From positions 44,098,990-44,162,989 of the forward strand of contig NC_092637.1 in assembly GCF_039555335.1 (NCBI RefSeq): a DNA stretch of 64,000 bases, in the 5' to 3' direction. The notes under the pieces are model-generated. The model did no database searches, was not told the DNA's origin, and saw nothing but the letters and a program-made list of their open reading frames with translations. The position numbers and the translations under genes were made by a program. Shown here one piece after another: positions 1-64,000 of this stretch (position 1 is the stretch's first letter; every line of letters starts with the position of its first letter). Source of the stretch: Amphiura filiformis. Taxonomy: Eukaryota; Echinodermata; Ophiuroidea; Amphilepidida; Amphiuridae.

Positions 1-141
1 CTTTTTCTGATGTTTTAATTCCATCATACATGTTATACCAGTGTCTACCCCTTGCAAAGATGAAAACACGATTTCAGATAAATAGCGCCATCAGTGTTCA
101 TCTTTTCTTTAAAATGACGTAGATGTTATCAAACAGCCGTG
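1..141. mobile_element. Right end of an inverted-repeat element (copy runs off the window)
   Basis: The sequence ends at ATCAAACAGCCGTG (128-141) and contains ATAAATAGCGCCATC. Both motifs recur in the same order at the right end of the complete 467-bp element at 51129-51595, so this is probably the right end of another copy that starts outside the window. No coding potential is seen. Confidence 0.5.
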
Positions 142-905
142 TTGCCAGCACGAGAAAAGCCGGTGGTAATTTTCATATTGTTATTATTTTATCAATGATC
201 TCTGCATAACAAAAAAACAGTTATATTAAAAAGGTGCTATTGGGTGTTCTGACCTTTACAACTACATGGTATCATCTAAAAGGTCGAATTCACAAATGCT
301 TGTCTCACTATGGACGAGTGGTGATTGAGGATCCTGACTTGAATTAATTTCCCCTGCTCCAGCGGCGGCATGGGGGGGGGGGCAAGTATATTTGTCTTAC
401 CCCCAGTTTCCCCAGTAAAGGAACAAAATAACGAAAATGTCCACTTTTTGCGGCAATTTTGCGCAATATTGGTTGACTTTGCCCCCCCCCCCCCTCCAAT
501 CACTTTGCCCCACCCCCCATGCCCCCTCAACCCGAACCTCAAAGTTGGAAGGCTTATCATACCCCGTGAAAAGGGGATAGACTCGGAAAACTACACGAAT
601 CCGTTTGATGGTTCGTCTAAGCGTGTTACGGCGGCAAGAATAAAATACGGAGAGGGTGTATCTACCCCAGCGTTAGATGAGGGTTAATGCGCTACCTGAA
701 AACTACACATCTGCGCTATTTATCGTTATCATTTTGGTGACAACTCTCTGGTCCGAAGGTTCCCTAGTCCGAAGGCTCTTTAGTCCGAATAGAAGGTACA
801 CGTAATTAACCATTCGCAAGTCCAAATTCTGAAAATGGTTCGCTAGTCCGAATATCGGGTTCTCTAGTCCGAATAACAAATAAGGTTCTCTAGTCCGAAT
901 ATAGA
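142..905. other. Non-coding stretch with a C/G-rich repeat fragment and a TAGTCCGAA array
   Basis: At 355-510 a fragment rich in C and G runs resembles fragments at 6328-6420 and 26765-26900; all three carry a GGCGGC core and a CTTTTTGC-like stretch. From about 750 to 900 the phrase TAGTCCGAA recurs in the setting GGTTCTCTAGTCCGAATA, with irregular spacers. The short open frames here run through homopolymers and are not credible genes. Confidence 0.5.
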
Positions 906-929
906 ATAAGGCTCCCTAACCCTAACCCT

Positions 930-1238
930 TAACCAGGCCTTGCCGTTTGAGGCGAGCGATCGCTCTCGCTCGCCACCGATCGCCCAAACTCGATTTTCCA
1001 CCCGCCATAGACATTTAATATCACTCGCCGCGAATCTCCCAAAATCTACCATCGAATCAACCAATTCAGCATTTAATCGATTTTGTGCCCCCTCCAAGCG
1101 GAGAAAGTCAAAAATTTTACCGCGCTTCGCGCGCATTTCAACATAAATACATAGATACCGTTTTAAGACCAAAGCTTTACTTGATTATACCCAAATAAGT
1201 GATATTTGTGAAAAATCTAGACGGCAAGGCCTGCTTAA
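930..1238. mobile_element. Short inverted-repeat element, about 300 bp
   Basis: AGGCCTTGCCGT near 933 is matched in inverse by ACGGCAAGGCCT near 1222-1233. CCCTAACCC-type sequence lies outside both ends. The interior is rich in CGATCG and CTCGC words. No transposase is present, so it would be non-autonomous. The flanking CCCTAA units are too few to be telomeric. Confidence 0.45.
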
Positions 1239-1836
1239 ACCTAAACCCTCACACTAACCCTAACCCCTAGAGAGAAGTCACGATCATATTATGATGCGTA
1301 CTATTGCTTGGACTGTGATTGTTGTTTCTGCCCTTAATCTTTAATGGGATATATGGTACATGTTTTGATAATGATCTACATAATGATAATAATTATTATG
1401 ATCATTTCTTTACAGTATCTATCTATCTGAAAGACTTAAATGACTATATGACAACAGATGAAATCAAGTCTACAGTATCAGACATAGCAGGCTTTACAGG
1501 TTGTTACATATTCGGACGGTATGTTTAAGTTCCCTGTTTGGCCCCACACATATGTGGGGCCTATGTTATCGTATCACCCAAATGGATGGTTGGGTGCCTG
1601 TTCGTTTGGCTGTCCGTCCGTCCGGGCCGCGTTTTTTTCTGCAACCATAACGGGACGCAAAATTTTATTAAATCCTAACCCTAACACTTACCGTAAGTAC
1701 CCGTCGGTACTTTGTACTTCAGAGTATAGACTGACTACGTACATTCACTCCGCGCAACTAATATTTCGATCGTATATGAATTAAATCTCGTGTGTAATAA
1801 TAATCTGATATTTTTGTCCAAATTACAGTTAGTTCA
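1239..1836. other. Non-coding, no recognised feature
   Basis: This is AT-rich sequence with a short hairpin (CCCCACACATATGTGGGG, about 1542-1559) and a TCCGTCCGTCCG microsatellite near 1614. No exon-like open frame with splice signals is seen. Confidence 0.4.
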
Positions 1837-1840
1837 TTAA

Positions 1841-2190
1841 AGGAGTATTTCGTGATCCTAGCATCCTCTTTTTTTTTTTTTTTTTAGTACATATCCACGA
1901 AAAAGCCTATTCCCAAAATTTCAGTTGATTCCGATTTTGCGTTTGCGAGTTATGCATGATTATATGTATTACACTGCTCCATAGACACCCGGGCATAGAC
2001 AATGCGTTGTAATTTCGTTCTGGTGCACCAGAACGAAATTCAAATTTCACGATATCTTTGCAAAACGTATTAATCTGCAAGAAATATTTTGTACATAAAC
2101 ATTATGTAGCCAGAGGTTTCCAGTTATATAAAAATCTCAACTTTTTTGAGAAAAGTTGGGGGATGAGGCTGTGGATCACGAAATGCCCCT
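1841..2190 (+). mobile_element. 350-bp TTAA-flanked MITE (family C), copy 1
   Basis: The ends are AGGAGTATTTCGTGATCC and, inverted, GGATCACGAAATGCCCCT. TTAA flanks it on both sides (1837-1840 and 2191-2194), which is the duplication expected of a piggyBac- or Kolobok-like transposase. A perfect inner palindrome, TTCGTTCTGGTGCACCAGAA, lies near the middle. Two inverted copies exist at 44433-44769 and 45965-46302. No coding capacity. Confidence 0.8.
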
Positions 2191-2218
2191 TTAATGTCCA
2201 TTATAACGTGTAAAATTC

Positions 2219-2394
2219 AGGCCCCCCCCTTCTTGACATGAAAATTATCGGTCAACCCCATAGAAAAGCATATAAACTCAATTTTCCCAGAAAAATTTGT
2301 GGCCATTTTTCAGGGCCCCCCTTAGGAGGGTCAAAAATTTTCAGGCCCCCCTTTTTGCATCAGGCCCCCCTTACAAGTGTTTGTGAACGGTCCC
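2219..2394 (+). mobile_element. Partial MITE (family A), right part only
   Basis: The right end, AAGTGTTTGTGAACGGTCCC, and the GGCCCCCCTT body match the complete copies at 46953-47230 and 63470-63746. The left terminal repeat is missing. Confidence 0.7.
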
Positions 2395-2788
2395 TAAATG
2401 TAATAATATTGCTTTAAAGAAATGTTGAACTTGAAGTGTTACATTTTGAGTATGCACGTGTAGATATCAGTTTCTTTTATCATGTGATTTTAAACAATAA
2501 CAAGAAGTTTTTCACTGTTCACTCTTCCTTAATCATGTTAATAGGACAATTGGGATGTCTCATGTTGAGGATCTGGAAGGACGCCCTCTAGCAGAGCTGA
2601 AATGTGTGCATATAGGAATCCAATTGTTGCAGCGGTGCACGGAAATAACCAATGAACAACAACTATTAGACTGTATGTTCAAATCCTGAACATGTCAGGG
2701 CAAAAACAGTTGAGATTTTTATACCACTGGAAATCTCTGGCTACATGTTTATGTACAAAAATTTCTTGCATGGACATTTCCAAAAAGA
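2395..2788. other. Non-coding, nothing recognised
   Basis: AT-rich unique-looking sequence. No inverted repeat or exon could be supported. Confidence 0.4.
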
Positions 2789-2789
2789 G

Positions 2790-3100
2790 TTTAAGGCACT
2801 TGAATACGGTGTACCATCTCCGCCAATTTCCCTTTTTTAATTTCCCCTTTTTTTTTTTATTTCCCCTTTTTTTTTATTTTCCCTTTTTTTTAATTTCCCC
2901 TTTTTTTTAATTTCCCTTTTTTTTAATTTCCCCCTTTTTTTTAATTTCCCTTTTTTTTTTTAATTTCCCTTTTTTTTTTGAATTTCACCTTTTTTTTTTT
3001 GAATTTCCTTTTTTTTTTTTGAATTTCACCTTTTTTTTTTTTTAATTTCACCTTTTTTTTTGAATTTCACCTTTTTTTAAATTTCCCCAAGTAAAATAAA
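2790..3100 (-). repeat. Poly-pyrimidine array element (AATTTCCCTTTTTTTT units), copy 1
   Basis: About 16-20 units of the form AATTTCCCC(T)n or AATTTCACC(T)n run from 2827 to 3085. They are bounded on the left by a unique block containing GGTGTACCATCTCCGCCAAT (2810-2829). The same block occurs inverted at the right end of the purine array at 6038-6250, so the array and its border behave as one repeated element rather than a simple microsatellite. Confidence 0.7.
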
Positions 3101-3103
3101 GTT

Positions 3104-3187
3104 TGGCAGAGGCGGGGTTCGAACTCACGGCGCAGGGCTTTGGATACTCTGTGGGCCTAGCGCCTTAGACCAGTCGGCCACTTGTCA
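3104..3187 (-). repeat. tRNA-like sequence, probable tRNA-derived SINE head or tRNA pseudogene
   Basis: Read on the minus strand there is an A-box-like segment (TGGCCGACTGGTCTAAGGCG) followed by a B-box (GAGTTCGAACCCC) at tRNA spacing. The 3' acceptor half, GCCTCTGCCA, has no matching 5' strand, so it would not fold as a full tRNA. It lies immediately upstream of the purine-rich strand of the adjacent array, as a SINE head would. Confidence 0.55.
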
Positions 3188-4199
3188 TATTGTTATGCTT
3201 TTGAAAATTATTTGAACATATGGTCGCAACTTCAACATAGGCCTACCACGTGACAAGCAAAGGCAGAAAATGCGGGAGAAAATGTACCATATTTTGGAAT
3301 TTTATTTGTTAAAAACATTAATGTGTATTAATAGCGCTCAATTGTTGAGAAATCCGACAATAATAAACATGATAAATGGGCAATTATTATACATGCATTA
3401 TCGATTTGAACTCGCTAGGCCGTATGGCCGCACCGGCTGCACGTGCTATAATACTCCTATATACCGGGCCCGGGATACCGGGTATATACATGTGGTTCAC
3501 ATTATAGAACCTGCCATTTTTCGTGCATACACGGTCTGGATTTTCGCAATTTATAGGATAATTACACGTAGGTCCCCCAAAGTTCCTTCCAGTTATTGAA
3601 GTGCTTATATAATGACATGATGTTGCATTCAATAATATAAGCCTACGTATACTTTACTTTACCTTTACTGTCACTATTATAATTATATAAACTTTTTCAT
3701 AACCATTTTATACTAGTATTTTGATGTAATAAATATCAGTATAATTTCGAGTTCAACTGAATGCTTTCATCATGATTAATAACATGTTTTATTTATCAAA
3801 AATCGACTATGGCATAGTCTAGGACCTACGTAAAATTTTCATAAAATTTTTACCATCAATAGAGTGTTAATTTTGACTAAATTCAGACAATATTTTGGCG
3901 TATATAAATTATAAAATTGAAATAAAATTCTCTGCCTTGATTTATTTGTTTGTTTATGTATTTATTTAACAATTACCGGTAATTGATTATTTGCTTATTT
4001 ATGTGTTTATTTATCAATGAATGAATTCTTTTATTTATTAATTTATTGATCAATTAATGATTTATTTTATTTATATTTATTTCTTTATTTAATCGTTTTC
4101 ATTCAATAAATTAATTGATAACAACCGTATTCATTCCAATAAGCGTCCATGCCCCAATATAAAGCGCCCACCCAGGGAAGCTTTGGGATTAAGTTTAAA
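3188..4199. other. Non-coding AT-rich stretch
   Basis: This includes a short inverted motif around CCCGGGATACCGGGTATA (about 3467-3486) and, from about 3950 to 4110, repeated TTTATTTATTTA-like sequence. No gene is supported. Confidence 0.4.
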
Positions 4200-4560
4200 A
4201 TGTAGCTCCTGGATGACCTTTGACCTCGGATGACCTCGATTTTAAGTTTTACGTGTTCCCCTCATATCAAGGATTCCACCCACCAAGTTTGAGCCCGATC
4301 GGACAAAGTTTGAAATTTGACCCCTCCATAATGACTTTTGACCTCGCTTGACCTCAATTTTATTTCGGGAATATATTCCCTCGTATCAAGGATTCCACCC
4401 ACCAAATTTGAGCCCGATCGGACAAAGTTTGAAATTTGACCCCTCCGTAATGACCTTTGACCTTGGTTGACCTCGATTTTATTTCGCGCATTATATTCCC
4501 TTGTATCAAGGATGCCACCCACCAAATTTGGGCCCGATCGGACAAAGTTTAATTTTTTGA
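4200..4560. repeat. Tandem repeat, about 120-bp unit, three copies
   Basis: The phrase TATCAAGGATTCCACCCACC begins near 4265, 4384 and 4505 (the third with one change), giving a unit of about 119-121 bp. Each unit also carries GAGCCCGATCGGACAAAGTT and a GACCT-rich stretch (TGACCTTTGACCT). Open frames across it simply reflect the repeat. Confidence 0.75.
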
Positions 4561-4569
4561 TGAATATGC

Positions 4570-4640
4570 ATTTTTTTTTGCGAATATTTCCCCTTTTTTT
4601 TAATTTCCTTTTTTTTTAATTTCCCCGATATTTTTTTTTA
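4570..4640. repeat. Short poly-pyrimidine array fragment
   Basis: A few TTTAATTTCC(T)n units of the same type as 2827-3085, without the bordering unique block. Confidence 0.5.
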
Positions 4641-5654
4641 TGTGCGTATAATGTTGCAGCTAGTGGATTCATGTTAGTATACCGCGGGGAGCATTAGCCT
4701 TAGTCAAGGCTTCGTCCGTACTTTATATTTGAACACAGCTGTCCAACATGGATAGCGCTCGCATAGCTTTCTATTTTTTTTTTATATCTTGGCCTATAGT
4801 GAAGACAAAAATTAAATCCAAACCTAGTAAAACAATCCGAATCCAATAGAGTGATCACGAGGCTTATATTAAAGAAGGCCTAATTTGAATTAGATTAGAA
4901 TAATAATTGTTAATAATATATTAAATATTTAGACCCTTCCACTGTATAAGTCTTTATTCGGCCTATAGCTAAAGCCACAATTTCTCCGTGTTCATGGTGT
5001 TACAAAATCTAAAATCCGTCTTGCAAATTGGACGATTCCGTGATTTTCCGTGTCCACTGTAAAGCACTAGGCCTATGGCCAGAATCTTGGATCGTAGGCC
5101 TAAAATTAATGCTAGAATTGATTGTTTAATGGTTGATTACTGCTAAATAATCACTTTTCTTTGTTTTATTTTACAAATCAACACAAAAGTTAGACATTTT
5201 ATACAGTTTTTCACTATTTGGTGGCATTTTCAAATTTCCCTGAGCAAACCCCGACATAAGATGAGTTTTTAACATCTTTTTAAACATAGTTACATTTTTA
5301 GCAGTTCTAAAATATATAGGCAATTCATTCCATGACGTGGAGCTGCAATTTCAAATGACTCATGTGCTCTTATTTTGTTTCTTAAAGAAGTTGCATGTTT
5401 CCAGATCGAAGAGAAGGCCTACGAGTGGGAACATAATTTGAAAGAAGTTCAGATAAATATGACGGAGCAATAAGTAATAAGTTAAACAACAATTCATTGG
5501 AACACAAGCCAATGCAGTTCCTTACCAGTGTCTTATTAGTTTGTGAGAAAAATGCAAAAATAGTCACATAGGCCTAATAGTCATAAAATAGCTCTATTAA
5601 ATAGTACGAATATGCCGTCCCTTTACATGGCAATTTTAATGACAATTTTAAAAC
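4641..5654. other. Non-coding, nothing recognised
   Basis: AT-rich sequence with several AGGCCTA words. No inverted repeat or coding exon could be supported. Confidence 0.4.
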
Positions 5655-5775
5655 ATTTGGCATGTGCAAAGGAGGGGGGGGGGCCGAAGAATTTTTTTGG
5701 CAGGCCGAGAAGGGAAGCAAGCAATTTTTTTGGCACGCCTTGGGAAAATTACACCCCCCCCTCACGGGCCGGGAT
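5655..5775. mobile_element. Body fragment of the GGGGCTGTGCAATAA element (family E)
   Basis: GGCAGGCCGAGA and GGCAAGCAATTTTTTGGCA-type phrases match the interior of the complete copies at 15166-15496 and 24202-24616. Both termini are lost. Confidence 0.5.
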
Positions 5776-6037
5776 AAAACCACTGCGATTTATATACTAG
5801 TATTCTTATGGTTTTCCCGTGACTTGAAATAAGTCTACGGCCCTAGCACACAGGCTCCGGCACAGGCTATATCAGTGGTGTAAATAATACACACACATGG
5901 TCTGACCACTGACTTCTACACAGTGGGTCTGTCCATATACTATATCCATGGTCTGTCACACGTAAAGACTACAGTGCGAGCAAATTCTTGGACAACTATT
6001 GAGTATGTGTCTCGGCCAAGATTCTGCTTTGTAAGAA
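5776..6037. other. Non-coding, nothing recognised
   Basis: Contains repeated short words (GGTCTG, CACACA) but no structured repeat. Confidence 0.3.
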
Positions 6038-6285
6038 AATAAAAGGGGAATTAAAAAAAAGGGAAAAAAAAAAAAAAAGGGGAAAATAAAAAAAAAAGGG
6101 GAAATTAAAAAAAAAGGGGGAAATTAAAAAAAAAAAGGGGAAATTAAAAAAGGGAAATTAAAAAAAAGTGGAAATTAAAAAAAAAGGGAAATTAAAAAAA
6201 AGGGAAATTAAAAAAAGGGAAATTAAAAAAAGGGGAATTAAAAAGGAAATTGGCGGAGATGGTACACCGTACTTGAATAAGTCAA
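6038..6285 (+). repeat. Poly-purine array element (GGGGAAATTAAAAAAA units), copy 2
   Basis: An array of GGGAAATTAAAAAAA units ends at 6250 and is followed by a unique border containing GGCGGAGATGGTACACCGTA. This is the inverse of the border at 2810-2829. Relative to copy 1 the element is in the opposite orientation. Confidence 0.7.
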
Positions 6286-6523
6286 AACAAATGAAGGTAT
6301 TTGTGAGAGAGTGTTGGGGTGTGGTTGGGGCCAGAGGCGGCGCCGGGAATGTTTTTTTTTGGGGGGGAGGGGGATCAACCAATTTTGTGAAAAATTGATG
6401 CAAAAAGTGAAAATGTTCGTAACTTTGAGTTTTAACTGGGCCGGCAATTTGCTCCACCATGACCACCCCGGTCCCCCACCCCACCACCAACCGTGGCGCT
6501 TTCACTGGTGAGGGTGCGTGGTC

Positions 6524-7830
6524 AGTGGACTTCGGTTGTATATATAAATGCGCATATATAAATGCGCACGTGACATCTACAAGTCGCCATACCGTATTAA
6601 ACGATATAAGGTACCCGGATGTACATAAACTCCCCGTGCAAAAGTATAGGGGAAAATGACAGGTCGCAAGGAAAATTGCTTTTGCAAAATAGTGGCATTG
6701 ATTGCAACGGGTAAAATAACTTGACCCGAAAGATAAACTCTTTATTAACGTTTTCCATTACGGAAAAAAAAATTAACTACGGAAAAGCTAGATATAGCTG
6801 ATTTACAAACTTATATTTCATAATTTCCGTGCTAAATGGGCGTGCCAATTGGCCATATCTATGACGTAGTGTTGGTTTCATACAATCATGCTGCTTGCCG
6901 TCGAGCGGCGTGCCACACGCGCATTGTAGACAAACAGACACAATCAAGACTTGTGAATGGCTGGTAAGTCATGCCTCTTGTCGCACTACGGCATGAAAGT
7001 ATGAAAGGGGACATGATTGGCTTTAAGGTCAGAACTGTGCAGGCGGCGGATGACATGATCGAGCCGGCAACTTGTGAAACCGCCCGGCCGTATGGCATTT
7101 TCCAATATAGTCGGTTAATTTACTAGTCAACATTTGCATAGGAACCGCATAGCCGGAGGCAAGGTTCATTATTGATTGGAGATTATATACGTATTTATTA
7201 GTAATAAACAAGTAATATATATATCGTGTGTTTGCGATTTATTCCGTAATCAGTAAGTATGATGAACAAACGCATTTCTGGCAGAAGCACTCACAGCGTA
7301 GTGGTATTCGATCTCGACTGTTAATCAAAAGGTTGTGGGTTCGAACCCTGGTAGAATTTTAATTGTAATAAATTTGTTTTTCTTTTGTTAAGAGGTAATA
7401 ATTATGGCAATAAATCCGCCGTATAAAACTGAACACAGCGCAATCCAGCCTCATATAGGCCTATATCATGTAAATGTATTATATGTGATGCAAATGTTGA
7501 CTAGGAAAAAAATATCGCCGCCCGGCCGTATGGCATTTTCCAATATAGTCGGTTATAATTTTGTCGGTTTTAGCTTGTATTTATATTATTTATCAACATA
7601 GGCCTATTTGTTTGTGATATTTCAAGCGTTTTAAAAATTCAAAATAATCCCATTCAATTACACGGTTGACGATGAAAATTTACTGAATTTAGAGAATGCA
7701 ATGCGGCCACCACCTGGAACGGTGGTCGCAATTTTAGTGATTGACAGTGAGGTAACACGAACATGGCACTGGCCATCTGGTCACGTGCGCATTTATATAT
7801 GCGCATTTATATATACAACCGAAGTCCACT
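6524..7830. mobile_element. 1.3-kb non-autonomous element with about 50-bp terminal inverted repeats
   Basis: The left end starts AGTGGACTTCGGTTGTATAT and runs through two ATAAATGCGCA motifs to CACGTGAC (6524-6575). The inverse lies at 7780-7830. The interior has a direct repeat of about 37 bp (CCGTATGGCATTTTCCAATA) at about 7087 and 7520, and a tRNA-like B-box near 7340. No transposase frame. The flanking bases are too simple to name a target duplication. Confidence 0.7.
7288..7358 (+). repeat. Weak tRNA-like sequence (SINE relic?)
   Basis: A B-box GGGTTCGAACCC lies downstream of an A-box-like GTAGTGGTATTCGATC at plausible spacing. Acceptor-stem pairing is poor, so a functional tRNA is unlikely. 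Confidence 0.3.
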
Positions 7831-8960
7831 GGTGGTGGTGTATGTGTCCATGTTGACCGGGTGTGTTTATGATCGTTATGGGTATAAAAGAGTGTTATTT
7901 TGTGAGGCAAACCTGAGACAGGAAAGTCAACATTGCTGTTACAATTGCTTTACACGCACATCAAATGGGCTGTGGCATGTGGTTCAGGAATCAATCAATC
8001 AATCCCTGAAACATGTATAGCGCCTAAAACCAGGAAAACTTGCACTAAGGCGCTGGGGACACATACAAAGAGCAATCATATGCAAACAAATGAAAAAATA
8101 CATACATGATATCAATTCAAAATATATATTTACAAAGAAAGTTAATGCTTTCTATTGTTGTGGGTTTGCTGTTGTGTCATTTGGGCAACTGCTTGGTTAC
8201 TGCCATAAGTTTAGAGTAGAGTATTGAAGTAATCCTGTATGTAATTGGTTCATTTTGATGCGACATTATTTTAAGATACGGCCTTGTGAAAAATTAAGTT
8301 TCTTTTTATGCCCGGTTTAGTTTCATCTAGGAAATTGTTAATATTTCGCCTACATGCATTAAATATAATGAAAATGCATAAACGCAGATGAAATGGCGTA
8401 AGGTATTACTTCAGAAAATTGGTATATAGCAGGATAAAATGTGATTTATATCTCCCAGGGGTTTGGGTAGGGATGTGTTTTTGAGAATATGAAAGTGGAC
8501 AAATCAATATATTTTGGAAGAAATTAGGACCCATCGATACACCAAAGTTTTTTTGGCCACACAGAGGCCAAAAGTTAAATATGCTCGATTTCAACCCAAA
8601 TGGTCTCAAATAGCTTGTCATGTAAACAGAAGTGTTGACCTTTCACCTTGAATATGGCCGGAGTGTTGTGAATTATTTTTGTTAACATCTTGAAAGTGTT
8701 ATAGGACATAAAAGGAAGCTAAACAAGTTGGTGTGGTAGAGTCCTGGGGATGCACATTAAACCCTGGTATATACTAGACTAATAAGGCTCTTCGTATGCA
8801 AATTGTATTTGTCTTTAAGTTATTTATGGTTTATTAGAAAACACATAGTCAATCAAAATACATTCTCATACACTACTCTTTAACAAAGAAATTAACTGTT
8901 TCATAACTTATGTATTTCGACTTAACTTAATATAAGACAATTTAAGGTTTTAAATTTGGG
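7831..8960. other. Non-coding; possible LINE 3' tail near 7993-8060
   Basis: At about 7990 an AATC microsatellite sits next to a hairpin-forming GCGCC...GGCGCTGGGG segment. On the minus strand this order (short hairpin, then GATT repeats) is like the 3' end of some non-LTR retrotransposons. No reverse transcriptase is nearby. The remainder is AT-rich with nothing recognised. Confidence 0.3.
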
Positions 8961-8965
8961 TTCCC

Positions 8966-9040
8966 AAAAGTCTTGCATGTGCTAAGGGGGGGCAAAGATT
9001 TTTTGGCACATCAAAATGGGGGTGGAGGTTTCTCGCCCCG
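8966..9040. mobile_element. Family E body fragment
   Basis: CATGTGCTAAGGGGGGGCAA followed by GATTTTTTGGCACA resembles the interior of the family E elements. The terminal repeats are absent. Confidence 0.4.
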
Positions 9041-9488
9041 GGGTTACACTTTATACAGGGTCAAATTTCAAAGTTGCTCAAACTGTGTTAAAATGTTCCA
9101 ACGTATTCCTCTAGTCACAAGGATTCAGATAATGTATAGTGTGACCTATCTAGGACGTACTTGAGTTATAACCGAAAAGGTCAAAGGTTACGTTTTTGGC
9201 TCTATGGGGATCAAAAACGTCAAAGTGCCCCGACTTAACCAAAAGGGTTTCAAATTGTTTGTTTTGATAAAACAATTTATCAAATAAGGATAGGATTATA
9301 CCATCTAGGATGTTTCGTTCAAGTCGATTTAGGTTATTCCTTCCATTGAGGCCTATTGACCTTGACCTATTTTGCTGTGTTACCTAAGTATTGAAACATC
9401 CAAGACATTTTCTGAATCCTTGTGATTAGAGGAATACATTTTTATGGGTTTTAACACAATTTGAGCAACTTTGAAATGTAACCCTGTG
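9041..9488. mobile_element. Inverted-repeat element, about 450 bp
   Basis: The arm with GGGTTACA...ATTTCAAAGTTGCTCAAAC at the left is matched inversely on the right by TTTGAGCAACTTTGAAATGT and AACCCTG. Both arms also share the inverse pair AGGATTCAGA / TCTGAATCCT. Related but eroded sequence occurs at about 13900-14500 and 21560-22080. Confidence 0.65.
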
Positions 9489-9714
9489 GAAATATTGCCA
9501 TAGATTGTTACAGGTTCATGGAATAAACAAAAAGTAAGGTTCAATTATAAACTCTAATGGTGACCCGCAGGTCAAATTATGCTAGAATTTACATTAATCA
9601 CACCTATTAATAGAAACAATACAATTTGCAAATAGCAGCTTAATCAGCGCCAATATTGCAACATAGAAACTATACAAACATCCAACCCACCCCATATAGG
9701 CAATGATGATAAAG

Positions 9715-9875
9715 TGCCTTGCCCAGGGACGGTAATATATGTGCCAAAAATCGCTTGCCACCCCCCCCTTTCGACCTGCCAAAAATGCTTGCCCCCTTTG
9801 GACTGCCAAAAAATATTTGCCCCCCCCCCCCTATAATTCACCACCCCAGGGGTACACATAGTTATTGCACCACGC
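9715..9875. mobile_element. Family E body and right-end fragment
   Basis: Runs of CCCCCC with TGCCAAAAATGCTTGCCCCC phrases end in a diverged TIR (GTTATTGCACCACGCC). The left TIR is missing. Confidence 0.45.
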
Positions 9876-9929
9876 CTTATAATATTGAAAATATTTTCAT
9901 ACCGAAATTATTGTTATCCTCATTGTCTT

Positions 9930-10190
9930 TTGAATGTGTCGAACAGTATTCACACTGGTTTCTCTTTGCTATGAATACTCACATTGTAGGAGTTCTTTTC
10001 GGTGTGAGTATTTCTGTGGATTTTCAGATATTTCTGACAGTACTCATACTGATTAATGGTTTCGCTTTGTTTTTGGTGTGAGTATAAGATTGTTTTTCTG
10101 ATCTGAGGAAAAACACTTCTGGCAGTATTAACATTGTTTTCTCTTTTGGCATGTTTGGTGTGAATTTGGATGTCTTTCTAGGTGATATTT
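9930..10190 (-). pseudogene. Decayed C2H2 zinc-finger repeats
   Basis: On the minus strand, broken copies of the finger repeat are visible: complements of GTATTCACACTGGTTTCTCT, CTGACAGTACTCATACTGAT and CACTTCTGGCAGTATTAACA. No frame is open. They are relics of the zinc-finger family that starts downstream and show that the cluster once extended to at least 9.9 kb. Confidence 0.7.
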
Positions 10191-10191
10191 A

Positions 10192-10365
10192 GAGAATAAA
10201 GGTATTGTTTTTAGCCGCTGGAGTGCTATCCTCTCATATAACACGGGCGACATCATTATTTTAAGTAAAACAACGACGCGAAGCCGAGTTGTTTTACGCC
10301 AAAAATAATGATGTCTCGGGTTATATGGGACGATAGATGCGGCTAAAAACAATACCTTTATTCTC
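10192..10365. mobile_element. 174-bp inverted-repeat element
   Basis: GAGAATAAAGGTATTGTTTT with TTAGCCGC at the left is matched by GCGGCTAA with AAAACAATACCTTTATTCTC at the right. The inner sequence is also partly symmetrical (AAAACAACGACGCG / GAGTTGTTTTA). It borders the zinc-finger relics. Confidence 0.75.
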
Positions 10366-10454
10366 ATTCTTAAACAATTCAATGAAAATAAATATATTAA
10401 TCATAAGTATACCATATTTTAACGAAATTAAATCCTACATTTTACAAGGAATTA

Positions 10455-10973
10455 CCTAGGGCCCGGGGGGGGGCACTTCAATATGAAATGGATATAGGTG
10501 TAGGGCTGGCACTTTCGCACTAAGGGGCATTCGGTGAGAGCCAAATGTAAAAAATATGGGGTCATTGGGTCAGAGCATGATTTTTGGCATTCCGTGAGAG
10601 CAAAATGTAAAAAATATGGGGTCATTGGGTGAGAACATGACCGTTTTTTAAATGTAATCTTTGGGTGAGAGCCGAAACAGCGCCGCAAAAACCTCGAAAA
10701 TCGAATTTCTAGTTCTAAATGGCGTCAAATGTCATTGTTTTTTCAAAATAAGTAACAAAATCAGTGATAAATGAAAGTTGCTGTTTAAATTGAACTTGTA
10801 AGGGTCTTTGGGTGACAGATCAAATGGAAAAATAGGGGTCTTCGGGTGACAGAGCATGTGTTCGTAAAAAAATATGGGGTCTTTGGGTGACAGCGATGCT
10901 GAAAAAGGGGTCTTAACAGCCCTACATACACATCACCTCAAAAGTTGGAGTGCCCCCCCCCCCGGGCCTAGGG
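10455..10973. mobile_element. About 520-bp inverted-repeat element with G/C-run ends
   Basis: CCTAGGGCCCGGGGGGGGGC at the left and the inverse GCCCCCCCCCCCGGGCCTAG at the right bound the element. The interior repeats phrases such as GGGTCATTGGGTGAGAGC and GGGTCTTTGGGTGACAG. Confidence 0.7.
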
Positions 10974-11139
10974 CTTAGAATCGATCAGTCCTGTTGTTGC
11001 TATGCACATTCCGATTGGGTTCAAATAGCGGGTACGAGTATCGCGTCAACACGCACGCGCTAAGGTGTGTGATATCGTGTCATATCACACGGGTAAGAAC
11101 CAATGAGATTGCAGGAACCTTCTGAAGTGTTTAAGAATA

Positions 11140-11743
11140 ATCTACAAAGCATTTCTGACAGTGTTCACATTGATATGGTTGCTCGTTGGTGTGAGTAGAT
11201 TACCACTTATTATAAAGCATTTTTGACAATACTCCCACGAGAGATGGTTTGATCTCTTTGATAGAAGTTCGAACATGAAATTCTAGGTACATATTACCTG
11301 CTTTTGCCACTGATTCTGTAGCTATGTCTTGGAATAGCGAGCCAGTTACTGTCAGAAAACGAGCTGAAGGTACGAGCAGGAACATAAACAGTAGATTTTA
11401 AACAGTACTAATGAGTACTTATTGGCAAACTGGAAGCCAGTGCAAGGTTGTCAGGAGTCCTCCAACACTGTCACATATGGTACTAGTTACTAGTTGGTGG
11501 TAATCATGGTGTGGTAATATGTCACTAGGTAATATCTATCTACAAAACACTTCTGACAGTACTCACTGCTATTTCTATTTGGTGTGAATAGTTCTAAGAA
11601 AAACACTTCTGACAGTACTCACACTGATATGGGTCTCTTTGGTGTAATAATAAGGAATGTCAACTTTGTAGGTGAGATTTGTCAACAAAATTGCAGAATT
11701 CACACTGATATGGTTTCTCTTTGGTATGAATAAGAGTTTGCCT
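11140..11743 (-). pseudogene. Decayed fingers downstream of ZF-A
   Basis: Minus-strand translation just after the ZF-A stop (TTA TGA) continues to give finger pieces such as [12 protein letters not shown] and [12 protein letters not shown]. They are broken by stops and frameshifts, and further eroded fingers reach about 11140. The array was longer and has lost its 3' fingers. Confidence 0.75.
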
Positions 11744-12928
11744 TCATAAGTTGTGAATAGTTCTGATGTGGGTATTCAGACTACCTTTCTGAGTAAAACA
11801 CTTCTGGCAGTATTCGCACCGATATGGTTTCTCTTTGGTGTGAGTTCGAACGTGTGTTTTTAGTTGAGATTTAGTTACAAAGTATTTCTGACAGTACTCA
11901 CACTGATATGGTTTCTCTTTAGTGTGAACAGTTCGGATGTGCGTTGTAAGACTACTTTTCTGAGAAAAACACTTCTGGCAGTACTCGCACTTATATGGTT
12001 TCTCTTTGGTGTGATTAGTTCGAATGTGGGTTGTAAGACCACTACTCTGAGTAAAACACTTCTGACAGTACTCGCACCGATATGGTTTCTCTTTGGTGTG
12101 AGTTCGAACGTGACTTTTTAATTGATATTTATTTACAAAGCATTTCTGGCAGTACTCACACTGATATGGTTTCTCTTTGGTGTGAATACTTCTGATGTGA
12201 TGGCTTAGACCACCACTCTGAGTAAAACACTTCTGACAGTACTCGCACCGATATGGTTTCTCTTTGGTGTGAGTTCGAACGTGACTTTTTAATTGATATT
12301 TATCTACAAAGCATTTCTGGCAGTGCTCACACTTATATGGTTTCTCTTTGGTGTGACTTCGAATGTGCCTTTTTAGGTCAGATCTAATTACAAAGCATTT
12401 CTGACAGTATTCACACTGATAGGGTTTCTCTTTGGTGTGAATACTTCTGATGTGGATATTCAGACTCCCTTTCCGAGGAAAACGCTTCTGGCAGTACTCG
12501 CACGGATATGGTTTTTCTTTGGTGTGTGTTCGAATGTGAATTTCTAGAGGCCAATTACCTGCAAAGCATTTATGGCAATACTCACACTGATATGTTCTGC
12601 CCTGGGAAAAATACTTGTACTCAGAGTGATAGCTATAGGCCTTGTCTTTGATGCCACTTATGCTGCAAGTGTACCTACGTTTGTCTGGGGCCATTTGCAA
12701 ATCATTTGACAAAACTTGCAAACAATTGTTACATTTGTCCGATAGTTTCCCGTGGTTTTTCACTTGTCTGTCCATCCTACTATATTTTGACAAGACTTTC
12801 TGACAAAACACACACCTATGAGCCCGTGCATATTTAACTAGATGTCTGCTAACATGGATTTTCAATTTATCCAAAGAATAATGGTTCAATCCACAAAATG
12901 TGCAACGAAATGGTTTCAAAAGTTTCAT
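11744..12928 (-). CDS. ZF-A: C2H2 zinc-finger protein, 394 aa
   Basis: Likely a nuclear sequence-specific DNA-binding protein. Residues 1-30 form a header finger (C9, C12, H25, H29) starting MKLLKPFRCTFC. A second CxxC at 39-42 has lost its first histidine and a third CxxC unit is degenerate. From about residue 113, ten tandem fingers follow, each close to [10 protein letters not shown], joined by HTKEKPY linkers, and ending IRTIHNL. Spacing alternates between H-x3-H and H-x4-H. No KRAB, BTB, ZAD or SCAN domain is seen. The ATG follows a possible splice acceptor (TTCTACAG) by a few bases, so a non-coding 5' exon is likely. The start was chosen because MKLLKPF is conserved in all paralogues. 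The target and the direction of regulation cannot be told from sequence. Confidence 0.88.
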   Translation of the reverse strand: MKLLKPFRCTFCGLNHYSLDKLKIHVSRHLVKYARAHRCVFCQKVLSKYSRMDRQVKNHGKLSDKCNNCLQVLSNDLQMAPDKRRYTCSISGIKDKAYSYHSEYKYFSQGRTYQCEYCHKCFAGNWPLEIHIRTHTKEKPYPCEYCQKRFPRKGSLNIHIRSIHTKEKPYQCEYCQKCFVIRSDLKRHIRSHTKEKPYKCEHCQKCFVDKYQLKSHVRTHTKEKPYRCEYCQKCFTQSGGLSHHIRSIHTKEKPYQCEYCQKCFVNKYQLKSHVRTHTKEKPYRCEYCQKCFTQSSGLTTHIRTNHTKEKPYKCEYCQKCFSQKSSLTTHIRTVHTKEKPYQCEYCQKYFVTKSQLKTHVRTHTKEKPYRCEYCQKCFTQKGSLNTHIRTIHNL

Positions 12929-13200
12929 TTTTGACTGTAGAAGTTTGTAGTTTAAATGTATATTACTGAGTGCACATTAAAAGAAACAAACAAAGTTCAA
13001 ATATGTACTTCAAATTCCTATGCGCACCTCAAAACCAACCATCAACAAAAACAAGCCAGTGGAACAGCAAGCCCCGGCAGCAAGCAAGACAAGACCACAA
13101 TCCTCACTGCCTTATGCAAAGTACGGTCCTGGTGATCTCTGTATCAATATATCTGAAACGTTAAAAACAATTAGAAATAATAATGTCATTTATTTGATTT
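12929..13200 (-). promoter_or_regulatory. Conserved 5' flank of ZF-A
   Basis: The sequence upstream of the ATG carries elements shared with the flanks of ZF-B to ZF-E: a TTACTGAGTG-like motif, then GCGCACCTCAAAACCAACCA, and further out TATCTGAAACGTTAAAAACA. The order is kept among paralogues while spacing drifts. It may contain the promoter and 5' UTR exon, or may simply be co-duplicated. No transcript evidence is available. Confidence 0.45.
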
Positions 13201-13249
13201 AATGGTTCATTCCACAAAATTTGCAACGAAATGGTTTCAAAAGTTTCAT
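13201..13249 (-). pseudogene. Header fragment of a lost zinc-finger gene
   Basis: Minus-strand ATG at 13249 opens MKLLKPFRCKFCGMNH, the first 16 codons of the family header, and then homology stops. Its own conserved 5' flank (13250-13475, with GCGCACCTCAAAACCAAC) follows upstream. A whole paralogue was therefore deleted except for its first codons and flank. Confidence 0.8.
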
Positions 13250-13475
13250 TGTAAAATATATATCTTTGCAATTAATGTATTATTGAGCGTACATTAAAAT
13301 ATCATGTGCGCACCTCAAAACCAACTATTGTATAGTCAACACAAGCAAACACTAGATGGAGCAGCAAGCACAATCCGGACTGCCTTCTGTAACAGCCTGT
13401 TGGAACGTACTTGTAAATTTCAAATGCAGAACTATACCTCAACTCGTGTATCAAAATATCTGAAATGTTTAAAAA
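13250..13475 (-). promoter_or_regulatory. Orphan conserved 5' flank of the deleted paralogue
   Basis: It repeats the ZF-A flank in the same order: TATTATTGAGCGTACATT, GCGCACCTCAAAACCAAC, TGGAACGTACTTGTAAATTT, ATATCTGAAATGTTTAAAA. This gives two consecutive family 5' flanks at 12929-13475. Confidence 0.55.
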
Positions 13476-14494
13476 TTTACGATTTGAAATAACATTTCAC
13501 CAGATATCCGAAATCGTAAACGTTGATAACTTAATTTACTGTTGTTTATCATGTTGATTTGAAAGTTTATGCACATGACAGCAGTTCCCTTTTTGTCAGC
13601 AAATTTCCTATGCGATTTTCTCAATTTTAAGAAGGGGAGGCACATAGCCCCATGCCCATATGACGCTATGCCATGCACTGTCTGCGCCTGGCCCCAGACA
13701 ATTTTTTGGAAGGTCGAAAGAGGGCCACTTTGAGATTGTAATTTCCATTTATTTTTAATGCAACAAAAATCTGAAATCTTAGAATATTGATGGCTTCTTC
13801 TTAGGGAACAAAAAAAAATCTATGTTTTACTATCTAAAAAGAAACTAGTTTCGTGAAATCTTGAATATATTCATACTTTTTTTGCATCAAAATCTAGACC
13901 CTTCTTGTTACAAGGTCATGTCCAAGTCATTTTGGGGTCATATCGCCATAGATTGTTACAGGATCATGGAATATGCGACCAACGCAGCGAGACAAAAATG
14001 TCAAGGTCAATTTGGGGTCATTCATCTGGTTTTACAAACCGCGAAAGTTCAATCTCAATAAAATATTACTAGTTTCCGAATGAATATTCAACCAAAAAGA
14101 AAGTATTGATATTCAACATTTTGCAGACTGTTAAAATATGACTGCACAATCTATGTTTTTTCGTTTATACCTATACGTAATGCATCAAAATAGGTCAAGG
14201 TCAATAGGCCTCAATGGTACTTGACATATTTTGCCATATTACCTTGGTAACAAAACATCCTACATCATTGTGTAATCAAATCTTAATTTGAATTGTTATA
14301 TTAAAACGAGCATTTTAACACCTCTTTGTCAAAATCGGAGCATTTTTATAATTTTTACCAGAGAGGCAAAAATGTGACATTTGACCTTTTTGGAAATAAC
14401 TCAGGAACTGTACATCCCAGATATAGGTAAAAAGAACCATTTTCTGAAGCTTTATGACCAGAGGAATACATTGATGGTTTTTGACACAATTTGC
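13476..14494. mobile_element. Eroded old repeats, no gene
   Basis: Phrases such as ATCGCCATAGATTGTTACAG and GAGGAATACATTGATGG are shared with 9041-9530 and, more weakly, with 21560-22080. This suggests an old inverted-repeat family. Boundaries cannot be set and no coding frame is credible. Confidence 0.4.
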
Positions 14495-14656
14495 AGAGAT
14501 GCCACTAAGAACCACTCAAAAAGTCTGAAAAACATGAAATAGCGCGTAAATTTAGAGTAAAAAAGTCCCAAAATGGGCTGAAAATAAATAAAAGTGCTGA
14601 AATTTTGACTTTATTAAAGTAGGAATTCAGACAAAAGTAGGAAAAGTGGCATCTCT
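14495..14656. mobile_element. Small inverted-repeat element, 162 bp
   Basis: AGAGATGCCACT at the left is matched by AGTGGCATCTCT at the right. The interior is A/T-rich. Non-coding. Confidence 0.5.
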
Positions 14657-15165
14657 GATTGAGAATTTTTGAGCTTTTTAATACCACCCCCAAAAAAAAA
14701 CCTGGCTCCAATTCCTACTTTTGCATGAGGGGTCGGGTTCACTCACTAAAAGATACTATTCATGGGATAAAATCAAGGTCGTCTAATGGACAACAAGATA
14801 GGAATATCTTTGATGCAGGTGATCGATTCAACGAAATGATAATAAAGGCACTACATTTGCAAATTGGACTTTTCTGAATATGTTTGTGGTTTATTACATG
14901 TAGATGACAAATTATCAAACAAAATGCATTGTCATACATTGTTTTATACACTACCAGCTCTTTAACAAAGTAATTCAGTCTTTTTTGATTAAGGCTATTC
15001 AAATGGCAATGCTAATTTTAAATGCTCCCTGCGAACAAACCGGGATGGATTGTGACAGCAAGGGGTAAATACACTCTTTTCAAACTGCAATATACATTGT
15101 TGTAAATTCACAGGTATGACTCTCTACATCCCTCAAAAGGATGGAGCAATCTCATAATTGATTTA
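14657..15165. other. Non-coding, nothing recognised
   Basis: AT-rich sequence without visible structured repeats or exons. Confidence 0.3.
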
Positions 15166-15496
15166 GGGGCTGTGCAATAATCATGAGCCCCCTCCCCCAC
15201 CCCCTGCCAAATTTTTGGGATCCCAATTTACAAACTTTAAATGGTCTAGATATAGGTACTTGCAATCGAGCAGGAAAATTTGCATATTATAAGCATTTCC
15301 GTACTGTTTTCCTATGAAGCCTTTTTAGAGCGTGGTTATTTAAAGGCGCCCCATGAAGGTGTGCCAATAATTGCTTGCTTCCCCCTCTGATCTCGACTTG
15401 CCAAAACTGCTTCCCTCCCCCCTTTCTGCTCGCCAACAATTTCTTGCTCCCCCCCCATTTTACCCTCCACAGGGCTCATAATTATTGCACAGCCCC
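15166..15496. mobile_element. 331-bp MITE (family E), complete, TTA target duplication
   Basis: The left end GGGGCTGTGCAATAATCATG and right end CATAATTATTGCACAGCCCC are inverted repeats. TTA flanks both sides (15163-15165 and 15497-15499), the 3-bp TWA duplication typical of PIF/Harbinger elements. The interior is made of C-run phrases (TTGCTTCCCCC). Confidence 0.8.
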
Positions 15497-15569
15497 TTAA
15501 CCAATTCTAAATGTACCACAAGACTATGTCTGAAATTAATCTAATGGTTGCTATGCTATATTTATAGTT

Positions 15570-16132
15570 GGTCTTAACCCTGGAATTATGGAAAATTTCG
15601 TGTCTCATAACTGCAAAAAAACAGGTTTTTTTCTCAAATTTTTTTCGGGAAACGTTACAAAAGAATTCGTGGGTAAAAACATTTAAAAACTAGATATTTT
15701 AATATCTTGGACGCGTTTTTAATTTTTTTGAATTTTGACCAACTTTCAGAAATTTTCACCAAAAATGGTTGGAAAATGCTAAATTTTGCTTTAAAATTAT
15801 TTAAAATGCCCGATTTTCCCCCAAATTTCAAAAACTTTTGGTGAAGTTGATCAGAAAACAAAATAAATAAATAAAGGGGCCTAAATATCTAGTTTAAAAA
15901 AAAAAATTGTTACGTTTCATGAGAAAAAAAAATGGGTGAAAAAACCTGGGTTTTTTGTTTTAATTTTCTCCAAAACTGAGCATTTTTGCCCAAATTTGAC
16001 CGCAGACCTGGATTTGTCAAGTCTTTGCCATTCTTGTATAGAAATATGTATACTTTTATATACTTTAGACCAACAATTTAGCAGTTTAATATGATGCTAA
16101 AGTTTCCAGAATTCCAGGGTTACGCTTGACCA
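15570..16132. mobile_element. About 560-bp inverted-repeat element
   Basis: The left end GGTCTTAACCCTGGAATTAT is matched inversely by AATTCCAGGGTTACGCTTGACC at the right. TTTTTCTC/GAGAAAAA pairs lie further in. A right-end fragment with the same order of motifs is at 39125-39278. Confidence 0.65.
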
Positions 16133-16195
16133 CCCTTGTTGCACCAGAAGCGAGTCAGTACTCTTAAGCACTAGGTAAATTCTTGTCAAATAATA

Positions 16196-17210
16196 TACCG
16201 TATTTCCTCGAATGGTCGCCACCCCCTTCAAATAAACACCCCACCAATTTTTTCAACCAAGATGTTTCAAAAATGCCGATATGTCCATGCTATCTAGACG
16301 TTCGCCTTTCGTATCTCTTTCCTTGTTGGAAAGGTATAACGTTGAGGAGATAGGAACATGTACAGAAGATCCGGGACCTACTCTGCCATGTTTGGCTGAG
16401 TAACGGTACATGAACACAGTCTTTTGTGCCTATGTAAATTAGTCATTGTGTAAAGCTGTGTTTATACCCAGACTGAATCATTGCCGCTAACTACACAAGT
16501 TATGTGTGCCATTTTAGAGAACGTTGACCGACAGAGGGTGTCAATATAGGCCTACGTGTCGCTTTTGAAAAACAGCGAATCATGCGCATGCTCAGCAGGC
16601 AAATACGACGGCGATTTAGTACACTGACCATGCGTGCGATTCAGGTTTCTCCAAAAGCGATTGAGTATAAATGCATCTTTAGAAATGACCGGCGATTGTG
16701 TGTTCTCAAGGGGTTTTATCATGTTAATTAGTGACCTCGATCAAGCATTGAAATGCTGTCATTTTTTGTACTGGATCGTTCAAGCATCTCCAACAAATTT
16801 TTCAATGTAACAGGCATGAGAATGATCATCCATGAAAACACCTGAAGTGTTTGAAAAAAGCCTGAAAAAGTACGTAAAATTGGGCTAAAAAGGTTAAGTG
16901 CCTCTGGCCCTAGTAGAAGTAAAAACGGATACTATTGCCAGAGTTCTAGGGCTAATGCTATCTTGTGTAGTAAGCTTACCAAGTTACTCACATGGTCGAT
17001 AATAGCAGCAATAATTGGCGAAAATCTGCATCGGAAACCCGGAAGTGAACCAAAAGTCAGTGTTTCTAGTTCATAGTACGTCATTTTAGCGTGACTTTTA
17101 AGCTTACCTAATGATTTTAACGGGAATTGTGCTAAAAATGACCTCTAATAAACGCCCCCCCGTTTGGTTAATGCAACGCCCCGGGGACGTTTATTCGAGG
17201 AAATACGGTA
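16196..17210. mobile_element. 1.0-kb inverted-repeat element with TACCGTATTTCCTCGAAT ends
   Basis: TACCGTATTTCCTCGAAT at the left and ATTCGAGGAAATACGGTA at the right are exact inverse ends. The next bases on both sides contain GGTGGCG/CGCCCC-like segments (about 40-60 bp terminal repeats). The roughly 900-bp interior has no transposase. Confidence 0.75.
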
Positions 17211-17379
17211 AACAGTTTCAAGAAACATTTTTCAAATTAGTAATTTACAGTTCAATAACCTGTTAGAAAGTTTTGATCAAGTTTTCGAAAATGTTTGTGA
17301 ATGACATGTTTATAATAACCTTTATATGACCACGACATTTTTTTACTGATTTCTGTAACACGTTTGCTTGGGAATAATC

Positions 17380-17790
17380 CACTTGTATGAAGCATTTTTA
17401 GTATTCACATTGTTTTGCTTTCTCTTTGGTGTGAGTTTTACCATGGTTTTACTTAGACCTAAAAATTGTTTGATTGGCGTAATAAAAAGATAGGGTAGAT
17501 CGGTCGGATGATGCCTTGGAACTTTTTCTTTAATTTTTTTAATATCCACTTTTTAAAAATGTTTTGGTAAAAAAAAAAAAAAAAGTCTAGGGTCAAGAAT
17601 ATTTTAGAGTTGGTCGGGTTACGCCAATCAAACTTATTTTTAGGCCTTATAGCAAAGCAATAATCACACTGCTTTTTCTTGGTTGTGATTTCCAACGTGC
17701 CTTGCTAGATGGTAATTATAAACTATTCATTTTGGACAGTGCTCCCAGGATTTTCAACCAAAGAAAGTGCGCTTGCTGATTTTTTTTGTG
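17380..17790 (-). pseudogene. Decayed fingers downstream of ZF-B, split by an insertion
   Basis: The 17395-17450 piece (complement CACACCAAAGAGAAAGCAA) and the 17648-17790 piece (encoding a CDYCFA-like half finger and a preceding HVG-H end) are remnants of the same array. A small inverted-repeat element interrupts them. Confidence 0.6.
17455..17647. mobile_element. 193-bp inverted-repeat element inside decayed fingers
   Basis: CCTAAAAATTGTTTGATTGG at the left and CCAATCAAACTTATTTTTAGG at the right face each other. A 17-bp A run lies in the interior. Insertion came after, or helped, the decay of the 3' fingers of ZF-B. Confidence 0.65.
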
Positions 17791-17805
17791 TGAAAAACTT
17801 ACCCT

Positions 17806-18861
17806 TTACAGACCAAAAATTCCATTTTCTCTCAGTTTTGCGTACGGTTCTGACATTGCTATAGTTTGTGTTTGATGTGAGAAGTTTTGGATGTGAGCTT
17901 TAAGATTACTTTTATACGCAAAACGCTTCTGGCAGTAGTCACACTGATACGGTTTCTCTTTGGTGTGAGTTCGAATGTGCCTATCCAGGTGAGATTTATT
18001 CGCAAAGCATTTCTGACAGTACTCGCACTGATATGTCTCTTTGGTGTGAGATCGACGGATGTGCATTTCTAGTTGATATTCATTTGGAAAACATTCCTGA
18101 CAGTACTCACAATGATATGGTTTCTCTTTGTTGTGAGTTCTGAAGTGGGTTTTAAGACTACCTTTCTGAGAAAAACACTTTTGGCAGTACTCACACTGGT
18201 AGGGTTTCTCTTTGGTGTGGGTTAGAACATGCCTTTCTAGGCGAGATTTGTGTACAAAGCATTTCTGACAGAATTCACACTGATACGGGTTGTCTTCAGT
18301 GTGAGTAGTTCTGATGTGAGTTTTAAGATTACTATTATGCGCAAAAAACTTCTGGCAGTGTTCACACTGATGTCGTTTCTCTTTGGTGTGTGTTTGGAAG
18401 TGCCTTTGTAAGTGAGATTTACTTACAAAGCTTTTCTGACAGTAATCACACTGATATGGTTTCTCTTTGGTGTGAATTCTGATGTGGGTTGTAAGACTAC
18501 CACTCTGAGTAAAACACTTCTGGCAGTACTCACACTGATATGGTTTCACTTTGGTGTCACTTCTGATGTCAGTTTTGAGACAACTGGAAGTGCACATTAC
18601 TTTGTGGATGATTAAATCACAATCATTTGAATAACCTTTCAAACAGTTTTTACATTTGTCTGACAAATTCTTCCTGTGGTTATTCGAGTATGAACACAGA
18701 ATACCATATTTTGACAAGCTATTCTGACAAAATACACACTGTTTTCGTCTACGAGCCCGCACATATTTAACTAGATGTCGGCTGACATGGATTTTCAATT
18801 TATCCAAAGAATAATGGTTTATTCCACAAAATGTACAACAAAATGGTTTCAAAAGTTTCAT
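17806..18861 (-). CDS. ZF-B: C2H2 zinc-finger protein, 351 aa
   Basis: This is a paralogue of ZF-A and probably a nuclear DNA-binding protein. The header finger (C9, C12, H25, H29; KPFCCTFCGINHYSLDKLK) is followed by a degenerate second unit with CVFC, then a third C2HC-type unit (CKNC with H-x3-C). Eight tandem fingers follow, from [16 protein letters not shown] to YQCDYCQKRFAYKSNL, with HTKEKPY linkers. The array ends in an atypical 25-residue tail (QTQTIAMSEPYAKL) that probably comes from read-through past lost fingers. ATG at 18861 follows a possible acceptor (ATCTACAG). Finger sequences differ from ZF-A at the helix contact positions, so targets probably differ. Confidence 0.87.
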   Translation of the reverse strand: MKLLKPFCCTFCGINHYSLDKLKIHVSRHLVKYVRARRRKQCVFCQNSLSKYGILCSYSNNHRKNLSDKCKNCLKGYSNDCDLIIHKVMCTSSCLKTDIRSDTKVKPYQCEYCQKCFTQSGSLTTHIRIHTKEKPYQCDYCQKSFVSKSHLQRHFQTHTKEKRHQCEHCQKFFAHNSNLKTHIRTTHTEDNPYQCEFCQKCFVHKSRLERHVLTHTKEKPYQCEYCQKCFSQKGSLKTHFRTHNKEKPYHCEYCQECFPNEYQLEMHIRRSHTKETYQCEYCQKCFANKSHLDRHIRTHTKEKPYQCDYCQKRFAYKSNLKAHIQNFSHQTQTIAMSEPYAKLRENGIFGL

Positions 18862-19130
18862 TGTTATCTGTAGATGTTTGCAATATGAATTATATTACTT
18901 AATAGTGAACTTTAAAATAATCTTACAACATTAAAAAACGTAGCTCAAATAAAATATCTGTGTGCACCTCAAACCAACCACGGAAAGTCAACACAGTGGT
19001 GCAGCAAGTAGGATCACAAAAAATTCTTCTCTATTAGCCCTGGTGGAACTTGTCGTTTAAAATGCAGAATTGTATCACTGGTACAAAATATCTGAAATGG
19101 TAAAACAATTTGAATGTCATAAAAAAAATG
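18862..19130 (-). promoter_or_regulatory. Conserved 5' flank of ZF-B
   Basis: It contains GTGTGCACCTCAAACCAACC, GTGGTGCAGCAAG and ATATCTGAAATGGTAAAACA in the order seen upstream of the other paralogues. Function as a promoter is an inference from conservation only. Confidence 0.4.
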
Positions 19131-19466
19131 ACAGAAAATGCAGTTTATTCATCATTTTAATTGCAAATATTCTAATAAAAACACTGACAAAATATGTTTT
19201 CATTTAATTGATGCAGAAATACTCAGAAAAGTGGAAATCAGCTGAAACACAATAAAAATTGCTGGTCCTAGGAATTTGCATAATATTGATGGATTCTTCT
19301 TTAATAGAGAAAGATCGATAACGTACGACCTAAACATTACTGGTTTTGTGAAATATTGAATATTATTAATTTTTATTAATTTTTCACATCAATATTTAAA
19401 CCAAACATATTTAACTTAATCACGGTTTTTAACAACCCATCAAAGTAAAACTGTAGTCCATATTAA
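19131..19466. other. Non-coding, nothing recognised
   Basis: AT-rich spacer between the ZF-B flank and the next element. Confidence 0.3.
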
Positions 19467-20554
19467 GGTGGCTGTGTACTCTCAGACATGCATGTAGTAA
19501 AAGTGCAATAACTTTGTAATTATTCGCGCAAGACATATAAAAGTATACATTTTTATAAAGGCAAGACATCAATAAATCTTAATATAAATACAGATTTGGG
19601 GTAAAAACAACAATTATGAAGAAAATCACAAAAAAGTGAGTTTTTGGCAATATTTTTTTGGTACATCATAACATAAAAACACTCTTTCCAAAATATTTTA
19701 TTTTGTTTTTAGCTCAATCATGAGGCTCCATTCCAAAAACGGTTTTTTTATTTTTTTGATATTGGCCTTAGTTTTTGAGATATTGACCATATAAGGCATC
19801 AAAATGAACTTTTAAAATTCACAAACGCCTATTTGCACAAAATGATGCCTAAAATCGGAAATAGACCAAAATATAAAAAATGAGAAAACCGTTTCTTGAG
19901 TCGATCATGCTCTTTACGATGATCATATTTGCTTACCTATAGATGCTGTATTTATTGAGTTATCGTGTACCTAAATCGTCATTTTACCGAGAAAATGAAC
20001 ATTGAAATAATGGCCGTTGAAGTTTAAAGTGGTCACATTTTGCCCTTTCATCGAATCTCACAGGAGAATGCGGCAGTTTTCGTTTTTCTACCTTATATTA
20101 CGTGAACATCGGGTAAATCCACAGCCCGTTGAGATGTTTGAGCGAAATCCATTCATAACTTGATATTCAAATCGAGGGAGAGAACTTGAAAAAACCCACA
20201 TTTTATCAGCTAAAACGGAGCCATTTGACCACTTGAAATTAGTGTTTCCAAAGGATGCGCCACGCATGCAGATACGCGTCGCGTATGCGTAGCGTATCTG
20301 TGCGTTAACAAATTGCGCGATACGCAGCGCGATGCGTTGTTGCGCGCGTGTACCTCGCTGATACAACAAAGATTTTCTCTCTTTTAAAATTGCAAACACG
20401 AATGAAATAGTGAAATAAAATCCATAAAATAGCGCAGTTGGAGTTTATAAATCTGGATTTTCTTTCCTTGTATTTATAAAAAACATAACAAAGTAACAAA
20501 TATCAAAAAATCTCAATTTTGCGAAAGAAACAACGTCTTGAGTACACAGCCGCG
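19467..20554. mobile_element. 1.09-kb TTAA-flanked element with a CpG-dense core
   Basis: GGTGGCTGTGTACTC (left) and GAGTACACAGCCGCG (right) are inverse ends. TTAA lies on both sides (19463-19466 and 20555-20558). The interior includes 20255-20350, where CGCG, GCGT and TACGC words are packed far above the local level. No transposase frame; the 103-residue minus-strand frame at 20088-20399 runs through the CpG-rich repeats and is not credible. Confidence 0.75.
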
Positions 20555-22280
20555 TTAAATAATGCATATAGTGTAAACACATGACAATGGAACTTTTGAA
20601 ACCATTTTCTTGTACATTTTTGTGTTCATCAATTATGTTGACAGGAAGTGTAGATTAATAATAATATACATGTATGGCAGAATACCCAAAATATTGATAC
20701 ACATATTTGTCAAAATGTCGTCAAAACATTTTAATCTGAAATTTTTTTTAGTGGTGTTAGAGACTGGAATCAGTGGAACCTTTCTCGTTACCCAAAACGG
20801 CTAGAGCAAATATTGTACCGTCCAAAAAGGATTGTCAAGATGCAAGTCTTACGAAATGGCATTTCCTGAAAGACGGAAAAGTTTGTCGAAATCGGCCTAC
20901 TGGGGCCATGCAGCTTGGGGTAGACTGGGGATGGGGGTAGTGTGAGCCGCGAACCCTCTCCTATTATGGGTTGTTGTCAAGTTCCTATGGGAAGATCATT
21001 TAAAACAAACAAACAAACCCGCATTGAAGTTCACAAAAAGCAGTAGCAGTTAGAAAGCTATAATTTGTTTTATCATAATGTGTATGAAATTTTGCAACTT
21101 GTAAGTTGATATTCAGGGTGCACATCATACATAACATCATTACTGCATGTAATTGGCTAGTAGTAAAATCTTATCTTATCAGCTGTAGCAACTATGATTC
21201 AAGGTACCGATCGGTCAATAATGTAAACAAGTTTTTCCGAGGTTGTACTTCTGATGCACTAATTGGAAGAATTCTGCTTGCTTGTGCATGAAGGACAGTA
21301 CGACAACAAATTGGTAGATTAATAATAATTGATTTGCCGAATGAAGCAGTGAGTGGCAAGCCAACCCTGCAAAACAAATATTAAGCACCGCCTCTGTTAC
21401 AAAACGCAACGGAATCGCCAAGTTAATGAGTTTGAAATATGATCAGCACTACGAACGGTTTGCACAACGAGACAATTGTAAGAAATTGAACTCGTGTTCA
21501 AAATTGCTCGGACTTTTCTTTGTTAAAAACAAAGTTTTCAGCAAATAGGCAACATTGCGAGGTCATAGGTCAAATTGGGGCTGCACATGGGGCGAAAATG
21601 ATTTTGTTTTGTTGACAATGGTCTCAAACTATTTGTTTTGTTATGAAGATTTAAAAAAAATACCTTTATCTATGTAGGATGTTCCATTACCTTGGTAAAG
21701 CAAAATAGGACAATATCCACTATTTCACATTGAATTCTTTATTGAGTCAATTTCACCTTGACAACTGTTGGAAACACAAAGAGTGATTTCTTAAAAGAAA
21801 TCACTCTATGAGGGTTAAAACTATTTTTTTCTCATTTCTTCAAGTGCAATAGATGAATAATTTAACACCATTTTGAACCAAAAAATAAAGAGCAATTTAA
21901 TTGTCACCCCTTGCGGAGCCAAAGTTAGACATGACATCACAATGTGACTTTTGCCCATAACTTCATAATCAAAAGTCATAGATACATGTAGGTCAAAGAA
22001 TACTTTTTCTGAATCCCTATGGCCAGCGGATGCGATGGTGTGGGTTGTGAGCAAGTTTGAATAACTTTGAACTTGACCACCTGTGCAAAATTCAATTATC
22101 TTTTACAACTAAATGAGGGGTGTTCTTAAAATGGCTCCATAGCCTTAATCACCTCTGTATGTACTATTACTCTGACACGATTGTAGTGCATATGAACTGT
22201 AATCTCTTGAACTATTAAACTCTTCTCATCGGTAGCCACATATATTGCCATTAAGCAGCATCATGTATCATCTTACTACT
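20555..22280. other. Non-coding; eroded repeats and one short perfect hairpin
   Basis: The hairpin AGAGTGATTTCTT / AAGAAATCACTCT lies at 21780-21807. From 21560 to 22080, phrases such as CTGAATCCCTATGGCCAG resemble the 9041-9488 family. No gene is supported. Confidence 0.4.
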
Positions 22281-22410
22281 TATAATTGAAAACCGAATTA
22301 AAACACTAGTTTGCGTCTGACGTCAGGGCAAAGGTGTGGCGTGAATGGTTGCTGACGTGGTTGACAGGACGTAATACACAACTAGTTTTTTTATTCGGTC
22401 TTCAATTATA
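22281..22410. mobile_element. 130-bp inverted-repeat element
   Basis: TATAATTGAAAACCGAATTA with ACTAGT at the left faces ACTAGT...TATTCGGTCTTCAATTATA at the right. It is too short to encode anything. Confidence 0.65.
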
Positions 22411-22562
22411 GGAGATTACCTACAGTACTCTCTTCAAAAGTATAAAAAGAAGACAAGTGAACACAGGCTATCAATATTACAAAAATCAACTTGTGTCATC
22501 CAGTACATCATTAATTAAATTGCCTAGGCTCTATGTATCGAAAGACACTGCTATTCAAAAGT

Positions 22563-23656
22563 ATCTCATTTTGGAAAATGGATCTCATTTTGGAATCATC
22601 TCAAATTGAATAGAATTGAGAAGCAATTTGAGATCCAATATGAGATCCAATTTGAGTGTCAAATTGAGATATAATCCACCCAATTAGTTTTATTGGGTGC
22701 TAACTATTATAGTTGGTGAAGTATGGTACATGGAACCAGATGTACCCAGTGTCTGGACTTCTCATGGTCAAGTATATTAGGTTTAATTGCTGTTCATGGT
22801 CTTTTGTAAACAACCAATTCATGCCTCTTGTTCTTGTCCCCAAACAAGGTCAACCCTCTGATGTTGAATGCATTTGTAGTAAACTATAAATAGTAATGTC
22901 ATAAGATTTTTCAGCTTTTCTCCAGTTAAGTTTGAGAGGGAGGGAATTTAACAAATCTTAATCAAGTTTGTAGGGAAAAAATAGAGAATGCAATTTGTGT
23001 TAGCCGAGAATGTGATAAATTTGATGCACACGTTCCTACAGAAAAGTGGTTTCATTTAATTCTTGAGCACCAACATTGAGTGAAAAATATGTCAGGTACT
23101 TTTAAGTGGGAAATAAAAAACAGGTAGGCCTAATGCCAAAAATCATTTGCACAAAAATACAGTATAGTAAAATAGCAAACTTTATAAACAAAGGAATATC
23201 TAACAGAAAGGTTCATTTTCTGGTTGTTTGCTACTACTAGTATTTATTTTAAAAAAATAAATAAAAAGAGTTTTGTAATGTGGAAATAATTCATCGTAGA
23301 GAAAACTGAAACAAAACCCTGATAATGTGGGATACATTAGTGTAGTATCAATAACACATGTACATGCACTGGTATTGACCTTGTCTTCTTGGCAGAGAAA
23401 CATGATCTGTAACTTGTAAGCACTAAATTCCCAATGCTACTTAAATTGGAGCATTTAGGCCTTGCTCTACCAAAATACAATTTTGGTGATCCCCATCCAA
23501 CTTCTTTGACCATGAGATGACAAGCATTTTGTACTAAGCACCAATTGGGTGATTATGGATCTCATATTGGTACTCAAATTCATTCTCAAATTGCATCTCA
23601 ATTCTATCCAATTTGAGATGATTTTCAAAATGAGATCCATTTTCCAAAATGAGATA
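22563..23656. mobile_element. 1.1-kb element with about 100-bp ATCTCAATTTG-type inverted ends
   Basis: ATCTCATTTTGGAAAATGGA and several AATTGAGAT/ATCTCAAATT words at 22563-22680 recur inversely at 23545-23656. The ends are themselves made of smaller inverted words around ATCTCA. The roughly 870-bp interior is non-coding. Confidence 0.65.
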
Positions 23657-23867
23657 GTTCTGTACAACAGTGAGAGACCTACAAAAATAATGATGACCAT
23701 GTTAAAAATGTTTATACTAGTATCATAATTGGAACTTACTTTAGTATGGCCATCTGCATGACTTCGCCATCAATCAACTTCAAACTTAAAATTGATCAGC
23801 AATGATATCTTATGCTGTTTCATTTTATGGGGGTTTTTTTGTTTGTTTTTGTTTTTTTCTTTTTGGA
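23657..23867. other. Non-coding spacer
   Basis: Nothing recognised. Confidence 0.3.
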
Positions 23868-24198
23868 GTATGAGCGTTTGGACAGTTTTTTTGTAGGACA
23901 TGAGAGCACATCAGACATAGAGACTTGCATTCCGATATTATTGATATTTAACAGTCCTCAAAGTGAACTTTATCAATTTAATGATAAGTACTTGGGATTT
24001 AAAGCAGACGATCAATTGAAAATTTTTACCTTTCGTATTGAAGATATGGATTGTCCCCAAAAATACCAAAATAAATTTTGTATTTTTGGGAAAAATTGCC
24101 ACAAAATTTTCTATTTTCTTCAAATTTGTGTCATTTTCGTTAATATTTATGTCAATAGATATTTGTTTCCCTCTTTCTTGGTGTTCTTGGTATGTGAT
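23868..24198. mobile_element. Half copy of the long palindromic MITE (family B)
   Basis: GAGTATGAGCGTTTGGACAG followed by GGACATGAGAGCACATCAGA matches the left arm of the complete copies at 29123-29655 and 55873-56525. The right arm is missing, and family E follows directly. Confidence 0.65.
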
Positions 24199-24201
24199 TT
24201 A

Positions 24202-24894
<693 letters not shown>

Positions 24895-25812
24895 TTAAGA
24901 GTGAGCAGCATTCATGTGGATTGTAAGGTGAGCATTCCGAGAAAAACATTTCTGGCAGTATTCACACTGATAAGGTTTCTCTTTCGCGTGTATAGTTCGG
25001 ATGTGGGCTCTAAGATTACCACTCTGACTAAACCACTTCTGGCAGTACACGCACTGATATGGTTTCTCTTTGGAGTGTACATTTCGGATGTGGGTTGTAA
25101 GACTACTTCTTTGAGTAAAACACTTCTGGCAGTAATCACACTGATATGGTTTCTCTTTGGCGTGAGTTCGAACGTGCCTTTCTAGGCGAGATTTCATAAT
25201 AAAGCATTTCTGACAGTATTCGCACTGATATGGTTTCTTTTTGATGTGCGTACATGTAGTTCTGACGTGGGTTGTAAGATGACCACTCTGATAAAAACAC
25301 TTCTGGCAGTATTCACACTGATATGGTTTCTCTTTGGCGTGTACAGTTCGGATGTGGGCTGTAAGATTACCACTCAGAGTAAAACACTTCTGGCAGTATT
25401 CACACTGATGTGGTTTCTCTTTTGTGTGAGTTCGAACGTGCCTCTCTAAGTAAGATTTAATTGCAAAGCATTTATGACAGTACTCACACTGATATGGCTT
25501 CTTTTTCATGTCACTTTTCGCAGTGTTAACACCGCTAGAAGTACACACCCGTTTGTGAGTGACAAAGTCAAAATCATTTGAAAAACTTATCAAACAATTT
25601 TTACATTTATCTGATAATGTCCTGTGGTTATCCAAGTGTCTACGCAGCGTACCATATTTTGTCAAGCTTTTCTGACAAAATAAACACTTTTTTCTACGTC
25701 TATGAGCATGCACATATTTAACTAAATGTCTGCTAACATGGCTCTTCAATTTATCCAAAGAATAATGGTTCATTCCACAAATTATGCAACAAAATGGTTT
25801 CAAAAGTTTCAT
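24895..25812 (-). CDS. ZF-C: C2H2 zinc-finger protein, 305 aa
   Basis: The start is set at the ATG at 25812 (MKLLKPFCC), not the longer upstream frame, because this start is conserved in the family. Three header units are intact: C9/C12/H25/H29; C43/C46/H59/H63 (CLFCQKSLTKYG...); and CKNC with H-x3-C, a C2HC unit. Seven tandem fingers follow, from YQCEYCHKCFAIKSYL to [16 protein letters not shown]. Finger 3 has an extended H spacing (HVRTTCTH). It is probably a nuclear DNA-binding protein. The C-terminus results from a linker nonsense codon, so the ancestral protein was at least four fingers longer. A possible acceptor (TTTACAG) sits just before GCAACAATG. Confidence 0.87.
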   Translation of the reverse strand: MKLLKPFCCIICGMNHYSLDKLKSHVSRHLVKYVHAHRRRKKCLFCQKSLTKYGTLRRHLDNHRTLSDKCKNCLISFSNDFDFVTHKRVCTSSGVNTAKSDMKKKPYQCEYCHKCFAIKSYLERHVRTHTKEKPHQCEYCQKCFTLSGNLTAHIRTVHAKEKPYQCEYCQKCFYQSGHLTTHVRTTCTHIKKKPYQCEYCQKCFIMKSRLERHVRTHAKEKPYQCDYCQKCFTQRSSLTTHIRNVHSKEKPYQCVYCQKWFSQSGNLRAHIRTIHAKEKPYQCEYCQKCFSRNAHLTIHMNAAHS

Positions 25813-26075
25813 TGTTGCCTGTAAATGTTGCAATGTGTATATTACTGAGTAAACATTTATAAACGAAAGAAAATTATGTGCGCATCTCAAATTACCCACA
25901 GAAGTCAATACTAAACAATGGTGCACTCACTGTCTTCTATATTATTTCCACTGGAACTTGTAGTTTCAACAGCAGACATGTATATCAGTGGATCCAATCT
26001 GAAATGTTAAACAATTTTTGAATTTAAAAAAATGTCTTATTTGCCTACATTTTCATCAATCATAATCCCCTTTAA
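25813..26075 (-). promoter_or_regulatory. Conserved 5' flank of ZF-C
   Basis: TATTACTGAGTAAACATTTA, GTGCGCATCTCAAATTACCC and GGAACTTGTAGTTTCAACAG appear in the family order. The block is repeated at 30708-30900 upstream of the decapitated C-prime copy. Confidence 0.45.
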
Positions 26076-26420
26076 GAGCTCGGTCACCCACCTTTGCACA
26101 GTATTTTTGTGGGACCTATAAGAGCACATCGGGGACACCAAATTGCAGTCCTTCTGATATCAAATTGAAATAATTAAGCTTTTTTGAAATCCGCGATATA
26201 ATAATACATATGGCAAATTATTAAAAATTGAAATTTAACGTTTGTAGCTGGGATGAAAAGCCGGTCATCATAATGAACATTTTTACCTTTTGTATTAAAG
26301 ATACTTATAAAGTTTAGCAAGAATAATAATTTTATGGTTTTTTTGGACACTTCATGTAAATTATATCTTCAATACGAAAGGTCAATTTTTTTTCATAAAT
26401 TAATATGATGGTCTGCTTTT
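26076..26420. mobile_element. Diverged family B element (copy in duplication unit 1)
   Basis: TTGCACAGTATTTTTGTGGG, ATAAGAGCACATCGGGGACA and the mirrored TATCTTCAATACGAAAGGTC resemble family B with heavy divergence. The same relic is at 30940-31330, so the insertion predates the segmental duplication. Confidence 0.6.
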
Positions 26421-27029
26421 CCCAGCTACATACACTGGGGTGTATTTACAGTCTCGTTATGCTAGGAAAAGTTTTCGAAACCGTTTTACGCAATTTTATG
26501 TAAAAACAAAGGGCGCAAAGACTTGTATGCAGGGGAAACTAAGCAACTCCTGGCTAAACACATCCGGTTGTGGAGACTCTGTGTATTTGCATCTCAACAG
26601 TACCAACCACACGTTTCATATAATGAAGACAATTGTCATATTGGACAGAGAATCGCGGTGGTTTGAGAGAGGTATTAAAGACGCTGTATGTGAAGCAGGA
26701 GCCATCTGAACAGAGGACGTCTGCGCCACAACTTGGCGGGGGCCTACAGATCCCTCAACGACCAGTGGCGGCGCCACGGGAGCCATGGGCAATCCCCCCC
26801 GTCAGAACTCTTCCCCCCACCTCCTGTGGTCCCACAGTGAAAACCCAAAATTGCAAAAAATTTCTACTTTTTGCAGTAATTTGTGCCCCCCGAAATTCAC
26901 TTGCCCAGTCCTGTGATCCCCATCAAGGGTCACTAACCAATCGCCTATGAGAAATCAAACTGCTTGAAAAAACAACCAGGATATGAAACGTCACCAGTTA
27001 AAAATAGTAAGTCCAGATTTTAATAACCA
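26421..27029. other. Sequence present in unit 1 only
   Basis: About 600 bp here has no counterpart at 31330-31440 in duplication unit 2. It includes a fragment around 26765-26900 (AGTGGCGGCGCCACGGGAGC, C-rich) related to fragments at 355-510 and 6328-6420. No convincing gene. Confidence 0.4.
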
Positions 27030-27219
27030 ATTTAAGATACCTACTTCTGGCAATACTCTCACTGTGGATAGGATTTCTCTTTGGTGTGAGTTAAAATGCG
27101 CCGTTCTAGGTAATATTTATCGGTGTGGAAAAAGCATTTCTAACACATCAGTTGATGTGGTTTTTCTTTGGTATGACTATCTTCATACGTTTCTGGCAGT
27201 ACTAACACTGCTATGATTT
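27030..27219 (-). pseudogene. Decayed fingers beyond the ZF-D stop
   Basis: Complement pieces of CTTCTGGCAATACTCTCACT, TTTCTCTTTGGTGTGAGTTA and CATTTCTAACACATCAGTTG are eroded finger units. The stop ending ZF-D lies in a linker (H-T-K-stop), and the same stop ends ZF-E. Confidence 0.75.
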
Positions 27220-28884
27220 CTATTTTGTGTGAGTTCGAATGTGTCTTTTTAGGTGGGCTCTACTTACAAAGCATTTCTGACAGTATTTACACCGATATGG
27301 TTTCTCTTTGGTATGAATATTTTTGATGTGGGTTGTAAGATTACAACTCTGAGAAAAATACTTCTGGCAGTACTCGCACTGATATGGTTCCTCTTTGGTG
27401 TGAGTTCGAATGTGACTTTTTAGTTGAAATTTATACACAAAGCATTTCTGACAGAACTTACACTGATGTTGTTTATCTTGGTTGTGAATAGTTTTGATGT
27501 GGGTTATGAGATTACCACTCTGAGTAAAACACTTCTGACAGAACTCACACTGATAAGGCTTCTCTGTGGTGTGACTTCGAATGTGCCTTTTTAGGTTAGA
27601 TTTAACTGCAAAGCATTTCATACAGTATTCACACTGATAAGGTTTACTTTTGGTTTTGGGGTGAATAGTTTTGATGTGGGTTGTAAGACTACCACTCTGA
27701 GAAAACCACTTCCGGCAGTATGCACACTGATATGGTTTCTCTTTGGTGTGAATAGGTCTTGTATGACTAACACCCCGAGTAAAACACTTCTGGTATGGCT
27801 TCTCTGTGGCGTGAAACGTTCCGATGTGAGTTGAAAGACGATTCCTCTCAGTAAAACACTTCTGGCAGTAGTCACACTGATATGGTTTCTCTTTGTTGTG
27901 AACATCTCCGATGTGTCTTGTAAGACTACTCTTCTGAGTAAAACACGTCTGGCAGAATTCACACTGATAGGGTTTCTCTTTGGTGTGAATAGATTTGTGT
28001 CTTGCAAGTTTATCACTCACAGAAAAACACTTCTGACAGTAGTCACACTGATACGGTTTCTCTTTGGTGTGAGTTCGAACATGCCTCTCTAGATGAGATT
28101 TAATTACAAAGCATTTCTGACAGTACTCACACTGATATGGTTTATCTTTGGTGTGAAACGTTCTGATATGAGTTGAAAGACTATTACTCTGAGTAAAATA
28201 CTTCTGGCAGTACTCGCACTGATATGGTTTCTCTTTGGTGTGAGTTCGAACATGCTTCTTAAGGAGAGATTTAGTAACAAAGCATTTCTGACAGTATTCA
28301 CACTGGTATGGTTTCTCTTTGGTGTGAGTATTTCTGATGTGGATTGTAAGACTACCACGCTGAGTAAAACATGTCAGGCAGTACTCGCACTGATAGGGTT
28401 TCTCTTTCGTGTGAGTTCGAACGTGCCTCTTTAGGAGATATTTCATTACAAAGCATTTCTGACAGTATTCACACTGATATGGTTTCTCTTTGGTGTGAAC
28501 AGTACGGATGTGGGCTGTAAGATTACCACGCTGAGTATAACACTTTTGACAGTATTCACATTGATATGGCTTCTCTTTGATGTCACTTCTACTCGCAGTG
28601 TTGACACCACTAGAAGTACACAACCGTTTGTGTGTGACTAAGTCAAAATCATTTGAAAAACGTACCAAACAATTATTACATTTTCCCGATAATTTCCTGA
28701 GGATATTCAGGTGTCTACACAGCCTACCACATTTTGCCAAGATTTGCTGACAAAATAAACATTTTCTACGTCTATGAGCATGCGCATATTTAATTAGATG
28801 TCTGCTAACATGGTTCTTCAATTTATCCAAAGAATAATGGTTCATTCTACAGAATGTACAGCGAAATGGTTTCAAAAGTTTCAT
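27220..28884 (-). CDS. ZF-D: C2H2 zinc-finger protein, 554 aa
   Basis: The longest open member. The start is at 28884 (MKLLKPFRCTFCRMNHY). The header has finger 1 intact, unit 2 degenerate (CLFCQQILAKCGRL... with a lost final histidine) and unit 3 of C2HC type (CNNC...HKRLC). About fifteen intact tandem fingers follow, with one degenerate unit (EKPYQKCFTRGVSHTRPIH) that has lost its CxxC pair. Many neighbours alternate T/S-type helices with H-x4-H and V-type helices with H-x3-H, as if two fingers duplicated together. One linker is unusual (PKTKSKPYQC). It probably binds DNA in the nucleus; fifteen fingers could in principle read a long composite site. ZF-E is its closest paralogue. Confidence 0.88.
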   Translation of the reverse strand: MKLLKPFRCTFCRMNHYSLDKLKNHVSRHLIKYAHAHRRRKCLFCQQILAKCGRLCRHLNILRKLSGKCNNCLVRFSNDFDLVTHKRLCTSSGVNTASRSDIKEKPYQCEYCQKCYTQRGNLTAHIRTVHTKEKPYQCEYCQKCFVMKYLLKRHVRTHTKEKPYQCEYCLTCFTQRGSLTIHIRNTHTKEKPYQCEYCQKCFVTKSLLKKHVRTHTKEKPYQCEYCQKYFTQSNSLSTHIRTFHTKDKPYQCEYCQKCFVIKSHLERHVRTHTKEKPYQCDYCQKCFSVSDKLARHKSIHTKEKPYQCEFCQTCFTQKSSLTRHIGDVHNKEKPYQCDYCQKCFTERNRLSTHIGTFHATEKPYQKCFTRGVSHTRPIHTKEKPYQCAYCRKWFSQSGSLTTHIKTIHPKTKSKPYQCEYCMKCFAVKSNLKRHIRSHTTEKPYQCEFCQKCFTQSGNLITHIKTIHNQDKQHQCKFCQKCFVYKFQLKSHIRTHTKEEPYQCEYCQKYFSQSCNLTTHIKNIHTKEKPYRCKYCQKCFVSRAHLKRHIRTHTK

Positions 28885-29110
28885 TGTTGCCTCTAGATGT
28901 TTATACATACATTACTGAGTGAACATTATAGAATCAAAGAATATTGTGTGCGCACCTCAAATCAACCATGGAAGTCAATACTAGCAAACAGCGGAGCAAA
29001 GACTACAATCCTCACTGCCTTTTGTACTATTGCCGATGTGGAACTTGTAGTTTCAACAGCACAAATGTATATCAGTGAATCCAATCTGAAATGTTAAACA
29101 ATAATAAAAA
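28885..29110 (-). promoter_or_regulatory. Conserved 5' flank of ZF-D
   Basis: ACATTACTGAGTGAACATTA, GTGCGCACCTCAAATCAACC, AGTCAATACTAGCAAACAGC and GGAACTTGTAGTTTCAACAG are nearly identical to the ZF-E flank at 33385-33605. Confidence 0.5.
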
Positions 29111-29122
29111 TGTCTTCTTTAA

Positions 29123-29655
29123 GGGGTGGGGTATGAACGTTTGGACAGTATTTATTGTGGGACATTAGAGCACATCAGACATATCGAATTGCATTTTGAA
29201 TACGAAGAATGTCCTTCTCATATCAAATAATTTTGATTTTTTGAAATTCGCAATGTAATACACATTTTATGGCAAATCATTAAAAATTGATATTTTTGAT
29301 ATTTAACAGTACTCGAAGTAAATTTTATAAATCTGATGATTTATACTTAACGTGTATGTAGGTGGGATGAAATGCCGACGATCAATTGAAAATTTTGACC
29401 TTTCGTATTGAAGATATGGATTTTTTTTCCCAAAACACCAAAAAAAAAATTAGGTCTTTTGGGAAAAAATCCATAAATATCAAATTTTTATAATTTGTCA
29501 TAAAATTTGTATTATATCGTGATTTTCAAAAAATGAAAATTATTTGATATCAGAAAGACATTCTTCGTATTCAGAATGCAATTGGATACGTCTGTGGTGC
29601 TCTCATGTCCCCTAAAAATACTGTCGAAACGCTCTAAACGCTCATTTCAGATCCC
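29123..29655. mobile_element. 533-bp palindromic MITE (family B), complete, TTAA-flanked
   Basis: The left arm GGGGTGGGGTATGAACGTTT...GGACATTAGAGCACATCAGA is mirrored by the right arm (TATCAGAAAGACATTCTTCG...CATGTCC...AGATCCC). TTAA lies on both sides (29119-29122 and 29656-29659). It is absent from the equivalent place upstream of ZF-E, so it inserted after the segmental duplication, or a local rearrangement removed it there. A finger fragment (CATTTCAGACAGTATTCACA) follows it at 29660-29690. Confidence 0.8.
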
Positions 29656-29690
29656 TTAAGTACAAACCATTTCAGACAGTATTCACACTG

Positions 29691-30430
29691 GATTTTCAAA
29701 AGTCATAATAACTAGTGTAACAACTTTTAATTATCATATTTAGAATTGTGGTTTATCCATGAGATGACTGGCATGCTGGTAGATGTATCAAATAGACAAG
29801 TACAGAGTTTGCTCACACAACTAGACATGCCACTGTCATGTCCCAGTAAGGCCACATGAAAACGTTTGATTGGTGTAACCCAACCTACTACATGTACATA
29901 CAGAATGTACCAAATTGACCATTATTCTGTGCATCAAATTCTGCAATCCCATGTCTTCACAATCTGGGACCTGATGCAATCCTACAAAATGACAATGCTT
30001 GCCACCACAGAGCCAGAGTAGTCAAGGAATATGGGAGTAGAGAGAATGAAATGGCCTGCCATCAGCCCAGACCTCAACCCAATTGACCACTTGTGCTGTG
30101 CGTGCCAGAGTGGCCAATGCAACCACGTTGAATAACCTGCGACGAATCCTGGTAGAAGAATGTAGAATGGCAACCCACAGCAACGTGTGACCAGGCTGGT
30201 GTGCAGCATGAGAAGGAGGTGCTCGGCTGTTATGGCTGTGAATGGTTTTTCCACCCCCTATTCAGGTTGGTGACTAATGTTACTTGAGCACAGAATAATG
30301 GCAATTTGCCATATTAAGTTTGAGACCCCACTACATTCACAAGACATATACTCAGCCGTGAAAAAGGCGATTGTTTCAAATGCTGTGTCATTGAATAGAG
30401 GAATAAACTAAGTACATGTAGCTATCAATT
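29691..30430. repeat. Segmental duplication, distal part of unit 1
   Basis: This block is nearly identical to 33620-34580. It includes TTTTCAAAAGTCATAATAAC, the Tc1-like tail and ACTCAGCCGTGAAAAAGGCG. Unit 2 differs by the 253-bp MITE at 34261-34513. The empty site here is the TA at 30312-30313. Confidence 0.85.
29965..30270 (+). pseudogene. Tc1/mariner transposase C-terminal fragment, copy 1
   Basis: The plus strand encodes, across frameshifts, NDNAxxHRARVVKEYG (second catalytic Asp region), SPDLNPIDHL (third catalytic residue region) and ARVANATTLNNLRRILVEE. These match the end of Tc1-family DDE transposases. About 25 bp (the WDQLGR part) is deleted relative to copy 2. Only about the last 90-100 residues remain, so it is inactive. 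Confidence 0.8.
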
Positions 30431-30499
30431 GATATGCAACATGATATGAGCATCTCATAAATAATGTGAGATATAGATGCTTGAAAAAAAATTCCTTTT

Positions 30500-30707
30500 T
30501 AGGCGAGATTTCATTGCAAAGAATTTCTGACAAAACTCGCACTGGTACATGTATGGCTTCTCTTTGATGTGCGTACATGTAGTTCTGACGTGGGTTGTAA
30601 GATGACCACTCTGACAAAATCACTTCTGGCAGTATTCACACTGATATGGTTTCTCTTTGGCGTGTACAGTTCGGATGTGGGCTGTAAGATTACCACTCAG
30701 AGTAAAA
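30500..30707 (-). pseudogene. C-prime: decapitated copy of ZF-C
   Basis: The minus strand carries fingers homologous to 25190-25385 of ZF-C, including the unusual TACATGTAGTTCTGACGTGG stretch. It then jumps directly from AGAGTAAAA to TGTATATTACTGAGTAACC, the ZF-C 5' flank. About 450 bp holding the header, the first finger and the ATG are deleted. No usable start remains. Confidence 0.85.
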
Positions 30708-30935
30708 TGTATATTACTGAGTAACCATTTATAAACCAAAGAAATAAAGTGCGCATCTCAAATTACCCATAGAAGTCAATACTAACCAAAGGTGCACTCA
30801 CTGTCTTCTATATTACTTCCACTGGAACTTGTAGTTTCAACAGCAGACATGTATATCAGTGGATCCAATCTGAAATGTTAAACAATTTTTGAATCTTTAA
30901 AAAATGTCTTATTTGCCTACATTTTCATCAATCAT
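30708..30935 (-). promoter_or_regulatory. 5' flank of C-prime (orphan)
   Basis: A close copy of 25835-26075: GTGCGCATCTCAAATTACCC, GGAACTTGTAGTTTCAACAG, GGATCCAATCTGAAATGTTA. It now lies upstream of a pseudogene. Confidence 0.5.
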
Positions 30936-30939
30936 AATC

Positions 30940-31330
30940 CCCTTTAAGGGCTAGGTCACCCACCTTTGCACAGTATTTTTCTGGGACCTATAAGAGCACA
31001 TCGGGGACACCCAATTGCATTCTGAATACGAAGAATGTCCTTCTGATATCAAATTGAAATAATTAAGCTCTTGAAATTCGCGATATAATAATACTATGGC
31101 AAATTGTTAAAAATTGAAATTTATTAAATGTAATGATATACTTAACACGTTTGTAGCTGGGATGAAAAGCTGATCATCATAATGAACATTTTTATCTTTT
31201 GTATTGAAGATACTTAATTTACCAAAAGATAACAATTTCATGGTTTTTTGGACACTTCATCTATTATATCTTCAATACAAAAAAGGTCAATTTTTTTCAT
31301 AAATTATGATGGTCTGCTTTTCCCAGCTAC
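30940..31330. mobile_element. Diverged family B element (copy in duplication unit 2)
   Basis: Matches 26076-26420 in order and divergence. Unit 2 keeps GCATTCTGAATACGAAGAAT, which unit 1 lacks. Confidence 0.6.
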
Positions 31331-31435
31331 ATACATTAGTGAAAACTTTTTGAAATATAATCAGAAATACAAAAAAGGAGTTGATTTTTGACAAATTGCA
31401 AGATGTGACGCAATTGGGTCCCACCTCAAAAAACA

Positions 31436-31613
31436 TGACCTTCTGGCAATACTCTCACTGTGGAAAGGATTTCTCTTTGGTGTGTTAAAATGCGCCTTTC
31501 TAGGTAATATTGTGGAAAAAGCATTTCGAACACACCAGTTGATATGGTTTTTCTTTGGTATGACTATCTTTATACCTTAAGCACTTCTGGCAGTACTAAC
31601 ACTGATATGATTT
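31436..31613 (-). pseudogene. Decayed fingers beyond the ZF-E stop
   Basis: Homologous to 27040-27219, with further small deletions. It shows the same eroded units and shared linker stop. Confidence 0.75.
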
Positions 31614-33384
31614 CTATTTTGTGTGAGTTCGAATGTGTCTTTTTAGGTGGGCTCTACTTACAAAGCATTTCTGACAGTATTTACACCGATATGGTTTCTC
31701 TTTGGTATGAATATTTCTGATGTGGGTTGTAAGATTACAACTCTGAGAAAAATACTTCTGGCAGTACTCGCACTGATATGGTTCCTCTTTGGTGTGAGTT
31801 CGAATGTGACTTTTTAGTTGAGATTTATACACAAAGCATTTCTGACAGAACTTACACCGATGTTGTTTATCTTGGTTGTGAATAGTTCTGATGTGGGTTA
31901 TGAGATTACCACTCTGAGTAAAACACTTCTGACAGAACTCACACTGATAAGGCTTCTCTGTGGTGTGACTTCGAATGTGCCTTTTTAGGTTAGATTTAAC
32001 TGCAAAGCATTTCATACAGTATTCACACTGATAAGGTTTGGAGTGACTTCGAATGTGCCTTTTTGTTTTGGGGTGAATAGTTTTGATGTGGGTTGTAAGA
32101 CTACCACTCTGAGAAAACCACTTCCGGCAGTATGCACACTGATATGGTTTCTCTTTGGTGTGCGCTCCAATTTGAGTTTCTAGGAGACATTTATGTACAA
32201 AGCCTTTCTGACAGTGCTCACACTGATCTGGTTTCTCTTTGGTGTGAATAGTTCCAATATGTCTTGTATGACTAACACCCCGAGTAAAACACTTCTGATA
32301 TGGCTTCTCTGTGTTGTGAAACGTTCCGATGTGAGTTGAAAGACGATTCCTCTCAGTAAAACACTTCTGGCAGTAGTCACACTGATATGGTTTCTCTTTG
32401 TTGTGAACATCTCCTATGTGTCTTGTAAGACTACTCTTCTGAGTAAAACACGTCTGGCAGAATTCACACTGATAGGGTTTCTCATTGGTGTGAGTAGATT
32501 TGTGTCTTGTCAGACTACCACTCAGAGAAAAACACTTCTGGCAGGATGCACACTGATAGGGTTTCTCTTTGGTGTGAGTTCGAACATGCCGCTCTAGATG
32601 AGATTTAATTACAAAGCATTTCTGACAGTACCCACACTGATATGGTTTATCTGTGGTGTGAAACGTCATGAGTTGAAAGACTATTACTCTGAGTAAAATA
32701 CTTCTGGCAGTACTCGCACTGATATGGTTTCTCTTTGGTGTGAGTTCGAACGTGCTTCTTAAGGAGAGATTTAGTAACAAAATATTTCTGACAGTATTCA
32801 CACTGGTGAGGTTTCTCTTTGGTGTGAGTACTTCTGATGTGGGTTGTAAGACTACCACGCTGACTAAAACACGTCAGGCAGTACTCGCACTGATATGGTT
32901 TCTCTTTCGTGTGAGTTCGAACGTGCCTCTTTAGAAGAGATTTAAGTACAAACCATTTCTGACAGTATTCACACTGATATGGTTTCTCTTTGGTGTGAAC
33001 AGTACGGACGTGGGCTGTAAGATTACCACTCTGAGTATAACACTTCTGACAGTATTCACATTGATATGGCTTCTCTTTGATGTCACTTCTACTCGCAGTG
33101 TTGACACCACTAGAAGTACACACCCGTTTGTGTGTGACTAAGTCAAAATCATTTGAAAAACTTACCAAACAATTATTACATTTTCTCGATAATTGTCTGT
33201 GGATATTCAGGTGTCTACACAGCCTACCATATTTTGCCAAGATTTGCTGACAAAATAAACATTTTCTACGTCTATGAGCATGCGCATATTTCATTAGATG
33301 TCTGCTAACATGTATCTTCAATTTATCCAAAGAATAATGGTTCATTCTACAGAATTTACAGCGAAATGGTTTCAAAAGTTGCAT
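31614..33384 (-). pseudogene. ZF-E: C2H2 zinc-finger gene broken by a frameshift
   Basis: Closest paralogue of ZF-D. The start is MQLLKPFRCKFC at 33384 (K2 changed to Q). The header and first five fingers are open to about 32665, where a 5-nt deletion relative to ZF-D (between GAAACG and AGTTGAAAG) shifts the frame; that frame stops at 32647. Downstream fingers continue in another frame to 31614: about ten intact fingers plus degenerate units. It contains a unit absent from ZF-D (DQCEHCQKGFVHKCLLETQ, 32160-32245) with its first histidine changed to glutamine. It could still make a truncated 245-residue protein with the header and five fingers. If the 5-nt gap is an assembly error the gene would be intact, but a 5-nt loss is less typical of sequencing error than a homopolymer slip. 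Confidence 0.8.
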
Positions 33385-33612
33385 TGTTGCCTCTAGATGT
33401 TTATACATATATTACTGAGTGAACATTATAGAATCAAAGAATATTATGTGCGCACCTCAAATCAATCATGGAAGTCAATACTAGCAAACAGCGGAGCAAA
33501 GACTACAATCCTCACTGCCTTTTGTAAGTTTGCCGACGTGGAACTTGTAGTTTCAACAGCACAAATGTAATGAATCAAATCTGAAATGTTAAACAATAAT
33601 AAAAATATCTTA
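33385..33612 (-). promoter_or_regulatory. Conserved 5' flank of ZF-E
   Basis: Near-identical to the ZF-D flank (28885-29110), including GTGCGCACCTCAAATCAATC and TGGAACTTGTAGTTTCAACA. A short ATATCAGTGAATCC segment is shortened here. Confidence 0.5.
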
Positions 33613-33889
33613 TTTGACTGGATTTTCAAAAGTCATAATAACTAGTGTAACAGCTTTTACTTATCATATTTAGAAATTGTGATTTATCCATGAGATGACT
33701 GGCATGCATGGTAGATGTATATAGACAAGTACAGAGTTTGCTCACAAAACTAGACATGCCACTGTCATGTCCTAGTAAGGCCACATGTGAAAACGTTTGT
33801 TTGGCGTAACCCAACCTACATGTACTACATACAGAATGTGCCAAATTGACCATTATTCTGTGCATTAAATTCTGCAATCCCAATCTGGG

Positions 33890-34210
33890 ACCTCATGCAA
33901 TCCTACAAAATGACAATGCTTGCCACCACAGAGCCAGAGTAGTCAAGGAATATGGGAGTAGAGAGAATGAAATGGCCTGCCATCAGCCCAGACCTCAACC
34001 CAATTGACCACTTGTGGGACCAGCTTGGCCGTGGGCTGTCGTGCTGTGCGTGCCAGAGTGGCCAATGCAACCACATTGAATAACCTGCGACGAATCCTAG
34101 TTGAAGAATGGAATGCCAACCCACAGCAACGTGTGACCAGGCTGGTGTGCAGCATGAAAAGGAGGTGCCCGGCTGTTATGGCTGTGAATGGTTTTTCCAC
34201 CCCCTATTGA
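33890..34210 (+). pseudogene. Tc1/mariner transposase C-terminal fragment, copy 2
   Basis: A fuller version of 29965-30270: NDNA, SPDLNPIDHLWDQLGR, then after a frameshift ARVANATTLNNLRRILVEEW and VTRLVCSMKRRCPAV. The third catalytic position reads D (PIDHLWD) where Tc1 elements usually have E. Both copies show this, so it predates the duplication. Inactive. Confidence 0.85.
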
Positions 34211-34260
34211 GGTTGGTGACTAATGTTACTTGAGCACAGAATAATGGTCAATTTGCCATA

Positions 34261-34513
34261 TGTGACCCCTCGGCACAACTGAGCCCTGAAGTCGCCAATC
34301 ATCATTTTTGAGATATTCAACAAAAATATTTTGCTTGAAATTAGCTTTAAAATGATGTATATCATGTCTATAGTACTTGACATTTAAGTAGTGAAAAATC
34401 AATAAAACAGTCAATAAATCCTTTGTTTCCTATTGTTTATTGTTAAGTTCGATGGAGCATATCTCAATAGTGGCACTGGCGACATTCGGGCTCAGTTGTG
34501 CCGAGGGGTCACA
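34261..34513. mobile_element. 253-bp MITE (family D) with TA target duplication and a known empty site
   Basis: TGTGACCCCTCGGCACAACT...AGTTGTGCCGAGGGGTCACA with TA on both sides. The duplicated locus at 30305-30320 reads CCATATTAAG without the insert. This gives a direct pre-insertion/post-insertion pair. A second 253-bp copy is at 49300-49552. The TA duplication fits Tc1/mariner-type mobilisation. Confidence 0.92.
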
Positions 34514-34589
34514 TATTAAGTTTGAGACCCACTACATTAACAAGACATATACTCAGCCGTGAAAAAGGCGATTGTTTTAAATGCTGTGT

Positions 34590-35397
34590 CATTGTATAGA
34601 GCAGGCGCGGATTCAGGGGGGGGGGCGGCGCACCCGGCGCGCGCGGCCCCTCTAATTTTTGCAGAGCGGCGCCTGAGTTTTAGTACTACCAAATTTGTTT
34701 GTAAGGTTCTAACCAGTTGCATAGATTTCTTTTGGACATGGGGGGTGGGGTTGGAAAAAATTTCTTGAAGTATAGTGAATGTAGCACCTTTTGGCGACAG
34801 AATACAAATTTTGCCATATTGAAGCTAAACTGATGAAATTTGGTGCTAAAGTGGAATAAATTTGCACTTTTGGGGCTAAAATGGCCAAATATGCTCAAGG
34901 TTAATTTGGTCAGAGACACACATACAGGCGTCAACATGGGGGGGGGGGATGATTGTATGGACCATCCCCCTGACAAAATATTGGGGGATTTATGTAGAAC
35001 GTGGAAGCATCTTGTGATATGGCCAAAAAAAATAACATGTTTGTTTCCTGTAGCATGTCTAAAAAGTCAAATGCGAAATGCGTTTTTTTATTTTTATTTT
35101 TTTATCCATGTCTTGAAATGAAAATCCTGCATTGGTAATTTACAGTGGGTATCCCGACACACCTTGGCATATATGCATATGTCACTTAGTTTGACCTATT
35201 GACCTACTGTGCAAGGCCAAGGGCCCTCAGTACACTGGTGAAAATACATAATAATCAGATTAACTACCACAGCAACAGGTGAAAACAAGCACCGATACGT
35301 TCACGCGGTACCTCTGCATTGAAGCATATCATGATCATGCTGATCACTTGCACCTGTAAGATAAGTATCTTTGAAAAGACCAGTATTGTATTCAATC
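34590..35397. other. Non-coding; repeat fragments
   Basis: At 34600-34690 there is a GC-rich fragment (GCGCGGATTCAGGGGGGG...GCGGCGCCTGAG). At about 35250-35397 phrases (CGTTCACGCGGTACCTCTGC, TATCTTTGAAAAGACC) match the element at 56964-57186. No gene. Confidence 0.45.
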
Positions 35398-36047
35398 TAT
35401 ACTGCGCCAAATAAGTATCCTTACACTTGGAAAAATAATCATAGTTTCAAAAGTTAACCATATTGAGGGAAATTTGTTTTTTTTATGGATGCGCTATCTA
35501 ATCCTGCACATTTTGACACCACATCGAATCCAATGTGATCTCAAGAAGTAAAGTTACAAGCAATTGAATAGACGAAGGTCAAGTTTTAAAAGTGACAAAT
35601 TGTCCTAAACCAGGCGCATAAAGATTCCAACAAGCGCAACAAAGAGATAACACAGTTTCGTCAATGAAGGGGTTGTTTCAAGCAGTTTTTATTTCTCTGT
35701 ACTTTTCATAACTTTCATTTTATTTGTCAGCTCTTTTCTTACAGTTTTCATTTGTTACTTTTGTTTTAAATTAAAGACATGCACAAATTAGCCATTCACC
35801 ACTCTCAAACCAGATGTCTAGTCCGTGGAGTTTTGAATAGACCAGTTTGTCACTTTTAAAACTGGACCTTCGTCTATTCAAATGCTTGTAACTTTGCTTC
35901 TTGAAGTCACATTGGATTCAATGGGGTGTCATAATGTTCCTGATTAGATAGCGCATCTATTAAAAAAACAAATTTACCCCAATATGGTTCAGTTTTGAAA
36001 TTGTGATTATTTTTCCAAGTGTAAGGATATTTTTCTGGTGCAGTATA
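35398..36047. mobile_element. 650-bp element with about 200-bp terminal inverted repeats
   Basis: TATACTG and TCCTTACACTTGGAAAAATA at the left face TTTTTCCAAGTGTAAGGATA and CAGTATA at the right. TTGAATAGACGAAGGTCAAG / CCTTCGTCTATTCAAATG form the inner limit of the repeats. Non-coding. Confidence 0.8.
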
Positions 36048-36411
36048 TGATTGCAGACATACACAGGACGATGACAGGTTAGTTCACCACGTAAACTTGT
36101 ATGGCTCAAAATTCGGACCGCTCGCCATTTAAGTTTACTGTCATTGAGTATTTTGAAATTGTTGATGTTTTAATGATCCCCGATTTCCGGTCGATTATTT
36201 TAGCTGTGTCATGTCACGTGCATGACGCTGGTGGGAACTAGCCTAGCCTAACTTCAGTAAAAAAAACACGATCGCCGATATCGATGTGATGTGGGACTTG
36301 CATAGGATTACACAGAGATATTTCTTGCCAAAATTTGACCATTTCTAGGCAAGTTGGCCCTACTTTGTCTGTGTTACGTTATGTGAAAAAGGACAGTCTT
36401 AAGTAAGTATA

Positions 36412-36633
36412 TGTGACCCACTGACCCATCACATCGAAACAGACTACCTCGCGGCAGAAATGAAAATGGAGATTTAAACACTAGGATAAACTGCTGCTTT
36501 TTAGTTTGAAGATGACACCTTACTAAAAATGTTTTATGAGGCAAAACAAGCTCTGAATTATTTTTATTTTCCCATCTTCTTTCATTGTTATCTGCCAATG
36601 AAGCTAGCCGCTGTTTCGATGTGATGGGTCACA
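36412..36633. mobile_element. 222-bp MITE, TA target duplication
   Basis: TGTGACCCACTGACCCATCA...TGATGGGTCACA with TA at 36410-36411 and 36634-36635, and CATCGAAACAG on both arms. It begins with TGTGACCC like family D but is otherwise different. Confidence 0.75.
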
Positions 36634-37321
36634 TATGTGCAATGCTTTTGATGTCTTGGGAGACTGTGAGGGATCCGAAACAGCGGGTGACGGAACCTAT
36701 TCTTGACTACATGTGTAATATTCCTTCAACACACTGCAGTACGGTAATAATCTTATACAATGGACAGATAGTATACACCCATTGTATGTGTGAGTTTTCA
36801 CAATCCTTACTGTATTTACGTTTACACATTTTGTACTGACTCTCTGGAGAACTTTTATATTACCTTGTTTGTATGGAGATGGTTTATATACCGGCTCCAT
36901 ACATTCGATGTATGTACAGATAGTATCAGTTTGTGAATGAGGACATTGTATTTAAGTTCCTTGTACTAATGACAGGTGATGAGTGTAACCTGCCGTGCCT
37001 GCTTGTAAGTTGCAGTGCAGCATATATGATGTGTTCAAAATTTGCCATCAAGCATCATTTTTAATTACATATCAAATTAAAGCCCTTGAGTAGGCCTAAA
37101 GAAAGCCAAAACTTAAAACATTTTTGTCATAGTAGGGAGTCCAGTAGTTTCCCGATTTCCGAATTTGTATCTGGAAGCACGTAAAACACGCAAGAATTGT
37201 CGTATGTTTTAAACATGATTTTTATGTTCAAATGGAAAAATAAATTATGATTTGAAGAGATTAAAGATTAATCTTTCTAACTGTGTGATGTTTTTTCCAA
37301 AAAAAGTCTGTATAATCCTAG
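36634..37321. other. Non-coding, nothing recognised
   Basis: No inverted repeat or exon supported. Confidence 0.3.
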
Positions 37322-37492
37322 ATCAATGCGATAAATATGGTGTACCTTCAGAGCAACAGATTAGCAGTAGATGCATTCGTCGCCATCTTGTCACATGAGC
37401 TTCCGGATGTGACAGAGTTTTTGGATCACATCTCATTAACCCCTGACCTAGTCCAAAATCTGAGATTATTATGGGATAGACAAAAGATCAAG
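37322..37492 (+). CDS. Possible single exon, G-protein alpha-like (tentative)
   Basis: A 57-codon phase-0 open segment is bounded by a possible acceptor (TATAATCCTAG) and a good donor (AAG then GTAATT). It reads INAINMVYLQSNRLAVDAF... to SLTPDLVQNLRLLWDRQKIK. The last part resembles the helical-domain motif of heterotrimeric G-protein alpha subunits (TPEL...RLWxDxGIQ). No neighbouring exon with the GTP-binding loops is visible, so it could be an isolated exon of a gene with large introns, a relic, or chance. Confidence 0.33.
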
Positions 37493-39124
37493 GTAATTTT
37501 CCCCGATTTTTCTTGTCAAAAGCCTTATAATTCGGTTATAAAGAGTCCATGAATATGTTGTTACTTTTTTATTCATTATTTGTCAATATGATATTACAAT
37601 ACTAGTTGTCTTTTTTAACTCCCTTTCCAAGTTTTATTAGATTTCAAATAAATTTTGAGACAGTAATCGACATAATAGGGACTTCGTTGCACACATTCCA
37701 GTTGGTCGCGGTGACAGACACAAAACCTGTACGCACACAACTTTAATTGAGCATAACTTCACTATACTTCAAGCTACTGAGCTGATTTAAAGACTGTTGG
37801 TTTTCTCTTTAAATTCTCTTTCCAGTGATACCAAAAGTGCCGGACTCCCTAGTCATATCAAGTTTCCGTAACAAAGTACATCTTATCAAAAAGATTCTGC
37901 TAGCAAAATTCCCCAAAACAGCATTTAGGGGTATTTCTAGATCTTAGTCTCATGGCGATAGCAGCTTTTTTTTATGGAACTGCTATCAAAATCCCTCTAA
38001 AATTCCATGTGCGAGTGGCTCATCACCATAAAAAATCATATATTTGGGTCAAGTGAAGTATATAGAAAACATATTTATGTAGGTTTCCTTCACCGACCTG
38101 TTCTCGAAAAAAATTCAAATTTCTAGGTAAATATGCATTGTGTTTGGGCCGGTACGTTTGGGCCCCGGTCTAGGCGAATTTCGCTGACTAGCAAATGTGT
38201 TTAATAACTAAGGTTTGCCTGGGATACCTAATTAATGACGTAACTTAGCTTCGCCAGCGTATACAAATACGATCATGACGATGGATGTACACTCAGTATA
38301 CCGAGTATTAGTCCGAGGTGCTCTGACGATAACACTCCGATCGCCAGGCAAGACTACGTTTATACGGTGAAGTAGGCCAGTGGGACAACGAAACCGCTAC
38401 GTGAACGAGCTAACCGAGTATGTGCTGATGCATGCAACGTCGAAATTTACATGCATGCTAGTCCGAATAAAAAAATCAGTCGCAGGACAAAATATTAATT
38501 TCTGACGTGCCAGTTTGTTCGAAAATTTCTAACTTTCGTATGAACAACCGATAGCTTGCCACACATTAACTATCGTGTCGTCGTGGATAGTAGATAGATT
38601 TCTCGATCAAATGCCAGTTGACACTGACACTGACAGTTCTCGAGTTTACACTGCAGCTACACTGCCTGGGTCTTTCTACTTACACTATTCCGCTATTCTA
38701 AAATGAATCGAATCCTTTGGAAGGGTCTCCCTTGCATGCTTGAGAATCACGACTTTCCTCATCCCTGATTACATCTTGTTTCCTATGTAGCGGTATCTTA
38801 ATCCCCTTTGTCCAATGCAATGAGAAAATACGGGCAAAAATGTTATCTGTAAGTCACCATTGGACTGTGAATATTGAAAATCCTGTTCTTGTCTATGAGC
38901 ACCGCCTGGCGCCAAATTCACTGAGTCAAGTTTATGGGAGTTTACCTGGGAATTTACCAGGGAGTTCACAAGATAAAGTTTCTAAAAATGTGTATAAAGT
39001 CACAAATTAGCCTCAAAGGGGCTTTCATTTTCTTCAGAAGGGGGGGGGGGTCTTGCTAAATAGGCATAATCAAAAAGTGATGTATTTTTCCCGTACCATT
39101 TGCATTACTAAATCATTTGGAGCA
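37493..39124. other. Non-coding, nothing firmly recognised
   Basis: A stretch at 38150-38700 is less AT-rich and contains TTAGTCCGA words like those at 750-900. No exon with both splice signals and family resemblance was found. Confidence 0.3.
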
Positions 39125-39278
39125 GGAAAATCCTGCATTTTGGCCCAAATTTGACCTCACAGATGAACTTATCAAGTCTTTGCCATTCTAAATTATGTAT
39201 ACTTTTATATACTTTAGACCAACAATTTAGCAGTTATGAGGCCCGAAAGTTTCCATAATTCCAGGGTTCAGACCAACC
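39125..39278. mobile_element. Right-end fragment of the 15570-16132 element family
   Basis: TATACTTTTATATACTTTAG, AACAATTTAGCAGTT and TTTCCATAATTCCAGGGTTC occur in the same order as at 16040-16120. The left part is missing; family B follows immediately. Confidence 0.65.
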
Positions 39279-39290
39279 TTGGGATCCAAA

Positions 39291-39907
39291 ATGAGCGTTT
39301 ATTGCGTTTCGACAGTATTTTTTGTGGGACATGGGAGCACCTCAGACCTATCGAATTGCATTCTGAATACGAAGCATATCTTTCTGATATCAAATAATTT
39401 TCATTTTTTAAAATCACAATATAATACAAATTTTATGACAAATTATAAAAATTTGATATTTTTCAAATTTTGATATATAACAGTCCTCGAAGTAAATTAT
39501 ATAAATCTAATGATATATTCTTAAAGTGTATGTAGCATGGAGGAAAAGCCGACGGTCAATTGAAAATTTTGACCTTTCATATTGAAGATATGGATTTTTT
39601 CCCAAAAAATCCATATCTTCAATACGAAAGGTCAAAATTTTCAATTGATCGTCGGCTTTTCATCCCACCTACATACACTTTAACTATAAATCATCAGATT
39701 TATCAAGTTTACTTCAAGTACTGTTAAATATCAAAAATATCAATTTTTAATGATTTGCCATAAAATGTGTATTAAATTGCGAATTTCAAAAAAACAAAAT
39801 TATTTGATATCAGAATGACATTCTTCGTATTCAGAATGCAATTCGATATGTCTGATGTGCTCTAATGTCCCAAAATAAATACTGTCCAAACGTTCATACC
39901 CCAGCCC
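39291..39907. mobile_element. 617-bp palindromic MITE (family B)
   Basis: The left end GGGATCCAAAATGAGCG and right end AAACGTTCATACCCCAGCCC, with TTAA to the right. The centre (about 39590-39640) is nearly perfectly mirrored around TTTTTTCCCAAAAAA, so one strand could fold into a long hairpin. Confidence 0.8.
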
Positions 39908-40248
39908 TTAAGAACCCCCTGTTCTAACAACAACAAAACAGGAAGAAAAAAAACAGTTTCAAAATAACAACAACAAAATATACCGCAAAATGTCAATATA
40001 CAACCCCCCATTTACCCTAACAAAAACCAAAAAAAGCCTGTTTTGTGATCAAGAATATGCAAATTATCGTGATAAATTCAATACTACATTAACTATAGGC
40101 CTAGGCCCTATTACAACATTATAACATTTGTGAGGGCTGTCATAGTTGTCGTCGCTCAATCATGTCTTATGTTATGTTATGTTATTTATTTTTTTAAATA
40201 TATTTATTTATTTATTCAATTAATTATTCATGTATTTGGCCATGCGTT
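39908..40248. other. Non-coding AT-rich spacer
   Basis: Contains AACAACAACAAAA and TTTATTTATTTATT simple sequence. Confidence 0.4.
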
Positions 40249-41050
40249 TTGAGTTGGGCCGGTAATGTGTAACATGTTTCGCGAGATGAAAATTGCATAT
40301 TTTTTCGTTTAAATGTCCATATCTTTTACATACTATACCCAATATAAAAGTATACATTTTCTTGCAGCAAATAACCCAAGAAATCCAAACATGCACTTTA
40401 AAATGACACAGGTTGTAATACTAAGGAGTTATGAAACTGAAAGAACCAAATATTTTAGGGAAAAAATGGAAAATTTGATTTAAAAACAAAACAATTAAGT
40501 GTAGGCCCTACCTCACCTATTTAAAAGTTACATATTTTAATTCCTCTCAGTCAGAGCTTTTTATACATATTTAACACCATAGGGTTCAATAAAATGAAAA
40601 AAGTTTTGCGCTAGCCTCTTTCAAGGCATTCTTTCCCATTGACCTCAATATGTAACCCGAACAGAATATAAAATATGCAAAATTGCTTCTCAAAGCAAAT
40701 TAAATTACCTGGAATATGCTTGTATGGTGTTAAAGTATGTATGGTGTTAATGTAAAGAAATGGACCTCTTGCATTATATGACTCCCGGGGTCACTTTTAT
40801 TAAATTTGCTCCTCCTGGTCATCCTCCTCCTGATCATCCTCCACCCCGCACATTATGCTAATTAGATGCTAATTATTCAAATGCTAATAATTTTTTACAA
40901 CATTTATTATGCTTTCTGTATTGGTCTCATCACAAGCTTTAATTTGACACCAAATTTAACTACATAGGCTGTAGGCCTATTATTATGAACCCCAAAAATG
41001 TCGCGCGCATGTTACATCTCCACCTACTGGCCCAACTTAAAACGCATGGC
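40249..41050. mobile_element. 802-bp inverted-repeat element
   Basis: GCCATGCGTTTTGAGTTGGG with CATGTT further in is matched by CCCAACTTAAAACGCATGGC at the right. AT-rich non-coding interior. Confidence 0.7.
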
Positions 41051-41178
41051 GTTGACTTATTGACTTATTTATTTCTTTATTAACTTATTAATTTATTTAT
41101 TCATTTTTATTTTACAGACATTAAATCATGACAGTAGTTCAATATTGAGTTTACCTATTATTGTATTGACTTCGTTAA

Positions 41179-41662
41179 AGTATCTAAAATGAGCGTTTAT
41201 TGCGTTTCGACAGTATTTTTTGTGGGACATGAGAGCACCTCAGACCTATCGAATTGCATTCTGAATACGAAGCCGACGGTCAATTGAAAATTTTGACCTT
41301 TCATATTGAAGATATGGATTTTTTTCCCAAAACGACATAATTTTTTTTGGTGTTTTGGGAAAAAAAATCCATATCTTCAATACGAAACATCAAAATTTTC
41401 AATTGATCGTCAGCTTTTCATCCCACCTACATACACTTTAAGTATAAATCATCAGATTTATAAAGTTTACTCAAGTACTGTTAAATATCAAAAATATCAA
41501 TTTTTAATGATTTGCCATAAAATGTGTATTAAATTGCGAATTTCAAAAATCAAAATATTTGATATCAGAATGACATTCTTCGTATTCAGAATGCAATTCG
41601 ATATGTCTGATGTGCTCTAATGTCCCAAAATAAATACTGTCCAAACGTTCATACCCCACCCC
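41179..41662. mobile_element. 484-bp palindromic MITE (family B), shortened left arm
   Basis: Flanked by TTAA (41175-41178 and 41663-41666). The left arm lacks about 130 bp present in 39291-39907: it jumps from CTGAATACGAAG straight to CCGACGGTCAATTGAAAATT. The right arm is complete. Confidence 0.75.
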
Positions 41663-41936
41663 TTAAAGAAAGTCTCTAAATTTTGCTTACCTAGGTCAAC
41701 GGGCAATAATTGTTAACAGTCGGGCAACGCTGTGAATTGTATATCTTTCTCCGGTTCATAGTTTTATATTCGAAGCCGCATATATTTTGACGACCAAAAA
41801 GAATTCGAAGCCGAATATAATATTCGCCTTCGAATATTCACTATGAACCGGCCCTCAACCCTAACACTGACCCGTGCTTTTTGATATCGGAGGTCATTGC
41901 TGCCCGGCCAGCAATTCCGTGAGCATATCACACTTT

Positions 41937-42164
41937 GGGACGCACCATTAGACTTAGGGGGAGGAAGTTTATGAAAAAAAAAAAAAAAATTCCCCCACGC
42001 AAAAAAAAACTTTCCCCACTAAAAAAAAAAAAAAAAAAACTTTCCCCACCTAACTGTATAAATGCATGAAAATTTTTTAATAAAAACTTGCCGGCGGCGA
42101 AAAAAAAAAACTTGCTCCGACCCCAACTTCCTCCACCCCCCCTTGAAGTCTAATGGTGCGTCCC
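41937..42164. mobile_element. 228-bp MITE (family F), copy 1
   Basis: GGGACGCACCATTAGACTT and AAGTCTAATGGTGCGTCCC are exact inverse ends. The interior has long A runs with CCCCAC units. Confidence 0.75.
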
Positions 42165-42443
42165 ATTAGGGTGATTGCGTCATCGCAGACCCTGGGATTC
42201 ATGCATGCGCAGAATTTTTCACCGTGGTATTTACAAGTTTTAGGGTTAATCAAATTTCATCTTAAGCAAAATAATACCTCTTTGGATCAAACAGAGAGGA
42301 TTGAATTGGAAAACAATGCCAACTCAATCAATGAATTTTTATCACACGGGAAGGTGGCAGCAAAACTGGATATAAAACAAAATGTTCTGTATATTGGTAT
42401 AGTATACCTCACCAAAATCTTTTTAAAGATTTCACTGTATTAA
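42153..42443 (+). CDS. Unrecognised open frame, 96 codons (tentative)
   Basis: After a possible acceptor (CATGCATGCGCAG near 42210) the frame reads NFSPWYLQVLGLIKFHLKQN and later LDQTERIELENNANSINEFL and GKVAAKLDIKQ, a composition that looks coding. A possible donor (TTG then GTATAG) follows. No family could be named and the first codons overlap a MITE. It may be an exon, a relic, or chance. Confidence 0.25.
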   Translation: MVRPIRVIASSQTLGFMHAQNFSPWYLQVLGLIKFHLKQNNTSLDQTERIELENNANSINEFLSHGKVAAKLDIKQNVLYIGIVYLTKIFLKISLY

Positions 42444-42570
42444 TTACATTAAATTTTGGCTGATTTTTCAATAATTGCCAGCTTCTATATAGGTATTTAA
42501 AAATACCTATATATAGAAGCTGGCAATTATTGAAAAATCAGCCAAAATTTAATGTAATTAGTACAGTGAA
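42431..42570. mobile_element. 140-bp near-perfect palindrome
   Basis: The arms are about 65 bp and differ at very few positions. The ends are TTCACTGTATTAATTACATT and AATGTAATTAGTACAGTGAA and the centre is near TATTTAAAAATA. It may be an inverted-repeat element almost without interior, or a foldback. Confidence 0.8.
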
Positions 42571-42607
42571 ATAATCCACTGACAAAAACAATCAAGCCAA
42601 TAAAGAC

Positions 42608-43005
42608 CCCAGCAAACACACAAAATTGTCGACATCATTCGCAAAAGGTTATAAAAGTTTGTCAGAAAACGTTTAAATGTCGGGTTATATAAAGGGTATA
42701 CAAAGGGTATAAAACGTTTTCATAGCATTCAAAAACGTTTTTTGATAACTTATTGCAAATATTCTAACATAATGTTATTTAAGTGTTGACAAAATATTTA
42801 GCAAAAAATGTTTGCAAAACAATATTTTTAATAACATTTTGAAAACATTTTAAAAATATTTTTGTAGCATCTTTTCATACAAAATGTTTTAAAACGTTTT
42901 CGTGACCTTTATATAACCCGACATTTAATGTTATTAAAACATTTTTACCAAAATCCAAAATAGAACCTGTTAAAAACGTTTTAAAAACATTTTGTGTTTG
43001 CTGGG
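42608..43005. mobile_element. 398-bp element with CCCAGCAAACACA ends
   Basis: CCCAGCAAACACACAAAATT at the left and AACATTTTGTGTTTGCTGGG at the right. Inside, AAACGTTTT words abound and a second inverse pair (TTTAAATGTCGGGTTATATA / TATATAACCCGACATTTAAT) is present. I recall similar CCCAGCAAACAC ends from repeats in many invertebrate genomes, but this was not checked. Confidence 0.8.
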
Positions 43006-43016
43006 ATATTTCAAAC

Positions 43017-43565
43017 AAGCATTCATTAAGCCATCATAAAGCGAAGTAGAAAGTCTAGACAATCTACTGACGAGATTCTTCAGGCTTTATAAACTCCATA
43101 CAAAGCATTCATTAAGCCGCCATCACAAAGCGTAGTAGAAAGTGGAGACAATCTACTGAAGTCTACTGACGAGATTCTTCAGGCTTTAGAAACTCCATAC
43201 AAAGCATTCATTAAGCCATCACAAAGCGTAGTAGTAAGTGGAGACAATCTACTGACGAGATTCTTCAGGCTTTAGAAACTCCATACAAAGCATTCATTAA
43301 GCCATCACAAAACGTAGTAGAAAGTGGAGACAATCTACTGACGAGATTCTTCAGGCTTTAGAAACTCCATACAAAGCATTCATTAAGCCATCACAAAGCA
43401 TAGTAGAAATTGGAGACAATCTACTGACAAGAATCTTCAGGGTTTGATGAAACTCCATACAAGGCATTCATCATAAGCCATCACAAAGCGTAGTAGAAAG
43501 TGGAGACAATCTACTGACAAGATTCTTCAGGATTCAAATTAATGGATTCAAGTCATATTTCAAGT
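43017..43565. repeat. Minisatellite, 86-bp unit, about six copies
   Basis: Units begin AAAGCATTCATTAAGCCATC and contain GTAGTAGAAAGTGGAGACAA and GAGATTCTTCAGGCTTTAGA. The 43201 to 43287 step is 86 bp. One unit has a duplicated CTACTGAAGT stretch. The last unit runs into the 1.5-kb tandem duplication. Confidence 0.85.
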
Positions 43566-43653
43566 TATTAAAATTGACATTTTATTAGACGTAAAATATT
43601 CGGTTCAACCTGTCTTCGTTTTTAATCTATTCCCACTCTATTTTCATTATAAA

Positions 43654-43854
43654 GGGATTCACCATTAGACTTCAAGGGGGGGGGTAGGAAGTATTTAAAA
43701 AAATTCCACCACTACATGAGCAACAAAAAAAACCTTTCCCACCAACACTACACTAAAAAAAATCCCCACCTAACTGTGTATAAATGCATGAAATTTAAAA
43801 CAATTTCTCCCTACCACAACTTCCTACCCCCTTTGAAGTATAATGGTGCGTCCC
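43654..43854. mobile_element. MITE (family F), copy 2 (in tandem unit 1)
   Basis: The left end GGGATTCACCATTAGACTTC is slightly changed and the right end ATAATGGTGCGTCCC intact. The equivalent in unit 2 is about 45202-45396. Confidence 0.7.
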
Positions 43855-43888
43855 TAATGTTTAACTTCTAACGAATGGTTGATGCGTA

Positions 43889-44060
43889 GGGGCTGTGCAA
43901 TAATTATGAGCCGGGGGGGGTAATATTTCCAAACGGCTCAACAAAATCGCTTGTCCCCCTCTCGGCCCGCCAAAAATGGCTTGCCCCCCCCCCCCCTTCT
44001 CGGCTCGCCAAAAATTCTTCCCCCCCCCTCGCACATGCCAAATTTTCAAACTGCATGGCC
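43889..44060. mobile_element. Family E, left part only (in tandem unit 1)
   Basis: GGGGCTGTGCAATAATTATG and GCTTGCCCCC body phrases are present. The right terminal repeat is absent. The equivalent in unit 2 is about 45432-45595. Confidence 0.65.
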
Positions 44061-44432
44061 TTACCCTTACTCATATTGGAAGAGTTTCTTCTTATGATTA
44101 AGACTAAATATCTAAACAATATTGAGTTACACAATAAAATACTATACAAAATTTATTATATAGGCCTACATTGTAGCCGTTAATTAAGCACTTGTTCGGT
44201 TGAAATTACAAGTTTCAAATGTGGCGAGGAAGTTTAACTTAACTTGGCCGGATTCAAATTGTACCTTGTAGCTGCATTATTTGCCTGGAGCACAAATAAG
44301 GTAAACCGCCTTAGTTCTTCAACCTTAGCAGATGACCCTTTTGTGTACCAAGAGTCCAGGTAGTTACAATTTGCGTGCTCCAAGCGGTCGACATGAAGGT
44401 AATGACGGAACAAACATCCACTTTTATCTTAA

Positions 44433-44769
44433 AAGGGCATTTCGCGATCCACAGCCTCATCCCCCCACTTTTCTCAAAAAAAGTTGAGATTTTTATATCA
44501 CTGGAAACCTCTGGCTACATAATGTTTATGTACAAAATATTTCTTGCAGATTAATTCATTTAGCAAAGATATCGTGAAATTTGAATTTCGTTCTGGTGCA
44601 CCAGAACGAAATTACAACGCATTGTCTATGGAGCAGTGTAATACACATAATCATGCATAACTCGCGAACGCAAAATCGGAATCAACTGAAATTTTGGGAA
44701 TAGGCTTTTTCGTGGATATCTAATGAAAAATGACATAAATAGAGGATGCTAGGATCACGAAATACTCCT
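44433..44769 (-). mobile_element. MITE (family C), copy 2, TTAA-flanked
   Basis: Inverse of 1841-2190: AAGGGCATTTCGCGATCC at the left, GGATCACGAAATACTCCT at the right, with the inner TTCGTTCTGGTGCACCAGAA palindrome. TTAA at 44429-44432 and 44770-44773. Confidence 0.8.
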
Positions 44770-45045
44770 TTAAGCATAATTATGACATATTGATTTATTG
44801 TCCTTAATCTTAGTAACTTAATCCTTATGGGTCGAAGATTGACCACCTACTAATCCACTACACTAATTATTTCTTGAGCTATTCCAAAAATTAACTGCAT
44901 TCCCTAAAGAAGTCATTTTTTTTTAAATGCTCGGGAATTCTCAGAGCAGAATTTCATTGGGTAAAAATGTGAATTTTCAGTTAGGGGCAAACTCCATTGA
45001 AAAATTTCCAGAAAAAAAGGAAGAATATCACAAAGATCGTTGGGA

Positions 45046-46580
45046 AAGTGGAGACAATCTACTGACAAGATTCTTCAGGATTCAAATTAATGGATTCAAG
45101 TCATATTTCAAGTTATTAAAATTGACATTTTATTAGACGTAAAATATTCGGTTCAACCTGTCTTCGTTTTTAATCTATTCCCACTCTATTTTCATTATAA
45201 AGGATTCACCATTAGACTTCAAGGGGGGTAGGAAGTATTTAAAAAAATTCCACCACTACATGAGCAACAAAAAAACCTTTCCCACCAACACTACACTAAA
45301 AAAATCCCCACCTAACTGTGTATAAATGCATGAAATTTAAAACAATTTCTCCCTACCACAACTTCCTACCCCCTTTGAAGTATAATGGTGCGTCCCTAAT
45401 GTTTAACTTCTAACGAATGGTTGATGCGTAGGGGCTGTGCAATAATTATGAGCCGGGGGGGTAATATTTCCAAACGGCTCAACAAAATCGCTTGTCCCCC
45501 TCTCGGCCCGCCAAAATGGCTTGCCCCCCCCCTTCTCGGCTCGCCAAAAATTCTTCCCCCCTCGCACATGCCAAATTTTCAAACTGCATGGCCTTACCCT
45601 TACTCATATTGGAAGAGTTTCTTCTTATGATTAAGACTTATATCTAAACAATATTGAGTTACACAATAAAATACTATACAAAATTTATTATATAGGCCTA
45701 CATTGTAGCCGTTAATTAAGCACTTGTTCGGTTGAAATTACAAGTTTCAAATGTGGCGAGGAAGTTTAACTTAACTTGGCCGGATTCAAATTGTACCTTG
45801 TAGCTGCATTATTTGCCTGGAGCACAAATAAGGTAAACCGCCTTAGTTCTTCAACCTTAGCAGATGACCCTTTTGTGTACCAAGAGTCCAGGTAGTTACA
45901 ATTTGCGTGCTCCAAGCGGTCGACATGAAGGTAATGACGGAACAAACATCCACTTTTATCTTAAAAGGGCATTTCGCGATCCACAGCCTCATCCCCCCCA
46001 CTTTTCTCAAAAAAAGTTGAGATTTTTATATCACTGGAAACCTCTGGCTACATAATGTTTATGTACAAAATATTTCTTGCAGATTAATTCATTTAGCAAA
46101 GATATCGTGAAATTTGAATTTCGTTCTGGTGCACCAGAACGAAATTACAACGCATTGTCTATGGAGCAGTGTAATACACATAATCATGCATAACTCGCGA
46201 ACGCAAAATCGGAATCAACTGAAATTTTGGGAATAGGCTTTTTCGTGGATATCTAATGAAAAATGACATAAATAGAGGATGCTAGGATCACGAAATACTC
46301 CTTTAAGCATAATTATGACATATTGATTTATTGTCCTTAATCTTAGTAACTTAATCCTTATGGGTCGAAGATTGACCACCTACTAATCCACTACACTAAT
46401 TATTTCTTGAGCTATTCCAAAAATTAACTGCATTCCCTAAAGAAGTCATTTTTTTTTTAAATGCTCGGGAATTCTCAGAGCAGAATTTCATTGGGTAAAA
46501 ATGGGAATTTTCAGTTAGGGGCAAACTCCATTGAAAAAATTTCCAGAAAAAAAGGAAGAATATCACAAAGATCGTTGGGA
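45046..46580. repeat. Tandem duplication unit 2 (about 1.54 kb)
   Basis: Near-identical to unit 1. The differences I can see are mostly in G, C, A and T run lengths (for example a shorter C run near 45525). It ends GATCGTTGGGA, then unique sequence AATCCCATGTCC. Confidence 0.9.
45965..46302 (-). mobile_element. MITE (family C), copy 3 (in tandem unit 2)
   Basis: Same as 44433-44769 apart from one extra C in the C run near 45995; TTAA at 45961-45964 and 46303-46306. Confidence 0.8.
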
Positions 46581-46952
46581 AATCCCATGTCCTCTTTAGT
46601 GAACATGATACATTTTTGGGAATTCCCACTGCTAAATGACGATTTTTCTTGGGAAGGCTACAAAGTTTCTACAATCCCGTGTTTTCTTTGGGGTGGAATT
46701 AAGTTCTGGAATAGCCATTTTCCATCATCTATGCAACTCAATCCCCAATGTACTTCATCACCAACTTTATTTCAATATCACAAATTTACAGCTCTGGTAT
46801 TTACAACCACTACCCTTTTTAAAGGCTTTTGTTTCTTTAAATAAAAGGTAATCTGTGGTAGCACATTTTTCTCTTGTACCCACAAGCTTCCCTTTCCACA
46901 CACGTTGTAATGTTATCAACATGCAACTTTGCACTGAAATACAAGGCCTTAA
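46581..46952. other. Non-coding, nothing recognised
   Basis: Unique-looking sequence after the tandem duplication. The small open frames lack splice or family support. Confidence 0.3.
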
Positions 46953-47230
46953 GGGACCGTTCACAAACACTTGTAAGGGGGGCCTGATGCAAAAAGGGGG
47001 GCCTGACAATTTTTCACCCTCCTAAGGGGGGGCCTGAAAAAAATGACCACGATTTTTCCTGGGAAAATGGAGTTTATATGCTTTTCTATGGGGTTGACCG
47101 ATAATTTTCATGTCGAAAAAGGGGGGCCCTGAAATTTTCGAGGTCTGTAAAGGAGGGGCCCGAAAAATTTTCGCGATAATTTTTTTTTTGCATCAGGCCC
47201 CCCCCCTTACAAGTGTTTGTGAACGGTCCC
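46953..47230. mobile_element. 278-bp MITE (family A), complete
   Basis: GGGACCGTTCACAAACACTT and AAGTGTTTGTGAACGGTCCC are exact inverse ends. The interior repeats GGGGGGCCTGA phrases. Flanks are TAA at the left and TTA at the right, compatible with a 3-bp TWA target. Confidence 0.85.
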
Positions 47231-47330
47231 TTAGTGGTGTGTGGTTGCTCAAACGTCCCATCAGAGAGTTAAATTTTGGTTCTCAAATGAGTTGATGTTT
47301 TTCATGTTGTCAAAATATTCATTAGGCTTA

Positions 47331-47505
47331 GGCCCTATGTCACATGGGGGAAATGGGAGATCACACAAAACAGCCAAATTTCCTAACTTGAAATAACGAC
47401 AAAATATGTTAAAACAGGCTGCTGATTTCTGCAAAATTGTGATAAATGAGAGAAATGCTGCTAAATATGTGTGATTTACCATTTTCCCCCATGTGACATG
47501 GGGCC
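47331..47505. mobile_element. 175-bp MITE (family G), copy 1
   Basis: GGCCCTATGTCACATGGGGG and CCCCCATGTGACATGGGGCC are inverse ends. Confidence 0.75.
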
Positions 47506-48181
47506 TAAAAATTGAAATCCTTCAAATCCTACAAAAGTAGAACTGTTGGGTTATTCCATTTGAATTCCATACTCCCCACCCGGCAAGACATCTTCCACAC
47601 AGGGAGTGTGAATATCAAATGGAGTTGCCTGAATGGGTGACTATATTTGATATCTACACTCCTGTGTGCAAGATTGACGTCATGACCTCCATCTAAAGGG
47701 TGTAAGGATGTTAACTGGAACAGCCCATTGGCTGCATTTCACACATCGGACACTACACAGGTGCTGCTAATCACAGTGTAAGCACATTGTGTACTGTGGA
47801 GCTGTGTAGCAAATTCGATATAAATTTCCCGCTTTTTTTTTTAATCTCCAAGTCCACAAGTAATATGCGCGTTCTCGTTCTGAAACTTTAGTCCGGAATC
47901 AATTCTATTTTTTTTGATGCCAGGGGAAAAAAGCACTTGGAATTCCAGATAAATGCTTGTGATATTTTAATTTTACATCGAACCGTATGCAAAATATACA
48001 AGTTGGAGCCCAAATTGAGCTATATCCTACACATTTGCTGCCTTGAGATTCCAGTGGTTGAAAATATGAGCGATTTCGAATTTTCACCCCCACCCCCAAC
48101 AACCAACCACCCACCGACCCCCCCTCCGGAATTTTTTTTTCAAGGCGAGTGATTTCAAATTTAAAATCATGCTCTGGAACA
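47506..48181. other. Non-coding; possible eroded element at 47545-47735
   Basis: GGTTATTCCATTTGAATTCC at the left and AACTGGAACAGCCCATTGG at the right, with two mirrored TGTGAATATCAAATGG / ATATTTGATATCTACACTCC segments, suggest a diverged inverted-repeat element. No gene. Confidence 0.35.
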
Positions 48182-48354
48182 GGCCCTGTGTCACATGGGG
48201 GGAAATGGGAGATCACACAAAAACAGCCAGATTTCCTAAAATAACGACAAAATCTGTTAAAACCGGCTGCTGAATTCTGCAAAATTGTGAGAAATGAGGA
48301 GAAATGCTGCTAAATATGTGTGATTTACCATTTCCCCACATGTGACATGGGGCC
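48182..48354. mobile_element. 173-bp MITE (family G), copy 2
   Basis: GGCCCTGTGTCACATGGGGG and TGTGACATGGGGCC ends, with interior as at 47331-47505. Confidence 0.75.
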
Positions 48355-48700
48355 AAGGCTTCACCATGTTCACTACCTGAAGCGAATTGAATTCCCTCCT
48401 GAGGTTAAATTTGTCAGTGAGTTGATGACCAGATCACCAGGCTATCATTAGGGCCTATAGCTAAAGGCAGCAGATAAAACATAATGGGTCAGTGGGTTAC
48501 ATACAAATGACCTTCTGTGGTATTAAGTTCCCAGGAAGTGAGTTTTGCCATTTGTAGTTTTAACCACAAATTGATCCCTGCTACCTTCGATTTGGTTGGA
48601 AAAGGAGGTGAGACATGATCAATTCTGGTGAGACATGATCAATGCTGTTCAGGCAGTGAAACCTAATGTCCCGAATTTGATTCCCTGACACTTTTCTTAA
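48355..48700. other. Region 3' of the receptor gene
   Basis: Downstream of the receptor stop codon, so it may include the 3' UTR. I saw no clear AATAAA signal on the minus strand close to the stop. Otherwise non-coding. Confidence 0.3.
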
Positions 48701-48934
48701 TCACGCGCTTGTATTTGTTTGCTGTATGTTGCTAAGTTGAATTGCACTTCGGACTGGTTTGTTCTCGAATTTGATTCTCCACAGGCGCCTCACTCGACGA
48801 TTAAGTGCAAAGAAGATGAACATGAAGCACCCTTGAGTAGAACATACCAAAACAAATATCCACCACATGACAGTGACATCGGTAAAAGCAGCGATGAATC
48901 CAAGAATCCAAACTAGACCCATAAGTGTAGCAAT
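48701..48934 (-). CDS. Receptor gene, last exon: TM6, TM7 and C-tail
   Basis: The acceptor TGTTCCTTGTCAG precedes the exon. The encoded ATLMGLVWILGFIAAF is TM6 and WWIFVLVCSTQGCFMFIFFA is TM7, followed by a short basic and polar tail ending in NTSA and a TGA stop. It joins in phase to the donor at 60290: LVFIK plus IATLMGLVW reads straight through, as in family-B/adhesion-type receptors. The upstream part of the long open frame (48935-48988) is intron. Confidence 0.85.
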   Translation of the reverse strand: MATLMGLVWILGFIAAFTDVTVMWWIFVLVCSTQGCFMFIFFALNRRVRRLWRIKFENKPVRSAIQLSNIQQTNTSA

Positions 48935-49299
48935 CTGACAAGGAACAGAACAATGATTGAATATGTTATTTTTGGTACATGGTTCCAAACGGGAAGATAA
49001 TTGTCACACATTTATTTTATTTATTTATTACATCATATTTACCCAGGGTAACCCGATCAGCAAAAATGCTGTTCTTACACGAGGCCCTGCATCATATAAC
49101 AATTGCACAACAGAAATTTAAAATTACATATAAAGGTACAACAAAATTATTAACACATATCAAATCAAACCAACATGACAAAAATAATATAGCACCAACT
49201 AGAGGAAAAATTATTTGACCAAAAAACCAAACAAATGAACATCTCTACGTATATATAAATACACTGTTAAATACATATGAAACCACTAATAACATCATA

Positions 49300-49552
49300 T
49301 GTGACCCCTCGGCACAACTGAGCCCTGAAGTCGCCAATCATCATTTTTGAGATATTCAACCAAAATATTCTGCTTGAAATTAGCTTTAAAATGAGGTATA
49401 TCATGTATATAGTACTTGACATTTAAGTAGTGAAAAATCAATAAAACAGTCAATAAATCCTTTGTTTCCTATTGTTTATTGTTAAGTTTGATGGAGCATA
49501 TCTCAATAGTGGCACTGGCGACATCCGGGCTCAGTTGTGCCGAGGGGTCACA
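49300..49552. mobile_element. 253-bp MITE (family D), copy 2
   Basis: Same length and ends as 34261-34513 with TA at both flanks (49298-49299 and 49553-49554). Only a few substitutions separate the copies. Confidence 0.85.
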
Positions 49553-50222
49553 TATTATAGCCTAAACCATGGAAGTACTTCTCAGTCAGTTGTGAGCACG
49601 GTCGCTAATGAGCTCAATTCGGTAGTTGTGATATGAGGATCTCGAAGAATCTCATGATTTCTCGCTCGCAATCTGTGTACAATAATTTGGACAAAATCAC
49701 GCTGAGCACTGGCTGACCTGAAAGATATAGTATAGTCACCAGAGGGGGTTCCCATGCACCGAGTGCTTTTTTTTTTCTAACTTACATTTTTGTAATCCTG
49801 AAGGTGTCTAGTAAATGAATTTTGATGTTCCCAAAATTAAATATTGTCCCATGGGGCTCATTTGGCGGCCATCTTGGATTCCGACAAAATTCAATCAAAT
49901 TGACATAACTTTTGAACTAGACATCATAGGAAGAAAAATTACCCCATTTTTCGGGATAATGTGGACATGAGCAATCAATTAAAAGGGTTATTTTCATGAT
50001 TTAAACATGTTGGATACATTAAAATGCAAAATATTACTAAAATAGTATCTTCAAGGCATACTCGTCTGTATATATGAGCTCTTTTTTGGTACATTGAGAA
50101 GGATATTTTGATGTTATTGATTTATTTACTATTTTCTCTTCTAGGTGCATGACATTCACTTATTATTAGCTAGAACTGGTGTTAGTGAACTAAAAATCGT
50201 AGAATAGTTATAGTGAAGTGGT

Positions 50223-51100
50223 GGATAATCATGCCAAAACGCAAGGGTGATAAAGGTACTGAGTCAGACTCACTGCAGAAACGTCCTCCTGTAAATTGTA
50301 TTTTACATGTGAGTGGTATTGAGCATCTAGATTTTACGCCGCTCAGTAACGTCACTGACAAGCTGGCTCAGCTACATGATATTTGCGACAAAAGACACAT
50401 TGAACCTCATGATTCACCCTATCGCATGGATGATGTCTATAATCACATTCCGGAGAGTCTTGCTGGTGTAGATTTATATAGAAACAATTGGATATCATCG
50501 AGGCTGCTACCAAAACTTTACTGAAAATCAATATCGTTTGAAATGTAGTGCAGGAACTAATGAAGCTTCAACATCACAATCCTCTCGTAACCGTAAATTA
50601 CAATTATCAACTGTCATGCGACTGTTCCCTCTAGAATGTATCTTTTGTGAAAGACTGGAAATTAAAGTGTCTGGAAAGACTGAGAGACGCAAAAATTCCC
50701 AGTATGCAAGGACAAAGACGGAGCATTTAAGGAGCCTACTTGGAAACAGATTGAGCCTCAGGCACTAGAACTAGGACTACATCGTCTACATAGCATGGTG
50801 CTAGGTGAGGACATCTTTGCAAGAGAGGCGAATGAGAAGCTGAAGGTCCTACTTGAGAACCACATTATCCATAACTCGATCGCCTATGCCAAATTTCATC
50901 TAGGTGACAAAGGGTATTTCACCAACAACCTGGTCTACAGCGGCAGCATCTCTGTCGCAGACGCGGTGACTGCAAACTACCAAAACACATACTGCTCTGC
51001 ACTATCATCCGGCACCTCTACAGAAGCACACAACTCGCCACTATTCTCAGTAAGCTGGATATAACTGCGACACTGAGACATATAACTTCACCTTGGAACT
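50223..51100 (+). pseudogene. Left-arm coding relic (MPKRKGDK protein), N-terminal half
   Basis: ATG at 50223 opens MPKRKGDKGTESDSLQKRPP, then CILHVSGIEHLDFTPLS and HIEPHDSPYRMDDV. Here an insertion (TTTATATAGAAAC versus TTTAGAAAC in the right arm) shifts the frame away from the conserved YHRGCYQNFTENQYRLKC motif. Later frames give CIFCERLEIKVSGKTE and GEDIFAREANE. The segment present in the right arm between AREAN and KLKV is deleted. The HxGCYxxFT and CxxC motifs suggest metal binding; the function is unknown. Confidence 0.6.
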
Positions 51101-51128
51101 TGAGACAGTGCTGGCCAAGGATCTTAAT

Positions 51129-51595
51129 CACGGTTGTTTGATGGGATCATTTATTAGTTTTTCAAACAATTCATCATGTATAACCAAATTTTAGGCTTAA
51201 ACAGCTAAAAGTGATATCGTGCTAATGTATACAGATGATTTTAAGTCGTTCCCAACTTTAATTTCCCCTCTTTTACAAAATTATTCACTTTTATAGTATT
51301 TTTATAAGCTTTTTCGGCTATAAAATGTATATATTAATGCCAAAATTGGTGGCGCTATTTAGTTACTGGAAATTACCCTTTCAAGCTTTTAATACAAATA
51401 ATTCCTTTTATTGTTTGATAAAATATGTTTATAAAATTTCTTTGTTACTTGTTTTACCTATTCCAGTTGTTTTAATGGCGGTATTAATCACCTAACCCTT
51501 GCAAATAAAGAAATATGATTTAGGATAAATAGCGCCATCTATAGTTTGCATTTAGTTAATAATGAAGCCAATTCTATATACATCAAACAGCCGTG
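51129..51595. mobile_element. 467-bp MITE nested in the left arm, TAAT target duplication
   Basis: CACGGTTGTTTGATG at the left and CATCAAACAGCCGTG at the right; TAAT at 51125-51128 and 51596-51599. The right arm lacks it, so it inserted after the arms separated or only into this copy. A partial relative is at 1-141. Confidence 0.8.
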
Positions 51596-51599
51596 TAAT

Positions 51600-52156
51600 G
51601 AGGTTTCCACATCCCTTACTCCGCAGATCATTACCGGCGAGGGAAAGGATGTGTTTCATCTCGAATGGGACAATCTAAACAAAACTGACGAATATTCATG
51701 GGTCAAACGTGGTGACCAGCACTGGTGGGATAATGATACAAGATGTGAAACCCGGGTTTGATACCACTAACTAACCAGGATCGGACTCTCCCTCTGTATG
51801 AGCGTAGATATACCCGAGACCATGGCTTCTGTTCATTTCTGTAGTCAAGTCGGGCCCAAATTTCCTGAGGGAACCGTGTTCACTCCGCCCATGATAAATA
51901 GCGAAATGTACTCAACATGCATCTCAAAGAATATCGTGTCTGGTCATTTAGACGGGAAGCAGTGGGGAGAAGCAGCCTGTCCCAGGGTTTGGTGGCTTCC
52001 TCTCAGCTACCGGTGTGAAACCCCAAAGAAAGTCAACTATCGACTATTTCACCCCTATCCATCACCCCTTCACCGAATTCTCGACTTTCAAGGAGCTTCT
52101 AAAGTGGTCAGAAGATGCCACCATCCAAGTGGGTCAGGAGTATGTCCTTGTCTTCA
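51600..52156 (+). pseudogene. Left-arm coding relic, later part
   Basis: Frames encode GKDVFHLEWDNLNKTDEY, QWGEAACPRVWWLPLS and then TIDYFTPIHHPFTEFSTFKE and KWSEDATIQVGQEYV. The first two parts are mirrored in the right arm; the last part is not and ends at the arm junction. Disrupted by frameshifts. No family named. Confidence 0.5.
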
Positions 52157-53867
52157 TATGTGACATACTTCACAAGCATGGTAAAAGTGGAGGGGTCCTG
52201 TAAAGCGAGGTCGAGGGTCTCACAAGGAGTACATGTCTGTACGAGATTCAGCAAGGTCTTGGGGTTGGTGACCTCAACATTCTCCTCCTCAATGAATCGC
52301 TCAATTAACAAGCGCTTCACCGACTGTTTAGTGGCAGAACAGTGCTTTTGCATATGCCTTCCCTGTCAATACACTACGTAGGCAGCCACTGGTAATGAGA
52401 TAAGCCACCAAACCCTGGGACAGGCTGCTTCTCCCAATAGCTTCCACAGATGTGAACAGGATCAGGGTGTATCTACTTTTAGGGAGCGCAACTTGCTCCG
52501 CGCGTAGAGAGGGAGAGTTCGATCCTGGTTAGTGGTATCAAACCCGGGTTTCACATCTTGTATCATTATCCCACCAGTGCTGTTCACAACATTTTAGCCA
52601 TGGATATTCGTCATTGTTTTGTTTAGATTGTCCCATACGAGATGAAACACGTCGTTTCCCTTGCTGGTAATGATCTGCGGAGTATTATGTGGAAACCTTA
52701 GCTAGCATTGTCTCTAGTTCCTAAGGCGAAGTTGCATGTCTCACAGTGACCCAGCTTACTGAAGATAGTGGTGAGTTGTTTGCTTCAATAGAGGTGCCCG
52801 ATACTAGTGCAGCATGTGCTTTGGTAGTTTGGTAGAAGAAACAGGGCCACATCCTTATACTTATCTTTGAACCCCAGCTTATATGAATAAGTCACCGCGT
52901 CTGCGACAGAGATGATGGCGCCGTAGACCAGGTTGCAGGTATATATATAGCCTTTGTCACCCGGATAAAACTTGGCAAAGGTGATCGAGTCATGAATATC
53001 ATGGTTCTCAAGTCGGACCTTCAGCTTGTCACTTCTGTACTCTGGATTGGGGAAGCCACTTCTTTCAAACTCTTGTATGATTGTACAGAAGACTCAGCGA
53101 TGTACGTAACATAACCTCCTTCTGCCCAACAACTCGGTCTTGAATGAAATCAAGGACAACAGTGAATGCCAACAGATGTGCAGCAGCTTTACGATCCTGC
53201 TCTGTTTCAATTGTCGCTTTCACTTCATCACGCAGGTAAGTTGTGTACTTCGTGTTGAAAGAATCGCGACAGGAATAGTGGCAATTCGCCTCTCTTGCAA
53301 ATAGGTCCTCACCTTGCACCATGCTATGTAGACGATATAGTCCTAGTTCTAGTGCCCGATGCTCAATCTGTTTCCAATGCTGGGAATTTGATGCATCTCT
53401 CAGTCTTTCCAGACACTTTCATTTCCAGTCTTTCACAAAAGATACATTCTGGAGGAACAGTCGCATGGCAGTTGATAATGGTAATTAACGGTTACGAGAG
53501 GATTGTGATGTTGAAGCTTCATTAGTTCCTGCACTACATTTCAAACGATATTGATTTTCAGTAAAGTTTTGGTAGCAGCCTCTATGATATCCAATTGTTT
53601 CTAAATCTACACCAGCAAGACTCTCCGGAATGTGATTACAGACATCATCCATGCGATAGGGTGAATCATGAGGTTCAATGTGTCTTTTGTCACGAATGTC
53701 ATGTAGCTGAGCCAGCTTGTCAGTGGCAGAGCCCCTTAGTTTACTGAGCGGCGTAAAATCTAGATGCTCAATACCACTCACATGTAAAATACAATTTACA
53801 GGAGGACGTTTCTGCAGTGAGTCTGACTCAGTACCTTTATCACCCTTGCGTTTTGGCATGATTATCC
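52157..53867 (-). pseudogene. Right-arm coding relic (MPKRKGDK protein)
   Basis: From ATG at 53867 it reads MPKRKGDK..., KLRGSATDKLAQLHDIRDKR, ETIGYHRGCYQNFTENQYRL, then after broken stretches MVQGEDLFAREANCHYSCRD, HLLAFTVVLDFIQDRVVGQK, KFYPGDKGY, WGEAACPRVWWL and finally LLIERFIEEENVEVTNPKTL and CETLDLALQDPSTFTMLVKY up to the arm junction. It retains segments deleted in the left arm, so the two arms complement each other. Several stops and frameshifts make it inactive. Confidence 0.6.
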
Positions 53868-54046
53868 ACCACTTCACTATAACTATGCTACGATTTTTAG
53901 TTCACTAACACCAGTTCTAGCTAATAATAAGTTAAGTCATGCACCTAGAAGAGAAAATAGTAAATAAATCAATAACATCAAAATATCCTTCTCAATGTAC
54001 CAAAAAGAGCTCCTATTATATACAGACGAGTATGCCTCGCAGATAA

Positions 54047-54440
54047 TATTTTTAGTAATATTTTGCATTTTAATGTATCCAACATGTTTAAATCATGAAA
54101 ATAACCCTTTTAATTGATTGCTCATGTCCACATTATCCCGAAAAATGGGGTCATTTGTCTTCCTATGATGTCTAGTTCAAAAGTTATGTCAATTTCATTG
54201 AATTTTGTCGGAATCCAATATGGCCGCCAAATGAACGCCATGGGACATAATATTTTGCATTTTAATGTATCCAACATGTTTAAATCATGAAAATAACCCT
54301 TTTAATTGATTGCTCATGTCCACATTATCCCGCAAAATGGGGTAATTTGTCTTCCTATGATGTCTAGTTCAAAAGTTATGTCAATTTCATTGAATTTTGT
54401 CGGAATCCAAGATGGCCGCCAAATGAACCCCATGGGACAA
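54047..54440. repeat. About 190-bp tandem duplication in the right-arm leader
   Basis: ATATTTTGCATTTTAATGTA...AATATGGCCGCCAAATGAAC is followed directly by a second copy ending AAGATGGCCGCCAAATGAAC. The left arm has only one copy (about 49860-50030). Confidence 0.8.
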
Positions 54441-54910
54441 TATTTAATATTGGGAACATCAAAATTCATTTACTAGACACCTTCAGGATTACAAAAATGT
54501 AAGTTAGAAAAAAAAAGCACTCGGTGCATGGGAACCCCCTCTGGTGACTATACTAATAAGTGTATACTGGCATTTGTTTTCTAAAAAACATTTCAAAATT
54601 GCTTCCAAATTGCTAAGGAGACATGTACATTTAATTCTGTGATAAAAAACGAGACCAACCGTGGTTGCGTTTGTAATAGGCTGCTACTTGGGAAATTGTG
54701 CATGTGTATGCGTATGTTCATATGAAAGTAGTCGGAGCATAAACACATTGCATTTGAATGTATTTTCACGGTGTGAAATTCTCAGACCTTTTGAAACCGA
54801 TTCATTCCGATTAAACCCCAAACATAAAATATTTCCCCCGATCGCACGCGCAGAAAAAATGCCCTCTTCAGCATTATGTACATGTACAGTGCGAAGTTCC
54901 AATGTGTAAC

Positions 54911-55061
54911 GCGGCCCATACACGTTCAATCTTACTGATCAATATCAAGGACCCAGTGGATACAAAATCTACCACTGAACACGCACAATGGTGGATTTTG
55001 TATCCACTCCTGCATCTAGGGTCCCAAATGTTGATCAATATTTTGATCGTGTATGGCCCGC
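54911..55061. mobile_element. 151-bp inverted-repeat element
   Basis: GCGGCCCATACACG at the left and CGTGTATGGCCCGC at the right, plus GTGGATACAAAATCTACCA / TGGTGGATTTTGTATCCAC in the middle. Confidence 0.75.
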
Positions 55062-55154
55062 ATAACAGGCATCATAACCACAACGGACTTTCGCACAATC
55101 AACTATGCACCTTTGTTTCATAACCATGAAGGTATAGGACATTTTTTGTTTTTG

Positions 55155-55456
55155 CTATAGCCCCCGAATGAAATTTATTTAATTATGTTTGTACTCACTC
55201 AGGTAGCATTGTGTGTGAATTTTACATCCGGACTAGAGGCTATTCTTTTTTATGGGCATTTTAGTGTCTAAAATGGCCCAAAATGAGGGTTTTTCAATAT
55301 TGCCGTCCATTTCTAATCGTCACCCCCATAGGCTTTACATGTAAAATAGAAAGGCTCGTAAAAATTTAATAGCCTCTAGTTCGGATGTAAAATTCACACA
55401 AAATGCTTTTTGAGTGATTACAAAGATAATTAAATACTTTTCATTCGGGGTTATGT
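55155..55456. mobile_element. About 300-bp inverted-repeat element
   Basis: CCCCCGAATGAAATTTATTT faces AAATACTTTTCATTCGGGG. GTGTGAATTTTACATCCG / CGGATGTAAAATTCACAC and GAGGCTATT / AATAGCCTC form further mirrored pairs. Confidence 0.75.
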
Positions 55457-55872
55457 GGAATTTTTTTTATTATATTCCTTGTACAATGACATTTCACAAT
55501 AAAATGTCCATTGGAAACAAAGGTGTATGGGTGAAAGAAGTACTTTTGCCAAGGATACTCAATCAAGCGTGTGGTGCTATGTCTTGCGTAGGAGACTAAC
55601 GAAAAAGACGAACATTTGCACTTTTCTTTCCAATACTGTCATATTGTGAAGTACCAAATAGTAAAGGTGAAATACCATTGGAATATAATTCTCGCGATGG
55701 CCCATGTGACAAGTTGATTTTGGCTAAGTAAGTTGTCTTTTTACTCAAAAGTACTGCGATTTTGTCCGCCAATTTGACCCTTATAGCTTACTGAATAAAT
55801 GCCGCTGTTTTCAGACCAGACACACCCTTAAGTGCATGGCAATTTTTAGCTGGTAACTGGTAATTAAGTTAA

Positions 55873-56525
55873 GGGCTGGGGTATGAACGTTTGGACAGTA
55901 TTTATTGTGGGACATTAGAGCACATCAGACATATCGAATTGCATTCGAATACGAAGAATGTCCTTCTGATATCAAATAATTTTGATTTTTTGAAATTCGC
56001 AATGTAATTCACATTTATCGCAAATGATTAAAAATTGATATTTAACAGTACTCGAAGTAAACTTTATAAATCTGATGATTTATACCTAATTATGTAAGTG
56101 GGATGAAAAGCCAACGATCAATTGACAATTTTGACCTTTCGTATTGAAGATATGGATTTTTTTCCCAAAACACCAAAAAAATTAGGTCTTTTGGGGAAAA
56201 AATCCATATATTCAGTATGAAAGGTCGAAATTGTCAATTGATCGTCGGCTTTTCCTCCCAGCTACATACACTTTAAGAATATATCATTAGATTTATAAAA
56301 TTTACTTCAAGAACTGTTATATATCAAAATGTGAAAAATATCCAATTTTAATAATTTGTCATAAAATTTGTATTATATCATTGTATATCGTGAATTTCAA
56401 AAATGAAAATTATTTGATATCAGAAAGACATTCTTCGTATTCAGAATGCAATTCGATATGTCTGATGTGCTCTCATGTCCCACAAAAATACTGTCGAAAC
56501 GCTCAAAACGCTCATTCCAGATCCC
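55873..56525. mobile_element. 653-bp palindromic MITE (family B)
   Basis: GGGCTGGGGTATGAACGTTT at the left and the mirrored arm ending AGATCCC. TTAA is at the left flank and TAAA at the right. The centre is mirrored around TTTTTTTCCC / GGGGAAAAAA. Confidence 0.8.
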
Positions 56526-56963
56526 TAAAGTGCATGGCAATTTTCAGCTGGTAACTGGTAAGTTAATGTTTCCAAATGCATGTATTTAACGGATGAAATA
56601 AATAAACCATTATTGCATTTAGTAGAGAATCTGATAACAATGTCACAATGCTATAAACAAATAAAATGCACTAACGAATATACAACAGGAAAACAACTTA
56701 CAGTAAGTAAAAGAATTAAGGTAGCAATTACGTTTACCCCCTGCATATTCTAAACAAAATATGTCATAATTGCAACCAGTAGCAAATAGCTGCATTTTTT
56801 AGCTCGAATTTAAGACCTCAGTTGTTGAAATCGTTCACGAAATAAAGACAAAACGATTCAAAAACCCAAAGAAGATGCCAATTAAAAAGTTGCAGTTTGC
56901 TCCATTACAAGCCCTACTCGCTGTCAAAATGAAGTAATTAATCGGATTAACTAACATAGTAAT
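56526..56963. other. Intron sequence, nothing recognised
   Basis: AT-rich. A copy of GTGCATGGCAATTTT...CAGCTGGTAACTGGTAA flanks family B on both sides (55832-55862 and 56529-56560), suggesting that a short flank was duplicated. Confidence 0.4.
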
Positions 56964-57186
56964 GGATGAATACAATTTTGAATAGATCGCCCTGCACTAC
57001 ATCGTTCACGCGGTAACTATGCATTGAACCATAGAGATGTCAAAGAAATGCTAATCACTCGCACCTGTAAGATTAGTATCTTTGAAAAGAGCGGTATTGT
57101 ATTCAATCTATGTTTGGTGACATACACAGGTGATTGGTGCAATCTGCTTGTAGTGCAGGGCGATCTATTCAAAAATTGTATTCATC
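56964..57186. mobile_element. 223-bp inverted-repeat element
   Basis: GATGAATACAATTTTGAATA with GATCGCCCTGCACTAC at the left faces GTAGTGCAGGGCGATC and ATTGTATTCATC at the right. Its interior (CGTTCACGCGGTAACTATGC) is shared with 35250-35397. Confidence 0.75.
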
Positions 57187-57887
57187 AATTGGTATGGTAG
57201 TTCATCTGATTATTATTACGTCACTTCGACAGCGAATTGATCATGTTGACTTTGTACACGAGGCGTTCTCGAAAAAGAAAACTAGCGCCGTGCTTCCATT
57301 GATTAGCTCGTTAAAACTAGCGTCGTGCTTTCATTGATCAGAGCACAAACGTGCAACTTTTGCTTTCGTTCTTCGGGCTGCTTGTTTTAATTTAGACATA
57401 TTTGTCTTTGTTTAGGATGATGCAATGGTGAACATAACTGGTACCTTAATTCTTTGGCTTACTGTATTTTCCTACTGAAAAATGTCGTTACATAAATAAA
57501 TAAGAGCTGTTCTCAACAACTGATAACCTACATGTTATGATTAAGATTATCGAAACGAATATTAAGAATGTAGGCCACTCATGTGTTTGTGCTTTTTCGA
57601 GTGTGCGAAAGCATTCGATTCGATAGCTATGAATTCCAGCTGTGCTTGAAGCTCTTATGAACTAAGGAATACATCCAACCTATACAAATTACATTTAGTT
57701 CAGTAAAACTGTTCTTTTTATAGATTTAATCTATAAAAACATCATTCATATCAACAAAAATTTTCAATGCAGGTATTTGCAGGAAACTGCATTTAGCTAA
57801 TAGTCTAGGAGCTATATCTCATACGGGCCTTATTAAGGATTGAGTTCAACACCAATGTCCACCAATGTTTCTTACCATAAGGTGTTA
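57187..57887. other. Intron sequence, nothing recognised
   Basis: A short direct repeat (AACTAGCG(C/T)CGTGCTTTCATTGAT type) lies near 57275-57340. No exon. Confidence 0.3.
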
Positions 57888-58787
57888 GGATAGACCGTCT
57901 GGATCACTGCTAGGGGGGGGGGGGTAGTGGACTCAAATTGTACGGTACGTTTTTTGCTAGAGGTCACGAAAGGTCACACAGGGGTATAAAATTGAATATG
58001 CTTTAATCTTGTTGACATATATACCAAGTTACAAGAAAATGTATAGTCTGTGCTATCTACGATCTATTGTTATCTTACAAAAAAACAATTTTTGGCAAAA
58101 TTACATGTGCAACCAAAAATGTGTCATTTAGCCTTAAAATGAGGTTTTTGTAGGATAACTCAATAACGATAGGTCGTAGATAGCATAAAAAATACAATTT
58201 CTTAACCTTTAATACCATCAAACGAGTAATTTGATAATTATATCTCTCAACAAGATCGAAGCATTTTCAATTTTTTACACCCTGTGTGACCTTTCGTGAC
58301 CTCAAAAGCGAGATGGCCGAGCGGTTAAGGCGTTGCGCTGTCGGCCGAGAGATATATGATCGACGAGGGTTCGAGTCTTGGGCTTGCCTAAGGTGAAAAT
58401 TCTCTTCCCTCCCAAAAAGTTCTTATATGGTCGGGAATCCTTTAATTAAGTCCAGTTTCAGTACATAATTGATTTAATTGTAGAATTTCTTCTCGCCCCC
58501 ATACACTGCTTAGCACGTGCAGATATAAGTATTCGAAAGTCACGTAAAGCCGTTGGTCCCGTGTTCAGGAGGATTCATCCCTGTGCACGTTAAAGTGTCA
58601 GAGCTATTCGAAAAGAGAAGGGGGACCATCCCCGGTTCTGATATCTGCACTCAACCCTCTAGGTTCAAGAGGACAAGATGGGCGCGATACAACGTAAGTT
58701 GTCTACCCATAAATCCAGTAGAACTAGAAAACGTACCCTACGATTTGAGTCCACTACCCCCCTATCAGTGATCTAGAGGGTCTATCC
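57888..58787. mobile_element. 900-bp composite element with nested palindrome and tRNA-like segment
   Basis: The outer ends GGATAGACCGTCTGGATCAC and GTGATCTAGAGGGTCTATCC are about 60-bp inverted repeats that include a G-run/C-run block and TGGACTCAAAT / ATTTGAGTCCA. An inner palindrome runs from AGGTCACGAAAGGTCACACA (57961) to TGTGTGACCTTTCGTGACCT (58302). A tRNA-like sequence follows immediately. TTA / TAA lie outside the ends. Confidence 0.75.
58308..58500 (+). repeat. tRNA-derived SINE-like segment
   Basis: GATGGCCGAGCGGTTAAGGC is a strong A-box in a Leu/Ser-type tRNA setting, with a B-box GGGTTCGAGTC near 58368 and a 3' GGCTTGCC partly pairing with 5' GCGAGAT. A non-tRNA body follows (CTCTTCCCTCCCAAAAAGTT). 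It could be a tRNA pseudogene. A functional tRNA is less likely because the acceptor stem has mismatches. Confidence 0.6.
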
Positions 58788-58911
58788 TAAGATAACAAAT
58801 ATTGGTAGACATGGGTGTTGAACTCGACTACTTTTCAAACCCCTTGCTCCCAGGCTATAATGATGTTGCCCTTCTAACAAATATTGCTCATGAACGGGAA
58901 CAAATCATCAA

Positions 58912-59307
58912 GGGTTTGTGCAATAATTATGAACCCTGGGTGAAGGTGAAATTGGGGGGAAATTATTTTTTGTCAAGTATGCTTTTGGTAAGGGCGTAAG
59001 CGATTTTGACACACATTTCCTGGCACCTTGTACTTTAAAAAGGCTTAGGAAACAGTACAGAAACGTTCAAATATGCAAAATTTCCTGCTCGCTACGCTCG
59101 CATGATATTTCTTCATAATCTTGACCATTTAAAGTTTGCAAATTGGGAACCTAAACATTTTGGTATGTGCAAAAGAAAGGGGAAAAGATTTTTGGCAGGC
59201 CAAGAGAGGGACAAGTAATTTATGGCACGCCGAGAGGGTGATCAATCAGTTTTTGGCAGGCCGTTAGGAAAAATTCCCCCCTCGGCTCATGATTATTGCA
59301 CAGCCCC
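58912..59307. mobile_element. MITE (family E), diverged complete copy
   Basis: GGGTTTGTGCAATAATTATG at the left and CATGATTATTGCACAGCCCC at the right, with body phrases TTTTTGGCAGGCC. More diverged than 24202-24616. Confidence 0.7.
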
Positions 59308-59555
59308 TGGCCTATACTAGGATATCATGAATAGCAAGATGCCAACGTGTTTTAACCTGTGCATTATGACGGCAATGACATGTGGTGTAGAAACATGTGT
59401 CAGGACAAGAAACATGGAGTAGAAGTATGGAATGATGCATACTGGGAATCACCATATAAAGGGACAGGAGTGAGTACAATTGGCTACGAAACCAAACAAA
59501 ATCTCACGACATCATTAAACATATTACAAACATTAAATGAATATGGTCAGGGCAC

Positions 59556-59723
59556 CAGTGGCGTAGCCAGGGGGGAGGGGGCGTAAGAAGTCCCTTCCCT
59601 CCTTGTGGGATGCTGCCCGAACATTTTAACCCATATTTGACCGTTTTTGTCAAAGTTTGCCTCCTTTAAAGTTGCCTTGAATCCTTTTGCCCACCCTCTG
59701 AAAAAGTACTAACTACGCCACTG
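59556..59723. mobile_element. 168-bp hAT-like MITE with 8-bp target duplication
   Basis: CAGTGGCGTAGCCAG at the left and AACTACGCCACTG at the right; flanks CAGGGCAC (59548-59555) and CATGGCAC (59724-59731) match at 7 of 8 bases. An 8-bp duplication and CAGTGGCGTAG ends fit hAT elements. Confidence 0.8.
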
Positions 59724-60290
59724 CATGGCACATCACGATCAAATGACAATAAATGGACAAAGCGCTGCACACAATGGAGGACAAGTTCACAAAGTAGAGC
59801 TAAAACAGATGGTGGTGTGCAATGTAAGGTTTGTAGGCAGAACATGAATGAGAGGAGCATATGGCCAAATAGCACCAACTTGGGGAGGCCTTTGCCCTGC
59901 AGTGGGCCAATGACAATTGAGATAAATGAGTACAAACGAATAAAACAGGTAAACACGCGCATTAATGGACACACACAAACAAAACACTGTATTACAGAAA
60001 ATAAATATTTTACACAATTACCGTAAACCTCGCCTATAAACATAATTAAAGAATGCTTCTGGTGAATCCAGGCACTATCCATCGACACAATTATAACATT
60101 ATGGAGTTTAGGCAAATAAATTACCGATACAAGAATATCACAAACAAGTGATAGTGTAAGACCAATTTATTGTATTGGCATATTTACGGCTGTTTCGTAT
60201 GAATCAAGCTTTCATCCAAAAACACCATATATAATGGTAGAAGAGGTTTTACGGTATTCGTACACTGATTATTGTCTCATTTGATACTAC
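59724..60290. other. Intron sequence beside the receptor exon
   Basis: Contains GGCCTTTGCCCTGCAGTGGG-type sequence in an old repeat setting. A 149-codon minus-strand frame here has no family support. Nothing firm. Confidence 0.3.
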
Positions 60291-62669
60291 CTTTATAAAC
60301 ACTAGCGTATTTTGGAGACCATCTTTTGCTCGAATTTTAGATTCGTCAGGCACTTTAGAATTTCTTTGTGTCTTCCACAGGACCACCGTAATCCAGGAGA
60401 ACAGTATGAAGTTGAGTACCACGGATATAGCTACTGGTACCCCGAAAGAAATCATATTTGCTTCGGCATTTGATATCCAACAGGCGCCTTGTTGCTGGCC
60501 ATATTGGAAAGAGATTCCTTCCGGTTGAGCCCAGTGAAGAATAAGGCATATGACGACAATTGCGGAAGGTATTCCCCAGCCTAAAAGATGAAAATATCTA
60601 GACATCATCAGCGTTGGTGCTATGACTCCTTCGCGTGATTTGAGGGTCTTGTATGCGAATGTGTAGGTCAGATTCACCGCAATTAAACTCATCCAACTGA
60701 AAGATGCAAGCCAGGCAAAATGACTTACAACGGCACAGGTTGTGCACAACAAACCTGGGACGCTTATGCTATCTGTTATCAGTGGCAACAGCTGTGCTGT
60801 AAACAACGAAGCAGTTACACTCATCATACACATGCCATGAATGTTACGTAATTCTGGTAGAACCAAGTGGGTTCCAAATGTCATCGCAAGTCCTGTCAAC
60901 GATGACGTTGTTCCAACGATGTTTGCAATAGCAAGGCCTGCAGAATAAGCGAAGACTTCCGGTGTAGGTTCGCATATTAAGATACGACCATCAGGGAGAG
61001 ATACAAACTGGTCTTGAAAAGAACAACATCACCATACCAGACTTCCGTGTGATTTCGTCTCTGTACCATTACGTACTCGTACTCATAAATCGTCACAAGA
61101 GGGCATTGTAAAATTGGAGTTTCAGAACCGCACACGTGACAGTCCTCGTAACTTGCGAATTTAAGCAGAAATGGGTTATATTGATAATGTAATACACACA
61201 AGACAAACTCGGGTGTAATGTAGACATCACCGTGAATATATACCTCTGCAATACGAGTGATATTGTTAACTCTCCGAAAGTCCATGGCTACTCCATTATA
61301 CCAATGGCCGGAACATTGGTGCGTGTTCGAGTGCTTTTGACATTCATGAATGAATTCAATACTCTGTACCGAGCAGGAGGAAACGAGGCCTTGTACAATT
61401 TTGTGATCATGAAGGGCTGCTTGTATGCGATTGAGAATATTACTTGCGCTTCCATTACCAACGTCATATCCCTCTAAGATACTGGTGCTAGTAAATGATA
61501 ACGAATACATGTCTTGTATATCGAGGTAAGCTTCGTTCAAAATACCAAGTATTTGGAACGCACAACCTGACATATTCTTAGTATTTCCGCCAATAAAAAT
61601 CTTTGTATTTTCTTGAGCACAAAATTGACCATCAATGATGCTTTGAAGATCTGGGTCTGGAATACAGTGTCCGTCTCGCCGTTGGAATCCTGGAGCGCAT
61701 GCTAGCGGTCGGCAAATGCCAGAGTAGGTGTCAAATACTTCTTCTTTCGCGCAATGCTTGCTTTTACGACTGTCTGTGTGACTGGCATACTTCCAAACGA
61801 CGGAGCTTAAATATCCATTTGGAGAGGTCCAACGGTTCGCCGATTCGGTAAAGGAGCATGTCATGAAATCATTATCATTGTCAGCGCCATGACAGAGTAA
61901 ACAATGTGGGTTTTTGTATCTCTTCCACTCTGTCGTAATTTTATAAAGAAAATCATCGCGGTGACAAACCGGTGCCACATAAGACTCACACGCATTTCGA
62001 ACGGACTCATTCCCGTATGTTTCCGGGCAAGAGTCGATTAATTCCGGAAAGCAGCTACGTAAACGATGTCCTGTATATACATTTGGCTGCTCTTCATTGT
62101 AGTTGTCATTACTGCAAAGATCTTGAGCGATGGGATCAATGGCCCCTGCCTGACGCCTGTGACGCGGTGTACCAAAATCATATGTACTTGCCTGGTCAAA
62201 TGTGGCTTGGGGTTCATCCATATTCCAAAATTCAAGAAATAGAACGTTTTGACGGTTACAGATGCCACAATATAGATTTCTAAAATTGTAGCCTTCGCGA
62301 TTATATAGCGGCCAATGTCGTGAAGCCGCTTGATCACTGCTCCAAGATTTAACTTCATAGGCACATTTTTACGAATAGACTCGTTTTCCCAGTCTTCTGG
62401 GCACTTTCTTATCAAAAACGCGCTTGGGATGAATTCAGATACCTCAGAACAAGAAAACAGTTCTGCTGGAAATGTTGTTGAGTTAGAAAGCTTCTCATTG
62501 GTTGGTGATCTGCACATTGAATAGTAATCCATACAACAGTCGTTAAATAATTCACATTCTGAGTCACATTGGCAAACAGCTAATTTGGTTTCATTTCCGG
62601 CAATCCCACAACGTTGCTGACACGAAAGTGTGCGATGTGTTCGTCCTTTGAACTCGCCAACGTTAAATG
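60291..62669 (-). CDS. Receptor gene, large exon: somatomedin B, two Cys modules, TM1-TM5 (two frameshifts)
   Basis: Probably a cell-surface seven-helix receptor of the family-B/adhesion-like type. After acceptor TTTTTCATCCACAG the exon encodes an eight-cysteine somatomedin-B domain (CQQRC...CQCDSEC...CCMDYYSMC). Then come two related modules: CPEDWENESIRK with YCGIC, and CPETYGNESVRN with CLLCHGAD. Between them is a basic RHRRQ site that a furin-like protease could cut. About 250 extracellular residues follow, then TM1 to TM5 (LLGWGIPSAIVVICLIL is TM4; ACWISNAE is the second extracellular loop). No GPS/GAIN cleavage motif is seen. Two one-base losses break the frame, at the T run 62366-62370 and the T/A run 61017-61020, each in a homopolymer. 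They could be assembly errors or disabling mutations. The signal peptide must lie in an upstream exon, and the ligand is unknown. Confidence 0.82.
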
Positions 62670-62863
62670 CTGTGGATGAAAAATTGAATATATATGAAAT
62701 TTATGGAGTTTCATATTTCCCAGAAGAATTTTTTTCCAGTGATTGTATTTTAGGAAGTAACTTCGAATATAGTTTTTCTGTCCGTGATACGGGTTTATTT
62801 TGGTAATAAAAATACTGAGACTTGTGGTAAATGTATCTTAGATCAAAATATCACTCTGGGTGA

Positions 62864-63182
62864 CACTAGTGGAAAATTTGCAATGAGAATTCTTTCAAAA
62901 CGATGAGAAATGGACAAAAGTATGAGAATTTAAAATTTTCTCATTTATATAAAACTTTCTCATTCAAATGAATGAGAAATACCAATTAACGTGTCAACCA
63001 CCTGTCACATTGTTTTAAATGAGAAAATTAACCACTTGTGACAGGTTGTTGACACGGTAATTAATATTTCTCATTCATTTGGATGAGAAAAATTTATATA
63101 AATGAGAAAATTTAAAATTCTCATACTTTTGTCCAATTCTCATCGTTTTGAAAGAATTCTCATTTTAAATTTTCCACTAGTG
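62864..63182. mobile_element. 319-bp palindromic MITE
   Basis: CACTAGTGGAAAATTT and AAATTTTCCACTAGTG ends, TGA on both sides. The arms (GAGAATTCTTTCAAAACGAT, ATTTCTCATTCATTTG) are mirrored over almost the full length, with CCTGTCACA / TGTGACAGG near the centre. It lies in the intron or upstream region of the receptor. Confidence 0.85.
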
Positions 63183-63469
63183 TGATAGGATGTACAGGTT
63201 TTTACCTTTCCCGTGAGTAGACGTTGACAAAAACATTATTGGGTTTTGCCTGCTTTAGTCGGATGTTATAAATAAATAACAACTATGTGATATCGTAGAA
63301 TGAAAAGAAAACCCGAATACCTCTTTATAAAACGAAAAATATTATCTAAACTAATACCATTAATCACGTCCTGAAAAAATCTAAACGTACGTACGGTTAA
63401 TTTAGTTCATAATAACCTTAACGGAAATATGGCATACGCCAAAGCTTTGTCGAGTGTGAATAATAATAA
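63183..63469. other. Non-coding upstream of the receptor exon
   Basis: No signal-peptide exon could be identified here. Confidence 0.3.
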
Positions 63470-63746
63470 GGGACCGTTTACAAACACTTGTTAGTGGGTC
63501 TGATGCAAAGAAATTTCATCGCGAAAATTTTTTCGCCCTCCCCCCTATTCAGATCTCAAAGATTTCAGCCTCTCCCCCTTTTTTTGACATGAAAATTATT
63601 GGTTAACCCCATAGAAAAGCATATAAACTCAATTTTCCCGGGAAAATTTGTGGTCAATTTTTTCAGGCCCCCCTAGGAGGGTCAAAACTTTTAAGGGCCC
63701 CCCATTTTGCATCATGCCCCCCTAACAAGTGTTTGTGAACGGTCCC
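63470..63746. mobile_element. 277-bp MITE (family A), copy 3, TAA target duplication
   Basis: GGGACCGTTTACAAACACTT and AAGTGTTTGTGAACGGTCCC; TAA at 63467-63469 and 63747-63749. The interior carries TATAAACTCAATTTTCCCGG as in copies 1 and 2. Confidence 0.85.
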
Positions 63747-64000
63747 TAAGTGTAAACGAAAGCTTCTGGTCTCTTCTGTTCAATTGGGCTATTCTAGTTG
63801 AAATCCATACACCCCTATGGAACACATGACTTTGAAATCATGTCTTCCATAGGGCGTGTTTAGATTTTAACTGCAATAAACCAAATCGGGAATATTGGAC
63901 TTACTGTAATAACAGGAAATGCGTTGGGTGGTAGATTTTTGAATTTTTAAAAATAAGAACAAATTACATACATTGTCTAAAGCCGCAACATATATTTTAC
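63747..64000. other. Non-coding; possible short element at 63785-63890
   Basis: GGGCTATTCTAGTTGAAATC at the left and TAGATTTTAACTGCAATA at the right, with ACCCCTATGGAA / TTCCATAGGG inside, suggest a small diverged inverted-repeat element. Confidence 0.4.

Follow-up and report, generated by a model that had tools for sequence, protein, structure and literature searches.

The locus raises the question of how two long inverted arms, which open with the same protein, came to lie tail to tail within a single receptor intron of Amphiura filiformis. An earlier note, made from the letters of the DNA, had described exact inverse ends with TA at both flanks, and arms that share a protein start, keep different parts and meet near 52156. 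It offered two readings, two convergent copies of one element or a foldback element able to move as a unit, and also raised the prospects of an assembly product and of an ordinary host gene. We examined the dimer within the window, by which we mean the whole 64,000-nucleotide stretch analysed here (37.4% G+C, free of N), and the features are collected in Table 1.

We found that the described architecture holds in each of these respects. Between 49200 and 55200, 22 inverted pairs were listed, 18 of which run from arm to arm: the perfect 48-bp end pair and, leading inward like a ladder, 17 others of 26-269 nt. The arms are about 2.4 kb long (1.96 kb for the left arm without its nested insertion) and their similarity ends exactly at 49728/54555, where zero further bases pair; compared with each other by blastn, the 300-bp flanks gave no match at E 1. 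Both 48-bp inverted ends are one and the same terminus of the element, doubled, and on either side the inverted arms take in coding as well as 5′ non-coding sequence, as extended TIRs do. When up to three mismatches are allowed, the 19-bp end core is found in the window at the two dimer ends alone (expected 0.01), and exact matches to the end sequence numbered 0 for the 19-mer in a bacterial contig collection and 0 for an 18-mer in a viral one. The candidate target duplication is either the TA of the earlier description, with ends GTATAG, or ATA, with ends TAGTATAG, and the two fit equally well; among the lengths of 1-8 tried with both end placements, none above 3 fits. The junction was placed at about 52146-52161. 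A hairpin signature at this point was considered and dropped, as 43 of 1000 random sites in the window match or surpass the 8-bp inverted repeat found there.

A minus-strand receptor gene of the Somatomedin-B/7tm_2 kind surrounds the dimer, which sits within one of its introns, about 11 kb long, in agreement with the receptor intron proposed earlier; the gene is represented by the two exons with profile matches and by a TM6/7-like stretch recognised by eye (Table 1). Several other repeats were observed in the window. A 262-bp pair with inverted ends (34257-34518 and 49296-49557, 97.7% identity) has its second copy 170 bp left of the dimer, and mutually matching repeats in both orientations occupy at least four places (29115-29659, 39281-39911, 41175-41670 and 55869-56534), one of which shares the dimer's intron. 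Furthermore, a direct duplication of about 1.55 kb covers 43480-46582 (43480-45047 vs 45027-46582, 98.3% identity), and a minus-strand cluster of C2H2 zinc-finger ORFs with many copies of a 12-residue repeat extends over 11744-33411, where Pfam was applied to one ORF.

Table 1. Coordinates of the inverted dimer, its coding pieces and private lesions, the intervals compared between arms, and the surrounding receptor gene.
Feature	Position	Strand	Basis or count
Left arm, 5′ part of the element; broken coding region opening with MPKRKGDKGTESD	49728..52156	+	self-comparison, ORFs, alignment
Right arm, same 5′ part reversed; other internal deletions	52157..54555	-	self-comparison, ORFs, alignment
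Perfect 48-bp inverted end, left; core GTATAGTCACCAGAGGGGG from 49730	49728..49775	+	inverted-repeat listing
Perfect 48-bp inverted end, right	54508..54555	-	inverted-repeat listing
Arm junction, 8-bp inverted repeat AGTATGTC / GACATACT	52139..52169	.	
N-terminal ORF fragment, left arm	50189..50524	+	ORF list
N-terminal ORF fragment, right arm, 138 aa, with YHRGCYQNFT	53485..53901	-	ORF list
Right-arm ORF fragment, 117 aa, with CHYSCRDSFNTKY and HLLAFTVVLDFIQD	53065..53418	-	ORF list
Left-arm tail ORF (TPIHHPFTEF ... IQVGQEYVL); last residues cross the junction	51952..52203	+	ORF list
Right-arm tail ORF (LLIERFIEEENVEV ... VKYVTYEDK); last residues cross the junction	52108..52365	-	ORF list
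Nested MITE-like 467-bp insertion, left arm only	51129..51595	.	
192-bp tandem duplication, 2 copies, 98%; non-coding outer part, right arm only	54056..54439	-	
Differing columns between arms	49728-50232		10/502
Differing columns between arms	50233-50688		13/451
Differing columns between arms	50689-51128		51/380
Differing columns between arms	51600-51804		18/199
7tm_2 exon	60249-61028	minus	ORF, E 9.4e-24
Somatomedin_B exon	62038-62700	minus	ORF, E 1.9e-9
TM6/7-like open stretch, 7TM end (GLVWILGFIAAF...)	~48.7-49.0 kb	minus	by eye

Both arms open the same reading frame, and its first residues, MPKRKGDKGTESD, are contained in the ORFs of both. The later part of the 117-aa right-arm ORF falls in a 253-bp stretch that is missing from the left arm. 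Joined together, the pieces gave a composite protein of 661 aa, in which the order of the tail pieces was assumed (both follow PGFGG, and the window leaves their order free). Each arm holds broken frames, and on either side the similarity stops at the same base, which makes the ordinary host gene unlikely.

The earlier reader did not recognise the protein family, and this holds for Pfam, NCBIfam and the PDB sequences, where the query may lack the protein's most informative part. None of the 8 ORF pieces reached a family cut-off in Pfam or NCBIfam, nor did the 661-aa composite in Pfam, and one piece and the composite retrieved no convincing solved structure among the PDB sequences. Weak matches, none of them near a cut-off, to Pfam families (DUF763, 0.073; DUF5097, 0.068; Gp44_lid, 0.083), to NCBIfam families (NF005320, 0.0017 with 17.4 of 556 bits; NF045621, 0.16) and to a Cas2 chain of the PDB sequences (0.76) look like chance. 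A transposase catalytic domain had no match above cut-off in Pfam or NCBIfam, the relevant part being possibly deleted from both arms; likewise, neither a P-type transposase (THAP domain) nor a DDE family was matched by Pfam above cut-off in the ORF pieces or the composite, the pieces being broken and part of the protein missing. A TA target would fit Tc1/mariner. Protein scans of the bacterial and viral contig collections gave pattern matches in most and a confirmed relative in none, and single-sequence structure predictions (mean pLDDT 37 and 43) were too poor for fold comparison. Collectively, these library negatives do not establish a new family, as both arms may lack the diagnostic part. 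A literature search linking DUF6589 with transposons gave no paper, and among the titles listed by other searches none concerned the dimer's protein, from which we claim no absence from print. Corals and molluscs have large predicted proteins, labelled 'uncharacterized', which this one may resemble.

Each arm also carries lesions of its own, in line with the earlier remark that the arms keep different parts. The left arm lacks stretches of 253, 57 and 12 bp among others, as well as the 192-bp duplicate; the right arm lacks 35, 112 and 12 bp among others. The nested insertion of the left arm and the tandem duplication of the right arm go beyond the earlier note, as does the sharp divergence step described below. 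The ends of the insertion, CACGGTTGTTTGATG, form a 15-bp inverted repeat that is 93% complementary, with TAAT on both sides, and the 481-bp stretch holding it has 28% G+C. Excising the insertion in silico together with one TAAT yields the unbroken frame LETVLAKDLNEVSTSLTPQIITG. A partial relative of the insertion lies near the window start (45-92, 81% over 48 columns), and a motif like its ends is found at 141 on the minus strand. Separately, the outer left arm contains GGCGGCCATCTTGGATTCC at 49864-49882, within the stretch that is doubled in the right arm, and one of the two right-arm counterparts has an altered base. This motif resembles a YY1 site.

Next, we examined how the differences between the arms are distributed. 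In a global alignment from which the nested insertion had been removed, 1557 of 1677 columns match between the arms, some inner stretches being of doubtful homology, and the 145 columns beyond position 51804 of the left arm (L51804) were dropped as doubtful before the step analysis. Up to L51804, 92 of 1532 columns differ. We found a single divergence step at L50688, with 22 of 952 columns differing outside it vs 70 of 580 inside, and a gain in lnL of 29.7 vs a maximum of 8.7 in 300 permutations. A block-wise alignment, in which one more inner block was kept, gave the same step (33/958 vs 81/645; gain 23.9 vs a maximum of 7.1 in 300 permutations), so that inner divergence is about 5 times the outer in the global alignment and 3.6 times in the block alignment. 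The inner part is uneven in turn, with 51600-51804 (18/199) diverging less than 50689-51128. Since the step falls inside coding sequence, between 50233-50688 and 50689-51128, it is not a contrast of coding with non-coding DNA. No counts were taken from a whole-arm mafft alignment, which matches up inner stretches that are not homologous.

The inner differences gave a Ka/Ks of 0.46 (15.5 silent and 26.5 replacement changes, Fisher p 0.018) over 128 codons in 7 hand-picked segments, two of which have a right-arm stop and one of which, HLYRSTQL (near 50990-51060), had its frame partly assumed. The outer differences gave 0.91 (17 changes, p 0.77) and the whole 0.56 (p 0.037). This suggests that the inner differences keep a trace of weak purifying selection, in a sample of few and hand-picked codons. 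On this reading, the two sources may have diverged while the protein still mattered, with the outer part becoming common to both later. Unequal ages of the source pieces could yield the step instead of conversion.

We favour, with moderate confidence, the reading that the dimer is a dead, non-autonomous copy made by tail-to-tail fusion of front halves that came from two diverged sources, because an exact shared terminus stands between unrelated flanks and the arms show both a divergence step and private deletions. In this sense of halves from diverged sources, the two convergent copies of the earlier note find support in the step, in the Ka/Ks and in the private deletions (35, 57, 112 and 253 bp among others). 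The element itself is unclassified with exact ends, and we infer that it is most likely a DNA transposon.

Two nearby insertions in opposite orientation, followed by a deletion of both 3′ halves that fused the inner remains, would also leave arms that differ as separate copies do, and the outer TA/TA would be expected for any pair from a TA-targeting element. The flanks cannot separate one insertion from two, because each TA-targeting insertion leaves TA. Such an origin, however, needs neighbouring hits plus a well-placed deletion, and with the outer 1 kb far more alike than the inner part it would again require conversion, which leaves it possible but unlikely in our view. A single copy doubled back on itself, whether through hairpin priming or through a template switch, with both arms decaying afterwards, would fit the tail-to-tail form and the inverted repeat at the junction; that repeat, however, is no rarer than the random sites above indicate, and the excess of inner over outer divergence in both alignments, the inner Ka/Ks below 1 and the private deletions speak against a simple foldback, which we judge improbable.

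A reading of the dimer as a mobile foldback unit, repeated many times across the genome, agrees with the same exact terminus at both ends and with the candidate TA or ATA target duplication, but no further copy of the end occurs in the 64-kb window, which is weak evidence against it. Movement as a whole unit is possible, with the outer TA/TA expected for any two insertions anyway; the many-copy form we consider quite improbable. As long inverted repeats are error-prone, an artefact of assembly or sequencing, such as foldback of a read or the merging of haplotypes, was also weighed, but arms whose divergence is 2% outside and 12% inside, with many private indels, a nested insertion confined to the left arm and a duplication confined to the right, all in a window with no N, leave it barely credible.

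Galileo (P superfamily) of Drosophila mojavensis offers the closest comparison considered here. Passages of one report (PMC3573991) describe inverted arms that have taken up internal, non-TIR sequence (TIR1-F1-F1-TIR2), a subfamily whose TIR holds tandem repeats of ~210 bp, and chimeric copies with diverged ends and non-matching 7-bp flanks. According to the same passages, most Galileo copies have a 7-bp target duplication, the longest arms are never in nearly complete copies, the longest TIR being 1.26 kb, and the authors propose that one end was repaired with the opposite end of a different copy as template (PMC3573991; see also PMC4168063). The dimer is like Galileo, as presented there, in holding interior sequence in inverted arms, in its tandem repeat within an arm (192 bp vs ~210 bp) and in its chimerism. 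In contrast, its arms reach ~2.4 kb vs 1.26 kb and include coding sequence (PMC3573991), and no transposase match was found in the libraries searched. A 7-bp target duplication, as in most of those Galileo copies, had no match at the dimer with either end placement, and the Galileo-type flank test is uninformative here because TA may recur through target choice. Tetris and Tm1, foldback elements by the titles of their reports (PMC4079207, PMC3169594), are likened to the dimer by this label, the dimer being known from one copy. In animals, passages on Pack-TIR gap filling, or FoSTeST, describe template switching in repair that rebuilds the interior of a TIR transposon (PMC8277862); there the filler is non-TE sequence and microhomology is reported, whereas the filler of the dimer would be the element's own front half.

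For the joining of two sources, we favour a repair route because the Galileo passages show like features, namely recruited interior, tandem repeats and chimeric copies. The 5′ halves of two already diverged copies would have been fused tail to tail, with the original 3′ half replaced. A break at or near the far end would have been repaired on the front terminus of another copy, and copying inward would have produced the front-inside-inside-front order, the route proposed for extended TIRs in Galileo. Subsequently, unless it happened during that very exchange, conversion or recombination would have made the outer parts near-identical over about 1 kb. The left arm also received its MITE-like insertion, and the right arm carries its 192-bp duplication. 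Both the route and this order of events are what we infer from the arms.

Taken together, these results describe a dimer that is real, degraded and non-autonomous, with a structure of a known kind, fused copies being known damage; structurally, it adds another copy to those with extended inverted arms. We think it rather doubtful, though conceivable, that an undescribed superfamily of animal DNA transposons left these arms as relics, one encoding a large Cys/His-rich protein, with GTATAGTCACCAGAGGGGG ends at TA targets, and prone to the joining of halves from different subfamilies into inverted dimers. No family of the libraries searched matched the protein, both sides fix the terminus to the base, and the step in divergence suggests that the arms had two sources. 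For finding an intact element in the host genome, the 48-bp end and the 138-aa N-terminal ORF can serve as probes.
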